A stretch of DNA of 64,000 bases from Haliotis asinina (Eukaryota > Mollusca > Gastropoda > Lepetellida > Haliotidae), in the NCBI RefSeq assembly GCF_037392515.1, contig NC_090280.1, positions 20,026,618 through 20,090,617 on the forward strand, written 5' to 3'. A program made the position numbers and the translations under genes. Numbering within the stretch: position 1 is the stretch's first letter; the number at the start of each line of letters is the position of its first letter. Shown here one piece after another: positions 1 through 64,000 of this stretch. The notes below the pieces were generated by a model. That model was given only the letters and a program-made list of their open reading frames with translations. It ran no database searches and was not told the origin of the DNA.

Positions 1-1158
1 AACGGGTTGGTGGACAAAATATCCCCCTGGGTCCACAACGGGGATGTCGGCGAGCTCGTAGCGTTAAGCAGCACCCACCCCCAGGAGGTGGCTCGCCACG
101 GGTGCCCAAAGCGCATTTCTGGTATCCCTCTGCCGTAATCTAAATAATACTAATGACGGTGTAAAACCCTACATCACTCACTATTAGACAATGTTGTGCT
201 AAGCCACTCAAGACTTTTATGAGTAGTTACACCCGAGGAAGGTATTCTGGTATGAAAATACAAGTTTCATTTGCTCGGTATATGCAGCACATGTTGCACG
301 TTCAAGATGGAATTTGCTTGGTGTGGTTCTGTGTTAACATGTGTCTGCTCTATAGACAGGTCACGTACCTAGTTCATCTCGCATCTGTGTATTGAGCGTT
401 GGTAACAGAAGCAAAGAGGTTGTCCTCTTCTGAAACCAGAATGTGTGTCGTGAAATAACTGGATTGAACGATAGGAAACATGCAGGAAAACTAACCACTG
501 GCATTTACTGTGTGACAATGGCCACTAAAGCCCGTAGAATTATCTCCCTTTAAGCGTCCATACAATCCAGGGAAGGCAAACACTACACAGTTCTTTGAGT
601 CTGGGGTTACTGGTCTTCCTGAATGGTCAAAATCCAATATGGTGGCCACTCGGTGACTACGTATTTTAATAAGGTGTTGGTTTTAATGTCAGGTAAAGTC
701 TCCAGCATTCACTAGAATACTTTTCTATGAATTTTATAAGCTGTTGTGTGCATTATCACAGATCTATTGTCAGGTTTTCCTGTTGAATTTCAGATTCCCA
801 CAAAATTGGTGTATTATCGCTAATAATGAGAGACAGTTGGAAACTGTGACCACGTCTAATTGATGGGGAAACCTTCATGTGGAATGCGGTATCGTACAGA
901 CAAACTACTGCATTTGGCCGTATAAAGGCGTTTTCCAACTGTGGTCAATGCTGTTAGTGTACGAGTCGGTTTGGCACACACTGGCTAGTCACCTAGGGGA
1001 GGAAACCACTCAGTTCAGATTTTACTCTCTGGAATTGCCAAATATGTTTTTCATTGTTTCGTTTTTCTCTTTAAGTCTGGACATGCGCAACGCCAAATGA
1101 GTTCCTGATCATATCATGTAGGTTTATCAAGCTCATGGAGAGATTCATTCAAGGCTTT
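1..1158. other. Intergenic, nothing recognised
   Basis: No coding exon, RNA gene or known repeat was recognised. Short open frames exist on both strands, but they have no splice context, no protein family resemblance and no codon pattern that sets them apart from chance. The first 130 bases are GC-richer than what follows and may be the end of a repeat cut by the window edge. Confidence 0.5.
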
Positions 1159-1819
1159 TGTTACGAGTGTGCATTTTCTGTATATTATTGTTAAGTAATA
1201 ATTGTTGTTTGGTCACAACATTTAGTGTTTTGAATAATAGCTATGATGGGTCGCATTTCGTTTTAATTGCTGGTCAACACTTTTTAGCATTCTGGTTTTC
1301 CGGAATTTATCTGCTCCTAGTTTTCGATGTTTACTTCCGGGATACTGTTTCGAGACCATTCAACAGTGTTGACGAGGTTCGTTTGTGCCCGAACTTTCGG
1401 GGAGAGACTTAGTAAATGTATATAAAGGCTGGTTGCCATGTGGAGGGTGACAATCACACTGACATTCATTCATATTTGCTGGAGTTACTGCCAACACTTG
1501 AAATCCCGTCAGCGCCTGAATCTACATTATCTGCTGTGGCAACAATCGCTGGGTTGACATTCTGCCATAGTTGATTTTCTCTCACACCAAGACTTTGATG
1601 AGTGCTATATTGTATTTTGTGACTCATTGACTTAGATTTTGTCTCTCTTAAATTGTACCTGAAATCTGCATTGTTATATTGACTTCTGACTTTGTATACC
1701 TTGTTCTCATTGCATAAGAACAGAATTTTGAACGTTTATGACTTGTCTTTGTTCTGTTTTGCTGGTTCACAAGGGGATTTCTTACATTGTTTGTCACAGT
1801 AAATTCTTAACCGTAACAA
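1159..1819 (+). mobile_element. Solo LTR or LTR fragment, copy 1
   Basis: A 661-bp block starts TGTTACGAGTG and ends CCGTAACA, so its ends form the short inverted repeat TGTTACG/CGTAACA with the TG...CA termini usual for LTRs. A TATA box (TATATAAAGG) lies at 1419-1428, as expected for a U3 promoter. The same sequence occurs in the opposite orientation at 24922-25384, aligning over both ends, which shows it is a dispersed element with defined borders. No gag or pol coding is seen next to it, and flanking 5-mers do not match as a target duplication, so it is best read as an old solo LTR. The superfamily cannot be told. Confidence 0.65.
1419..1428 (+). promoter_or_regulatory. TATA box inside LTR copy 1
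   Basis: TATATAAAGG sits about 260 bases into the LTR. It is a good TATA match in the position expected for the end of U3. Copy 2 has lost this part of the LTR. Confidence 0.4.
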
Positions 1820-2724
1820 TTAGATAAACTAAACCTTTAGAAACTCATCAGACTGTAAGTGGAAGAAAAAAGGACAGAGGTAATTGACCAAGCCATCATG
1901 GCGGAAGTTATTATCCGCTCAAGATCTAAGTGGATATACGAAAGGGAGAACGTTAGTCGATGTTTTCCAGTTTAGAATGTAGGAAATTGTGAATAAGGGT
2001 ATGTCTCGGTTGTAGCTGGAAGATGGGTCTATTCTAGAGAGTACAAGCAATTGAAGTCTTCGCTGTCTTTTTTATGAAACTTTGTTCTGTTGACTTAAAA
2101 GATTGTAACCTTGTGGAATGCTTAGCAATAAAGCAAGACTGCAGTATCAACTGTGGAAGTATTTGCTATATTAACAGCTGTCATTGGTGTCAACCCTGAC
2201 CTGCCCATGGTCCTCATCAAATACACAGTACGATCGCCCTCCATTTTACACCCCAGGAATCATGTGGCTCTCAGCAAGCAGTGTGTTACTACAGGTTTCA
2301 GTCCTGGTTTACATGTTATGTCAGTGGTCAAGATCAAGTGAGTTTTCACCAAAATAATTTACCGTGATTACTGGAGGCCACAAGATTATTTACACACTCA
2401 TCTTCATATACACATTCTTACTCCTGCACACAGGTCTTGTATTCTAAGAGAGTTACACCCCGTGTCTTAAACTTTTTGTTGTTTAGGTTTTTTTATGTTT
2501 TTGTTTTTGTTGTTTGTTTTTTTTATGGAAGTGCACTCATCGTCATACCATTTCTCATTATTCCAAAGTTTTGACGATGTCGAGTAGATAAATGCCTCCG
2601 AAGACCACAAAGACATGCAGATTCTGAATAATGTGCACAGGTGTATCAACAGACACACTGATATCATCCAGACAACAGGCCTCACAATCAGCTAATGTGA
2701 AATATTTGGAATAATATTTGGAAA
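1820..2724. other. Intergenic, nothing recognised
   Basis: No convincing gene or repeat. A T-rich run at about 2470-2525 is simple sequence. AATAAA occurs near 2127, but no gene ends there. Confidence 0.45.
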
Positions 2725-4400
2725 TAGGCGCTCTATAAATCCATTATTATTATGTTTTACAGATTAGGGTAGAATGCAGCAGAGAGGGTTCAGGTGATCC
2801 TGGCACAGTCAGGCTGGTAAAGCTCATCATCAGCTCAGGGCCCTCGCCCCCTCGACGCGCAGCCCATACAGCGAATGGGACGCTGCCTAGTCGAACCCAC
2901 CAAGAACTTTTCGGAGAATACTAGAGAACACTGCAGCCTTCTGCATTACCCAGATTGTCAGAAGGGCTGTGCTCCCGGTAGAGAACCCGGGCACTCTCCT
3001 AATCTCCGTCAAGAGATCAGGAGGTACCAAACCAAGGGCACTGAGAACAATGGGGAGCCTGACGACAGTGTACTTGGGATGCAAGCGAGACATTTTAAAG
3101 GCGAGGTCCGCTTATTTACATGCTTTTCCTGAATCTTGCCAATCACATTCATTGGCTTTATCAAATAGGACAAGATCAGGTTTGTTGGCAGGAATTTTTC
3201 TGAGGCTGCATATTAGCCTATTCCATAGAAGTTTAATACTGTCATTTTCCTGGACATGTTCAGGGTCGTACCATGGATGGACCTCAGGGTCAAAGCCACA
3301 GGCATGGCGGGGACGACAGTAAATGCAGCGAACCATGCCATCATGTCTTTTAAGATATAATGGTTATGCCAGGGAAGGACATCCAGTCTGTAAATTTATT
3401 ACATAATCAACATTTCATGTTAACATTTTGATCATGAATCACATTCTGACGATTGCGAGTGGGAAGTGACTGGTCATGAGCAGCAAAATGGAAGCCCTCA
3501 GTATCACATTTGAGACCAGCCGACTTCATCCAGGCGAAGGAGTCGGTTGAATTGCAGCTGTTCTGTTCCACTCACTGCATGTGCACACAATGCAATGCAC
3601 AAAGGACCGATTCTGGGCAGACTTAGTTAAAGGCTTCACCTGGTTTACTCCCATCACTGTACATCGTCACCAAACCAACTTCAGAAATATCAGCTTGTGT
3701 CCAACAACCTTGGCACGCTTAAGGTAGTGGTGGAATTTCCTTCGTGAGTCTTCACATGCATCACCAGAGGATCATCCGATAAATAAATATGTGCAAAAGC
3801 ACTCAATAAAATTCTGCCACATTAATCAAACCCCGACCTCCTGAACTGACTGGCACATATAAACGATTAAGAAAGGAACGAGGGTTGTGTGCTCTGTTAT
3901 CTTACATGATCCTTCTGGTCAGGCGGTCAAGACTCTGGATGTCTTGTTTTGACCAATCAACTACTCCAAAGGAATAGGAGAGGACTGGCACAGCTAAAGC
4001 ATTGGTGGCTTTGAAAATGTTTTGAGCATTTAGCTCTGAGCTCCAGAATGAATTTCTTTAAACGACATTTATACTTGGCCCGACGTTTATTTTTAATCTG
4101 GGAATTCTGGAGCTTGTTTCCAACTTGCATTCCAAGATAGGTGTAGGATTGATCATCCATTTTAGTTATCTTGCCACGTTTCAAATGAAGAGTATTACAT
4201 TTGTCGAGTCCAAATGTCATGCCAATATTATTAGAAAAGGAGTCGACAAGGACATGTTCTTTCAAATTGGTATCTACTTTGGCAAGGAGTTCGATGCCAT
4301 TCATGTAGAGGAGATGAGTTGATACGTTTTAGCCTCTTCCAAAATCGTTTTCTGTACATGTTGATCCTTGCACCCCCAACATACCTATCTCGACCCTTGC
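2725..4400 (-). mobile_element. Decayed non-LTR retrotransposon (LINE), reverse transcriptase 3' half
   Basis: Three open segments on the - strand resemble consecutive parts of a LINE polymerase. At 4304-3957 is the palm/thumb region with NNIGMTFGLDKC and YTYLGMQVGNK. It runs on through DWSKQDIQSLDRLTRRIM, a stop at about 3904, and NPRSFLNRLYVPVSSGGRGL to about 3830. At 3336-3112 is a C-terminal segment with RKIPANKPDLVLFDK. At 3093-2887 is the last segment with LPIVLSALGLVP and SSILRKVL. Frameshifts and stops separate them. The catalytic YMDD motif reads YMNG (4307-4296), so both aspartates are lost. The probable 3' tail is the TATAAATCCATTATTATTAT at 2734-2753, which would read as the complement on the element's own strand or belong to an adjacent element. 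Clade not resolved. Confidence 0.75.
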
Positions 4401-5099
4401 TGCTCTCTGTAAATTATGTCACTGGAAGAGCAGTAAGATGGCACAAGGTTTGTCAAACACCCTGTGAATAATTTCTATTGAGTATTCAAACATGTGATAG
4501 GTCAGAAGGTTTTGGGATCAGTCAAGAACTCTTTTTGGGGGGAAAGAGTATTGTGCGACCTTTGCAGAACCATGGAGGAACATCACCTGTGTCCACAAGA
4601 GAGTTGAAACAGTGAAGTAATGGCATTTGGACACAAGGAACTAGTTACTTTCTCATGCATTGCATGGTCATAATCACTGACACCTGGTGCCTCCCGTTAC
4701 AGTCGCCGGGTATGGACCACAACTGTTTCCAGAACCTCTCATCCAATCATGCTCACATTCACCACTCGTTTTAAGTTGCCTGCAGATTTTTTTTTCATTG
4801 TTTCTAAAAAGTTTATTTTCTTTGATAAATTTGTTTTCCATTTCTCTTTTTTTTTCTTTCTGTCCAAATTTCTATTTTTGCCTTATGGGAATTGACATTT
4901 TTTGTCGTTTAGACATGGCACAGGCACAGCTCTACCCAGGAAATATATTTACTAGTTTCTGTCAACTTTACTTGAAACCGGATTACCTTGGTTTATTGGT
5001 ATTAGTATTAGAAGTAGGTCAGTTCAAAGGTTAAGGCTACTTTACCACATGTGAAAGTTGGAGGTCCGGCATATTCTGGTCACATATCGTCCCCGAACA
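4401..5099. other. Intergenic, weakly coding-like
   Basis: A T-rich open frame crosses 4687-5034, but its middle is low-complexity Phe/Leu/Ser. Its last part (about 4900-5034) could be the upstream piece of the decayed gene that follows, since it ends just before that gene and reads less randomly. I do not recognise it. Confidence 0.3.
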
Positions 5100-5960
5100 A
5101 ACATGACTTCAAGACCTGGGGAAACATCATGGATTTATGGACATGGCCCTCAAGCGCCTTGACATGATCTCATTCCACCCTTTATGTAATGTGATAATCT
5201 GAGGAGATTCGCATTACTTTCAAGGTCCCACTGAAGCCCGTTTCGTGGGCATAGATCTAATTGAAAGTTATGCCCATCTGAAAAACGGTAAAATTTCCCC
5301 ATCGTCGTCACAGCCTATGGAGACAACATGCAGAAAGTTAACCCACTGATTGATTATGGATATGTCTACCTCCAGAGTGCAGAACTATTTACCATGCTGA
5401 ATCACCGTGGCGTTGTCGACAGGGCTGTGGTGGTCCTGTTTGGGCACTTCAATGTTTTTGGACAAAGTAGCATTGATTACAGCCTCCTCGACAAAAACAA
5501 CCACGAGAGAACCTTCCACTTGTGGCAGGTCCTTTCAAATCGAATGACTTATCTCAGAACAGATAATCAGTACCATGATGCTGAGAGATTCGTGGCATCG
5601 CATGCTTTGGTGGATCAAACGTCTAAAACTGTAGTACTTCTGCACGACTTTGACAAGAAGCCGACTTAAGTAAATGTCCACTTTGGTCATGGATGGATGA
5701 GTCCGTCCACAGCAATCATCTTGTCTTGTGTTCGCTTGAATGCCCAAAAGGTTACTGTACGAGACAAAGAATCAACGGTTCATCTCAACAACGGTGTCGT
5801 CACTCTTCCCACTGAGGCAAGCTGCTATCTCAAGTTGCTCTCTGCCTTCGACTTTGCTCACAATAAACCATCATAGAAACTGTTCACTGAGGGCCAGAAG
5901 TTGTCAAACCAATACAACAAAACGCTGTCACCACAAGCATCACTGTAGGCCATCTGAGCA
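5100..5960 (+). pseudogene. Decayed protein-coding region, family not recognised
   Basis: The + strand holds coding-like sequence over about 850 bases, broken by stops and frameshifts. The longest intact piece is 113 codons (5328-5669). The stop at 5667-5669 is followed in the same frame by about 70 further codons that look coding (VNVHFGHGWMSPSTAIILSC near 5670-5730, then VTLPTEASCYLKLLSAFDF) before the next stop at 5874-5876. Upstream, another frame reads ARFVGIDLIESYAHLKNGKI at about 5235-5292, which suggests a frameshift near 5295. No introns are needed. I cannot name the family. A retrogene, a transposon or an old viral insertion are all possible. It is clearly not functional as it stands. 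Confidence 0.5.
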
Positions 5961-7055
5961 ATGTCGAGTACGCGTATCTAAGAATCTGCCTCAATGACAA
6001 GACCGGTATCTTAAACCAACATCAGTGCAGCTGAATGGCAAGTCTGTAACTTCGTATTATTCCATTCATCTGCAAACTACCAGTGATCACATAACAGCGT
6101 GGACGACTATGGAATATTTTTGTTCCAGTCCCTTTGCTGAAGCAGAACCAAAATGAAGTTAAGTTCCATTTCGCCAAAAACAACAGGGTGAGTGTCAACT
6201 GTTGCTCTTGTTTCTGTTTTAGTTCCAGGGTACGGTAGCCGTTACCATCAACAGATGGTGCCTTCGACAGGCCAGGGCTTGCTAAATACATTTTGTTTTC
6301 AAAATGCAGTACATTTATTTTATTTTATTTTCATACGGTCATTTTCCTGAGACGCTACCAGACCAACACAACGAAAGAACAACACAACATTGGCGTCGTG
6401 AATACTCTGATAGTTGGCTAAGGGGGCGGACAACAAGCAGATCTTCAATAATGGCAACAAGTTGGAAATGTCACAATTGAAACGACGTCATTTAAGTTTT
6501 AGCTGGTATTGCCGATGTCACCCTGATTTAGGTGTTTAGGGATTGGTTATACGGCAATGTGTGGCGGTGGAGTAGCACTGGAGTTAAAGCGTTTGTTTGT
6601 CATGTTGAAGATCCGGGTTTGTTTCTCTGCGTGGCACATTGATGCAATGTGTGAGGCACACATTGTGACAGAACATCAACAATATCCTTTACACCAACTG
6701 TTCTTCCTACTAAATGTCACAACGGGTTCCAGTGCTCACAGTCCCAATTAGGGGAGATTCCGGAAATATATATCTACTTTTACTGTTCTTTCAAGTGCTA
6801 TGATCAACCGTATACCGTCAAATTACCAACCCGACCACTACTAAAAAGTGAGCCCAGTCACTTGAGAAACCATTCTGCGTCGGGTGCCTCACAAGAACGG
6901 ACAATTTCAACGACTGGCGTACTGATTGGTAACATATCCTAGAGTATTTCTCGGGTTATGTTCCTATTTTACCATGAAATTCGTGACAACCATGGCGTGA
7001 TTGTGTTGAACTTTGGGAAACTTAGGACTTCCAGACAATCCAGCAATTGTCATTA
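5961..7055. other. Intergenic, nothing recognised
   Basis: A short coding-like stretch at about 5947-6032 (EYAYLRICLNDKTGIL) may be the tail of the decayed gene. Otherwise no gene, RNA or known repeat was seen. Confidence 0.4.
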
Positions 7056-7059
7056 AACC

Positions 7060-7185
7060 ACTTGAATACTTGATGAAATTGAACGTAGCTACTTGACTAC
7101 ATGATGAAGATAAAAGTAGCTAGTTGACTACTATAATGAAGTTGAATGTAGCCAGTTGACTATTGTAATTCCAGTATATTCCAAC
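7060..7185. repeat. Short degenerate tandem repeat
   Basis: About three imperfect copies of a unit of roughly 36-40 bp built around GTAGCTAGTTGACTAC and TGATGAAGTTGAA follow each other. The copies differ by small indels. Confidence 0.6.
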
Positions 7186-8194
7186 TGCCTCCATAGTGAA
7201 GTCAGGTGAAGCTAGATGAGGATGACTGACAACAAATTAGTCTTGACTGTTTCAACTATTATAAATTAGGACGTTAATTACTGGGAAGCTGCAACAAATA
7301 GATATTTAATTAATACTAATACTGAGGACGTAAAACCATTTCGGGTGTGTCGAACAGTTCATGCAAGAGTCCAACACATTTATATGACTATGCCGTTCCC
7401 AATGTGATTGTACAGACTAGGTGGTGAGGATCAGTGACGACATAGGGCAGGGCTGGGACGGGTAACCCGCATACCTGGGTCTGGTTGGTAATGAGCTGGA
7501 CCCGGGTACCCGTCTCAATACAAGGATCAACAAACATCTCACACTCTTCAGCATATACAATAGTAATTATGTTACACCTTTTCCCCACTCTTCCTTTAAT
7601 TAAATCTTTTTGTGCTAGTGTCGTTCGTGTTCACTGTTTAAGACATGACAGCAGCACAATACTGGATGTAATAATCGATATTCATCTCCGGAGACAAAAG
7701 AGTGTCGACAATGGGGATCGATTGTCCACAATGGCCGAAGATGCTCGGTAGTACAGAAGCGTGGTCAACCGGAACACAAACGTCAAGACCTATGTAGGTC
7801 ATGTCCTAGACGGACGACGATGTATCTAGTCGATTCACTTATTTCCCATGAAATGCAACGAAGCATATTCACAGTGGAACAAATAAGGGACCGTACTTTG
7901 TCTTTCATAATTGCTTTGCACAGTTTTGTTGAAGATCTTGTTGAGTTCTCTTGCGAATCACATTTGGTTTTGTTGGGGTTTTTTTCAGAGCGTGATATAC
8001 ACTTCACAAAAGAAGTTATTGACAAGGGACACTTTACGTTATCTATTGTGGCGAGGCAATAGGTTAACAGAAATACGAAAAAAATTAATGTCTCCAAATA
8101 TTCCTGTGTCCCTCACTTTCTATTTTAGTATACTAGTATATACAATGTTGTATTGAATTCGTTACTCCTAACAGGTACTAAATCTGATCCATGA
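7186..8194. other. Intergenic, nothing recognised
   Basis: Open frames of 80-104 codons occur on both strands near 7783-8156, overlapping each other. One on the - strand starts with a hydrophobic stretch, but with no splice, promoter or family support I treat it as chance. Confidence 0.4.
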
Positions 8195-8425
8195 CCGAAT
8201 GAACCCGTAAAGATCCGGTTCAGAATTGGTCGTGACCATCTCGTTCTTATCGTAAAGGCGACTAACGGGACGGGGTGGTCAGACTCGCTACTTGGTTGAC
8301 TCGTTTCATTGTATCTCAGTGGCATAGATCGAACTCATGGTGTCAGTCACTGGATTGTCTGGTCCACACTCGATTATTTACAGATAGATTATTTACAGAG
8401 TGCGGCGTTGAACAACAACCCAACC
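8195..8425 (-). repeat. Dispersed repeat B (CAATCCAGTGATCAACA family)
   Basis: Reverse-strand copy of a repeat seen many times in this window. On the + strand it shows GGCGACTAACGGGA, CACTGGATTGTCTGGTCC, ACTCGATTATTTACAGA and a degenerate GCGGCGTTGAA end. It is about 230 bp long and likely a non-autonomous element. Confidence 0.75.
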
Positions 8426-8527
8426 AAACAACGTTGCTATTTGCTTCTGCTGTCTGACGCTTCCGCTGCATTTTAGCACCATATTATACCATATCATATG
8501 TACCAGGGACCAGCGGAAAGTCCTTCC

Positions 8528-8590
<63 letters not shown>
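8528..8590. repeat. Compound microsatellite (TA)n(TG)n(AG)n
   Basis: Runs of TA, then TG, then AG without interruption. The same compound order occurs at 25171-25250. Confidence 0.95.
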
Positions 8591-8938
8591 CTTGGAACAC
8601 GGAGCGTCTGCGCCAACTATCAAAATATGATCATTTTAAATGCATATTTTTATCATCACTACTATTCATCTAAGTATTTCACATAGATTCATAGACATGT
8701 ACTGTCATCGTATTGCATATTGACAATTAACGGTTCAGTTAGCTGCTTCTACCCAGTTACAAACATCATCGTACAGCTGTAATGATGCTCGAACAAATAT
8801 GATATAATCGCAATTGGGACTACTTGCCAGTAGAAAGCGGTACACATGAACATGCACTTTCACTGATAAATGATCGCAGTAAAAGCGTTCAGGTTTTTGT
8901 ATAACGCATTCATTTAGAATATTTGATCTATACGTAGT

Positions 8939-9000
8939 ATAGAGTTTAGTTTTACGCCGCACTCAGCTATTCTCTAGGTTTATGGCGGTAGTCTGTAAAC
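8939..9000 (+). repeat. Dispersed repeat B, 5' fragment
   Basis: TTTTACGCCGCACTCAGC followed by a TATGGCGGTAGTCTGTAAA stretch matches the first quarter of repeat B. The rest is missing. Confidence 0.65.
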
Positions 9001-9594
9001 AAGAAACAAAGGATAACTATCTTAGATCACGAACTATGAATGACCTTTTAAACATCAGTTCTGATTTAATCATTGCATTAATTTTATAATCGAATTAGAT
9101 TTGTTAAATATAAACGATAAGTATTTTCAGATTGGAAGTATATATTAGTAACATATATTGTCAGTGACTGTATAGTCAAGGGTAGGGGAAGAGGGATTAA
9201 AGTACTGAAACATTTTTGTCCTCCTGAAAGGGTACTTAAGTCCCAAAATTAAAATTAAATTAAAACTAAAATTAAAACTTTCCACGTTTTAATCGTAGCA
9301 TACATGGGTTTATCTGTGGTTGACTGTGTTTTAACTGCTGATGGGATGTTGTAAGTCCAGTTAGGGTTCTAGCATGGTGATCTATCTTCAGGTGTTGACA
9401 CTCTCTAGCTCATGTTTCATATTGTAATGTCTTCTCTAATTGGAATGTTTCAGATTTGCTCGCTGTTTTCATATTCATATATCTGATTCTCTAATATTCT
9501 TACTGTCATCGTCGGCAGGTTTTAATCTTATTTTTATTGTATAAATTCATTCGTCACGTTATGGCTGAGATATTGCCGATGTGACGTTAAGTAT
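9001..9594. other. Intergenic, AT-rich
   Basis: AT-rich DNA with a short [19 protein letters not shown] run at about 9246-9280. Near 9562-9612 a SINE-like tail (ATATTGCCGATGTGACGTTAA, then repeated ACTC) leads into the next repeat. Confidence 0.45.
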
Positions 9595-9611
9595 TAACTC
9601 ACTCACTCACT

Positions 9612-9785
9612 CAACCAGACAATCCAGTGATCAACAGCATGATCATCTATCCATAGAACTGATAACGATGACATATGTCGACCAAGGCAGCGAGTCTGAC
9701 CACCCGATCCTGTCCGACGCCTTTTACGACAAGCATAGGTTGCGGAAGACCAGTTTGAATCTGATCTTCAAAAGTGAAAAAAAGT
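9612..9785 (+). repeat. Dispersed repeat B
   Basis: AGACAATCCAGTGATCAACA, then a CAGCGAGTCTGACCACCC core and TTTTACGACAAGCATAGG follow in family order. It is joined directly to a SINE-type ACTCACTCACTC tail. Confidence 0.75.
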
Positions 9786-10537
9786 TCTCAATTTCTTCCA
9801 GCCTAAATTCAATGATCAGCAACACCCTTAGGATCGAAGATTAGGTTGATATTCAGGAACACTTACTCGGCGTAAGATAGACAGGAAAAGTGACCTGATC
9901 AACTATATTCACCGCTGCAGTCTGCATGCTCATAATATCAAGCACTCGTTTCTGGGGGAGAGTCTATTTTTCACGCTCCGTTATACAGGGACCTGCTTTT
10001 AGTACAAACTTGTGTTAGATTGACATCCTACAAGCACATACAATGAACTATTGTGAAATTACTACAGAAAAGTATTCAACAGTATTGTGAAAACTAATAG
10101 CAAACACAGTAGAAAATAATAAGCATGATGCTTCAGTATTCTCCTGTGGGTCATGTCTTTTCGTTGATGCGATGTGTACAGCTAAGAAAGGAGATCAATA
10201 TAAATATGCTTGATGCAGATGCACCAACTGCACTCTGATAAGGATGAGAGCGCTTGGCTCCACTGCATTTAACCTCAACAGTCATCGCGTCACTTCCTTG
10301 TGTAGAGTGTCCCTCGAACCAGACAATAACAATTTGTTCGAACGCCATGTTCGCCCTCCATACTACGAAGTCTCTCATGCATTACACCTGTGCTTCTGAC
10401 CTTAACCAAAGCAGTAAACATCTCAGACCTAGATCACTGCATCACACCTTAACATGATACAGTGTTGAAACCAGAGTAAAACCAAACAATCGTACCATCT
10501 CCCTCAGCGAAAGTCTATGTAAGTACAACATGCAGTA
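9786..10537. other. Intergenic, nothing recognised
   Basis: No gene, RNA or recognised repeat. Two overlapping short frames on opposite strands near 10151-10457 look like chance. Confidence 0.4.
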
Positions 10538-10566
10538 TTTGTTTGTTTGTTTGTTTGTTTGTTTGT
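10538..10566. repeat. (TTTG)n microsatellite
   Basis: About seven copies of a TTTG tetranucleotide. Confidence 0.9.
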
Positions 10567-10611
10567 GGGTTTGCTTACTTGTTTATAAGTATTCCAGTTA
10601 TATGGTGGAGA

Positions 10612-10780
10612 TCTGTAACTCGATCACATATTCCACACAATCCAGTGATCAACATCATGAGCATCGTGAATGGGATACGATGAGATGTGTCCATCAAGTC
10701 AGCGAGCCGGACCTTCCGATCCCGTTAGATGCCTCCTGACGGGACTGATCGGTTGATGAAGACCAATTCTGATCCATATC
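10612..10780 (+). repeat. Dispersed repeat B
   Basis: ACAATCCAGTGATCAACATC, CATCAAGTCAGCGAGCC and GATCCCGTTAGATGCCTCC appear in family order. The 5' part is degraded. Confidence 0.7.
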
Positions 10781-10794
10781 ATCAACGTACAGTA

Positions 10795-10960
10795 AACTCC
10801 GTTCATAACGAGCACATTTGTAATGGGCTAAACCACATAGAAGCACAACTGTTTTTGGTGTTTTGCTACATATGTTAGTCGGACTGCATAACACAAACTA
10901 CCCTTGTAAAGAACTTAAACTGATGGCCCCTTTGAGTTCGTTATAACTGCAATTTTATAA
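10795..10960. repeat. Dispersed repeat C fragment
   Basis: The stretch ending CCCCTTTGAGTTCGTTATAA resembles 42195-42275 (CCCTTTGAGTTCGTTTTAAC), with similar flanks (AAACTCC...AACGA). This suggests a third dispersed repeat. Borders are not clear. Confidence 0.4.
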
Positions 10961-11258
10961 CGTCACGGCATAGCCTCTACCGTATATCAGATCTTTGCCA
11001 TGACAGTGACATTGAAAATAACAATAGATGATGTCATCTCTAATTATACTCACGTCACCACAACACAGTTAGGGTTTAAAAAGTAAGCAATTTACACACT
11101 TAACAATTCCGGGGCAGCACAGTGCAGTGTTCTCAGCCTTTCTTTCATTGGTCCTTGTTGCATGGAACGGTGACTGTATCGATCCTCTGAGAGTGAAGTG
11201 AGATCGTCTACACAGTTTGTTTCAGTGTAGAGGGTCTCTGGGTGGGACATGGTGTAAA

Positions 11259-11340
11259 ATGGCTTTCAAAGACAGGGGGCATGTGTTTGGACTGCACCTT
11301 CTGTTGCTCTATCTGACGCTACAGTTTTCTGAGGCAGCTG
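11259..11340 (+). CDS. Candidate signal-peptide first exon, possibly alternative to exon 1
   Basis: ATG at 11259 opens 27 codons plus one base, ending exactly at a strong donor G|GTAAGT (11341). The peptide begins MAFKDRG, then has a hydrophobic core (LHLLLLYLTLQ) and small residues before the junction (SEAA), a typical signal peptide. The exit phase is 1, the same as exon 1 at 34384-34480 of the fibrocystin-L-like gene, so it could splice to exon 2 (46532) and give an in-frame secreted or membrane protein. A TTTAAAAAG stretch at about 11076 and an inverted CCAAT (ATTGG) near 11147 are possible promoter elements. Phase 1 is common after signal peptides, so this may instead start another gene whose later exons I cannot see. 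Confidence 0.5.
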
Positions 11341-12217
11341 GTAAGTACATTATTTCTCAAATATCAAAACAATAAATTTACATCGATATATATACAAAAC
11401 GACTTTCAGAAACCCAAATGTTTGCGTTTGGGTATCTGAAGGTTGTAGCAAGCATGCAACACCAGGACTGCGTTCCACAAAGCGTTCGTAAGGTTAGATC
11501 TGTCGAAAGTCTAGTTTATCATAGGACTACGAATGTTGTAACACTTTTGTCGTAACGTTTTGTGGATCGTGACCCTAATGTTTGCAAACGGTATGTCAAA
11601 ATGTACTTTACACAGTGTTACGTATATACGTTTATGGTCCTGTGATGAGTTACGTACCTTGATGTGCCAGGATACGAAGATACTTTTTCACAGAGGCGCC
11701 TTGATATTAATCCTTTAATGAGCATTGCACAATATTGTCCACCTTTGTGGTTATAAGCAGTAGCCAATAAATTGACAAGCTACAATATAAATGAAATACA
11801 GCTCAAAAAAGGGTTTTAACTAAAATGTTTGAGTGCGAGGAAAACATGTACACATTCATAAGAAATGTATGCTGAATGCTGAGTCACATTAGCCCGATAA
11901 TATCAAGAGGATGTATTTATGAATTATTATCAATCAAAGTAGTGATGGTACACGGTGCTCGCAAAAAAAGGTCAGCGTATTCTGCTCCATCGGAGGCATC
12001 CGTCGAAGATGTTGAGAGAGGCAAGACACTTGTCCATCTGAAAAAAACGGATAGTCTACATCCATTACAAGTAAGGATTTGTCACTGATGCGACAAATAT
12101 AGATATCACCTCCATATATCTACCCCAGATTCGTTTTGAAAGCTTCACTGGGGTCAGGTGTTGAACACTGTAACCTTTATCGAACATACTCTAAGCAAGA
12201 AGGGCAGTATAAGATAT
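11341..12217. other. Intron-like DNA with a palindromic repeat
   Basis: About 11466-11575 carries GCGTTCCACAAAGCGTTCGT and later ACGTTTTGTGGATCG, an inverted pair around a degenerate centre. Similar palindromic sequence (CGATCGCTGTGCGAAA) recurs near 53040-53075. The remainder shows nothing recognisable. Confidence 0.45.
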
Positions 12218-12350
12218 CCCAATGGCTAAAGCGTTCGCTCGTCACGCCGAATCCCGGGTTATATTTCCCACATGGGTACAGTGTGTGGAGCCCGTTTCTA
12301 GTGTCCCCTACGATGATATTGCTGCGGCATAAAACTAAACCTACCCACTC
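12218..12350 (+). mobile_element. tRNA-derived SINE
   Basis: TAAAGCGTTCGCTCGTCACG, CCCACATGGGTACAGTGTG, GATGATATTGCTG and GGCATAAAACTAAACC follow in the order of the SINE family. The A box region is worn and the B box is changed to GGTTATATTTCC. Confidence 0.75.
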
Positions 12351-13017
12351 TTCGCAAGAGTGGTATGACGTTCTTTGACATCTTCATTAAAAGAGCATTC
12401 TCGGTAGAAATTTAAAGTAGTCATATCTAAACACCTACCTCTGGAACTGTCTGAACACTGCTTCCCATGGGGACGTTGTCTGCAAAGCTATCACATAGTA
12501 TTGTTATCGCTCTCACTTGTAATGCCTACATCGTAGTTAAAAGACACATGAGGCGGTGTCCATTGTCTCCATTGTTTTAGGTGGGTCAGTCGGTGGAAAG
12601 GATTTGAGTATTAGATGGTCATTGAACGATATTACGATATTCGAGATACCTATAGCTAAGTTTAAGTTCTTGATCAAAATACTTAATCTCAACTCTTTGA
12701 TATTTTTGAATTTTTCAGCAGATATTCTGATTCATATAAATCGCCCTATCACCAAACTCATGTACTCTCACCTGAAGAGAGAAGTGGAAATGATATTAAG
12801 CTGTTTTCGATTCACTAGAGAAAAAAGCATTTCCGACAGCCGAGAACCTTACATACCATGAGCTTTGTACATGTATCTATCGTTAATCCTAATATCATTA
12901 ATAGGATCTGTGTTTCCACAATATGTTTTACAAATTTGGTTATTGACATTAGTCCTGAAGTTAAGGTCCTGAATGAGCACTATAGTCCAGGAGCGTCAGT
13001 ACAGTAGGACTTCACAC
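12351..13017. other. Intergenic or intronic, nothing recognised
   Basis: A 101-codon open frame at 12556-12861 has AT-driven Ile/Leu-rich composition and no family resemblance. I do not annotate it. Confidence 0.4.
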
Positions 13018-13520
13018 ATTACCACTGCACATTCGCATAACATACCACAAAACATTCGCAACATTACCGTAGTTTATACGCACTAATACCACAGCACATC
13101 CGCATAACATACCACAAAACAGTGGAACATTACCGTAGTGTATACGCACAAATACCTCAGTAGAAGACAAGCCAAACCCACAGTTTATATGCATTAGTAC
13201 CACAGCACATTCGCATCAACACCACTAAACATTCGCACCAATGTCACAAAACATTCGCGTCATTACCGCATCAAGCTCGCAGTTATAACGCATCAATACC
13301 ACAAAACGTTAGCATCATTACCACATCATTACCGAATCAAAACCGCAGTTAATACGCACCAATACCACAAAGCATTTGCATGTTTACTGCCTCAGTGCCA
13401 CAGCACATTGCTTCAGTACAACAAATTATTCGCATCGTTACAGCATCAAACCATACGCATCAGTACTACAGTACATGCTACATTAGCATCTCAGTTTTAG
13501 GCGGATCCATACCACAGACC
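13018..13520. repeat. Degenerate minisatellite
   Basis: About 500 bases are built from variants of ACCACAAAACATTCGCAT-, ATTACCGCATCA- and ACCGCAGTTAATACGCA-like words repeated dozens of times with no fixed period. It looks like an old tandem array that has decayed. One strand reads as a Cys/Val/Arg-Ile-Asn repeat peptide over 63 codons, which I take as a by-product. Confidence 0.7.
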
Positions 13521-13986
13521 AAACGCATCAACATTCAAATGGAACATCTATTCGCGACGCTGTGTGTACATGTCATCAAAGACACTCTATCGATCACTGT
13601 GACAGTTTGTGATACAACACCATGTCCTCACAACCTCTGCCTAATGCATAGCTCATTCTTGCCAACAGCCTTACAAATTGCCCTGAGCATGTAATATATA
13701 TGACAAACACGGGAGTAAACAGTCTCTGTTGTTGCACTGGACATTTTTACATGTCATATGATTTATGATCAGTGGTATATTTGGGCAGATTCTACGTGAT
13801 TTTGTTTGTAAAGGGAATTACAGCTTCGTCGCCTTTGGTGTACTTGGTGAAAAATGAATTACACACTTCGGAAAAAAATTAACATACTGAATGAGAGAAC
13901 TGGTGGCACACATACAATGTGATCGTATATCCTTGTCTTCTGTGTACGGGGTGAAAAAATATATAATATAAATACATACATCAACA
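13521..13986. other. Nothing recognised
   Basis: No exon or known repeat identified. Confidence 0.4.
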
Positions 13987-14228
13987 TAGAGAGAAAATTA
14001 GAAAGGGAGAGAAGGAAAGGGGCGAGAGAGAGAAACAGATCTAGAGGGAGGGCGAGAAAAGAGCTAGAGAGGGGGAGACGGAGAGGGAGAAACAGAGATA
14101 CAGAGGGAACCAGAGCAAGGGCGAAAAACAAAGGAGAGACAAACAAAAAAAACAGCGCGAGAAAGAGAAACATAGGAAGAGAGTGAAACAGCGAGCGAGA
14201 GAGAAAGAAGAACAGAGTGAGAGAGCCA
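13987..14228. repeat. Purine-rich GA tract
   Basis: About 240 bases are nearly all purine on the + strand, in GAGAGA/GGGAG/AAACAGAG words. Such tracts can form triplex DNA. No coding role is seen. Confidence 0.85.
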
Positions 14229-16071
14229 GAAGACCAGATTATATAAAATTAGCTGTCAGTGAGTTAATATTTGGCGTCATATCGGCACTATTCTAGCAAT
14301 ATCGTTAGAAGAACAATGATATTAAAGCTAAAGACATCTAAAACATAAAAACCTACGCTGATGGAGAGTAACATTACACTACTACGTGACAAGTATTAGA
14401 TGAGCCAGTGTAGTGAACGCGTTTGTGACAAGCAGTCGCGGCAAGTAATATGGGCGAATACACTTTGTTGCTACAGGTAGATTGGCGATTAAGCACGTGC
14501 AATACATGCTGATCGTGGCGTGAAATCAGTACCGCTACTGCTTTACACGTGGATCGTTGAGCGATTTAGTTCAGCAAAGCACCATCACGACACGATTCGC
14601 AAGAGGAAATTGAAGATTTCAATATTTAGACGACAACCTGTCTCCCTCTTGCAAATGGAATGTTCTGAAGGGTGTTCCCACATATGCAGATTGAGGTCAT
14701 TTGTCAGGTCGTGGCTCAATTAATACTTGTCAAGCAGTAGTATCACAGATATATACTTATTAGGTAGAACTAGCATGTCGTTAGAAAAAGTGAGTGAGTG
14801 AGTGAGTTTAGCTTACCACCTTACCAACGTCGCATGCATTACAAGAACAAATATTCTACTGTTGAACTTCGGATAATGAATATTTTGCCCATGGACGAGG
14901 TATTTTTATAATGGTCGAAATTAGCCGAATTAAGTTAAAAATTATGAGTCACGGTACTTATAACCTTACCTTCGTTTATTTACAACCCCTAACACATGCG
15001 TTTTGAGCAAAGGTAGAAATTAAGGTAGCATATACATTTTGAGTTATATTATATTATCCTTAACGTATATTAATGCTAACTGCATCTTGAATTTTGTCAA
15101 ACGTTGAATGAAATAGGAATTAAGCATAAAAATATGCAAAGCAAACAACAAATCAGATATAAATAGAGACTGTGGTTGTACGGTATGATGGTAGCGGGTA
15201 GTGACACGTATTGTCAACGGCATATTTTTCACCTGAGTTGATTGAAATATACATAATGTATGCCAATGCATTTTATAGCAGATGAAGGGAGAGATACTGC
15301 GTGACCTTGATTGATTGTTATATAGCACACAAGCTTACAGGGATTACTCGATACTGTACATGTACCACGTGACGAGAGATAGACTTCAAGATTTTAATTA
15401 AACTGTCTGTCTGTCAGTCCGCTGGTCCGGATGTATGCCGAACTTTAATGTTAGCTCTCTGAGCTACAGTTTACCAGGAATTCGGACCCAGCTGACACTG
15501 ACGTTTCGTTGTTTCATGGTTTCATGGTAATCAATGGTTTGTTCGTGAAGCCAGTCCAGGAAGTAAGGGAGCTTTATGTATTGTTGTCACAGGCATGGAG
15601 AGTACGTGTCGACTTAGGACGAAGAAGAACGCAACATGTTTAGGATTATGTGACACGTGCAACTGCCATTTCAGGACATGGAGACATAGTGGCATTTAAG
15701 ACATCGACGTTTTGGACATTATGAGTGTAAAACCAATTCGGGACATTATTTCGAATTCATTGTACAACCTGAGGCAGGGTATGTTGATTAAGGACATTCT
15801 GACATCGGCATGATGTAGATCTTTTTGAGTTGTAGGACATGACATAAAAGTGGATTTAGGACAGGGACAGATGGATTCTGTTGACTTAGTACATAATAAT
15901 ATGTACAGATGAGGAGGCTATTTTGACATTTAGAATGTGTATAGTGGATGAGACTATGATAGCACATGACTACAAGGGATACCTTCTGGAGAGAAAAAGG
16001 CTGCATGGATCATAATACCGGTTTTATTGTGTTAGCCTACTAAGATACAATTCAATTGTATAACATGGATC
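14229..16071. other. Nothing recognised
   Basis: Contains a short GTGAGTGAGTGAGTTTAGC fragment at 14790-14808 that matches the reverse of a SINE tail, and CTGT repeats at about 15403-15414. No coding exon was supported. Confidence 0.4.
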
Positions 16072-16226
16072 GGGATGGTGGGGTAGCAAGTAGTTAAAGC
16101 GTTTGCATGTGTCACCGAAAACCCAGGTTCGTTTGCCCACATGGCTAAATAGTGTGAAGCTCGTTTCTGGTGTCCGCTCCGTGATATTGCTAGAACATTG
16201 CTAAAAGTGGCTTACGACTAAACCAT
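16072..16226 (+). mobile_element. tRNA-derived SINE
   Basis: GATGGTGGGGTAGCAAGTAG (A box region), AAAGCGTTTGCATGTGTCAC, CCAGGTTCGTTTGCCCACAT (B box region), GTTTCTGGTGTCC and GTGATATTGCTAG appear in family order. Moderately diverged. Confidence 0.8.
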
Positions 16227-16419
16227 TAGACTACACCGCTGCCCCGTTACGGATGGAAGACAGGAAGCATATACATATTTATCATACAATGGGTATTGTT
16301 CTCAGCAAGATAAAACCAACGGATATTTTCGATGTCCGTTGGCGTCATATACGGATACCGATGCAAATTAGAGAGGTCATATGCAACTTTTAGGGACTAC
16401 TTTCACACTGTAAACAAAC

Positions 16420-16602
16420 ATGGCGTCACGCCTATCTGTCGGCGATCGTGTCCAGATTGACAGCCGTGGTGACGGTACTGTGAGTGCCTTGATGGGTGGC
16501 AACATAACTGTAAACATTGTCCCAGCTAAGACATCACCAGCACCGAAACGCAGGCGTCTTGCAATCATTGACTCGGACAGCAACCAGGAAAATCTCGAAT
16601 GA
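16420..16602 (+). CDS. Small intronless ORF, 60 aa, hypothetical
   Basis: ATG at 16420 is in a fair Kozak setting (AACATGG). The product starts MASRLSVGDRVQIDSRGDG, then GNITVNIVPAKTS, then a basic cluster KRRR and an acidic tail ending DSNQENLE. The VGDRV...GDGTV pattern is like the first strand pair of a small beta-barrel, and the basic cluster could be a nuclear signal. GC content is higher than in the flanks, and the composition is balanced as for real protein. An AT-rich stretch with TTATATTTATTG follows the stop. It could be a short gene, a first exon or the start of a mobile-element ORF. I do not recognise the family. Confidence 0.4.
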   Translation: MASRLSVGDRVQIDSRGDGTVSALMGGNITVNIVPAKTSPAPKRRRLAIIDSDSNQENLE

Positions 16603-16936
16603 ACTGTTTGACATTATATTTATTGTTCAAAAGTTTAACTTAAATTTTCCCAAAGTCCACATGTGTTTTCTGTTATTTTCAAACTAAGTGAATATTTGTT
16701 GACAACAATACGCTCTTTAACATACAAGCTGACTGGAACTACATGACGTAACACAGCCAAATGAGTGATCAGTAGAAAACTGCGTCCCTGACCTTGTGAC
16801 GTCACGTATTGCTTCGCACATATTTGTGACCTCTTAGATATGCGGGCACATCTCAGGAAGTTTAGTTTCATGATCTGTGGCAAATGAAATCACATTTTTT
16901 TAAATTTTAAAATAAGAGTGACATTGTATGATAAAT

Positions 16937-17082
16937 AGGTTATCACACTCGTGTGTTTTGGGATTTTTAATATCCTGCATAAGGAATAAACACTATGTAT
17001 TTAACTCGCCAAGGCTCACTAAATGCAATGTTTAGTCCCAATGCAGGATATTAACCATCCCAAAACACTCGCGTAATAACCT
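16937..17082. repeat. Long imperfect palindrome, MITE-like
   Basis: Arms 16937-16980 and 17041-17082 are inverted copies: AGGTTATCACACTCGTGTG... against the complement of ...CACTCGCGTAATAACCT, both including TTTTGGGAT and AATATCCTGCAT. They differ at a handful of positions around a 60-bp centre. This is the form of a small inverted-repeat transposable element or its hairpin remnant. Confidence 0.7.
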
Positions 17083-18478
17083 ATATATACTGTCCAAAAT
17101 TAGTTAGGGATATTTGTAAATTTTGAAATTATGAATAATAATGTATATATTCACTGACTCAGTCATAAAATATCATACAAATGCCAATGTCACTAACATA
17201 TTTTGTCCAGTATGTGTGTAATATACGCCATACCTGAAAAACATGCACGAACTATATGCCATACGTGACATATACCCAGTGTATGAAATAATTTTTCAGA
17301 ATCCCTAGCAAAGCGGGCTAGGAAGATTTCAAACGTACTTGCCCGAATGTAATTTTCTAGCAAAACTAAGTAAAGATAAAAAACTCTCATAAGTAGTTAT
17401 TCATTATATCTTTCTTTTTAACGTTAAACATCAACGTTACAAATTGTCAGACCATATGTTTCAGCACAAATTTCGGGTTTATAACTGTTCGAACAGAAAC
17501 AGTCCAGCTAAACACTTTTGTCAGTCACTCAGGGTGATATCATGTATTTTCCATTTGCAAATGATGAAGAATGCATCGGATGTTTTGACTGGTGGCTATT
17601 TCTTAACACTTCTTGTCACGACGCATCTTAGAACTGGTAGGGATTTCAGCTTCGTGTGTGCTTTCAATAAGATTAGAATTGTCGCCTTGAAAACAGATTA
17701 GACAAAAATACTAAAAGAATTAGGATTTTTTTAATAAGAAAAGGCCATGAAGAGAATTGTTCACAGACTGAAAATTTACCCTAGCAAAGCGGGGTACCTT
17801 GATTCTATATTTATTAGCCCAGGGAAGTTTCAGCCAGCATCGAGCTAACGGGCTAGTGGTTATTTTGAATGCTGCAAAATGACAACCAATCACACCAACT
17901 CACAATACCTGTCCAGTCGGACATTCACACGATCACAGGAAATTGACCTCAGCAACCCAGTTCTTGCGTAATGCTGGCATGACAACGTCATGTTTTATCT
18001 AGGGCAGGAAGCTATTATATGACTCTACATGTTCCAGTGCGTTGTGATAATTACAATAACAAGACTGGCGATCCGCAACCCAGATGATGCTATCGCAAAC
18101 TGTAATCAGATCCCTCATCAGTGTTAGCTCACAACATAAGCACTTTGATATTAGGGGAGGCTTGGATGATAACAAAGAAACCTGTTCCATGCTGCAAGAA
18201 TGCAGGATATTTTACAACGCCTGTCCTGTATGTATACAATAAAATCCCTACTCCCAATGATATCGTGTATTTTCGTGATATCATTTTAATGGTTGTTCAT
18301 TTCGTCATGGCCAGAGTATTATTTCATAGCTTCGCTGTGGATACTCTGAGTCCTATAACTGTACGTGCAAATTCACCAAACACACTTCAATTTACCCATT
18401 TTCAAATAAATCTCTTATTGAAGGTATAGGTTACGACTAGTCTCTGTTAAATCTGGACAGGTGTGCTGTGTAACGACG
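17083..18478. other. Nothing firmly recognised
   Basis: The word CCCTAGCAAAGCGGG occurs twice (about 17305 and 17780), hinting at a local dispersed repeat. No gene was identified. Confidence 0.4.
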
Positions 18479-18650
18479 TATGACCGCGGTCTGCAAATAA
18501 TCGAGCCTGGGCCAGACAATCTAGAGATAAATGGTATGAGCTTCGATCTGGGACACGATGATATGGCAAACTGTTCAACGAGTCTGACCACCGGATCCGT
18601 TAGTCGCCTCTTACAAGTAAGGGTAATGGAACCCGCACAGGTCACGATAC
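18479..18650 (+). repeat. Dispersed repeat B
   Basis: GCGGTCTGCAAATAATCGAG, CCAGACAATCTAGAGAT, GAGTCTGACCACCGGATCC and GTTAGTCGCCTCTTACAA in order. Confidence 0.75.
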
Positions 18651-19079
18651 CGATTAAGATTTGGCTATAATTCTCTCATACCGCTATGAAATCAAATAAA
18701 CTTGTACTTCGTAAATAATTCGCGAAAATGAAACGCAACATCTTTCAATGTGGAACAATATGCATCATGGATTGTCTTAAAGCTGAGGGGATTGGGAACG
18801 CTGTAAACCCATATGAAATTATGAAACAGAGAGTGTGATGATTTGAACTGACCTTGAAGGGGATCTGCAGGTATCTATATCTTGATGTGGGAGGAATGTC
18901 CCAAGTTATACAGGTTTCTGAAGTTCACCAGTGTGTTGAACCCAAAACAATGTGTATACATATGAAGCACTTCAGGGTAAATGAAAGCATACCTTCATGT
19001 TAGACTAAAACTTTAAAAATGAGTTCCCCATATTATGATGGATTGTGTACTGTGTTCGAGAACTGAACAGCCACCTGAA

Positions 19080-19268
19080 CTCTAAGTTCCCAAGATAAAC
19101 AATCTCCCCAAAGTACCCAAGCTCTGTTCCCCTCTTTTGGAAAGAAGGCTTTTAGCATGTTGCGCCTTTCTTATAGAACTTTCTGCCGGCCCAAATCAAA
19201 CTTGCCCCAACTTGACTTTGTTAAGAAGGCCATAAAGACTTTCCTTTTTACTAAAGCCTGCAAATAAC
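19080..19268 (+). mobile_element. LINE 3' end, decayed
   Basis: Around 19170-19268 the + strand reads NFLPAQIKLAPTLTLL and, after a one-base shift, KKAIKTFLFTKACK then a stop. This is the form of the C-terminus of CR1/L2-type LINE ORF2 (LWN-LP-xIK...SFKxxLKTYLF). The upstream part is too decayed to follow. Confidence 0.6.
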
Positions 19269-21186
19269 GTTTATAATTCATGGTCAAATCCAGTTTTAAG
19301 GTTATGTTTACTTCAATTAATTCCACAATTCTTCAGCGAAAGATTGTTATCAGACCAATTTATGCGTCTCATTAGATGTAGGATGAACATTCGTAATGTG
19401 ATGCGTTTCTTCACAAATAATTATCTTACTCTTTAGAAAAGACATCATTTATAAATCATTACATATAGATGGGAGATAACAATTCTATTTAAGGTTTGGA
19501 ATACAATCCCAATACCTGTAATTAGTCCCATGCTTGAACACATTAATTGTTGCAATGTTGGTTTTCATAATAAATATAAACTGGAGTCAGTTGAATGATG
19601 ACGCAAAAACTGACACCCATTGTTTAGAACAAACCCATTACCATAGCAACAGTAAACAACACTTCCAGTGGTGTTTGATTACTCCAGAAAAACTGCGCAA
19701 AATGTTATTGATGTGAGGTTTCATGACAGTGTCGTGACAGTCAAACCAAGATAGCGTCATTCATTAATCGCCCATGGAATTAGTTTGTTCCAGGAGATGA
19801 ACATCTATTCAGTGATTGATATAGTTGTCATTTTGATGATTTATGTCATAAGTCTGTAGCTTGTGGTGTACCTGTGAGGATACAAGTTTGATGTTTTTGT
19901 TTAACATAGATCTCGAGCTGTTGTATTCGCTGACGTGTTGATGGTATAAGATATAAGAAGTTAAACCACGCTTGATCGACGGCAATGTATCCTTGAATAA
20001 CGTGTTAAGTCGTCAACTGACTGATGTTTCTTATCAAAGAACGACTAACGTAATTACCATTTAATGATATTGCGGGTTTTGTTCTTCGCATGGCGTGTAC
20101 CTTTGTCATTATTGAAGTTGCAAACAAAAACAACAAAACAATTTCCACATTCAAAAGAAGCTCTGTTTATGTACAGTTGCGATTGCGTCATGACCTTATA
20201 TGTTTGTTTCAACAGTGTTACAGCTGTATGATGTTGTTTGTAAACATACGATAACAGCGCATGTGTTTATGAATTGCTTTGAAACAGTGATGATACTAGT
20301 GTTCGTTAAAAAGAGTGCTTAGCCTGCCCCCGTGGTAGCAGGTGTCATGAACACATGCTGAGTCTAGTCAGTTATTCACCTGAAATTATGCGGGAACGTA
20401 CACAAGTCAAAATAGGGACTTGCCTGACATAACTGTTTTCATTGATGAATGAAACTTCAAAATGTCCTCTACACGTCTACCACAAAACCGTTTGAAAGCT
20501 GTACTGAAAACTGTAGATTCTAACCTTCATGAAACCTCTTCAGAGCTACAGTGGTATCACACTCTTTGAATTCTTGATGAAAAGAGCACATTTGATGGTA
20601 TCACAAAAGATAAAAGTGAAATGTTGACACCAAAGGTTGGGGCTGTTGAGATACTGCTCGATATTAACGCATGCAGATCACTATTCTAAAAAACAGTATA
20701 CCAGGCACGTACAACAGACTGTTTCTACTCAGTATGGTCAGAGCGACCTCTCCGTCTTCAGCAACCAGTGCCTGCCGTACGAGGCGAAAACGGATGGTCA
20801 AGCTGGATAAATTGTGATGCGGAACTTTGTCATGTAAAACGAATTGTCGAAAGATAAATCTTTTATCTATATTTACTTTATCTGTATGGATAGCAGCAGT
20901 AGTTATTTGTGTTGTAAACATTTAATTGAAAAATATTTCAAATGTTCTGTTTGTTTAAATTTTTATAGTTCGCAAACTAACTTGCAAATGAGGTTCAAAA
21001 TGAACTTTGCATAATGCCTTGGTAACTGAGAAAAATAATCAGAAACACTGTCAATGGCAACACGGCAATAACTGTCAATACACACGATTCCCCTCTGCCT
21101 GAAGGTATGACGACGTCAATGTCATGGAAACTAAGCCCTCCATGCTGTTGTGTGTGTTTCGGATCAAGTCAACGAACTCTTAGCTT
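19269..21186. other. Nothing firmly recognised
   Basis: A stretch at about 20725-20815 (CTCCGTCTTCAGCAACCAG, GAGGCGA) may be a worn - strand fragment of repeat B. No exon was supported. Confidence 0.4.
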
Positions 21187-21442
21187 AAAGGTGCTGGGTA
21201 GCCTAGTGGTTAAATCGTTAGCTCATCACGCCGAGGACCCGAGTTCGATTATTGCAGCGGTCAAATCCTGTGAGACATTATTTGGCATTGTCAAAGTACA
21301 GCCGTTAACAAAATCAGCATTAACTCAAAAATGCTGCCCCGTGTACCCGGGTTCGATTCCCACATGGGTACAATGTGTGAAGACAATTTATGGTGTCCTC
21401 AGCCGTGATATTGCTGGAATACTGCTCAATGCGGCGTAACTA
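21187..21442 (+). mobile_element. Two adjacent SINE pieces
   Basis: The first piece (21187-21265) has a good A box (GGGTAGCCTAGTGGTTAAA) and B box (GAGTTCGATT) but no tail. The second (21337-21442) begins in the B box region (ACCCGGGTTCGATTCCCACA) and continues to GATATTGCTGGAATACTGC and GCGGCGTAACTAAC. They could be two insertions or one element with about 70 bases inserted. Confidence 0.8.
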
Positions 21443-21659
21443 ACAGTGCTTGAAGATAAAATGGATTTTACATCCTACCAACTGCGTATTCTAGTACATA
21501 CTCGTATATTATCTTTGGAAAACATACACCGACACCAGATTTCTTGCTTCGTATGAAGATTATTAACGTAACTTAAAGGTGAATTATGCTGTACGTATGA
21601 ACGTAAAAGGTCACTACGCTTCCTTGTGTGTTGTTTAAACGCCGCACCTATATGGCTTC

Positions 21660-21812
21660 GACCTATAAATGATCGAGAATAGAACGATCCAATGATCAAC
21701 AATATGAGCATCGAGCTACCCCATTTGGGCGATGGCATGTGTCAACCTGGTCACTGACTCCGACGACTCGGTCTCAGTGGCCTCTCAGTCAAGTATGGGT
21801 TGCTAAAAACAA
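21660..21812 (+). repeat. Dispersed repeat B
   Basis: ACGATCCAATGATCAACAAT, TGAGCATCGAGCTACCC and GGCATGTGTCAACC match the family. The 3' end is shortened. Confidence 0.7.
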
Positions 21813-22183
21813 AAGTGATCGGTCAATCTTGCTGGATTGTTTTCTGCATATCAACGCATTCTACTTCCGAAAATCAATGATATCAAGATATCAGTCGTTA
21901 TATTGTCTGATCCAAGTTCAATAAAATTTTGCTGAGTGAGAATGTTAAGAACAAATCAGAACATAACCATTCATAGGAAAGCTTTTGAAGTTTGTATTTT
22001 ATCGCACGAGTTGGCTTGAAGATTAATTTACTGTATAATCAGTGTAATACACGGTTTTCGGTAGATTTAGTCGTTTAGTTCAATTTGGATCGTATGCTCA
22101 CAGAAGCGGTTTGGTGATGACAGTTTACCATCTTAATCAAGACGAAACCGATTCCGTTGATCCAGTGCACGAACAAGGGACAC

Positions 22184-22318
22184 ATGAGTGAGTGACTGAC
22201 TTTTGTTTTACGTCGCACTTAGCAATGTTCCCACCATATGGCAGCTGTCTGTAAATAATCGAGTCTGGACAGGACAATCCAGTGATCAACAGCATGTTGA
22301 TCGATTTACGCTATTGCA
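22184..22318 (+). repeat. Dispersed repeat B, 5' half
   Basis: Starts GTGAGTGAC...TTTTACGTCGCACTTAGC, then CTGTCTGTAAATAATCGAGT and GACAATCCAGTGATCAACAG. It stops abruptly after the ATCGATTTACGC word. Confidence 0.75.
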
Positions 22319-22848
22319 TTAACACCTGGACACTTTCGTGTGATAGATGCTGTAGCCTCATCAGGTGATTAGGTTATCAGGTCACCAGGTCACTAGGTCA
22401 ACAAGGCCTTGTCGAAACCATTGACATCTTGGCGGACAAATAAGCATTGCTCTTTATTAATTGAAAGATTATGAAACCCTAAAGCGTACAGTCGTTGGCC
22501 ATGAACCTTTGGTAAAAATTGGGCACTAACTCGACCCATCGGTCAATGATATTTTAGTAACAATGGGCAAATATTATTAGACTAGAGATAGATAGAGACT
22601 AGAGATTGTGGACAATGAGAGACTAACTAATTCTGTGTTGGAGTTACATGGTGTTTTTGACATAGCAGACCTATCCGGTATGACGAGCGTATTGTTCGTG
22701 ATTCCACCGATCCCCCACTCAAAGCCCACCAAGGGCAATCATCAAGGACAATTGTACTCAGTAACTTATATGTGTGCGTGTTGGATTGAACCCCACTTTG
22801 AAGGGTATTTCAGTTACAACTTTGCGGGTCAGCTTTTGTAGGGAGGTG
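22319..22848. other. Nothing recognised
   Basis: No supported feature. AGGTTATCAGGTCACCAGGT near 22369-22400 is a very short local repeat. Confidence 0.35.
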
Positions 22849-22900
22849 GTAGTGTGTGTGTGTGTGAGTGTGTGTGTAGGGGGAGGGTGGGGTGGGGGGC
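22849..22900. repeat. GT/G-rich low-complexity tract
   Basis: GTGTGTGTG runs followed by GGGGGAGGGTGGGGTGGGG, a G-run pattern compatible with a G-quadruplex on this strand. Confidence 0.8.
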
Positions 22901-23203
22901 TGAGTTGATGTATATCTACGGCGTTTACACATTTTGGACAAAGCCATTTCTTAGGCATGATCTTGAAAAGAGTGAGTGCGTTAGTGTGGTTCTACAACTC
23001 TGCATCGCCTTTAACCAGTGCCCATTTGGGGCCGCCATTCATAAGCTCGAGTGAGGACTGTGTTGAAATGATGGGTGAGGATAGTCGTTACAAACACTCA
23101 CATATAATATATTTATTTTATGTTATGTTAGAATTCAGTTACTGATTTCAGTGAACCCATTCAATATTAAGTCATTTATATTATCCGTCCACTGTTTAGG
23201 GTA

Positions 23204-23240
<37 letters not shown>
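23204..23240. repeat. (GCTT)n microsatellite
   Basis: Nine perfect GCTT tetranucleotides. Confidence 0.95.
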
Positions 23241-23241
<1 letters not shown>

Positions 23242-23257
23242 ATATTTAAAGCCGCAC

Positions 23258-23460
23258 ACGTAAATATTCCAGTTGCCGTCTGTAAATGATTGAGTCTGGA
23301 ATAGAAAATTCAGTCATAGTAGCATGATGAAATGAAATACGCGTGCGTCGGCTAAGTCATCGAGTGTTACCAATCTATCCTGTTAGTCGCCTTTTACGAC
23401 AAGCATGGGTTGATGAAGACCAGTTGTGGCAAGGGCCTTCACACGTACGGGTCTGTGTTC
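23258..23460 (+). repeat. Dispersed repeat B, diverged
   Basis: AAATATTCCAGTTGCCGTCT, GTCTGTAAATGATTGAGTCT, TTAGTCGCCTTTTACGACAA and GCATGGGTTGATGAAGACCA in family order. The middle is poorly conserved. Confidence 0.7.
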
Positions 23461-23645
23461 AAGGTACAACTTTTTACAGCGAGCTGCGACAGTGCTGTTG
23501 CCACTCCCACGCCTACCTTCAGGACCACGGGGTCACTCAGCTGACTACCAGCCATTCTTGAATCACACATCAACCAGAATATATTAAAGTAGATGACAAT
23601 ATTTTTGTTATGTATTACATCACTTTGATTTTACACGTAGTCTTA

Positions 23646-23880
23646 AGTGAGTGAGTGAGTTTACGCCGCAATTCTGTCTTAACCTGACAATCCAGTGATC
23701 TACAGTATGAGCATCGATTTGCGCAATTGGGAACCGATGACATGTGTCAACCAAGTCAGCGAGCCTGACCACACGATCCCATTAGTCGCCTCTTACAATA
23801 TGCATAGTCGCCATTGATGGCAAGCACGGGTTGCAGAAGTCCTATTCTACCCCGGAACTTGAAGGGCATGTAGACTTGAG
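23646..23880 (+). repeat. Dispersed repeat B, near full length
   Basis: AGTGAGTGAGTTTACGCCGC start, GACAATCCAGTGATCTACAG, ACCGATGACATGTGTCAACC, GAGCCTGACCACACGATCCC and CACGGGTTGCAGAAGTCC. One of the better preserved copies. Confidence 0.85.
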
Positions 23881-23997
23881 ACATACCCCAGTCTTTAAAC
23901 AGACGGTGCTCGGAGAAGGAAGACATATGTATGCGTCAAAAGTTAAAAGAAACCTTTCTGGTTCCTTTTCACAATGATATATATATATACCCCAGTC

Positions 23998-24156
23998 TCA
24001 TATCTCGTAGCTTGGCGGTTAAAGCGTTTGCTTGTCACGCTGAAGCCCCGGGTTCGATTTCCCACGTGGGTATAATGCCTGAAGGCCATTTCCAGTGCCC
24101 CGCTGTGATATTGCTTGAAAACTACAAAAATGCACCTTAAAGCTACACTCACTCAG
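23998..24156 (+). mobile_element. tRNA-derived SINE
   Basis: CGTAGCTTGGCGGTTAAAGC, TTGTCACGCTGAAGCCCCG, GGTTCGATTTCCCACGTGGG (B box) and GTGATATTGCTTG, ending in ACACTCACTCAG. Confidence 0.85.
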
Positions 24157-24921
24157 GCACATGTGCCAAGTAAATTCATTCAAGAACACTACTTTTGCCC
24201 AGTCCAACTTCAGATATTTCCATCATGAGTTTGAATTTCTGATTTGATCTAAAAATGTCCCAGTGTTAGTCATCACCCGTCTTCTTGTAGTCGCTAGGAA
24301 GATAATTAAGTACACCTTCCTTGCAGGCGTGGTTGTTAAAGCTACAGGTGTCAAAATCGGCTGTCGCAAATTCATACATTATTTATTCAACCAAACTCAC
24401 CAGTCAAACACGTTGTCAATTGGTTCTGAAATACGACCTTGACTTGACGTTAAGCAAACAAGTTTGTTTTATAACCTTGTTTTGTCATTTGTGTATAGAA
24501 GCGAAACAGATTATAATTAAAGAAGTTCACGCCTCGAGTGTTTTGTCAAAACAATCTTTACGGAACAGCGCGTTGATGTATTATCAATATGTCTTAATTG
24601 CAGAATTCCATATCCAAAATTAACGAGCATTTTTATGTTGGCTTATCGATTACGATGTACCTGTTACAAACAGTGTTCTTAGTACATGTTTGTGGAATGC
24701 GACAGGGGTCTTTCTTTCGCCCATCCGGTTTTTATTAAACTCGGTTTTGGAACGTTACCTTTAACACAAGGGAAATAATCGTTCCTGTACCCGCCCTCTG
24801 ACCCCGACAAACACTCTCAGTGGAATTGCTACCTGCATGTGTCGAACTGGACATGATAAATATGCGGTAGTCTCGAACTCAAGACAATATCAAAGTAAAC
24901 GAAATTTGTGTCGATCAATTT
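24157..24921. other. Nothing firmly recognised
   Basis: An isolated GGCGTGGTTGTTAAAGC at about 24327 resembles a SINE head fragment. A 100-codon frame at 24321-24623 lacks support. No exon seen. Confidence 0.35.
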
Positions 24922-25179
24922 TGTTACGGTTATGAAGTTACCGTGACAAACGATTAAAGAAATCCCCTTGAGAACCAGCAAAACAGAACAAAGAAACATC
25001 ATAAAAATTCAAATTATGTATTATTATGCAACGAGAGCAAGGTATACAAAGTCACAAGTCAATAGTCACAATGCTGACTACAAAATTCGATTCAAGAGAG
25101 ACAAAATCTAAGGCAATGCGTCACAGGATATAATATAGCAAACTCACCAAAGTCTCCGTACAGCCCTTAACACACACAC

Positions 25180-25254
<75 letters not shown>

Positions 25255-25384
25255 CCAGAATCCTTAAAGTGTTGACCATCTATTAAAACGAAATGTGACC
25301 CATCATATTTAATATTGAAAACACTAACATTGTGACCCAATAATAATTATTACTGAATTACTAACAAAATAAACACTCGTAACA
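24922..25384 (-). mobile_element. Solo LTR or LTR fragment, copy 2
   Basis: On the - strand this begins TGTTACGAGTG (25384) and ends CCGTAACA (24922), and aligns with copy 1 at 1159-1819 at both ends. Shared words include GATGGGTCACATTTCGTTTT, TTAGATTTTGTCTCTCTT and CTGTTTTGCTGGTTC. The middle of copy 1, including its TATA box, is replaced here by the compound microsatellite 25171-25250. No matching target duplication is visible. Confidence 0.65.
25171..25250. repeat. Compound microsatellite (CA)n(TA)n(TG)n(AG)n
   Basis: Lies inside LTR copy 2 at the point where its middle portion is missing. The left part CACACA-TATATA-TGTGTG is self-complementary. Confidence 0.95.
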
Positions 25385-25401
25385 ATCTCTTTTTGGTTTA
25401 A

Positions 25402-25680
25402 TTATATCCCAGCTAAATGACGGCTTCCTGTAAATAACCAAGTATTGTCTAGACAATCCAGTGACAGACAGCATGAGCATGTACACATTGTGTACATGAT
25501 ATTTTGCCTTATTAGAACAAACAGCAGACTGTAGATCTAAGCATTTGAGGTGAATGAGTGAGAGAGTTTTCTAGTCCAGACAGTCCCGTGATCAACAAAA
25601 TGAGCATCGACCTACGCCAATTGGGCAATGGCATGTGTCAACCAAGTCAGCAAGTCTGACAACCGAATCCCTTCTCTCCT
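25402..25680 (+). repeat. Two partial copies of dispersed repeat B
   Basis: First piece 25402-25480: GCTTCCTGTAAATAACC and GACAATCCAGTGACAGACAG. Second piece 25552-25680: CCAGACAGTCCCGTGATCAA, GGCAATGGCATGTGTCAACC and GTCTGACAACCGAATCCC. Confidence 0.7.
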
Positions 25681-27328
25681 TACGGCAGCATGAACAGCCA
25701 TCTGAACACCATTGCTAACCCGGTCTAATGCATTTGGAACGTTGCGGCGATTTATATAAGTTACACATACTCAAAACATATACAGTATACAAGTAATTTG
25801 CTTCAGTCATCTGGGAAGCAGTGTGGTTATGTACACATGTGAGATGGTCAATAGCCATGTACTCAACATATTAAAACATTCACTGTTGCTGAGCCCGAAC
25901 CATATTTTCTCATTAAATTAGTTAGGAAACAACGTGCCTACTTGGGAAACATAACAATTATTGACATTCGTCATTCATTTTGAAAAATACAACGACGTCA
26001 ACTTGCAGAAACTGCAAGATTTCAAAATGTACGTAAAAGCGAAAATAAGCACTTCAGAAATGACAGGTTACTCAATTCGATTTTTTATTTAGAAACTATT
26101 CATTCAACTTGTACATTTGGTCAGGGATGCAAACCTTAAGATTCAGGCTCGGACGAATCTGGGGTTCGAAAATACAGTAAACGGATCCTGCTGGGTGTAC
26201 GGGAGACAACACTTCGTGATTTTGTCCATTGGGAATCTGTATCTTCTCGACTCTACTAACATTAATCCCTTTATCGTCCTTGAGGATGTCGTTTGCGGAC
26301 ATAAATTTTCTTTTTGTTGTATTGACGATCTGGCAACGGAATATGGAAAAATCGATAGAAACGACGACTAAATATTCAAAAATATTCACGTGCACTATAC
26401 CGTTTCTATTTAGTGCATGTGTTTGGTTCGACTTAAAGAACTGAACCAAATGGCCTGCATGGGCGAGAGGACAAGACTGTTTTGCAGGGATAGGAAACGA
26501 GATGCATTTCGCGGGTTTTATGGGGCCATACAGATGTGTGTGAGCGAGGTTTTAAGCAATATTCCAATACGATCGCCAGACATGGACTTCGCACATTGCA
26601 CCCCTGAGGGAACTACACCCGGGTGCACTGGACAGTATCTCTAAGAATCATATTTTTTTATTTATCTAAAAAAAATCATGCGAGGATGAATTCCTTGCTA
26701 AGTTCCACAAGAAAAAAAACAAGTCAAAGAAATCAATGAACATAATATATGCTTTTTTCTCCTTTAAAAAAATAGAAACAACCACTGCAAATTTGATGTT
26801 GGGTCCACTGCCAATGTGGTTCTTAAAGGCTTCAACATTTAGCCTCTTACGTTCCACATGACAGAATACATGAAAACACCTTTTAAACAAGTATCTGTAC
26901 ATTAAACAACGATCCTCTTGGGTGGAGACGAGTTCCCGCGAACGAAGAGCGGACGAGGGTTGACCGTTATTGCGAATGCCTCTTTTCATAATAGATAAGC
27001 CCACGAATTCCACAAGCCCAGATCACGCGACCGTTACGGGAACTAAATAAGATATTGATTAGTATTGATTTCATGTCAATCATAAGATGGGTGATGAAAG
27101 GTACTTAATCATAGTCCGTGGACCGTCACGCTGTATTAATGGGGGTTCCAATGCGCTGCTAAGTGATGAATTATTATTGTAAACAAACAACTGGAAATTG
27201 TCTGCCCTGGGATTCAGTCACAGACCACGTGACATATTTATTCAAGTTCAAGAGCATCGACCTATTTAGAACATACTCGTCAGCAACTGTTTCGTAAGGT
27301 CCGACCGTTGAATACCGTAGCTCTGCTT
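25681..27328. other. Intergenic or intronic, two unrecognised open frames
   Basis: Open frames of 117 codons (26096-26449, - strand) and 115 codons (26666-27013, - strand) occur here. The first has mixed, protein-like composition, but a shorter frame on the opposite strand covers the same bases. The second ends in a Phe-rich low-complexity tail. Neither resembles a family I know. Confidence 0.35.
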
Positions 27329-27492
27329 ATGTGAGTAAATGGGGTTTTGTGCCGCCTATAAGAACATTCCAGCAACACATGGGCGGAGGAAAGCAGAAGT
27401 GGTCATTACACACTGTACACATAGAGAATCGAACCCTTCCTCGGAAGGGAGATCGAACACGTGAACCATAAGGCTACACCACCTTCCCAAAT
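27329..27492 (-). mobile_element. tRNA-derived SINE, degraded
   Basis: On the + strand: GGGGTTTTGTGCCGCCTATA, ATTCCAGCAACACATGGGCG, ATCGAACCC (B box complement) and ACCATAAGGCTACACCACC (A box complement). It contains a short internal duplication of GGGAGATCGAACAC. Confidence 0.65.
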
Positions 27493-28809
27493 TGCACTAT
27501 AAAAGGTGGTCTCTGTTGCCCATTGCACGCTATGCTTATCGTGGATTATCTGGTTTCTCAAACGCAGTGCAGGGAAAACATCTCAAGGCAGCTATTTCAG
27601 CTGATTCGTTGCCCCCCTTCGTCCCTTAGTTGTGAAACTAATCTAAACTCACTCACTCACTCACTCACTCTTAATTGTGATAGTGTGTGGTCATGTGCAT
27701 AGGTTTCAGGTCACAAATCAGGTCAAGGTTGAGCTCGGAGAGTCCTTGGATAGGTGATGTTTGGCAGCTGAATACAGATGGTCTCACCTGAGGCAAATGT
27801 GTTTGTTCAACATTTCCTATGTTCACCCAGCAGAAAATGGGTACCCTGTGGGATAAGACATGGGACTTTAACCTTCTAGCGCCTCATGAGTTATCTGCAG
27901 TAATAATTGTTGTGCTTGTTAGCACTACAAGCATACCGGGTGTGGAATTCATATACATGGGCACGTGTTTTCATCATTACTTGTGATATTTCTACTCGTA
28001 CGTTTGCTTTTCGAGCGTTTTGGCAATGTCATCCATTTTATGAGAACACTAGATGTTGTCATTTAAAAGAGTAAATACGGTAAAAGCGACATTGATGTGG
28101 AGCTGGAACCAGTTTTAGCTTAAGTGCCTGTGAAATGGTGCGGAACATCAAAGCTCTGTTGTGGATCACATGACTGCAAGTCACGCGTTGCTATGACGTG
28201 ACGTCCTGTTGTTTAATATTTTCCTACGTCGCATGCTTAATAGATCTGAAGATAGAAGTGGAACTGTATTATGTTGTCAAAATTCAAAGCTGTCTTCACA
28301 GCAAGGCACGTCCGTTTAACACACTAAATAGGCGCCGTCAAAATAATTTCTTTCACTGCATGATGTTCCAAGGAAATAATTAAGTCTTGTAAATGAAATT
28401 GTTCGGACAGAATTGATCGGGTAAATTGAGACGTGTCACATGAATTGTCATATACGTGCTAGAAATGATTATGGTTTTAAACCGCTCTTAGCAATGTTCC
28501 TGAAATTCCACATTGGTGGGTCTCTGCACAGGCAAACTGCAGTGCAAATAGGGTTGCGCAACAAGAAAAAAATGGCCAGTGTTCCTGCATGCTAGTGAAG
28601 CGACCAATGCGTTGCCTCGTACTTCCTTCGCCTCGATTAAAAAATATTTTTAATATCAAACACAATATCACCACCAAGTTAGACAATCATTTCCTCATGG
28701 GGTTGTGTTCCCAGATTCCCAGTCCCATTTAATAATTACTCACGGAAAATATACTTTATTCAACATATTCAGCTCCACTCGTGGCATACGAAATGATATG
28801 CCACGCTAG
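27493..28809. other. Nothing firmly recognised
   Basis: An (ACTC)n run at about 27648-27670 is probably a SINE tail remnant. No exon was supported. Confidence 0.4.
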
Positions 28810-29190
28810 CTCCTCACGTACTCTGCACTCTTTGTCCAGACCTCTCCCCGCAATCTGAAGGATCTCCTCACCACATACCAGCCTCAACGAACTCTTCGTG
28901 CGTCCAACCAGTGTCTGCTTCACGTGACATCCACAAGAACTAGGCTTGCCGAAAATGCGCTCTCTGTGTTCGCTCCGAAACTATGGAACATCCTGCCAAT
29001 CAACATAAAGTCTGCTGACTCCATCTCATCATTCAAACGACGCCTCAAGACCTACCTTTTCAGTTACTAACTCTTAATATCTTCCTCCAACAACTTTATT
29101 ATGCAGTTATTCTCAGCGCCGTTGAGCAGGCTATGCCTGGAAACTAGGCGATTTATAAATTAATTATTATTAATTAATTATTATTAGCTT
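28810..29190 (+). mobile_element. CR1/L2-type LINE, ORF2 C-terminus and 3' end
   Basis: The frame 28810-29070 is open for 86 codons and ends in the typical C-terminus of this clade: TYQPQRTLRASNQCLL, TRTRLAENALSVFAPKLWN, LPINIKSADSISSFKRRL, then KTYLFSY and a stop. A 120-bp 3' UTR follows and ends in TATAAATTAATTATTATTAA, the ATT-rich tail such LINEs carry. The frame is intact and so fairly young, but 5'-truncated: an in-frame stop lies at 28807. This is the usual 5'-truncated LINE insertion. Confidence 0.8.
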
Positions 29191-29219
29191 CCGGTTCAAA
29201 GGAGTCTTATGTCCATATT

Positions 29220-29278
29220 CGTGATATTTCTGGTAGATTTCTAAAGACGGCGTAAAAGTTAACTCACTCACTCACTCC
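29220..29278 (+). mobile_element. SINE tail fragment
   Basis: CGTGATATTTCTGGTAGATT, then GACGGCGTAAAAGTTAACTC and ACTCACTCACTCC. Only the last third of the SINE is present. Confidence 0.7.
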
Positions 29279-29794
29279 TGTATTCTATATGAAATGATTA
29301 TGTGCAATTAACGAGTTGTATCCTGATGTCTCATGAAATGACAGCATGATACACAATTCCGACCTGTGTTTTGTTTAGTACTGGAGAGCTCTTTTCCAAG
29401 CACGGCGTTCGCCTTCACACACTTATGTGTTTCGTTGATTTCAACCAGGCACTTACTATTGACAAAGACTCTTTGTCGATTTGTTATATGAAAAGTATGC
29501 AAAATTCGTAATGGTAGCTGCTTTTGAACAATACGCGTTTTAATAGGCGTACAACATAACCAACACACGTGTAACGTGAGTTTATAAACTCTTGTAATGT
29601 GCCGGAAAGTTTACTTCGGTGCTTATGCTTTGTATTTTCAAATAAATCCTCAACGACTCAGAGATCATGCCGAACGTTTCAGAGTAATCACTGGTGATTT
29701 GGTGAAAAATACCTAATGATCACTGTTAATTTTTTTTTTAAAATTCAGTTCTCCGAAAAAATGTTCAAATTTAGATTTAAGAAAATAATGTCGT
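29279..29794. other. Nothing recognised
   Basis: No supported exon or repeat. Confidence 0.35.
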
Positions 29795-29905
29795 GAACAA
29801 CGATTGTGTAATTTGTAAACAAACAGCGATTGTGTAATATGTAACCAAACAACGATTGTGTAATATGTAACCAAACAACGATTGTGTAATATGTAACCAA
29901 ACAGC
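29795..29905. repeat. 26-bp minisatellite, about 4 copies
   Basis: The unit contains CGATTGTGTAATATGTAAC plus CAAACAA. The last three copies are almost identical and the first differs at a few bases. Confidence 0.9.
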
Positions 29906-30187
29906 AAGATTTTCCCCTCCTTGCAATATTTGGATGACGTCACAGAAGTAACTCCAGCAGAATTCAAAACCCCGAAGTGCATGTATAATCCTAATTTATT
30001 TTTATTATTAAGGCCGGGTAATTCGATCCAGCTACACATGTAAAATCACATTTCTGTGCTGAATGATGGTGATAATGATTATCCATCGCCATCATCCATA
30101 TGCAAGCGATAACAGAGGAGGCCAGTTGGGCCGCAAGCCCTATGCATATATGAAGAATCAAAATCTGGAATGATGCGTTACGAACGA

Positions 30188-30222
30188 ATACGTTACCACT
30201 AGGCTACCCTACCCCACCCTTT
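30188..30222 (-). mobile_element. SINE head fragment
   Basis: TTACCACTAGGCTACCCTAC is the complement of the SINE A box region GTAGCCTAGTGGTAA. Nothing else of the element is found next to it. Confidence 0.55.
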
Positions 30223-30254
30223 GGCAAGGTCTGATGATGACGCAAACTTATTGT

Positions 30255-30430
30255 CGGTTTTTTTTAACAAGACAGAATATTTTTGCTTAATTTTGCGTTT
30301 CGTTTGTTTGTGTGTTTGTTTATTGCTTGTCCGCCTGTTTTTTGTTCTTGTTTTGTTTTTAATGTTTGTTTTAATATTTGTTTCTTTGGTTTGGGGTTGG
30401 GGGGTTGGGGGGATTGTTTGTTTGTTGTTG

Positions 30431-30462
<32 letters not shown>

Positions 30463-30745
30463 GTTTTGTTGGGTGTTTTTTGTTCTTGTGGGGGGTTGTT
30501 TTTAGGGGATTATGGGGGGGGGGTGTAGCTGTTTTATTTTGTTGTGTTTGTTGGGTTTCTTTTTGTTTCTTTATTTATTTTTGGATATTGACTTGTTTAT
30601 GTATTGTTTTGTGTAGAGGGTTTTGTCTTTTTTCGGGGTACTTTGTTGTAGGGAGAGGTTGAGAGTGTGTTTTGTTTTATGTATATTCTTGTTGTTGCTG
30701 TTGCTGCTGTTGTTATTGTTGTTGTTGTTATTTTGTTTAGCGGAA
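30255..30745. repeat. T/G-rich low-complexity region
   Basis: About 490 bases of TTTTG, TTTG and GGGG words, with G runs near 30390-30415 and 30505-30525, ending in (TTG)n. Overlapping Phe/Val/Cys-rich open frames on the + strand are by-products of the composition. Confidence 0.9.
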
Positions 30746-31321
30746 GACACAGTTTAGATAATATGCCTCATCGCGTCGACAATAAACATCTGTGTCTTCA
30801 GAAATGTCTTTTGGAACATTGACCAACATGGTGATGGTCAAGAATAAGGTCAGCGTCCTGTGAGTGATATATAATCACAACATGCACTCCAGGACAATAT
30901 CCAAGGAACCATGACGTCGGCGGTCAACACTGGAGCTGACATCTTCAGGTTGTTTCGGCCATTCGGTGTGTTGCCATGTGTGTGAATGTGTGTTTACGCA
31001 TGTGTTGTGCAGACGTTTAACCCCAGTGTGTAAGGAACTAACAAGGAAATTACAAGTACGGCAACACAATGGCCTTCTGTGATGAAAATCACCACATGAA
31101 CGATTTACTTGAGCCAGCAGTTTCTGATGGGGATTGTGGCGAGGTCGTAGTTCCTTAATAAGCTTAGCCATGCGGTTACTTCAGAGGCGGTTATTGTCAA
31201 AGTCTAGAAGCTGTTTTGACACTTAACTCGTTTCTTAATGTACAGAACTGTGTTGACTATATATGTTGCTTTTATTTGTGCTAAGTACTCAGGAAGATAG
31301 ACGTAACTGTACATTTGATAG
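30746..31321. other. Nothing recognised
   Basis: A 98-codon frame at 30875-31171 (- strand) lacks any family resemblance. Confidence 0.35.
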
Positions 31322-31478
31322 TGTTTGTGAGTGTGGTTTATGTCGTGCTTAACATTATTCATTCAATACCACGACAGGGGACACCTGCCATGAGCTGCGC
31401 ATTGTCCTCAGGCTGAGAATCCAGTCCTGATCTTCAGAGTGACAAGCGAACGTGTTAACAACGCTACAACCCTTCCTA
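31322..31478 (-). mobile_element. tRNA-derived SINE, degraded
   Basis: TGTGAGTGTGGTTTATGTCG, ACCACGACAGGGGACACCTG and GACAAGCGAACG...TTAACAACGCTAC are the reverse-strand words of the SINE in order. Confidence 0.6.
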
Positions 31479-31651
31479 AATGGCTTGAAGGAAGAAGTTC
31501 TGATTCAGAAATAGACTGTCGTGTGATAAATCCATGCTCGCTCTGTCCCTCACATCAATTCCGAACCTAGCTGTTGCCCCATCGTTTCATGTGATAACGA
31601 TAGGATCTACTATGTCGTGTTTCGATACAGATGTACTCAAACCGTACATAA

Positions 31652-31786
31652 TCTTGAGTGACTGAGTCTGGTTTTCCGCCGCGTTTAGCAATACTCGAAC
31701 AAGATCACTGCAGGGAACACACATTGTACCCAAGTGGGGAATCGAATTCGAGTCTTCGGTGAACGCTTTAACCCACCACAATCACA
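31652..31786 (-). mobile_element. tRNA-derived SINE
   Basis: TTTTCCGCCGCGTTTAGCAA, ATTGTACCCAAGTGGGGAAT, CGAATTCGAGTCTTCGGTGA and ACGCTTTAACCCACCAC. Confidence 0.75.
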
Positions 31787-31914
31787 TACATTTAGAGGAA
31801 ATGTCTCAGGTGCCACCACTGATGCAGAATACGTTAAATATATCGCGAATAACTGGTATGATTACTAAAAGATAGAGATTAAGAATGGAATGTTCAATTC
31901 ATTCTCGTTTTTCA

Positions 31915-32028
31915 GAGAGTGAGTGTATTTTTACGCATCGACACCAGAAATTGATTTCACTTGTACCAATGTGGGGATTCGAACCACGTCATGATGAGCG
32001 AACACTTTAACCACAAGGCTACTCATTT
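31915..32028 (-). mobile_element. tRNA-derived SINE, shortened
   Basis: GAGAGTGAGTGTATTTTTACGC start, TGTGGGGATTCGAACCACG (B box complement) and ACTTTAACCACAAGGCTACT (A box complement). The middle is deleted. Confidence 0.7.
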
Positions 32029-32039
32029 CATGAATCGCT

Positions 32040-32150
32040 GAGATCTTAGCGCTGCTACTGTCTGAAGCCTGTAGCGGAGTTTGAGAGTTACGATAACCTT
32101 AGCGCTGTGACTTTCTCAAGCCTGTACTACCATATAAGAGTAACGATCAC
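32040..32150. repeat. Short tandem duplication around TTAGCGCTG
   Basis: Two copies of a unit of about 57 bp with TTAGCGCTG, CTGAAGCCTGTA/CTCAAGCCTGTA and AGAGTTACGAT/AGAGTAACGAT. Related TAGCGCT sequences occur at 40790-40865 and 53605-53740. Confidence 0.6.
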
Positions 32151-32410
32151 CCCGGACCTCTGGTTTGCGTTGTAAAATACGTTGCCTGTCATTGGTGTTT
32201 CAATGGGCATTTAAACTGACTGTATACCTGCGTGTGTGCATACGTGTGTGCGTTAGATTTCCGGAGAGCATGGGACCATGACAGCTTCAATTTGTCAAAT
32301 GTTAGTTGATAGTGCAACCATACACATGTACAACCACTTGGATAAAATGTACTTATTCACTAAATTCTGAACACAAGACAGGGAAACAACCAATACCACC
32401 CTTTAACTTC

Positions 32411-32692
32411 TTTCGGCATGGACCCGTGAAGGTCCCGGGGTAGAATAGGTCTTCAGCAACCCATGCTTGCCATAAAAGGCGACCCAGCTTGTCGTAAGAG
32501 GCGACTAACGGGATCGGGTGGTCAGGCTTGCTGACTTGGTTGACACATGTCATCGGTTCCCAATTGCGCAGATCGATGCTTATGTTGTTGATCACTGGAT
32601 TGTCTAGTCCAGACTCGATTATTTACAGACTGCCGCCATATAGATGGAATATTGCTGAGTGTGGTGTAAAACTAAACTCACTCACTCACTCT
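32411..32692 (-). repeat. Dispersed repeat B, full length
   Basis: The best preserved copy: GACCCGTGAAGGTCCCGGGG, TCTTCAGCAACCCATGCTTG, TCGTAAGAGGCGACTAACGG, TTGACACATGTCATCGGTTC, TTGATCACTGGATTGTCTAG, ATTATTTACAGACTGCCGCC and ATATTGCTGAGTGTGGTGTA, ending in ACTCACTCACTC. About 280 bp. It has no coding capacity and no terminal inverted repeat that I can see. Confidence 0.85.
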
Positions 32693-32911
32693 TTCGGCAT
32701 GGCGCTGATAGGAATCTGACCTCTGACCTCCTGCTCTATCACTGGGGCGATCTCGTTAAGATATATTCAGTCGACTCGCTCAGAACAAGTGGTTTGTTGT
32801 GCACGAAAGTGATCAATGTGTATAAACATTTACGGTTATAGCGTCACAAATATTGGATTTCAGATATCGTAAAGTGAAATGTGTACAGTACCACTTTAAC
32901 ATCATCGTCAG

Positions 32912-33060
32912 GGGCGGTGAGGTAGACTAATGGTTAAAGCGTTCTCAGGTTCGATTCCAATGGATACAATGTCTGAGGTCCATTTCTGATGTCTCCCTTC
33001 GTGATGTTGCTGGAATATTGCTAAACGTGGCGTAAAACTACATTCACTCACTCACTCATC
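32912..33060 (+). mobile_element. tRNA-derived SINE
   Basis: GGGGCGGTGAGGTAGACTAA (head and A box), TCAGGTTCGATTCCAATGG (B box), GATGTTGCTGGAATATTGCT, GTGGCGTAAAACTACATTCA and ACTCACTCACTC. About 18 bases are missing between A and B boxes. Confidence 0.85.
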
Positions 33061-33094
33061 ATCATCATTTGAATTATTGTTATCACTGAGACTC

Positions 33095-33166
33095 GATTGG
33101 GTAGACTAGTGGTACAAGTTTTCACGCGTCACGCCGAAGGCCCGGGTTCGATTCTCCACATTTCGT
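33095..33166 (+). mobile_element. SINE, 5' half only
   Basis: TTGGGTAGACTAGTGGTACA, GCGTCACGCCGAAGGCCCG and GGTTCGATTCTCCACAT. The A and B boxes are good and the body and tail are missing. Confidence 0.75.
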
Positions 33167-33724
33167 GTCGTGTCTTAAAATAGAGAGAATAAGGTCTTTT
33201 GTACAAAGTCTTGATATGGTATAACTATTTGTTCGTCTTGTTTAACATACCGGGGCTGTAATCTTATAAACAAAGCGTACATGTGTATATCAATGTTTAC
33301 CTCTTGAACTAATCGCATAATGTAAGGCGGTGGCATGCTGCACGTAAGGTACGTAGTAACCTGTAATCACTGGTCCAAAGGTCGTGTGAACACGCCATCA
33401 ACAACAGGGAGGGACGGATATGCGTCCGTATACTGCTAGAAAACCTTTTTAATCTGGACTGTGTGTCAATGGTATAAATTTAACCACTGCCGCTCAAGCA
33501 GTAACATCCGTTTGATCCAACATGCAGACGTTCCGATATGTAATCGCACGGAAGCCTTCACGAGAGTCTTCTTCCTGGCTCTTCACGAGTTTCGCTGTGC
33601 TGCTCTCAGATAGTATAATGGAACGGCATACAAGAAATTGGTGTTAATATCTTTCATAGTCACTAAAATCATCATCTTCATCATCATAACTGATATTATC
33701 GAGGCTAGAATTGGTCTCACGTAA
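33167..33724. other. Nothing recognised
   Basis: No supported exon or repeat. Confidence 0.35.
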
Positions 33725-33875
33725 TTGTCATCGTGTCCCAACGGCGTAGAACTATGCTCTTGGTATTGATCATTGGGTCGTCTGGACCAGACTCGATTAT
33801 TTACAGACCGACGCCATATAGCTTGAATATAGCCGATTGTGGGGTTGAACAACCAACCGACCATAATTATGTTGT
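33725..33875 (-). repeat. Dispersed repeat B, 5' half
   Basis: TTGATCATTGGGTCGTCTGG, CAGACTCGATTATTTACAGA and GACGCCATATAGCTTGAATA, ending GTGGGGTTGAACAACC. Confidence 0.75.
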
Positions 33876-34343
33876 TCCTTTTATACTCAGATAAATACAC
33901 ACTAAATTCCTTTAGAAAACACTCATGAACTATAAATATAACACTGCATATAAATCTTTGTTATGCTTCATGGATATTTATACGCATTAAAATTATATCA
34001 TAAAAAGCATACAGTAAATACAACTTCGTCAGAAAGTTAGAAGAATCACCAAGCGTTTCATAACGTTGTTCGAATTTACATATTCCATTAAAGTAACAAC
34101 ATGTTTCTGAGACTAATAACCTTAGTAAATTAATGGTTTGTCTTTTCTGAAAACAACACGATCCCTCAGTTGTTTACCCACGCTAAAGTATCAAAGCGTT
34201 AAACAAATATCACCAGGATACACATTCAGCTAAATACGGCGAGCCCCTCCCTAAAACGTGATCACGCGTTTAAACGGGCACCAACTTACCGCTCCAGTGT
34301 TTCCCAACGAGATAACACCAGAACGAGGCTCGGCCTACGTGGG
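33876..34343. promoter_or_regulatory. Upstream region of the fibrocystin-L-like gene
   Basis: AT-rich to about 34200, then more GC-rich (ACGTGATCACGCGTTTAAAC near 34256-34275) toward the putative start site. No defined operator or enhancer can be named from sequence alone. Confidence 0.3.
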
Positions 34344-34355
34344 TATATATAAAAT
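34344..34355 (+). promoter_or_regulatory. Possible TATA box for exon 1
   Basis: TATATATAAAAT lies 40 bases before the ATG of exon 1. If used, the start site would be near 34375 and the 5' UTR only about 10 bases, which is unusually short. It may be fortuitous. Confidence 0.3.
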
Positions 34356-34383
34356 CTGAAATCGTAAAAACGTGTAAAGTATA

Positions 34384-34480
34384 ATGCGTAACGCCTGCTC
34401 GACAATGTTGAGCCGGCGAAATAAGGGGCTAAGTTTATCGTGCTTACTTGTCTCGCTCGCCGTCGGCTGTCTTGGAGGCG
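34384..34480 (+). CDS. PKHD1L1-like: Exon 1, signal peptide
   Basis: ATG at 34384 starts [15 protein letters not shown], a basic N-region, then the hydrophobic core [17 protein letters not shown]. The exon ends at a strong donor G|GTGAGT in phase 1. A second ATG at codon 8 (34405) could be used and would give a more standard length. Splicing to exon 2 forms codon GAG (Glu) across the junction and leads straight into the first TIG domain. Confidence 0.75.
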
Positions 34481-36129
34481 GTGAGTATAAGCTACATGTC
34501 AAATGAAATTAATCTAAATAATAATATTTCGTGCATCAGACGTTTAGATATTGCTGGTTAAATTTATTCCTGAGAAAAAAACTCACCCAGTGTTAACATA
34601 TTATTTATATGGTGAAGCTTATACAGGTCTGCAAAGTACAGTGGTATTCACAATACCAGAACATTGCGGATTATTTGTTGTCTATATCAATCCTGTGATT
34701 ATTTATTAAGATATGAGAGTTAATTGCAAGATAGTAATTATTTGGCTAGCGTAAAAAATAAGTAAACTTTCCAAAGGTATTTTAAGCAACCAATTGTTGT
34801 CTATCCCGCTGATGCACATATACTCTGCATGATATGGATTGCTTGATAAATTGATATTCGATTAATTTATTTTTATACTGGTGGAACAAATTCATATCCA
34901 ACATATTCAAAGTTAACGATACAGCTCTCACACTCTGAATTTGTATGAGTTTTTTTTCTTTTTACGTATTTTTTTCTAATACAACCGTAAAATAAAACTG
35001 TGATAAAACATAAAATGTGCAGATGAACAATAAAAATTACAAATGTTACACATTCGTGCCGTCATTTATTGATTTGTGAATATTTGTGTTAAAGTGAACA
35101 TTTTGTGAACGAATAAGAATGATATATTTCCTTCTAATAATGCACCAAACAGGAACTCCTACTCGTACCAGATAACAGACATTGTATACAACCCTTCCTG
35201 TGTCAATATATTCCATCCCTGTATACTGATAAGACTAGCAGTCTGTGGGTAAGGACAGTACAACATCAAACCAGGGACGTCGGATCAATAATATCGATTC
35301 CCAAGCTATAATTCCGCTAGTGGCATTATGAGTGAAAGACGCGCTTCTGAAAGCAACATTCACTTACTCTGCTATCGTCTTCTCTCGCTAGCTATCTGAT
35401 TCTCTGATCATTTCAAAAGAGGTACTGTATATTTCATCAGCAGACACTGACATCCGTCATCCGTCCATTTTATCAGTTTGAATCCCACAACGCTATACTG
35501 CTTTACATTCAACTATACCGCAGAGGTAACCGCTCTCTACATCTAAATATTTCAATGGAAATCAGATTAACTGTTTCCAGAAAACATATTGCCGATTCCT
35601 GATAGTGGAGCTGACACGAACTTTGGACTTTATTAAGTCAAACCCAAACTTTGGAAACTGCGACACAATGAGGTTAATACTGTATGTTAAGATGTTACTA
35701 CAACCCTAGTGCCAGCCATGGAGTGCACGTGATATCTGTTAGGGGAGTCATTAGAAAAACCTGTTTCTCTCAAAGATATTTGTCCAGGGTTAGATGTTTA
35801 CAGAAATATAATTGGTTGCAATTGTCGGTATAAAGATTGGCGGGATTTACATTGGGGGTCTTATATTGACAATACATCAAGATTAATGCGGCACACGTGG
35901 CACGGACTGACAGAACCATCGAATACATTGCATGCATGGACATATTGACAGGCGTTTCAATGCTGCTAAACTAGGACAATACTGAGATGTGATCCAGTTC
36001 TATCACTACAGCTACTACTGCTAATACCACTACTACTACTACTACTACTACTGCTGTTGTTACCGATGTCATATTTCAGCATCGAGTACTTTGATTGTTA
36101 CCATTATTATTACTAGTACTATCAATATC

Positions 36130-36162
<33 letters not shown>

Positions 36163-38058
36163 ACTGATGTTAAGCTACTGTTACTACTATTGCTGCTGCT
36201 ACTATTGCAACTACTACTACTACTACTACATCAGTTGCTGCTACTATCCATGAAGATAATATCATACGTTCTGATATAACATTTGTCTTAACGCTGGGTT
36301 TAGTAAGCTTAAACTGAAGTGTAGACGTCGTTGCGCTATCACCGCTTTGGGAAACTGTTCCCACACGACATCTTGAACGAATTCACACTTCCTCCTTAAA
36401 CGACTGCAACCATGTTTACCTTTCATCATCTTCTCCAAACACCCAGCTGCGATTCTGTAAGATGCATAACATGATCCGTGCCCTTCCGGTTGGATCTGCA
36501 TGATGGTTGTCCGTCCAACATATCATAGTCTTGAAAACAACCTCTGACCTGGGCTCTGCGAGTTTGCAAGGACGTACCTCTCGCTTGACCATTGCCGATT
36601 GATACTCGCCTCCAAACAGTTTGAAATATTGATATTGTGTTTGTTTGTTGCGTAACGCCACATTCAACAATGTTCCAGCTATACATCAGAGGTTTGTAAA
36701 TACTCTAGCCTGGACAATTCTAGTGATCAATAGCATGAGTATCGATCCACAATGACCTACGATGACACGAGTCAACCAAGTTAGCAGCCGTGATCCCTGA
36801 TCCGTTAGTAGCCTCTCAAGACATACACTGGTTACTGAAGAATTCTAACCCGGATCTTCACGGATTACTGAATTGATGTCGACTCACAATTTGCGTAATA
36901 ACTCAAACAACCCTCCCCCTTAAAGATCTGTGTAAGAACTGGTCTTCAGCAACACATGCTTGTTGTAGAGATGACTTAAGGGTTAGTGTGGTCACACTCA
37001 CTGACTTGGCCCATGCATATTGTCGTGTTCCAATGATTCCCATGTGTTCATTATATCAGTCACTGGTTTGTCTATTGCAGACACGATTATTTATTTGACA
37101 GCAATATTAAAACTAAAATATTGCTTACTGCGACAGTAAACAATATTCATTCATTGACATTGGAGTTGATGTAGGAGGAATATCTTTATCACTTTAGAAA
37201 ACCGTGAGCGTCGTTACTGTACGTCCGGGGTTTATGAAAGAGGCCATCTTGGATTCTAAACAAACATCTTAAAGGTCAACATTGTGTATCCCTTGTAAAC
37301 ATCAAATTCCTTTTATGAGTCAATATTCTAACCACGTTCATTTAAAACGACCTAAAGTATGTAGTTATGATCATCTTTCACTTCATTTCACATTTCATAG
37401 ACTTGCAACGTTGACGACCTGGACGTCCCATACGTTGTTTTAACGACAATTCAACTGCTGTAGGTCACAACTCCTCGTCGAGGAAGCAGCGATCAAAGGC
37501 AAAGATAAAATGTCGTGCGTCTTTTTAACACACATGGCACATAAATATTTATTGGTGGAGGCATTACTTGATGTTACCCTTGTACGCCGCAGGGGCCGGC
37601 CTTGTTTATAGGAGATCAAGGGTAAAGCACTCAGATGCCCATGAAAGTCCAGTTTGGGGTCTTGGGCCCCGACACAATGGGTTAGCATAACAAGAGAATA
37701 TACCGTGACTGAAGAACATTTCGATGATGTTATGTGGAGTATAGTTTTCTAAACAATAGTGATAGCATACATCATGTAGTACAGTGTCACATATTGCGTA
37801 CTTCTTCAGGACTATGCTCTATTGGCGCCCTGTCACTATCGAGTGATGTATGAAGGAAGAGAGTTGTATGGATATCAGCTTTACTAATGAGGACGCAACG
37901 TTTCGGACTTATATTCCTCTTGTATTCAAGAATATAAAGAAGTTGAAGCTGACATCCATGAAACTTTCTTCTTAATGTGTATCACTTTCTTGTTATGAGG
38001 AACACAGAGCACAGTGTTTCGGACTTTTTTACCGTTAAGGAAGAGACTGTCATCCAGT

Positions 38059-38151
<93 letters not shown>

Positions 38152-41100
38152 TATATATGGAATGTTTGGCAATAGTTAGATATGATACAGTTTGCATGTA
38201 TGTTTTGCACATTGTTAGACTAAAACGTGTGTCACAGCAGGTATACGAGGGGTCTCCCAAAAGTAGTCGGGATCCCCTGGACAGTTATATGAATGGAACA
38301 GTTTTATGTTTTATATTTCAACATACTTTCTGTCAAGCTCAAGCAAATTGTTTTTGCCATGTTCCAGCCTCGTTTTGTTTGACATGTTATCTGGATACCC
38401 CCAAACAAGCAAAATCGGCTATAAATACACCACTAAATTCGGGAAACAAAATTTAAAAGAAACATTTTATTTGTTTGAGATAAGCAGAAGTCCTTTACAA
38501 TCGAAGATATTAAAAAGCATAAAACTACAATTAAAATACTCCCCCATTATGTTTACTGACAGAACATGGTTTGGAGACACTATCCACCCCCACCTCCAGA
38601 TGACGTAATCAAAAGGACATAACTTTTTCTAATGTTTCCACTTATTCATGCAAGATGCCAAGGGTTCAAACTAAATATCGAATGGTCACAAAAGTGTCCG
38701 CTCTCAAAATATTGTCAACGGTAGCAAACTGAATCTCTGGACAAAATGTTTTTGAAAGATCAAGATGGAGGTGTCTTTTAAAAACAGCGTCGTCTAAATA
38801 TAAATCAAGCAGTCCAAATATTTGAATGGCGATTATGACGTTACGTCATCCATAATATACTGAACATATTTTATGTCATATTATCTGAGGGCATGCCATC
38901 ATCCAAGAGGTACCAAATGACAGATTGATTTCCACTTTCTGCAATGTTTAAAGAAATATCACACCGCAATATGTTATGATGACAAATATCTCATTAACCA
39001 CATTAGGCACATATGTGAAATTCTGGATATACCTTTGCAAATGATTCCTTTAAAATAAAATGGAAACTTTTCTAACATTGGACATCGAGAATATAGTGAG
39101 GTCGACCACCTTTGGGACACCCGTCGTAAGTACTGCATTTGTGTGTAGTTTGTACATAGCACAGAATGATATGTTGTGCAGATAAGATATGATTATTTGA
39201 ATACCTTCTGGGATTGGTATAAGCTGTTAACATTGTTTACGTCTTTGTGTAGGTAACTATGACACGTTTCAATACTTTAAACCATCTTTATGGATATTTT
39301 TACCTGTCTGAATGCGTCTCCTCTATCTGAATTGATTATAGCTCCTGACTGTCGATGCTCATCTGAATTGATATTAACTGTCTGAATAGTTTGAAACTGA
39401 TCTACATAATGTTAACTGCATAAACATTTTATACCTTGTTTTTACCTGTGTATGTTTAAATTTCCATATCTGCTAAAATGTTTATGTAATATATTTTAGC
39501 ATTTGTTTCTGAAAAAAAAACAGACATACTTGCAGGTTCGTTTAGGTATGTTTTTAACATTGTCAGTCGTATATATATCCCGACATTTATCTTGCTCGGT
39601 GACCCGGATGTGTTATACGTCAGCAAGTTGCAAACGTTACAAGTTTACACGCTGTCAAATCATGTCTTGTGCTGCCCCTCCGTCCTCTGCAACACAGCGA
39701 ACAGGTCATGTATGTGTAACACAAACTGGGAATGTAATCGTATATGCTTATTACAATCCACACGGTAGCGACATATGATGAATAACCGACACAATAGTCC
39801 TCTCGCAAAGACCGCCTGAGTGACTGGGTCAGGATTTTGAGTATCGTGTTTAAAAGAGTTGACAATATTCACCCCTGTTTTATAGCTGATGTGTCTGTCA
39901 AGCGTAGACGCTATTCTGAAACAATATATTTTATCTGATACAGATATATTAAGGTGTTAGTTACAACGAAACCTCCTAAATCCAGACTATGACGAAAATA
40001 GTGCGCTCGTCTGGATAAACACGTGCCCGGATAGGCAGGTGTCTGGCTAAATGGTTCATGTGGTTTATTAATTTTGTATAATTTGTGCATGTTGATGTTA
40101 TCATCCGTTTAGGGAGGTTGTCAGAAATCAGGGGTTCGTTTTATACAGATTTTCATCACTGTGTGAGTTTCACTTAGTATTGGCAAATCTGTTCTTTACT
40201 AAATGATGTCCAATATATTGTCATATACAGGGTTTACAAATACATGCTACAAGTGACAAAGGTATCGCAGTACTCAATAATCATAATAGCAGAGGAGAGG
40301 TTTCCAGAAAACAGGGGTTCGTTTTATACAAATTTTCATCATGGTCATGGCATTGTCAAACCCGATCCTTTACTTCAAGGCATGTAATATGCGATACAAG
40401 GTTTACAGGTACAAATACAAGTTTCAAATGTCGCCATTATCCACAATTCTCTGAGTGGAGTTCCATATGTCAAAGATCGGACAGGAGTAGGTTGATTACT
40501 AAAAGGCAGTATTCGATGATTGTCATAAATGTGACAGACCGAATACCTTATCAATATAAGATTATGAAAAACATATGCTGTTATGTAGGCAGTCAGTATC
40601 AAATTTCAACCGAACGTATTAAGATCGTCAACGCGTGCAGTTGTACCCTTGACCTTTTCACATACATATCCGTGATCTACATACATTGATATTGGTGAAC
40701 AGTATGACTTCAAGAGGTCACGACAACCATATTCTGAAGAACAGAAACATACCCAGTTCCAACCTAATACTACCCGTTCCCCGAAGCAACCTTAGCGCTG
40801 AGGCTGTCATCAGTCAATGCTAACTACTGGGAGTTACGGTCACCGTAGCGCTACGATTGCTTAGCATAACGGCGAAAGGTTCAGCTCGTCTAATTCCTAC
40901 CATGGTATAAGAAATATATTCCCATTTTATGTCCCGGTCGTCATTGTGTTTGCATACAGCTGACAGTGACGCAAAGTCGTACGCCCACACTGATATCATC
41001 AACCGTTATACACATATTTAACGAAAGAAAGCATTCAAACCTTTGTTGGTTGCTAAAATGACATTTAGAAAACATGGTTTTTCGATAGGCGAAGTATTGA

Positions 41101-44100
41101 GTGCAGGCATCCAATAGAAGCAAACTAAACAATTACGTACACACAATTGAACTTATCATATATTTTTTTATTTACATTTAACATGACTGCCTTAATTTAG
41201 CGATATTACATAAAAAATAAAATTGTCTCTGCTGATGCTTAGAAAGGATTACAAAGTCTAAAGAAAACTTTCATATGGTTATGGATTTTCATATGATATA
41301 TTCGAATTCAATGGACATTTGTTGATATCTCATTTGTTGTTAGTCTTTAAACGTTTGCCTCTTTTTCAACAAAATCACTTTTCACAAACATTGTCAGAAA
41401 TGAGTGGTAGTTAAAATACATATACTGAACAACAAAAGAAACGCAAGCGCCTAATAACAAAATGAAAAGTAAACGTTCGTGTTTATGTCGTCTATTTAAC
41501 AACTTACAAAACAAGGTCGCGTTTCTTTTTCTGTTCCGTGTGTATTAAGTAACTTTTTGACAATTTTTAGTCAAATCCAATTATCATTTTTTTTATTGAA
41601 CACAACTGGACTTGTTAGATAAATAACCAATAAAATACCATTAGACACGCATGGTCTACCATCGGTGGAGTTCTAATCGCCACCCCGCTATGATTCAGAT
41701 GAATCCACAGCCGGTCTCAGTTCAATATATCACAGTCTGGTCTCCACAGAAGATTGTGACTAGACTAAATCGTTACAAACGAAAGAGGCATATACTTGAA
41801 TGTTATTCAGTGGACCGCTGACTGTGTGGTCCCAGTACACTCTAAAAACAAAGTCGGAATCCCACAATGGATTCTGTTAAACCCGGAACCTTCTTGTGAT
41901 GAAAGAGAGGCTCTTGTCCCTTTTAATGGCTTGTCTTTCGTAATTTATATGCAAACGCTAGGCTGTAGGCTCCAATCTTTATTTAGTGCTATTTAGTCGA
42001 CTGTTACCCTAGTTTTACATTGGAAACTCGAAATGTACACCTCATGTATCGAGTTGACGGGATTTGACTCTGTTATCACCTACAATGAAACTATCACTGT
42101 GTTTAACAGACCATCAACTTCCATTTAATATATTATTCAGTCAGTTCAACCTCCTCTAAAAATGGCATGGGTATCTGGATTTTAAATACTCTAACCTACG
42201 TTTACAACGAAACTCTTGTAACTACGATTTTTGTAAGTGATCCCTTTGAGTTCGTTTTAACAGGAATTTATTTTCACGCACAAATACTCGTTTCGAGTGT
42301 GACGCCAATACTCAGCGATCATGGATTTAAGCCATAGCTAATTCCTAAACCATCATAAGTGTAAGGAACTACCATAACCAGATAAGCAATTAAACAGTAA
42401 ACGCATCCAACTTTACCATGAGCAGATTCTGACAGTATATTGCACACAGCGCAGTAAAATCACCCTCACTCCATGCACCCCACCACCTCCCCACCCCACC
42501 ACACACAGACACCACACCCCCATCCTGAGGACACTCCACACCTATGACCGAAATTTGAAATCCCAAATCCTACTCATGCCTTCATGCTTGCTGGTTCTAC
42601 ACACGGGTGAAATCAAACTTTGCTTTATGTTGAACATAAGTATGCGTACATATGACACTTCTGGTTTTTTAATGCAGCAAAGAATTTATTTCTTGTATTT
42701 GGAGAAGCAAAATGAAATATTCATCCTGAAATATGCAATAAGGGGTAAGGAAATACATGTACCTTTCAATACGCATGTAAAATTTGCTGGTCTCCAAATC
42801 TATTCATCCGGTAGAACTACAAAACGTACCCAGTCTGTATGTGAAAGGCTCAAGTTTTTCTTTGATGCCAACGAGAACCACGGTGTGTGTTTTGGTGGTC
42901 TTAACCCACTTTGTTCTGTCCGTATTTGGGAAAGAGTTATCCTTCCACGAGGTTTGTACAACGAATATGATGTGCTGGAAGCTTTCCAAAACCAGTTTTT
43001 AGAGAGTATCTAATGCGTTTGAAAATGTCCATCATCCACATCAGCCGGAGACAGTCACACTACAAAGATATATGCACCAGAAGTCGTTGCTATGTCGTGG
43101 TAAACTGTGCATTTATCTTTAAGAAAGTCCTTGTGCATTGATTTTGTCAGTACAGACAGAGTTCATCATTGGAGAATGGCAATGTCATTGCCGATCTTCC
43201 ACATTGTTAATCTAGCAACAATGCATGACATAGATATACATTTGCACAACTATGTAAACCAATCGTTCTTCTTAACGAATGCTGGTCTGTACTGATTACA
43301 GAAACAGAAACAATACAGTGATTACAGAAACAATAAGTAAAGCTCAGGAATCATGTTGCTTCTGTTACTAAGTCGAGACTTAACCTTGAACGATATGTGA
43401 GAATAAGATAATCCTAACATGTTCAGACTGTAGTCTGCATGTTATGAAATGCCAGAATGTTTGTATATTATTGCGGTTTTTCTACCTGTCAGCACACTTA
43501 TTAACTGTTTTCAAAGAAAACGTACCAAGGAAATTCCGTTTAAATAAAAACACTAAATCGAATAAAGTGAAATTAAGATTGAAAATACTCATAGGTTTTC
43601 CTTGCCAACTAAACATTTAAATCTCAGACTTTTTTGTAACATAGGATTTGAATTTATGTTCGTTTGTTATACAACTTTTATCCTGGGGTAAATAAAACCC
43701 TGAGATTCAAATTTTCAATGTGCACAAATGAGCAAGGTAGAATTATGAGGATATGCAGTTCTAATTGCGTTTTAAAGTGGAATTCATATATTGGTACGTT
43801 TTCATAGCAAAAAGAGTATGGCATGCTGTCTCTTCAGTGTGAATGTGGCATGGTTGCCTATGACATTGTGAAACATGTACATCTACACCGTACTCTCATA
43901 CAAAGTAGAAGAAACGTCCTGACTGAGTCACTAGTTGACACGCTATATGTTGACACTTTCGTCAGTTTATGGAATGACGAAGACCTTTTTATCTCATTTT
44001 ATGCTCGGTGGTGTACTGAATGTATATGCTCTGGAGCTTGAACAAGAACTGTGGTTTAAATATATAAAACTAACAGCAAAGTCTGAAAAACCTTGGTTTA

Positions 44101-45373
44101 TCAACTAAATACTTGTCCTAATTTTGACTTTGACAGTATGTAGCTTGTAAATAAACACGTATATCATACTATAGTCTTTGTCGTCGACTTCCTAGGAAAT
44201 AAAGATTATCTATCTATCTGTCTGTCTCATCCACCCTCCCTCTCGGTTACTCTTTTGCTCCCACTCTCTCACTCACTCACTCACTCACTCACTCTCTCAC
44301 TCACTCACTCACTCCCGATGATCCTGTTAACGCCCTTTCCGCTACAGCACGTTGTTTTATCCATCGGTTCTATAAGCCTGGAATACTGTAAGGAATAGCT
44401 AGTGTCAAACAAATAGGTTGACAGTTTTCAGCGTGAGCCTATTTGTCAATACAATTGAATACAACGGCCATTACTTATTGACGAGAACAACGTTTGTTTC
44501 CTTTCAATCTGTCAGGTAGTCAGTAGCCACTCTGGATGTACAAATGTTTCTCCCCTTAAGGTGTTCTTGCACGAATGACTTGGTGTGAATGTTTACTATG
44601 TTTTGGTATGGGCCTCAAATCAGCTCGACAGGACCGCGATAGAAGACTATAAGCACCTTGACAATATGTAATTAGCTCCGAAGATGATCGCTATAGCATA
44701 CAACGCTACAATGACTTCAGAACAATACCTCAAGAACGTGTGTGACCATGTATTCTCTGTAGTGTTCACGAATGACTACATGATAATATGTTTCATGTCA
44801 TGTTATTGTGGAACAATAGATAACAAATTGTAGGGGGTCTATTCGTTGAGTGTGGTTGGCCATGCGTGGGGAATAAAAAGATTAGTACGAAGATACCCAG
44901 TACCCTTTGTCAAAGAAGGTTATTATTCAAATGCTTTTTCGAAATAATGTCAGCAATTAGTCCGTTGGGGTTTATAGGGTTTCACAGGGAGTAATGGAGT
45001 TTCAGGACCTACTGTGCCTTCTGTCTGTCTGTATCAGGTTGCCAGAACCTCTTCACTCCATGTCGACAAGGGTGACGTGGTTTTAGCACGCAAACAACGG
45101 CGCAATAACAATTAACCTCAAAGGACACTGAACTCTAGCACAAATTGGTTATGCTTATTAATTCTGTAAAAACGAACGGTAACAAAATACCATTTTGACC
45201 ATGTCAGTGACTCGAGGTTAACCGCTAAGATAGGTAGATAGTTTACTAAGTGTATTCTCCGAAATACTGTTAGTGAAATTTGCCTCTTTGACCCATATTG
45301 TATACATATCGGGTAACGCATCTGTACTGTGTACTATCTTGTACTGTGGGTCAAACGGCCTTATATACAAATG

Positions 45374-45441
<68 letters not shown>

Positions 45442-48123
45442 GTCTGTCTATCTATCTGTCTATCTATCTATCTATCTATCTATCTACCCGCTAGGCACTT
45501 CTTTGCGCCGTTCTCGATGCGTAAGCATTCTGTTTAACAGATGCTACTATATGTTCAGACTGTGAGTAAAACGCTTTCTAAATTTCCTGCGAAATATTCC
45601 TGCTACTTGGTGAATATCACCTCACCTCCAACAATTGGCATAAATCAACCCCTTGAAGATCCGTGTTTGAAGGAAATCGTTATTTCGAAATTCAATTTAT
45701 CAATATTTACATGTACATACTGATTACATCCGGGTTAGAAATGGTCTTCAGTAACCCTTTACTTAGGAGGTGACTTATCCCATCTTATCCCAGTTGCGTA
45801 GATCAGTGCTCATGATGTTGATCACCTGTTCGTCTGACAAAGGCTCGACCATTCACAGACCGCCGTTATATTGCTAGAATATTGCTAACTACGGCGTTAC
45901 ACAAGACACTACGAAAACGTTCTAGTGTCACAGCCTGATTTTTTTATCTCCTAATTAGGACTTAATTTCTTCTAATTAGTACTTAATATCTCCTAATTAG
46001 AACTTAGTATCTCCTAATTAGTACATAGTATCTCCTAATTAGGACTTAGTATCTACTAATTAAGACTTATTAGAGTTTAGAGGTTTGCACTGGATCGGGG
46101 CAAGATGGTTACCTTCGTTGTCTCAACCTTGATTGGAGCAGCGTTTTTAATTGGAATTGGTTTTCATATGTCTGCGCCATCACTGTATTGGGATTCTTGA
46201 AAGGCATTTAGAAGTTGCTGAATATAATAAGACGAGTATACTGATGACAACTTCTTTTTATTGTCTAACACGACGTCTCGGTTCTTTTTCTTGCTCCTTC
46301 ATCAGGTGATAGAGACAGAAGTACAAGACATATTATATATATATACCAGTACTTACAGGAAGAAGACAAGCACATGTATATACAAACAAATCAAATGCAG
46401 TTATAAAAAAACAATGATAACAGGGATTAAGTGAAGCCGTTAACAGATGTGTACACAGCAGAGTCATATGCAGATAATTAGATTTACAGGAAGCTCAAGG
46501 TGGATAATATAGTCATTTGTTCTTATTTCAGAGTCGAGTGTCTATGAGATTGAGCCGCAAAGGGGCAGTACGAATGGAGGGACTCGCATCACGATAACAG
46601 GCCAGAGTAAGTACCGACATTTAAGGTCTGTGGGCTAGCCCTGTGTTTAAAGTGTCTGTTCGTCTTTCATGGATCCTGATTTCATTCCCCATATCAAAGC
46701 CCATTTCTGATGTCCCTTGTCGTGATACTGCTGAAATATTCCTAAAAACGGCGTAAAACTAAACTCACTCATTCAACCTTTATTTGTGAGATGGATGATA
46801 GTCGATTCTTCGCCTGTGTCAAGGTGCTGAGGTATTATGACCCTGCTTTTTGGGTGGATCAAACTATACCTTGTTCGCGTATTTGGGTGGATCAAACTAT
46901 ACCTTGTTCGCGTATTTGACACGAAGTTTTCGCGAATGCACGGACGCTTTTATCGCCTTAACATTAACACGGTCGCTAACGTAGCACGCAACGCAAGCGG
47001 TCCAGTTACGTCTAAGAAAGTAATGTAAACAGGAAATATTCAGGACTGAATGTTCAGTTAAAAACAAACAAATGTTCCTGAAAGTTTGCTTAACGCCTGG
47101 TTCTTGTTGAAACAAATTCAATAAATTCAATGGGACGTTTATTGAATTCGGTGTTATTGTTAACTTAATGTGTATTAATATTGATTAACCAAACCTAGAT
47201 ATGACAGATGCTCTCTTTCAGATTTCGCCCGGAACCTGTTCAACTTCGGAGATGGGAACAGTCATCTTGGAAACAAAGTGTTTCTTGTTTCTACCACCCG
47301 TAACTTCGAATGTACCATCCACCTCGACGGTTGCCATGAGGAACAGATCACGTGCTACACCCCGTACGTATAGACGCCACTGAGACTGTATGAGTGAGTT
47401 AATGTGTACCTTTAACGTAATCAATGCCACGGCAGGCTGCATGTGGGTCTTGAGATGTACCAAACATCCGCACACACTCAGAGGCACAGACGCACAGATA
47501 CACGAGTATAAGCACACACAATGACATTTTCATGCTATGTACACAGAGGTGCAAGACAGGCATTCAAGCGCTCTCACTTACACACGCACACTCATACACA
47601 CGTACACACGCACGGACTCTACCATCACAAGCATCCAATTTTGTTCGCATTTCAGGTTGGCCATGGATCCCGAAGATTGTCAGTATCGGTTTGTAACCTG
47701 AAGGATAGCCTGTTGGTTAATTTGTTCTTTTGTCAGACCTGAGTTCGATTCCCCTCAATGTGTACATGTACAATGTGTAAAGCATTTTCTTGCATTCTCC
47801 ACCGTGGTACTACGGGAATATTGCTAATAGCAGCGTAAAACTAAACTCACTCAATTACGTTTATGTTTTCAGCAAAATGCCGTCAGAAGAGTACAAGGTT
47901 CGGGTCTATGTGGATGGGGTTCGAATCCCGGATGAAAAGCACTGTAAAACGAATCCCCCAAAGTGCACCTTCAAGGTAAGAGTTTATTTCGTTTGTCGAT
48001 CTGTGTTTCACAAGAGTTTTATGCTGGAATGTAGTTACCATTTACTGTGGATGTTATATGATCACAGTTGCTACTACTACTACTACTACTAGTAGTAGTA
48101 GTAGTAGTAGTAGCAGCAGCAGC

Positions 48124-48210
<87 letters not shown>

Positions 48211-51200
48211 CATATTAAAGTTGATATTATCGTTTCAGCCCGAGGCACATTATACACCTACCATCGATTACATCGAGCCTACATCCGGACTTCCAGGTAA
48301 GGAAGGGTCTAATTATGAAACCTACAATCTTAGGGATTTGGGATTTACGATTCCCCTTGGGATCCCCTCTAGGATCTGTTTGTGCAGAGGGGACGGTGGG
48401 GTAGCCTACTCGTTAAGGTGTTCGCTCGTCACGTGGAAGCCCAGGGTTCTATTCCCCCCATGGGTACACTGAGTGAGCCTATTTCTCTTGTTTCCCGCCG
48501 TGATGTGCTTGATGTTTTGCTAAAAGCGGCGTAAAACTAAATTCATTCACTCACTTTGAGTAGAAGAAACTCTGGTCTGAAATTGAATGAAAACTCCCTG
48601 TTGTCCGTGTTGTTTGAGTTCATTAATTACTAAGGCTTGAGAAAATATTACATGTGAAAACGATGTCGTTCGGCTCATTAGTTGGTACCATGTTGCAGGG
48701 ACGCTAGTCAAGTACCGTGGACGTATCATCACAAGTCTGTTTGGTACCAATGAAGTACTCAGTACTAATGGACAGACGGCTCGGTTTGTTAGGTAGGTTG
48801 AAAACATGGGTTCAATTTGGGTGTTTAAATATGAATACTGACGGATCCAAGATTTTGGAGAAGTTGGAGAGGACATAAACCAGTCCAACAGTCGGATCCC
48901 AATAAACCGGACTTCATCGTTCATGTACTGGTGATTGTCAGTGTATCGATGGTGCTTTGCCGATACAGATATATCTTCAGTGTATCACGGATGTATTGCA
49001 TTGTAGATTTTATCGTTGACGTATTGCTGATGTTGGTATATCGCTGATGTATCGCTGATGTATCGTCGATGTATTGACGATGTATTGACGATGTGTTGCT
49101 AATGAAATCGTGGTTATACTGCTGTTGTAACGTTGGTGTATTGTTGATGAAACGATGACGTGAATAAAAGCTGAGTTACAGTACTCCTGACAGTGACTTA
49201 CTCTTACACGTGATGTTGCAGAGTCTACATGGGAGATAACCTCTGCGCACTGACGGACGAGGAAGGAGATACCCTGTAAGCAAGCGCTAACAGATATTGT
49301 TTTCATGGAAATGCTGACGATCAGACCTGTACATTGTGTCCGTGTAATGTAAATGTGTTCATGTAGCTATTACTATTTTAAGGTCAAGGACGTTGTCAGC
49401 GAAGCTGCCAGAACCGGATTTTAAACGATATGAACGCATATAAAAATCAGATCCATAATGGTCTGTCTGGACATTCTCGTAAAATATATACACGGTCATT
49501 ATTCAAGCATCAACGAGTTTCATATTCAAAATAGGAAAACACTACATGTTCAAGTATATACTTTCAAAATAACGTAAGCGTTATTTTTTTTCTGATTTAA
49601 GAAAAACCCTGAAATTTCGTAACAGTTTACTTGTACTCTGAGAAGAATACATTAAAATGTCTTGGCCTCCGTTTTTTTCTATTTAACGCCACACTAAGCG
49701 ATATTCCAGCTGTATTGCGGCTATAACGATACCAAACGATCCAGTGATCAACAGCGTGAGTATCGATATATACAACTGGGATAGGATGCCATTTGTCAAC
49801 CGTGTCAGTGATCCTGCCCAAACGATCCCGTTAGTCACCTGTCACGATAAATATTGGCTGCCCAAGACCAGTTCTAACCCGAATCTTCACAGGCCTAAAA
49901 CGCCATTGGAATCAGGTGGTGCTCTTGCTGACATATCATTGAAGGCCATAGTGTATTATCGCCATCATGCTAAGAGTAATACAAAGATACAACATGATAT
50001 CTTCCTCTGAAACGTATGCCTTTGTTGTAGCTTTGGGATTGGCCTTGACTCCGGAGGTCAAAGCTGGTGGGGGCAGCTCAAGTGCAAGCCGAGAACTACA
50101 TATGTGGGTGAGTTGATGGTGTATACCAAAACTATCGACATTGAGAGAGAGGAAGAGAGGGAGAGGGGAGTAAACGAGAGGAGGGAGTGAGGGTGAGAAG
50201 AAAGTGATGAGCAAATGAGATAGGACGGAATGAGGAGAGAGAAAAAGAAGGAGAGAGAGGAGTGAGTGAGTGAGTTTGGTTTTACGCCGCTTTTAGCAAT
50301 ATTCCAGCAATATCACGGCGGGGGACACCAGAAAATGGGCCTCAAACATTGTGCCCATGTGGGGAATCGAACCCTGGTCTTCGGCGTGACGAGCGAACGC
50401 TTTAACCACTAGGCTGCCCCGCCGCCCCAGGAGAGAGAGGAGGACAGCGAGTGAAATTATAGAAAGTGAGAGAAGAAAGGAGATTGAATGGAGAGAGGAG
50501 CGGAAGAGAGAGAGGAGGGTGGAGGGGGAGGCGTGTGAAATTATAGAAAGTGAGAGAGGAAGGAGATTGAATCGAGAGAGGAACGGAAGAGAAGAGAGAG
50601 AGTGAGTGTGTGTGAATATGTGATCGTAACCAAGAGGGAGAAAAGAGGAGAGAGAAATAGAGAGAAGAGGAACGAAACTGAAAGAGGAATGGGGAGAGAG
50701 AAGATAGATGTTATACTGGTAGAACGTTGAAGACGTATATTGAACAGTTGACGAAATACGACTATGTACTATTATACTCGTTAAATGTAATCACATCCTC
50801 CAAAAATCGAATCACTCAAGGAAAGGTAAAATGATGTATTTATGGAAAACCTTTACATAAGACCCACCGATGCGTGAGTTGTATCTGGCTACATGACGTG
50901 CAGTACGTACACGAAGGCCCCCAGAGACCCATTCGTCATACCCGAACTTCGCTACAGCACAATACTCTGAAATTGACTGAATGGAGAAATACTGATGCCG
51001 TTGAAATGACATTGCTGAATTCAGTCTACTGAATTAGTCATCGTGCATTTAGTTAGGTCGGGCACATATTTTGATTGATATGCGTGTTGCAAACTGCCAG
51101 TATAAAGAAGTAGAATTGACTACATCTTTGAGTTTGGCTTGTTTTTTGTTGTTTTGTTGGGGGGTTGTATTTTTGTTTGTTTGTTTGTTTGTTGTTGTTT

Positions 51201-54200
51201 TGTTTGGTTGGTTGATTTTTTATGTGTTTTTTTAATGCCGCTGTATGGCGGACCTTTCTGGAAACAAATTTGGACTAGACAATCCAGTGATCAACAGCAT
51301 GAGCATCGATCTACGTAATTGAGATGATAAGTGTTAACCAAATCAGCGTGCCTGAACAGTCGATCCCGTTAGTCACATTTACGACAACCATACGTTACTT
51401 TAGATCAATTCTAGCCAAGATCTTCCCGTTATAACTGTAGTTTACTGAGTGTATATGCAAAGTCTGTCCTGACGAGTGCGATCTAAAGAACACCAGAGCT
51501 GTTAGAAAAACATCGATTGAATCAGTCTCCTGTGTCGGTTATCACTGGGTGTTTTTGTCAGTATTTAAATCAATGTTTGTGTCTTTATTTTATGTGTCTC
51601 ACCGGTACACATGCAAATCAACTTACCCTCTCAAGCGAACAACGCTGCATTAATAATGCTCCGGTTTTAACGACTATTTGTCCCGTATTCATTATGACGA
51701 CATGCACAACGCACTAAGATCTTATCTTTTTTATTACCTTTCTTTTCTCGACATACCTCTTGTTTAATGGTTTACTCAGACAGATGTAGGAAAGTAACAC
51801 ACACATCACATCACCTGTCATGCTGTTCAGGCATGGACCAGCTCGCTGACACAATGGCACCGTTCCAGGTGTAGCGCTCTAAATTGAAAGCCGACACACA
51901 TTTGTGCTAACAGTGAAAAAAGCCTTTTTATTGTTTTGGGTTTTTTTATTGTATAATGGTTCGAGGTTACGTTTATCTGGTGTCAGGGGCATCTAGTGTG
52001 CTTTCGATCGTCTCTGGATTCGCTGAAAATCTCGTTGGTTCGAATCCAATTTCAAACCACTTATGGTCATTGGTGCGTGGATCCTCCTAAATGAAGTCTA
52101 GGGAAATGCGTGCTGTAATTCAAATCCGATGTAAGGCAGACATACAAACCGTTTCATTCAGCTCGAATTATTCGCAAAGCCTGTATCTTAATCGCTTTAT
52201 TTGATTGTTACTTAACGCAACGCTGAGCAACCTCTCAGGTAATTCACGGCGGATGAGGACGAGACAATCCATTCAACTATGTAAGAACTTGTGGAGGGAC
52301 ATGCAAATATGCAAGTTTTAAAGAAGGGTCATACGGTTCTACAAATATGTATACAGCTATACAATAAAGGGGCGGTGGGAAAGCCTTGTTGATAAAGCGT
52401 TGACTCATAACGCTGGTGATCCGGGTTTGATTCCCTAATTGGGTAGAATCTGTGAAGCACAGGTCTTGTGTTTCCCCGTTGTGACATTGCTGGAGGCATA
52501 AAACCATACTCACTCACTAACTCGATGCATTAAAAACATGGCTCATGCATATTCTAACGATGTTTTACGTTTCATGTATGCACAAATGATGAACCATGTT
52601 TCTAATGGTGTATCACATATTCCAGGCTTCATGAATGCCAGTTTCATCGTCGACCAATGGTTTGGAAGGTATGTACATTTTGTCTTGCAAGCCACGTGTT
52701 CGTGTTGAACGTTTTGACACTACGTTACCCGCAAAATGAAACTGTATACTGTTCAAGCATTCGTGTAAATATAATTCTTATTCCATATATCAAAACTAAA
52801 CTAGTGCTCAAAGGAAAGTATACTGCGTGGTTGACCAAACTTACAAAAACATATAAATTACAGTTCACATGGTCTTTTGGATTTCCCGTTAGTCACCACG
52901 TCCGGAAACCATTAGTCACCACGTTCCTGAAGCCATTGGTCACCACGTTCCGGAAACCCAAGGCGCCGTTTCACACAAAGCCGTCGTTGTGCAATGGTGA
53001 TCGTAAATCCCATACTTTAACATATACTTACGACGTCGTTGTGCTACGATCGCTGTGCGAAACTAGCCCAGTTCAACAACAAGACTCATCGGGTCACAGT
53101 AGAATTATGTTATGACTGGTTCGTCAACAGACATGCAGGAAAGTCTAAATTAGGGGCGATGAGGTAGGCTGAGGGTTAAAGCGTTCGGTTGTCGCTTTAT
53201 TTCTGGCGTCCGCCTCAATGATATTGTCGGAATATTGCTAAACGCAGTGGAAACTTTCAACCCGTTCATTTTGAAGTGCAAATGTTTTGACTGTAGGATC
53301 GCGTTCACGTCTTGACATTTAAAGGCAATAAGTTGAAGTAACACGCTGTGCCAGAGTGAAAAACTCGCCCGTACACAGACAAAGTCTATGAAGATTTAGT
53401 AATTATTGTTTAAAACTTCAAATGATTTTTTTCAGATCAAAACCCGATCTGGATACTCTTCGACCCAGCAGTACAGGGAAGATCTACATGTATCAGACAT
53501 ATGCTCGTATGTATCAGACACTCACATGGTGTTTCCAAACTTTCAGTTTTTTTCAGGAGACTGTACCAGTTTCAATTTATCAACGCGTGTGCCGTTGAAC
53601 AGAGTAATCTTAGCGCTAAAGTGACCGTAATTCCCCTTCCTTATCATCGACTTAGGTAGTCGTAGCGCTAAAGAGACCGTAATTCCCCTTCCTTACCATC
53701 GACTTAAGGTAGCGCTAAGTTTGTTTCGTACGGCGCTCAGTTCATTATTTCTTTAACGTTAATTCATTGCATATATCCATATATTTCTGTATCGTTTCAA
53801 ATAATGACTGGAATGGTCTGACATATGTATGTGAAACAGTAAGTATATGTCCTTATTGTTATTGAGACGTTCCCTGTTGCAGCTATCCACTCAATCAGTC
53901 CCAGCGAAGGCAGTGAGAAAGGAGGGACCAAACTGACTATTACTGGACAACACTTTGACGAGACTGACGGAAAGGTCAAGGTCATGATTGGAAGTAAGTT
54001 TTTTTTTACTGCAAACGTTGTTTCTATGTCATTGGGGGCGGTGGCGTAGTCTAGTGGTTAAAGCGTTCGCTCGTCACGCTGAAGACCCAGGTTCAATTTC
54101 CCACATGAGTACAATGGGTGAAGTCCTTTTCTGGTGTACCCTGCTGTGATATTGCAAGAGTAGTGCCAAAAACCGCGTAAAGCCATACTCACTCACTCGC

Positions 54201-55824
54201 TCAGTCTTGGTCACTGAGTCGCGTACATTTGTGTTCATATGCATGACGTCACCTTTTGGATGACGTCACGATATTATTACACAATAGTTAAAAGTTAGGG
54301 GCGGTGGGGTAACTATGGTCTGAGGACTATCACTGAATGCAGCTGCCATTTAGCAACCAAGGGACACAACCACGGTTGTATTTCGGGACTGATGACAACT
54401 CTCCGTGTTGATATAGTTTGCTTTCAAAAATCGGAGTTTGAAGTGGTTGTTTGTGGTGATTCGTGTAAAGTTGTATTTTTTGACGTTCATCATGGAGTTG
54501 CCTCCCGCGAGACACAGTCTTCATCAGTTGGTGACCATATAAAATCCTTAAGTGAAAGTACCTTATTTCACGGAGGTATACAAACTGACTTCGAAATGTT
54601 TCGTCATGACCTCCAGCAGTATTTCGCGCAGCTGACGTGACCTTCCAGCGAAGCGCAACGCCATTGGCCGATGCAGTTTTATGTCGTATATATGCAGACT
54701 TCAAACTCTCTCTTGTGTTTGTTCCAGACACGGAATGTCGAGTGACAGAGCCTGTGACAGACACGCAGATTATCTGTGAGACGGCTGAAGCTCCTGCTGC
54801 GGCGGTCAATTACGAAGGTAGGCGAATATCCCCTCTCTTACCTTTCCCTGAGTGACTCAATGTTTGGCAGATCCGATGACACTTAATTAGTATAATAGTC
54901 CATAGCCGTAATGGCTTAAGTGCTAAATGTGCACAACCTTCGACCATCACCTTTCTAGCTCAGACGTCTCTCTCCTCTCTCATTTTCACTTTCTTTCCTG
55001 CTCTCACTGTTTCATTCTCCCCCTCTCTCTCCACTTTCACTCTTTCTTCTGCTCCCACTTCTCTTAATTTCACTCATAATCTTGTTTCTTCTCTCCTCTT
55101 CTTCTCATCCTCGTCATCCAGTTCACTCTCTTTCGTCCTCTCACTTTCACTCTCTCCTCTCTTTCCTTAATTTCACCCTCGTTCGTTCTGTCTCTTCTCT
55201 AAATTTCACTCGTTCTCTATCTCTTTATTGCTTTCCCCAACTGTCTCTCTCTCACACAGTCACACAGACACACACACAGGCACAGACAGACAGACAGACA
55301 GACGCACACACGCACACACACACTTACATGGATGTTACAGATCCGTCAGGATGAGAAGGGTGTTTATTAATCGACATTTGTCTTGAGTGTTAAATCGACA
55401 GTTTTGAAGTTTTGGGGGCACACGACTTCATGGATAACATTCTAATATTCGAAACATGTAGATTCTTGCACCCTTTAATAATGTGATCACGATGTAAGTA
55501 TCTACACCGAAATGTCTCTCTATGCAATAAATACAAGACGCTTGTATTATTATCTATTAAGGTGGTCGAGGGTTGAAGTTCGAGCTATGGAACACCAGCA
55601 TGACAAACCTTAAGGACTTCAGTACGTTGACAACGTCCGCCGCCGACTACTACGCGGGGACGATCGACAGCGGCTACTACAAGGACATGAACTCAATGGA
55701 CAGGTTCAACGTCAGGGCTTCGGGATACTTCGTAGCTCCTCATACATCCGACTATCGTTTCTACATCATGGCAGATGATAACGCTGAACTTTACCTCAGC
55801 AATAGTACCAATCCTGAGAACAAG
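34384..55824 (+). CDS. PKHD1L1-like: Fibrocystin-L (PKHD1L1)-like protein, N-terminal part, 13 exons
   Basis: Joining exons 34384-34480, 46532-46606, 47222-47363, 47873-47975, 48239-48296, 48699-48792, 49222-49275, 50031-50107, 52626-52668, 53436-53506, 53883-53993, 54728-54817 and 55562-55824 gives 1,278 nt, 426 codons, no stop and matched phases at every junction. Order: signal peptide (1-30), IPT/TIG 1 (about 35-135; [19 protein letters not shown]), IPT/TIG 2 (about 145-232; [15 protein letters not shown]), linker with MYQTYA, IPT/TIG 3 (about 272-337; [18 protein letters not shown]), start of PA14 (from 340; [11 protein letters not shown]). PKHD1L1 proteins have this order at the N-terminus and continue to about 4,200 residues with more TIG domains, G8 domains, parallel beta-helix repeats and one C-terminal membrane helix. 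In vertebrates the protein is found on the cell surface, including the stereocilia coat of hair cells. The window holds roughly the first tenth. I see no frameshift. PKHD1 itself also has TIG domains, but the match in the linker and PA14 start favours the L1 form. Confidence 0.9.
36000..36260. repeat. (ACT)n/(CTG)n trinucleotide cluster
   Basis: Interrupted runs of ACT, TGC and CTA trinucleotides over about 250 bases. Apparent Thr/Ala/Leu homopolymer peptides come from this. Confidence 0.9.
36640..36880 (+). repeat. Dispersed repeat B
   Basis: GCGTAACGCCACATTCAACA, ATGTTCCAGCTATACATCAG, TAGTGATCAATAGCATGAGT, GAGTCAACCAAGTTAGCAG and TAACCCGGATCTTCACGG. Forms an inverted pair with the next copy. 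Confidence 0.8.
36930..37140 (-). repeat. Dispersed repeat B, inverted relative to the previous copy
   Basis: ACTGGTCTTCAGCAACACAT, CACTCACTGACTTGGCCCAT, TCAGTCACTGGTTTGTCTAT and ACACGATTATTTATTTGACA. Only about 50 bases separate it from the + strand copy. Confidence 0.75.
38060..38148. repeat. (AC)n microsatellite, about 44 repeats
   Basis: Perfect, uninterrupted AC run of 89 bases, followed by GTGTATATAT. Confidence 0.98.
38246..39126. mobile_element. TA-flanked terminal-inverted-repeat element (Tc1/mariner type, non-autonomous)
   Basis: The left end CGAGGGGTCTCCCAAAAGTA and the right end, read on the other strand as CGACGGGTGTCCCAAAGGTG, match over about 24 bases with few differences. 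Each end is flanked by TA (38244-38245 and 39127-39128), the target duplication of Tc1/mariner transposons. The element is 881 bp, AT-rich, and contains no transposase frame that I can identify, so it is a deletion derivative or a decayed copy. Confidence 0.7.
40785..40870. repeat. TAGCGCT-containing dispersed repeat
   Basis: ACCTTAGCGCTGAGGCTGTC and GTCACCGTAGCGCTACGA resemble the units at 32040-32150 and 53605-53740. Confidence 0.45.
41425..41540. repeat. Short inverted repeat, possible MITE
   Basis: GAACAACAAAAGAAACGCAA (about 41427-41446) and the complement of GCGTTTCTTTTTCTGTTCC (about 41519-41537) form imperfect inverted ends about 115 bp apart. No target duplication could be fixed. 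Confidence 0.4.
42195..42275. repeat. Dispersed repeat C fragment
   Basis: ACAACGAAACTCTTGTAACT and TCCCTTTGAGTTCGTTTTAA resemble 10795-10960. Similar words (ACAACGAAACCTCCTAAATC) are at 39963-39985. Confidence 0.4.
42620..43013 (+). mobile_element. Possible LINE reverse transcriptase relic
   Basis: The 152-codon open frame ending at 43013 contains [20 protein letters not shown] then GLYN, which resembles the thumb region of some LINE polymerases (GLNPL...W..V.LP..LYG). An upstream [13 protein letters not shown] fits the preceding LGV-type strand. The rest is degraded and there is no palm motif. It lies inside intron 1 in the sense direction. Confidence 0.35.
44206..44320. repeat. (TATC)n and (ACTC)n microsatellites
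   Basis: TATC/TGTC runs at about 44208-44229 and interrupted ACTC runs at 44265-44315. Confidence 0.9.
44321..45373. other. Intron 1, nothing recognised
   Basis: No supported exon or repeat. Confidence 0.35.
45374..45486. repeat. (ATCT)n microsatellite, about 28 repeats
   Basis: ATCT tetranucleotide run with a few GTCT interruptions near 45441-45460. Confidence 0.97.
45728..45915 (-). repeat. Dispersed repeat B
   Basis: CGGGTTAGAAATGGTCTTCA, CAGTTGCGTAGATCAGTGCT, ATGTTGATCACCTGTTCGTC and ATTCACAGACCGCCGTTATA, ending ACTACGGCGTTACAC. Confidence 0.75.
45946..46071. repeat. 21-bp minisatellite, 6 copies
   Basis: The unit is close to ATCTCCTAATTAGGACTTAG plus T. Copies differ at two or three positions. 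The CTAATTAG core is itself palindromic. Confidence 0.9.
46532..46606 (+). CDS. PKHD1L1-like: Exon 2, start of IPT/TIG domain 1
   Basis: Acceptor TTATTTCAG, donor A|GTAAGT, phase 1 to phase 1, 75 nt. Encodes [12 protein letters not shown] then [12 protein letters not shown], the first strands of a TIG domain with the usual (I)xPxxGSxxGGTxITITG signature. Confidence 0.9.
46628..46777 (+). mobile_element. tRNA-derived SINE in intron 2
   Basis: Head worn. GTGTTTAAAGTGTCTGTTCG, ATTTCATTCCCCATAT (B box changed), CCCATTTCTGATGTCCC and GCGTAAAACTAAACTCACTC. It starts about 20 bases after the exon 2 donor. Confidence 0.7.
47222..47363 (+). CDS. PKHD1L1-like: Exon 3, IPT/TIG domain 1
   Basis: Acceptor CTCTTTCAG, donor CCC|GTACGT (weaker than the others), 142 nt, phase 1 to 2. 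Encodes [28 protein letters not shown] and [10 protein letters not shown]. The two cysteines and the ITCYT motif are characteristic of the first fibrocystin-L TIG domain. Confidence 0.9.
47700..47855 (+). mobile_element. tRNA-derived SINE ending next to exon 4
   Basis: AGGATAGCCTGTTGGTTAAT (A box), GAGTTCGATTCCCCTCAATG (B box), GGTACTACGGGAATATTGCT and GCGTAAAACTAAACTCACTC. It ends only about 17 bases before exon 4, so its tail forms part of the 3' splice region. Confidence 0.8.
47873..47975 (+). CDS. PKHD1L1-like: Exon 4, end of IPT/TIG domain 1
   Basis: Acceptor TATGTTTTCAG, donor AAG|GTAAGA, 103 nt, phase 2 to 0. Encodes [19 protein letters not shown] and KCTFK, matching the YxVRVxVDG strand and final cysteine of the domain. 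Confidence 0.92.
48071..48210. repeat. (ACT)n/(AGT)n trinucleotide array next to exon 5
   Basis: About 46 trinucleotides, first ACT, then AGT with a short AGC patch. It ends 28 bases before exon 5. The two halves are complementary, so the RNA could fold into a hairpin. Confidence 0.97.
48239..48296 (+). CDS. PKHD1L1-like: Exon 5, start of IPT/TIG domain 2
   Basis: Acceptor ATCGTTTCAG, donor CAG|GTAAGG, 58 nt, phase 0 to 1. Encodes [19 protein letters not shown], a TIG start with the PTSGLPG turn. Confidence 0.9.
48387..48560 (+). mobile_element. tRNA-derived SINE in intron 5
   Basis: GGACGGTGGGGTAGCCTACT (A box), TTCGCTCGTCACGTGGAAGC, GGGTTCTATTCCCCCCATGG (B box) and GCGGCGTAAAACTAAATTCA, then ACTCACTT. 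Confidence 0.85.
48699..48792 (+). CDS. PKHD1L1-like: Exon 6, IPT/TIG domain 2
   Basis: Acceptor CATGTTGCAG, donor TTAG|GTAGGT, 94 nt, phase 1 to 2. Encodes [19 protein letters not shown] and TARFV, the strand pair that in PKHD1L1 reads TLIxIxGRIxTxxYGSN. Confidence 0.9.
48930..49160. repeat. Degenerate minisatellite around GATGTAT
   Basis: Repeats of about 12 bases (GATGTATCGCTG and variants such as GATGTATTGACG) over 200 bases, clearest at 49010-49105. Confidence 0.8.
49222..49275 (+). CDS. PKHD1L1-like: Exon 7, IPT/TIG domain 2
   Basis: Acceptor TGATGTTGCAG, donor CCT|GTAAGC, 54 nt, phase 2 to 2. Encodes [17 protein letters not shown], the VYxGxxxC strand of the TIG fold. Confidence 0.88.
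49276..49679. other. Intron 7, nothing recognised
   Basis: AT-rich, no repeat named. Confidence 0.35.
49680..49895 (+). repeat. Dispersed repeat B in intron 7
   Basis: AACGCCACACTAAGCGATAT, CGATCCAGTGATCAACAGCG, CATTTGTCAACCGTGTCAG, CGATCCCGTTAGTCACCTG and TAACCCGAATCTTCACAGG. Confidence 0.8.
50031..50107 (+). CDS. PKHD1L1-like: Exon 8, end of IPT/TIG domain 2
   Basis: Acceptor TTTGTTGTAG, donor TGG|GTGAGT, 77 nt, phase 2 to 1. Encodes [19 protein letters not shown] and TTYVG, closing the domain with its second cysteine. Confidence 0.88.
50125..50261. repeat. Purine-rich GA tract, part 1
   Basis: GAGAGAGAGGAAGAG words on the + strand. The tract is interrupted by a SINE and resumes at 50431. 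Confidence 0.85.
50262..50430 (-). mobile_element. tRNA-derived SINE, full length, inside the GA tract
   Basis: The best preserved SINE in the window. Read on + strand: GAGTGAGTGAGTTTGGTTTT, ACGCCGCTTTTAGCAATATT, CCAGCAATATCACGGCGGGG, GGGGAATCGAACCCTGGTCT (B box complement) and TTAACCACTAGGCTGCCCC (A box complement). GA-rich sequence follows on both sides, so it inserted into the tract. Confidence 0.92.
50431..50700. repeat. Purine-rich GA tract, part 2
   Basis: Continues the GAGAGGAG words. A segment with AAATTATAGAAAGTGAGAGA occurs twice (about 50454 and 50540), showing a local duplication of about 85 bp. Confidence 0.85.
50701..51219. other. Intron 8, nothing recognised
   Basis: Ends in a T/G-rich low-complexity run (51134-51235). 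No exon. Confidence 0.35.
51228..51435 (+). repeat. Dispersed repeat B in intron 8
   Basis: ATGCCGCTGTATGGCGGACC, AGACAATCCAGTGATCAACA, GCATGAGCATCGATCTACG, TCGATCCCGTTAGTCACAT and TCTAGCCAAGATCTTCCCG. Confidence 0.8.
51436..52203. other. Intron 8, nothing recognised
   Basis: No supported feature. Confidence 0.35.
52204..52285 (+). repeat. Dispersed repeat B, 5' fragment
   Basis: TTACTTAACGCAACGCTGAG, CACGGCGGATGAGGACGAGA and CAATCCATTCAAC. Confidence 0.5.
52369..52522 (+). mobile_element. tRNA-derived SINE in intron 8
   Basis: GGGGCGGTGGGAAAGCCTTG, TAAAGCGTTGACTCATAACG, CCGGGTTTGATTCCCTAATT (B box), GTTGTGACATTGCTGG and CATAAAACCATACTCACTCA. Confidence 0.85.
52626..52668 (+). CDS. PKHD1L1-like: Exon 9, linker after TIG 2
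   Basis: Acceptor ATATTCCAG, donor AAG|GTATGT, 43 nt, phase 1 to 2. Encodes [13 protein letters not shown]. Very short, but it joins in frame on both sides and matches the position of the family sequence HNVSFILDNDYG. Confidence 0.82.
52889..52960. repeat. 24-bp tandem repeat, 3 copies
   Basis: TTAGTCACCACGTCCGGAAA and two near copies follow without gap. An open frame of 152 codons (52657-53115) runs through it but ignores the exon 9 donor, so it is not coding. Confidence 0.85.
53153..53262 (+). mobile_element. tRNA-derived SINE, internally deleted
   Basis: GGGGCGATGAGGTAGGCTGA, GGGTTAAAGCGTTCGGTTG, then directly TTTCTGGCGTCCGCCTCAAT and GGAATATTGCTAAACGCAG. The B box part is missing. Confidence 0.75.
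53436..53506 (+). CDS. PKHD1L1-like: Exon 10, linker before TIG 3
   Basis: Acceptor TTTTTTTCAG, donor CTC|GTATGT, 71 nt, phase 2 to 1. Encodes [19 protein letters not shown] then QTYA. The FQTYAE-like motif just before TIG 3 is a good landmark of fibrocystin-L. Confidence 0.88.
53605..53740. repeat. Tandem duplication of about 54 bp with TAGCGCTAAAG
   Basis: Two copies of TAGCGCTAAAG(T/A)GACCGTAATTCCCCTTCCTTA-type sequence (split here: TAGCGCTAAAG, GACCGTAATTCCCCTTCC) plus a third partial GTAGCGCTAAG. It resembles 32040-32150 and 40785-40870. Confidence 0.8.
53883..53993 (+). CDS. PKHD1L1-like: Exon 11, IPT/TIG domain 3
   Basis: Acceptor CCTGTTGCAG, donor GAA|GTAAGT, 111 nt, phase 1 to 1. 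Encodes [20 protein letters not shown] and [13 protein letters not shown], a textbook TIG first half. Confidence 0.93.
54031..54206 (+). mobile_element. tRNA-derived SINE in intron 11
   Basis: GGGGGCGGTGGCGTAGTCTA, GTGGTTAAAGCGTTCGCTCG (A box), CAGGTTCAATTTCCCACATG (B box) and GCGTAAAGCCATACTCACTC. It lies 37 bases after the exon 11 donor. A second SINE head (GGGGCGGTGGGGTAAC) is at 54299-54314. Confidence 0.88.
54207..54727. other. Intron 11, unclassified
   Basis: Holds ATGACGTCACCTTTTGGATG, in which TGACGTCA occurs twice (54243-54250 and 54261-54268), a CRE-like word. A 159-codon frame on the opposite strand overlaps exon 12 and is a shadow. Confidence 0.4.
54728..54817 (+). CDS. PKHD1L1-like: Exon 12, end of IPT/TIG domain 3
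   Basis: Acceptor TTTGTTCCAG, donor AAG|GTAGGC, 90 nt, phase 1 to 1. Encodes [20 protein letters not shown] and AVNYE. The two cysteines fit the PCxI...ICxT pattern of this domain. Confidence 0.92.
54955..55335. repeat. Pyrimidine-rich tract with CA/CAGA runs
   Basis: About 300 bases of CTCTC/TTTCACTC words, then CACACAGACA repeats at 55253-55322. It precedes exon 13 by about 230 bases. Confidence 0.9.
55562..55824 (+). CDS. PKHD1L1-like: Exon 13, start of PA14 domain
   Basis: Acceptor TCTATTAAG, which lacks a good pyrimidine tract, donor AACAAG|GTAACG, 263 nt, phase 1 to 0. Encodes [11 protein letters not shown], then [34 protein letters not shown] and NSTNPENK. The motif GYFxAP...YxFYIxADDxAELYLS is diagnostic of PA14, a beta-barrel thought to bind carbohydrate. 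The last 45 nt of this exon plus GT are the founder of the 47-bp array that follows. If the splice donor in a later unit were used instead, the frame would break, because the unit is not a multiple of three and contains TAA. Confidence 0.92.
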
Positions 55825-58800
55825 GTAACGCTGAACTTTACCTCAGCAATAGTACCAATCCTGAGAACAAGGTAACGCTGAACTTTACCTCAGCAATAGT
55901 ACCAATCCTGAGAACAAGGTAACGCTGAACTTTACCTCAGCAATAATACCAATCCTGAGACCAAGGTAACTCTGAACTTTACCTCAGCAATAGTACCAAT
56001 CCTGAGAACAAGGTAACTCTGAACTTTACCTCAGCAATAATACCAATCCTGAGAACAAGGTAACTCTGAACTTTACCTCAGCAATAATACCCATCCTGAG
56101 AACAAGGTAACTCTGAACTTTACCTCAGCAATAGTACCAATCCTGAGAACAAGGTAACTCTGAACTTTACCTCAGCAATAATACCAATCCTGAGAACAAG
56201 GTAACTCTGAACTTTACCTCAGCAATAATACCAATCCTGAGAGCAAGGTAACTCTGAACTTTACCTCAACAATAATACCAATCCTGAGAACAAGGTAACT
56301 CTGAACTTTACCTCAGCAATAGTACCAATCCTGAGAACAAGGTAACTCTGAACTTTACCTCAGCAATAGTACCAATCCTGAGAACAAGGTAACTCTGAAC
56401 TTTACCTCAGCAATAATACCAATCCTGAGAACAAGGTAACTCTGAACTTTACCTCAGCAATAATACCAATCCTGAGAACAAGGTAACTCTGAACTTTACC
56501 TCAGCAATAATACCAATCCTGAGAACAAGGTAACTCTGAACTTTACCTCAGCAATAGTACCAATCCTGAGAACAAGGTAACTCTGAACTTTACGTCAGCA
56601 ATAGTACCAATCCTGAGAACAAGGTAACTCTGAACTTTACCTCAGCAATAATACCAATCCTGAGAACAAGGTAACTCTGAACTTTACCTCAGCAATAATA
56701 CCAATCCTGAGAGCAAGGTAACTCTGAACTTTACCTCAGCAATAGTACCAATCCTGAGAACAAGGTAACGCTGAACTTTACCTCAGCAATAGTACCAATC
56801 CTGAGAACAAGGTAACGCTGAACTTTACCTCAGCAATAGTACCAATCCTGAGAACAAGGTAACTCTGAACTTTACCTCAGCAAAAATACCAATCCTGAGA
56901 CCAAGGTAACTCTGAACTTTACCTCAGCAATAGTACCAATCCTGAGAACAAGGTAACTCTGAACTTTACCTCAGCAATAATACCAATCCTGAGAACAAGG
57001 TAACTCTGAACTTTACCTCAGCAATAATACCAATCCTGAGAACAAGGTAACTCTGAACTTTACCTCAGCAATAGTACCAATCCTGAGAACAAGGTAACTC
57101 TGAACTTTACCTCAGCAATAATACCAATCCTGAGAACAAGGTAACTCTGAACTTTACCTCAGCAATAATACCAATCCTGAGAGCAAGGAAACTCTGAACT
57201 TTACCTCAACAATAATACCAATCCTGAGAACAAGGTAACTCTGAACTTTACCTCAGCAATAATACCAATCCTGAGAACAAGGTAACTCTGAACTTTACCT
57301 CAGCAATAGTACCAATCCTGAGAACAAGGTAACTCTGAACTTTACCTCAGCAATAATACCAATCCTGAGAACAAGGTAACTCTGAACTTTACCTCAGCAA
57401 TAATACCAATCCTAAGAACAAGGTAACTCTGAACTTTACCTCAGCAATAATACCAATCCTGAGAACAAGGTAACTCTGAACTTTACCTCAGCAATAGTAC
57501 CAATCCTGAGAACAAGGTAACTCTGAACATTACCTCAGCAATAGTACCAATCCTGAGAACAAGGTAACTCTGAACTATACCTCAGCAATAATACCAATCC
57601 TGAGAACAAGGTAACTCTGAACTTTACCTCAGCAATAATACCAATCCTGAGAACAAGGTAACTCTGAACTTTACCTCAGCAATAGTACCAATCCTGAGAA
57701 CAAGGCAACTCTGAACTCTACCTCAGCAATAGTACCAATCCTGAGAACAAGGTAACTCTGAACTTTACCTCAGCAATAATACCAATCCTGAGAACAAGGT
57801 AACTCTGAACTTTACCTCAGCAATAATACCAATCCTGAGAGCAAGGTAACTCTGAACTTTACCTCAGCAATAATACCAATCCTGAGAACAAGGTAACTCT
57901 GAACTTTACCTCACCAATAGTACCAATCCTGAGAACAAGGTAACTCTGAACTTTACCTCAGCAATAACACCAATCCTGAGAACAAGGTAACTCTGAACTT
58001 TACCTCAGCAATAATACCAATCCTGAGAAAAAGGTAACTCTGAACTTTACCTCAGCAATAATACCAATCCTGAGAACAATGAAACTCTGAACTTTACCTC
58101 AGCAATAGTACCAATCCTGAGAACAAGGTAAATCTGAACTTTACCTCAGCAATAATACCAATCATGAGAACAAGGTAAATCTGAACTATACCTCAGCAAT
58201 AGTACCAATCATGAGAACAAGGTAACTCTGAACTTTACCTCAGCAATAATACCAATCCTGAGAACAAGGTAACTCTGAACTTTACCTCAGCAATAGTACC
58301 AATCCTGAGAACAAGGTAACTCTGAACTTTACCTCAGCAATAATACCAATCCTGAGAACAAGGCAACGCTGAACATTACCTCAGCAATAATACCAATCCT
58401 GAGAACAAGGTAACGCTGAACATTACCTCAGCAATAGTACCAATCCTGAGAACAAGGTAACTCTGAACTTTACCTCAGCAATAATACCAATCCTGAGAAC
58501 AAGGTAACTCTGAACTTTACCTCAGCAATAATACCAATCCTGAGAACAAGGTAACTCTGAACTTTACCTCAGCAATAATACCAATCCTGAGAACAAGGTA
58601 ACTCTGAACTTTACCTCAGCAATAATACCAATCCTGAGAACAAGGTAACTCTGAACTTTACCTCAGCAATAATACCAATCCTGAGAGCAAGGTAACTCCG
58701 AACTTTACCTCAGCAATAGTACCAATCCTGAGAACAAGGTAACTCTGAACTCTACCTCAGCAATAATACCAATCCTGAGAACAAGGTAACGCTGAACATT

Positions 58801-61800
58801 ACCTCAGCAATAGTACCAATCCTGAGAACAAGGTAAATCTGAACTTTACCTCAGCAATAATACCAATCCTGAGAACAAGGTAAACCTGAACTATACCTCA
58901 GCAATAATACCAATCCTGAGAACAAGGTAAATCTGAACTTTACCTCAGAAATAATACCAATCCTGAGAGCAAGGTAACGCTGAACATTACCTCAGCAATA
59001 GTACCAATCCTGAGAACAAGGTAACTCTGAACTTTACCTCAGCAATAATACCAATCCTGAAAACAAGGTAACTCTGAACTTTACCTCAGCAATAATACCA
59101 ATCCTGAGAACAAGGTAACTCTGAACTTTACCTCAGCAATAATACCAATCCTGAGAACAAGGTAACTCTGAACTTTACCTCAGCAATAATACCAATCCTG
59201 AGAACAAGGTAACTCTGAACATTACCTCAGCAATAGTACCAATCCTGAGAACAAGGTAACTCTGAACTTTACCTCAGCAATAGTACCAATCCTGAGAACA
59301 AGGAAACTCTGAACTGTACCTCAGCAATAATGCCAATCCTGAGAACAAGGTAACTCTGAACTTTACCTCAGCAATAATACCAATCCTGAGAACAAGGTAA
59401 CTCTGAACTTTACCTCAGCAATAATACCACTCCTGAGAACAAGGTGACTCTGAACTTTACCTCAGCAATAGTACCAATCCTGAGAGCAAGGTAACTCTGA
59501 ACTTTACCTCAGCAATAATACCAATCCTGAGAACAAGGTAACTCTGAACTTTACCTCAGCAATAATACCAATCCTGAGAACAAGGTAACTCTGAACTTTA
59601 CCTCCGCAATAGTACCAATCCTGAGAACAAGGCAACTCTGAACTCTACCTCAGCAATAGTACCAATCCTGAGAACAAGGTAACTCTGAACTTTACCTCAG
59701 CAATAATACCAATCCTGAGAGCAAGGTAACTCTGAACTTTACCTCAGCAATAATACCAATCCTGAGAGCAAGGTAACTCTGAACTTTACCTCAGCAATAA
59801 TACCAATCCTGAGAACAAGGTAACTCTGAACTTTACCTCACCAATAATACCAATCCTGAGAACAAGGTAACTCTGAACTTTACCTCAGCAATAACACCAA
59901 TCCTGAGAACAAGGTAACTCTGAACTTTACCTCAGCAATAATACCAATCCTGAGAAAAAGGTAACTCTGAACTTTACCTCAGCAATAATACCAATCCTGA
60001 GAACAATGAAACTCTGAACTTTACCTCAGCAATAGTACCAATCCTGAGAACAAGGTAAATCTGAACTTTACCTCAGCAATAATACCAATCCTGAGAACAA
60101 GGTAAATCTGAACTATACCTCAGCAATAGTACCAATCCTGAGAACAAGGTAACTCCGAACTTTACCTCAGCAATAATACCAATCCTGAGAACAAGGTAAC
60201 TCTGAACTTTACCTCAGCAATAATACCAATCCTGAGAACAAGGTAACTCTGAACTTTACCTCAGCAATAATACCAATCCTGAGAACAAGGTAACGCTGAA
60301 CATTACCTCAGCAATAGTACCAATCCTGAGAACAAGGTAACTCTGAACTTTACCTCAGCAATAATACCAATCCTGAGAACAAGGTAACTCTGAACTTTAC
60401 CTCAGCAATAATACCAATCCTGAGAACAAGGTAACTCTGAACTTTACCTCAGCAATAATACCAATCCTGAGAACAAGGTAACTCTGAACTTTACCTCAGC
60501 AATAATACCAATCCTGAGAACAAGGTAACTCTGAACATTACCTCAGCAATAGTACCAATCCTGAGAACAAGGTAACTCTGAACTTTACCTCAGCAATAGT
60601 ACCAATCCTGAGAACAAGGAAACTCTGAACTGTACCTCAGCAATAATACCAATCCTGAGAACAAGGTAACTCTGAACTTTACCTCAGCAATAATACCACT
60701 CCTGAGAACAAGGTGACTCTGAACTTTACCTCAGCAATAGTACCAATCCTGAGAGCAAGGTAACTCTGAACTTTACCTCAGCAATAATACCAATCCTGAG
60801 AACAAGGTAACTCTGAACTTTACCTCAGCAATAATACCAATCCTGAGAACAAGGTAACTCTGAACTTTACCTCAGCAATAGTACCAATCCTGAGAACAAG
60901 GCAACTCTGAACTTTACCTCAGCAATAGTACCAATCCTGAGAACAAGGTAACTCTGAACTTTACCTCAGCAATAATACCAATCCTGAGAGCAAGGTAACT
61001 CTGAACTTTACCTCAGCAATAATACCAATCCTGAGAACAAGGTAACTCTGAACTTTACCTCACCAATAGTACCAATCCTGAGAACAAGGTAAATCTGAAC
61101 TTTACCTCAGCAATAACACCAATCCTGAGAACAAGGTAACTCTGAACTTTACCTCAGCAATAATACCAATCCTGAGAACAAGGTAACTCTGAACTTTACC
61201 TCAGCAATAATACCAATCCTGAGAACAATGAAACTCTGAACTTTACCTCAGCAATAGTACCAATCCTGAGAACAAGGTAAATCTGAACTTTACCTCAGCA
61301 ATAATACCAATCCTGAGAACAAGGTAAATCTGAACTATACCTCAGCAATAGTACCAATCCTGAGAACAAGGTAACTCTGAACTTTACCTCAGCAATAATA
61401 CCAATCCTGAGAACAAGGTAACTCTGAACTTTACCTCAGCAATAATACCAATCCTGAGAACAAGGTAACTCTGAACTTTACCTCAGCAATAATACCAATC
61501 CTGAGAACAAGGTAACTCTGAACTTTACCTCAGCAATAATACCAATCCTGAGAACAAGGTAACGCTGAACATTACCTCAGCAATAGTACCAATCCTGAGA
61601 ACAAGGTAACTCTGAACTTTACCTCAGCAATAATACCAATCCTGAGAACAAGGTAACTCTGAACTTTACCTCAGCAATAATACCAATCCTGAGAACAAGG
61701 TAACTCTGAACTTTACCTCAGCAATAATACCAATCCTGAGAACAAGGTAACTCTGAACTTTACCTCAGCAATAATACCAATCCTGAGAACAAGGTAACTT

Positions 61801-64000
61801 TGAACTTTACCTCAGCAATAATACCAATCCTGAGAGCAAGGTAACTCCGAACTTTACCTCAGCAATAGTACCAATCCTGAGAACAAGGTAACTCTGAACT
61901 TTACCTCAGCAATAGTACCAATCCTGAGAACAAGGTAACGCTGAACATTACCTCAGCAATAGTACCAATCCTGAGAACAAGGTAAATCTGAACTTTACCT
62001 CAGCAATAATGCCAATCCTGAGAACAAGGTAAATCTGAACTATACCTCAGCAATAATACCAATCTTGAGAACAAGGTAACTCTGAACTTTACCTCAGCAA
62101 TAATACCAATCCTGAGAACAAGGTAACGCTGAACATTACCTCAGCAATAGTACCAATCCTGAGAACAAGGTAACTCTGAACTTTACCTCAGCAATAATAC
62201 CAATCCTGAGAACAAGGTAACTCTGAACTTTACCTCAGCAATAATACCAATCCTGAGAACAAGGTAACTCTGAACTTTACCTCAGCAATAATACCAATCC
62301 TGAGAACAAGGTAACTCTGAACTTTACCTCAGCAATAATACCAATCCTGAGAACAAGGTAACTCTGAACATTACCTCAGCAATAATACCAATCCTGAGAA
62401 CAAGGTAACTCTGAACTTTACCTCAGCAATAATACCAATCCTGAGAGCAAGGTAACTCTGAACTTTACCTCAGCAATAATACCAATCCTGAGAACAAGGT
62501 AACTCTGAACTTTACCTCACCAATAGTACCAATCCTGAGAACAAGGTAAATCTGAACTTTACCTCAGCAATAACACCAATCCTGAGAACAAGGTAACTCT
62601 GAACTTTACCTCAGCAATAATACCAATCCTGAGAACAAGGTAACTCTGAACTTTACCTCAGCAATAATACCAATCCTGAGAACAATGAAACTCTGAACTT
62701 TACCTCAGCAATAGTACCAATCCTGAGAACAAGGTAAATCTGAACTTTACCTGAGCAATAATACCAATCCTGAGAACAAGGTAAATCTGAACTATACCTC
62801 AGCAATAGTACCAATCCTGAGAACAAGGTAACTCTGAACTTTACCTCAGCAATAATACCAATCCTGAGAACAAGGTAACTCTGAACTTTACCTCAGCAAT
62901 AATACCAATCCTGAGAACAAGGTAACTCTGAACTTTACCTCAGCAATAATACCAATCCTGAGAACAAGGTAACTCTGAACTTTACCTCAGCAATAATACC
63001 AATCCTGAGAACAAGGTAACGCTGAACATTACCTCAGCAATAGTACCAATCCTGAGAACAAGGTAACTCTGAACTTTACCTCAGCAATAATACCAATCCT
63101 GAGAACAAGGTAACTCTGAACTTTACCTCAGCAATAATACCAATCCTGAGAACAAGGTAACTCTGAACTTTACCTCAGCAATAATACCAATCCTGAGAAC
63201 AAGGTAACTCTGAACTTTACCTCAGCAATAATACCAATCCTGAGAACAAGGTAACTCTGAACTTTACCTCAGCAATAATACCAATCCTGAGAGCAAGGTA
63301 ACTCCGAACTTTACCTCAGCAATAGTACCAATCCTGAGAACAAGGTAACTCTGAACTTTACCTCAGCAATAGTACCAATCCTGAGAACAAGGTAACGCTG
63401 AACATTACCTCAGCAATAGTGCCAATCCTGAGAACAAGGTAACTCTGAACTTTACCTCAGCAATAATGCCAATCCTGAGAACAAGGTAAATCTGAACTAT
63501 ACCTCAGCAATAATACCAATCCTGAGAATAAGGTAACTCTGAACTTTACCTCAGCAATAATACCAATCCTGAGAACAAGGTAACGCTGAACATTACCTCA
63601 GCAATAGTACCAATCCTGAGAACAAGGTAACTCTGAACTTTACCTCAGCAATAATACCAATCCTGAGAACAAGGTAACTCTGAACTTTACCTCAGCAATA
63701 ATACCAATCCTGAGAACAAGGTAACTCTGAACTTTACCTCAGCAATAATACCAATCCTGAGAACAAGGTAACTCTGAACTTTACCTCAGCAATAATACCA
63801 ATCCTGAGAACAAGGTAACTCTGAACATTACCTCAGCAATAATACCAATCCTGAGAACAAGGTAACTCTGAACTTTACCTCAGCAATAATACCAATCCTG
63901 AGAACAAGGTAACTCTGAACTGTACCTCAGCAATAATACCACTCCTGAGAACAAGGTAACTCTGAACTTTACCTCAGCAATAATACCAATCCTGAGAACT
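55780..64000. repeat. 47-bp minisatellite derived from the PA14 exon end and its splice donor, about 175 copies
   Basis: The first unit (55780-55826) is the coding end of exon 13 plus GT. The unit is AACGCTGAACTTTACCTCAG, CAATAGTACCAATCCTGAGA, ACAAGGT in order. Counting from 55780 in steps of 47, unit 175 begins exactly at 63958, so there is no net gain or loss of bases in 8.2 kb. Copies differ only by substitutions (AACG/AACT, AGTACC/ATACC, GAACAAGG/GAGCAAGG/GACCAAGG, AACTCTG/AAATCTG). Marker variants recur at fixed spacings: CAATGAAAC at 58081, 60008, 61230, 62687 and TCACCAAT at 57911, 59838, 61060, 62517 (41, 26 and 31 units), and GACCAAGG at 55961 and 56901 (20 units), showing higher-order duplications. 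All six frames are closed within short distances. The array runs to the window end, where the final base differs from the unit. Confidence 0.97.

Follow-up and report, generated by a model that had tools for sequence, protein, structure and literature searches.

The locus described here raises the question of how the 3' end of a coding exon, splice donor included, comes to be repeated about 180 times at the start of an intron, and of what such a series of donors may mean for the gene that carries it. The window, i.e., the whole stretch of 64,000 nucleotides of Haliotis asinina that was analysed, covers part of a fibrocystin-like gene in which the repeats follow a PA14-type exon. The exons and the intron concerned are given below in window numbering, which is continued past position 64,000 where needed, with a slash marking the exon end.

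54728..54817, + strand: preceding coding exon of the fibrocystin-like gene, ending ..GAAG/GTAGGC in phase 1 (donor picked by script, edges read from the sequence)
55562..55824, + strand: PA14-type coding exon, phase 1 in and phase 0 out, ending ..AACAAG/GTAACG
55825..55826, + strand: first (authentic) splice donor GT, the sole donor of 181 from which the reading frame stays open in the exon that follows, at the same position as in the paralog
55825..64000, + strand: in-window part of the intron, which spans 55825-65760 in full (9,936 nt)
65761-65852, + strand, outside the window: next exon, which carries the frame on

The PA14-type exon matches Pfam PF07691 (E 2e-8, profile positions 29-80 of 147), with the match extending to residue 83 of 88, and PDB chain 6qdi_A (E 4.2e-9). 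A paralog has an exon 52% identical to it that ends at the same codon, the phase-0 boundary being common to both. The exon end had been placed at this point by the sequence-only reading, and the PA14 homology, the paralog's phase-0 boundary and the in-frame next exon bear it out. Over 54727-54804 the preceding exon aligns collinearly with the paralog at the protein level (E 2e-7), and the gene comprises 48 collinear paralogous blocks within 47215-118394, of which two have weak E values (0.09 and 0.4); judged by its sequence, it looks intact. The fibrocystin-like assignment is one by domains, namely PA14 (E 2e-8), TIG (E 1.5e-8) and G8 (E 4.6e-6) in one gene, and the presence of PA14, IPT/TIG and G8 domains in a single gene is what we take to be the fibrocystin-like architecture; TIG and G8 were found in two of the seven downstream exons put to Pfam. 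Nine other window fragments gave no Pfam match above the curated cut-off and one more fragment gave none, a PDB search with one long downstream exon returned no match, and a search for protein homologues of the 88-aa exon yielded no candidate, full-length relatives lying beyond its length limits. The paralog's intron at the same codon measures 884 nt and is free of the array and, because the exon boundary is shared, the intron is very likely older than the array.

The array itself occupies most of the in-window intron and begins inside the exon:

55780..64000, + strand: in-window part of the 47-bp array, 174 full copies plus 43 nt, without indels

Tandem Repeats Finder places it at 55779-63999 (period 47, 174.9 copies, 96% matches, 0% indels, score 15119), in agreement with the roughly 175 tandem copies proposed earlier. 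In the genome assembly it runs on to 181 full copies plus 8 nt, with its 3' limit at 64294 (181.2 copies by the same program on the whole array); the partial unit AACTCTGA closes it at 64287-64294, and GTTCCACAAC then adjoins. Copy 1 (55780-55826) consists of the last 45 nt of the PA14 exon and the GT of the intron, and its coordinates, together with the exon boundary, uphold the proposal that the unit consists of the 3' end of this very exon together with its donor. Copies 1, 2 and 3 are mutually identical, and all 181 full units are 47 nt long, arranged head-to-tail and distinguished by substitutions only, with 52 distinct types and a mean identity to the consensus of 97.7% over the 181 copies. 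The motif AAGGT can be read in the unit, and the donor dinucleotide is GT in 170 of 181 copies, GC in 4 and GA in 7. Beyond the first copy there are 180 further donor positions, 169 of which keep GT, and the intron does open with many more copies of its donor, as had been claimed. Across the 1.14-Gb assembly the unit core has 181 matches, equal to the copy number at this locus, all forward and none reverse, and the reversed-pattern control gave 0; neither a pattern scan of viral contigs nor Rfam produced a match.

The order of unit variants bears on both the reality and the growth of the array. Units 40-141 match units 81-172 with a score of 146.8 (best of 10 shuffles, 17.5), further block matches join units 40-74 with 108-141 and units 44-74 with 142-172, and exact unit runs recur at lags of 26, 27, 28, 31, 41 and 98, the exact-run analysis being weaker than the gapped block comparison. 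Long arrays are hard to assemble, and the array, or most of its length, could be an artefact or its copy number wrong; however, it lies within a single 106-Mb contig with no N in the surrounding 170 kb, its flanks are unique, and its units fall into 52 types and form ordered blocks that carry variants of their own, which leaves this very unlikely. On the blocks, the flanks and the single contig, an artefact was rejected as the main reading. In this one assembly, the block duplications imply that the array would have changed its length in the past.

Regarding its origin, a short exonic sequence at the left edge is of interest:

55779..55787, + strand: exonic 9-mer TAACGCTGA, near-identical to TAACTCTGA at the array's right edge (64286-64294), putative seed of the first duplication

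The array is, in our judgement, probably a minisatellite anchored on a splice donor, that is, a passive expansion of the 5' end of the intron from the exon's own 3' end. The ancestral exon would have ended with GATAACGCTGA, then 34 nt, then AAG/GTAACTCTGAGTTCC, with the two near-identical 9-mers lying 47 nt apart astride the donor, and slippage or unequal exchange between them may have given the first tandem copy. The partial unit at the right edge matches the exonic 9-mer at eight of nine positions, and unit position 4 is T in 163 of the 181 copies, as at the intron edge, G in 17, as in the exon, and C in one. This seed is something that we infer, because the right-edge 9-mer could be a unit shortened by a later deletion. 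Growth to 181 copies proceeded in part by block copying of some 26-41 units, as the unit variants show, and the expansion may have been tolerated because everything beyond the first donor is intron.

The sequence-only reading held that no splice-donor array of such size had been described, which is wrong, as human VNTRs show. In the sections of PMC5954066 used here, the ABCA7 intron-18 VNTR starts with the donor GT of exon 18, and its alleles, the longest of which measure 10,678 bp, carry from about 12 to about 427 copies; a transcript that retains a single unit is frameshifted, and such retention stood at about 2% whatever the array length, whereas skipping of exon 19 rose with length. The abalone array resembles it in having the donor GT in the first unit, in running head-to-tail into the intron with slightly varying units, and in its kilobase scale; unlike ABCA7, with its 25-bp unit, it has a 47-bp unit of which 45 nt are exonic, and it lies in another gene and, by judgement, another phylum. 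The human CBS 31-bp VNTR, c.1444_1467+7(16_21), crosses an exon/intron boundary with, by its numbering, 24 exonic and 7 intronic nt; the excerpted text of PMC2630376 describes equal-length units with substitutions, as in the abalone, and 16-21 copies, unlike the 181 found here. The abalone array is a probable donor-anchored VNTR, its unit including the donor, its copy 1 overlapping the exon end and its units being constant in length and head-to-tail. The potato case, in the part of PMC4974935 consulted, also involves tandem duplication of an AGGT-containing exonic sequence with a copy becoming intron, but in the abalone an existing intron is lengthened at its 5' end and no new one arises. In human segmental duplications, internal tandem repeats located where exons meet introns are likewise minisatellites that alter gene structure, although those in the consulted portion of PMC2812944 are short, on average 30-bp units repeated 4 times.

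The consequences depend on which donor is used. By translation, every one of the 180 later donors gives a premature stop, as had been predicted of them, and the first donor alone opens into the next exon; all later copies would then be intron. With 7.5 bits, the first donor scores above 22 of the 46 donors picked in the gene, itself included, and is of average strength for it. On human-type frequencies, 153 of the 180 later donors score higher, 14 equal and 13 lower. The yardstick of 46 donors and 47 acceptors had edges picked by script, some probably wrong. For the exon blocks, 46 of the 48 chain rows in 47215-118394 were used (52619-52678 and 118143-118394 were dropped), and the PA14 exon and the one that follows the array were added by hand to give 48; the 46 blocks for donor scores are the same 48 without 48233-48301 and 65761-65852. 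When donors are duplicated, the intron-proximal one is often reported to be favoured. Given this preference and the 153 higher scores, it is not certain that splicing uses the first donor exclusively.

A rival possibility is that the donor array is functional: competition among the 180 donors would act as a brake whose strength depends on array length, diverting a share of transcripts to stop products and thereby setting protein dose. The stops and scores just given fit such a brake, as do the density of donor-like sites of at least 7.5 bits (19.9 per kb in the array, 169 in 8,473 bp, vs 1.4 per kb downstream in the gene, 66 in 48,147 bp) and the effect of ABCA7 array length on splicing of the next exon. 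Against it, ABCA7 one-unit retention did not depend on length, the paralog has no array, and donor positions are not more conserved than their neighbours, with 4.4 non-consensus copies per position vs 2.3 for the rest of the unit, variants that are not independent events because the copies are related by descent; we consider this brake unlikely. There is no sign of selection keeping the later donors and, as their conservation does not exceed that of the other unit positions, they are read as passive. An evolved donor array was rejected on the same absence of extra conservation, and no result supports the earlier suggestion of such a brake or of a sink for U1. The 181 sites per pre-mRNA are few relative to the abundance of U1, and the sink was rejected on that judgement. 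It is also quite unlikely that leakage past the first of 181 near-identical donors sets protein dose by array length, with individuals differing in expression. The array may lower expression.

The units might also act as acceptors, in recursive splicing or through 25-nt pseudo-exons inside the array, since the consensus unit has TTTACCTCAG with a donor 25 nt further along, and AAG/GT is an AGGT proto-splice site. In frequency-based scoring, however, the best unit acceptor reaches 0.47 bits, above only 4 of 47 gene acceptors and equalled or exceeded by 12% of AGs in 48 kb, and AAG/GT scores -7.04 as an acceptor, with none of the 47 acceptors picked in the gene lower. Acceptor use is highly improbable, and a recursive splicing array was rejected, the acceptor scores being weak and no acceptor that is usable by score preceding the donor directly. 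Partial retention and translation, extending the PA14 domain, would find the first 16 codons beyond the exon open, but 47 is not a multiple of 3, TAA closes the frame in the second retained unit, and all 180 alternatives stop; this is extremely improbable, and was rejected as contradicted by the stops. A folded-RNA role was also rejected (four units, -29.6 kcal/mol vs a mean of -25.75 over 200 shuffles, z -1.04). Under the passive expansion that we prefer, the average-strength first donor would be enough, other donors being ignored or leaking into stop-containing transcripts that decay, and the expected cost, by analogy with ABCA7, would be next-donor use of a few per cent and perhaps, with a longer array, an increase in skipping of the exon downstream.

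The same gene contains two more junction-spanning arrays, which might hint at something special. One is a second donor array (51-bp unit, 83779-83991) that would lengthen the protein, because its later donors are in frame and open. With approximate exon edges and arrays of period 10 or more, arrays touch junctions at 3 of 96 edges vs a mean of 17.5 by random placement of the same arrays (2 vs 7.2 expected without the large array), so no enrichment of junction-spanning arrays is claimed and the idea was rejected.

The locus offers a natural test of how one 5' splice site is picked where about 180 near-identical ones lie in a row. It makes clear predictions as to first-donor use, leakage to the donors behind it and next-exon skipping. 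The locus also illustrates how an exon's own sequence can extend the adjoining intron from the 5' side, and through it arrays of the kind known from human ABCA7 and CBS would be seen to occur beyond the mammals. The effect of the array is probably small unless RNA shows use of later donors; if leakage along the donors did set dose, expression would vary among individuals with the length of the minisatellite.

The window (C1:20026618-20090617, on contig NC_090280.1 of a 1.14-Gb assembly with 159 contigs) contains a 47-bp tandem repeat, here called the array, whose unit consists of the last 45 nt of a PA14 exon and the GT of the following intron. That the end of this exon and its donor had been amplified, as the sequence-only reading proposed, is borne out and can be extended. 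Starting at 55780, the array runs indel-free through 174 full copies plus 43 nt in the window and, followed genome-wide, through 181 full copies plus 8 nt, ending at 64294 (window numbering, used throughout). Its units have a mean identity of 97.7% with the consensus and a mean pairwise divergence of 4.0%. A search of the whole genome with the 34-nt core of the unit, allowing up to three mismatches, gave 181 forward and no reverse matches; the matches listed, the first of the 181, all lie inside the array, and the full total equals the counted copies, while a reversed control pattern had no match in the whole genome.

The PA14 exon (55562-55824, 88 aa) matches Pfam PA14 (E 2e-8), ending at position 80 of the 147 in that profile. 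Seven downstream exons were compared with Pfam: TIG is matched by one (E 1.5e-8) and G8 by another (E 4.6e-6), a third has a hit below threshold, and the other four have none. PA14, TIG, and G8 together form what we take to be the fibrocystin-L architecture, and the array gene had no match to any named fibrocystin. When its own genome was searched with the 88-aa exon, two places were returned. One is the query exon; the other, at C1:45133971, is an exon with 52% identity to it and part of the following gene:

C1:45122369-45178067, collinear paralog of the array gene (loci L027-L032)

The collinear chain of paralogous blocks through the array gene has 48 rows and covers 47215-118394; weak rows outside this range are probably chance matches. 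The homologous exon of the paralog ends in AAACAAG/GTGACT (the slash marks the junction), followed by an 884-nt intron and an exon beginning VKMCEAS. In the array gene, the exon after the array lies at 65761-65852, begins VLMAKSNVDRK, and is in phase 0, so that the intron measures 9,936 nt, of which the array takes up 8,470 (55825-64294). Three long, perfect or near-perfect microsatellites are also present, TAG x40 (48090-48210) inside an intron of the array gene, and AC x44 (38061-38148) and ATCT x28 (45374-45486) upstream of the first block found for it.

When the exon is joined to the next one through 0-181 retained units, counts 1-180 being real donor positions, translation gives an open frame for 0 only. 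Scored with human-type frequencies, the first donor (GT at 55825-55826) reaches 7.5 bits, above 22 of the 46 donors picked in the array gene, itself included, and the common later donor 8.8 bits; their predicted U1 pairing is the same (-6.5 kcal/mol). Most of the 180 later donors outscore the first (153 higher, 14 equal, 13 lower), hence strength alone gives it no advantage, and its use would have to come from position or exon definition. The best acceptor-like site of the unit is weak. The donor dinucleotide is GT in 170 of the 181 positions, GC in 4, and GA in 7. With unit positions 4 and 26 left out, the eight positions round the donor have a mean of 4.4 non-consensus copies versus 2.3 elsewhere; because donor positions are the more variable, there is no sign of selection keeping the later donors. 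The earlier suggestion of a U1 sink or a brake on expression is unsupported.

Arrays with a period of at least 8 (Tandem Repeats Finder) touch 3 of the 48 coding blocks in the array gene. In the paralog they touch none of 48, and no junction-touching array occurs at its 96 approximate exon edges. Two others in the array gene are:

83779-83991 (C1:20110396-20110608, locus L010), second donor-spanning array, 51 bp x 4.1, over ACAT/GTAAGG
93727-93780 (C1:20120344-20120397, locus L011), acceptor-spanning array, 20 bp x 2.7, with three AG/GTGAGT copies

The later donors of the 51-bp array, 54, 105, and 156 nt downstream, are all in frame and score 8.07, 8.07, and 7.75 against 8.07 for the first; as the run-through frame is open up to 84065, their use would add 18, 35, or 52 residues. 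Each AG/GTGAGT copy of the 20-bp array doubles as a consensus-like donor (12.1-12.3 bits), and this array forms a ratchet-like motif where a long exon begins. Placed at random, the arrays of the array gene would meet a mean of 17.5 of its 96 exon edges, more than are observed, so that its junction arrays are no enrichment; exons repel arrays.

The claim that no such splice-donor array had been described is wrong, since this kind of array is known in human genes. The ABCA7 VNTR has a 25-bp unit that takes in the exon-18 donor and starts with GT, and its alleles hold between about 12 and about 427 copies (10,678 bp) (PMC5954066). Frame-shifting isoforms amount to 14 +/- 6% and 2 +/- 1%, which we read as an exon-18 cryptic acceptor and one-unit retention, respectively; neither varied with array length, but longer arrays went with more exon-19 skipping (PMC5954066). 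The CBS VNTR, c.1444_1467+7(16_21), joins 24 exonic and 7 intronic nt (PMC2630376), and boundary minisatellites altering gene structure are known from human duplicated genes (PMC2812944). Within this known kind, the Haliotis array is a large member, consists almost entirely of exon sequence, and occurs in an animal that we take to be distant. Literature searches returned no report of the 47-bp array itself among the matches listed.

Regarding its origin, the exon carries GA TAACGCTGA ACTTT, whose TAAC sits 47 nt before the TAAC of the donor, and the right edge of the array reads AAGG TAACTCTGA GTTCC. These two near-identical 9-mers, the exonic one and the one now at the right edge, probably seeded the first duplication, which would also explain why unit position 4 is split between T (163 copies) and G (17), with C in 1. 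A unit shortened by deletion would leave the same kind of right edge. Later, the array grew by blocks; units 40-141 align with units 81-172 at a score of 146.8, the maximum among ten shuffles being 17.5. The paralog (locus L015, 1713-1766) holds a comparable candidate seed that has stayed unexpanded, an exonic TGAC lying 50 nt before the TGAC of its GTGAC donor.

Copies 1-3 (55780-55920) are identical to the coding copy. The consensus of the array departs from that copy at two positions, each with a change of amino acid (A to S and S to N). Conversion of the exon by the array would therefore change the protein.
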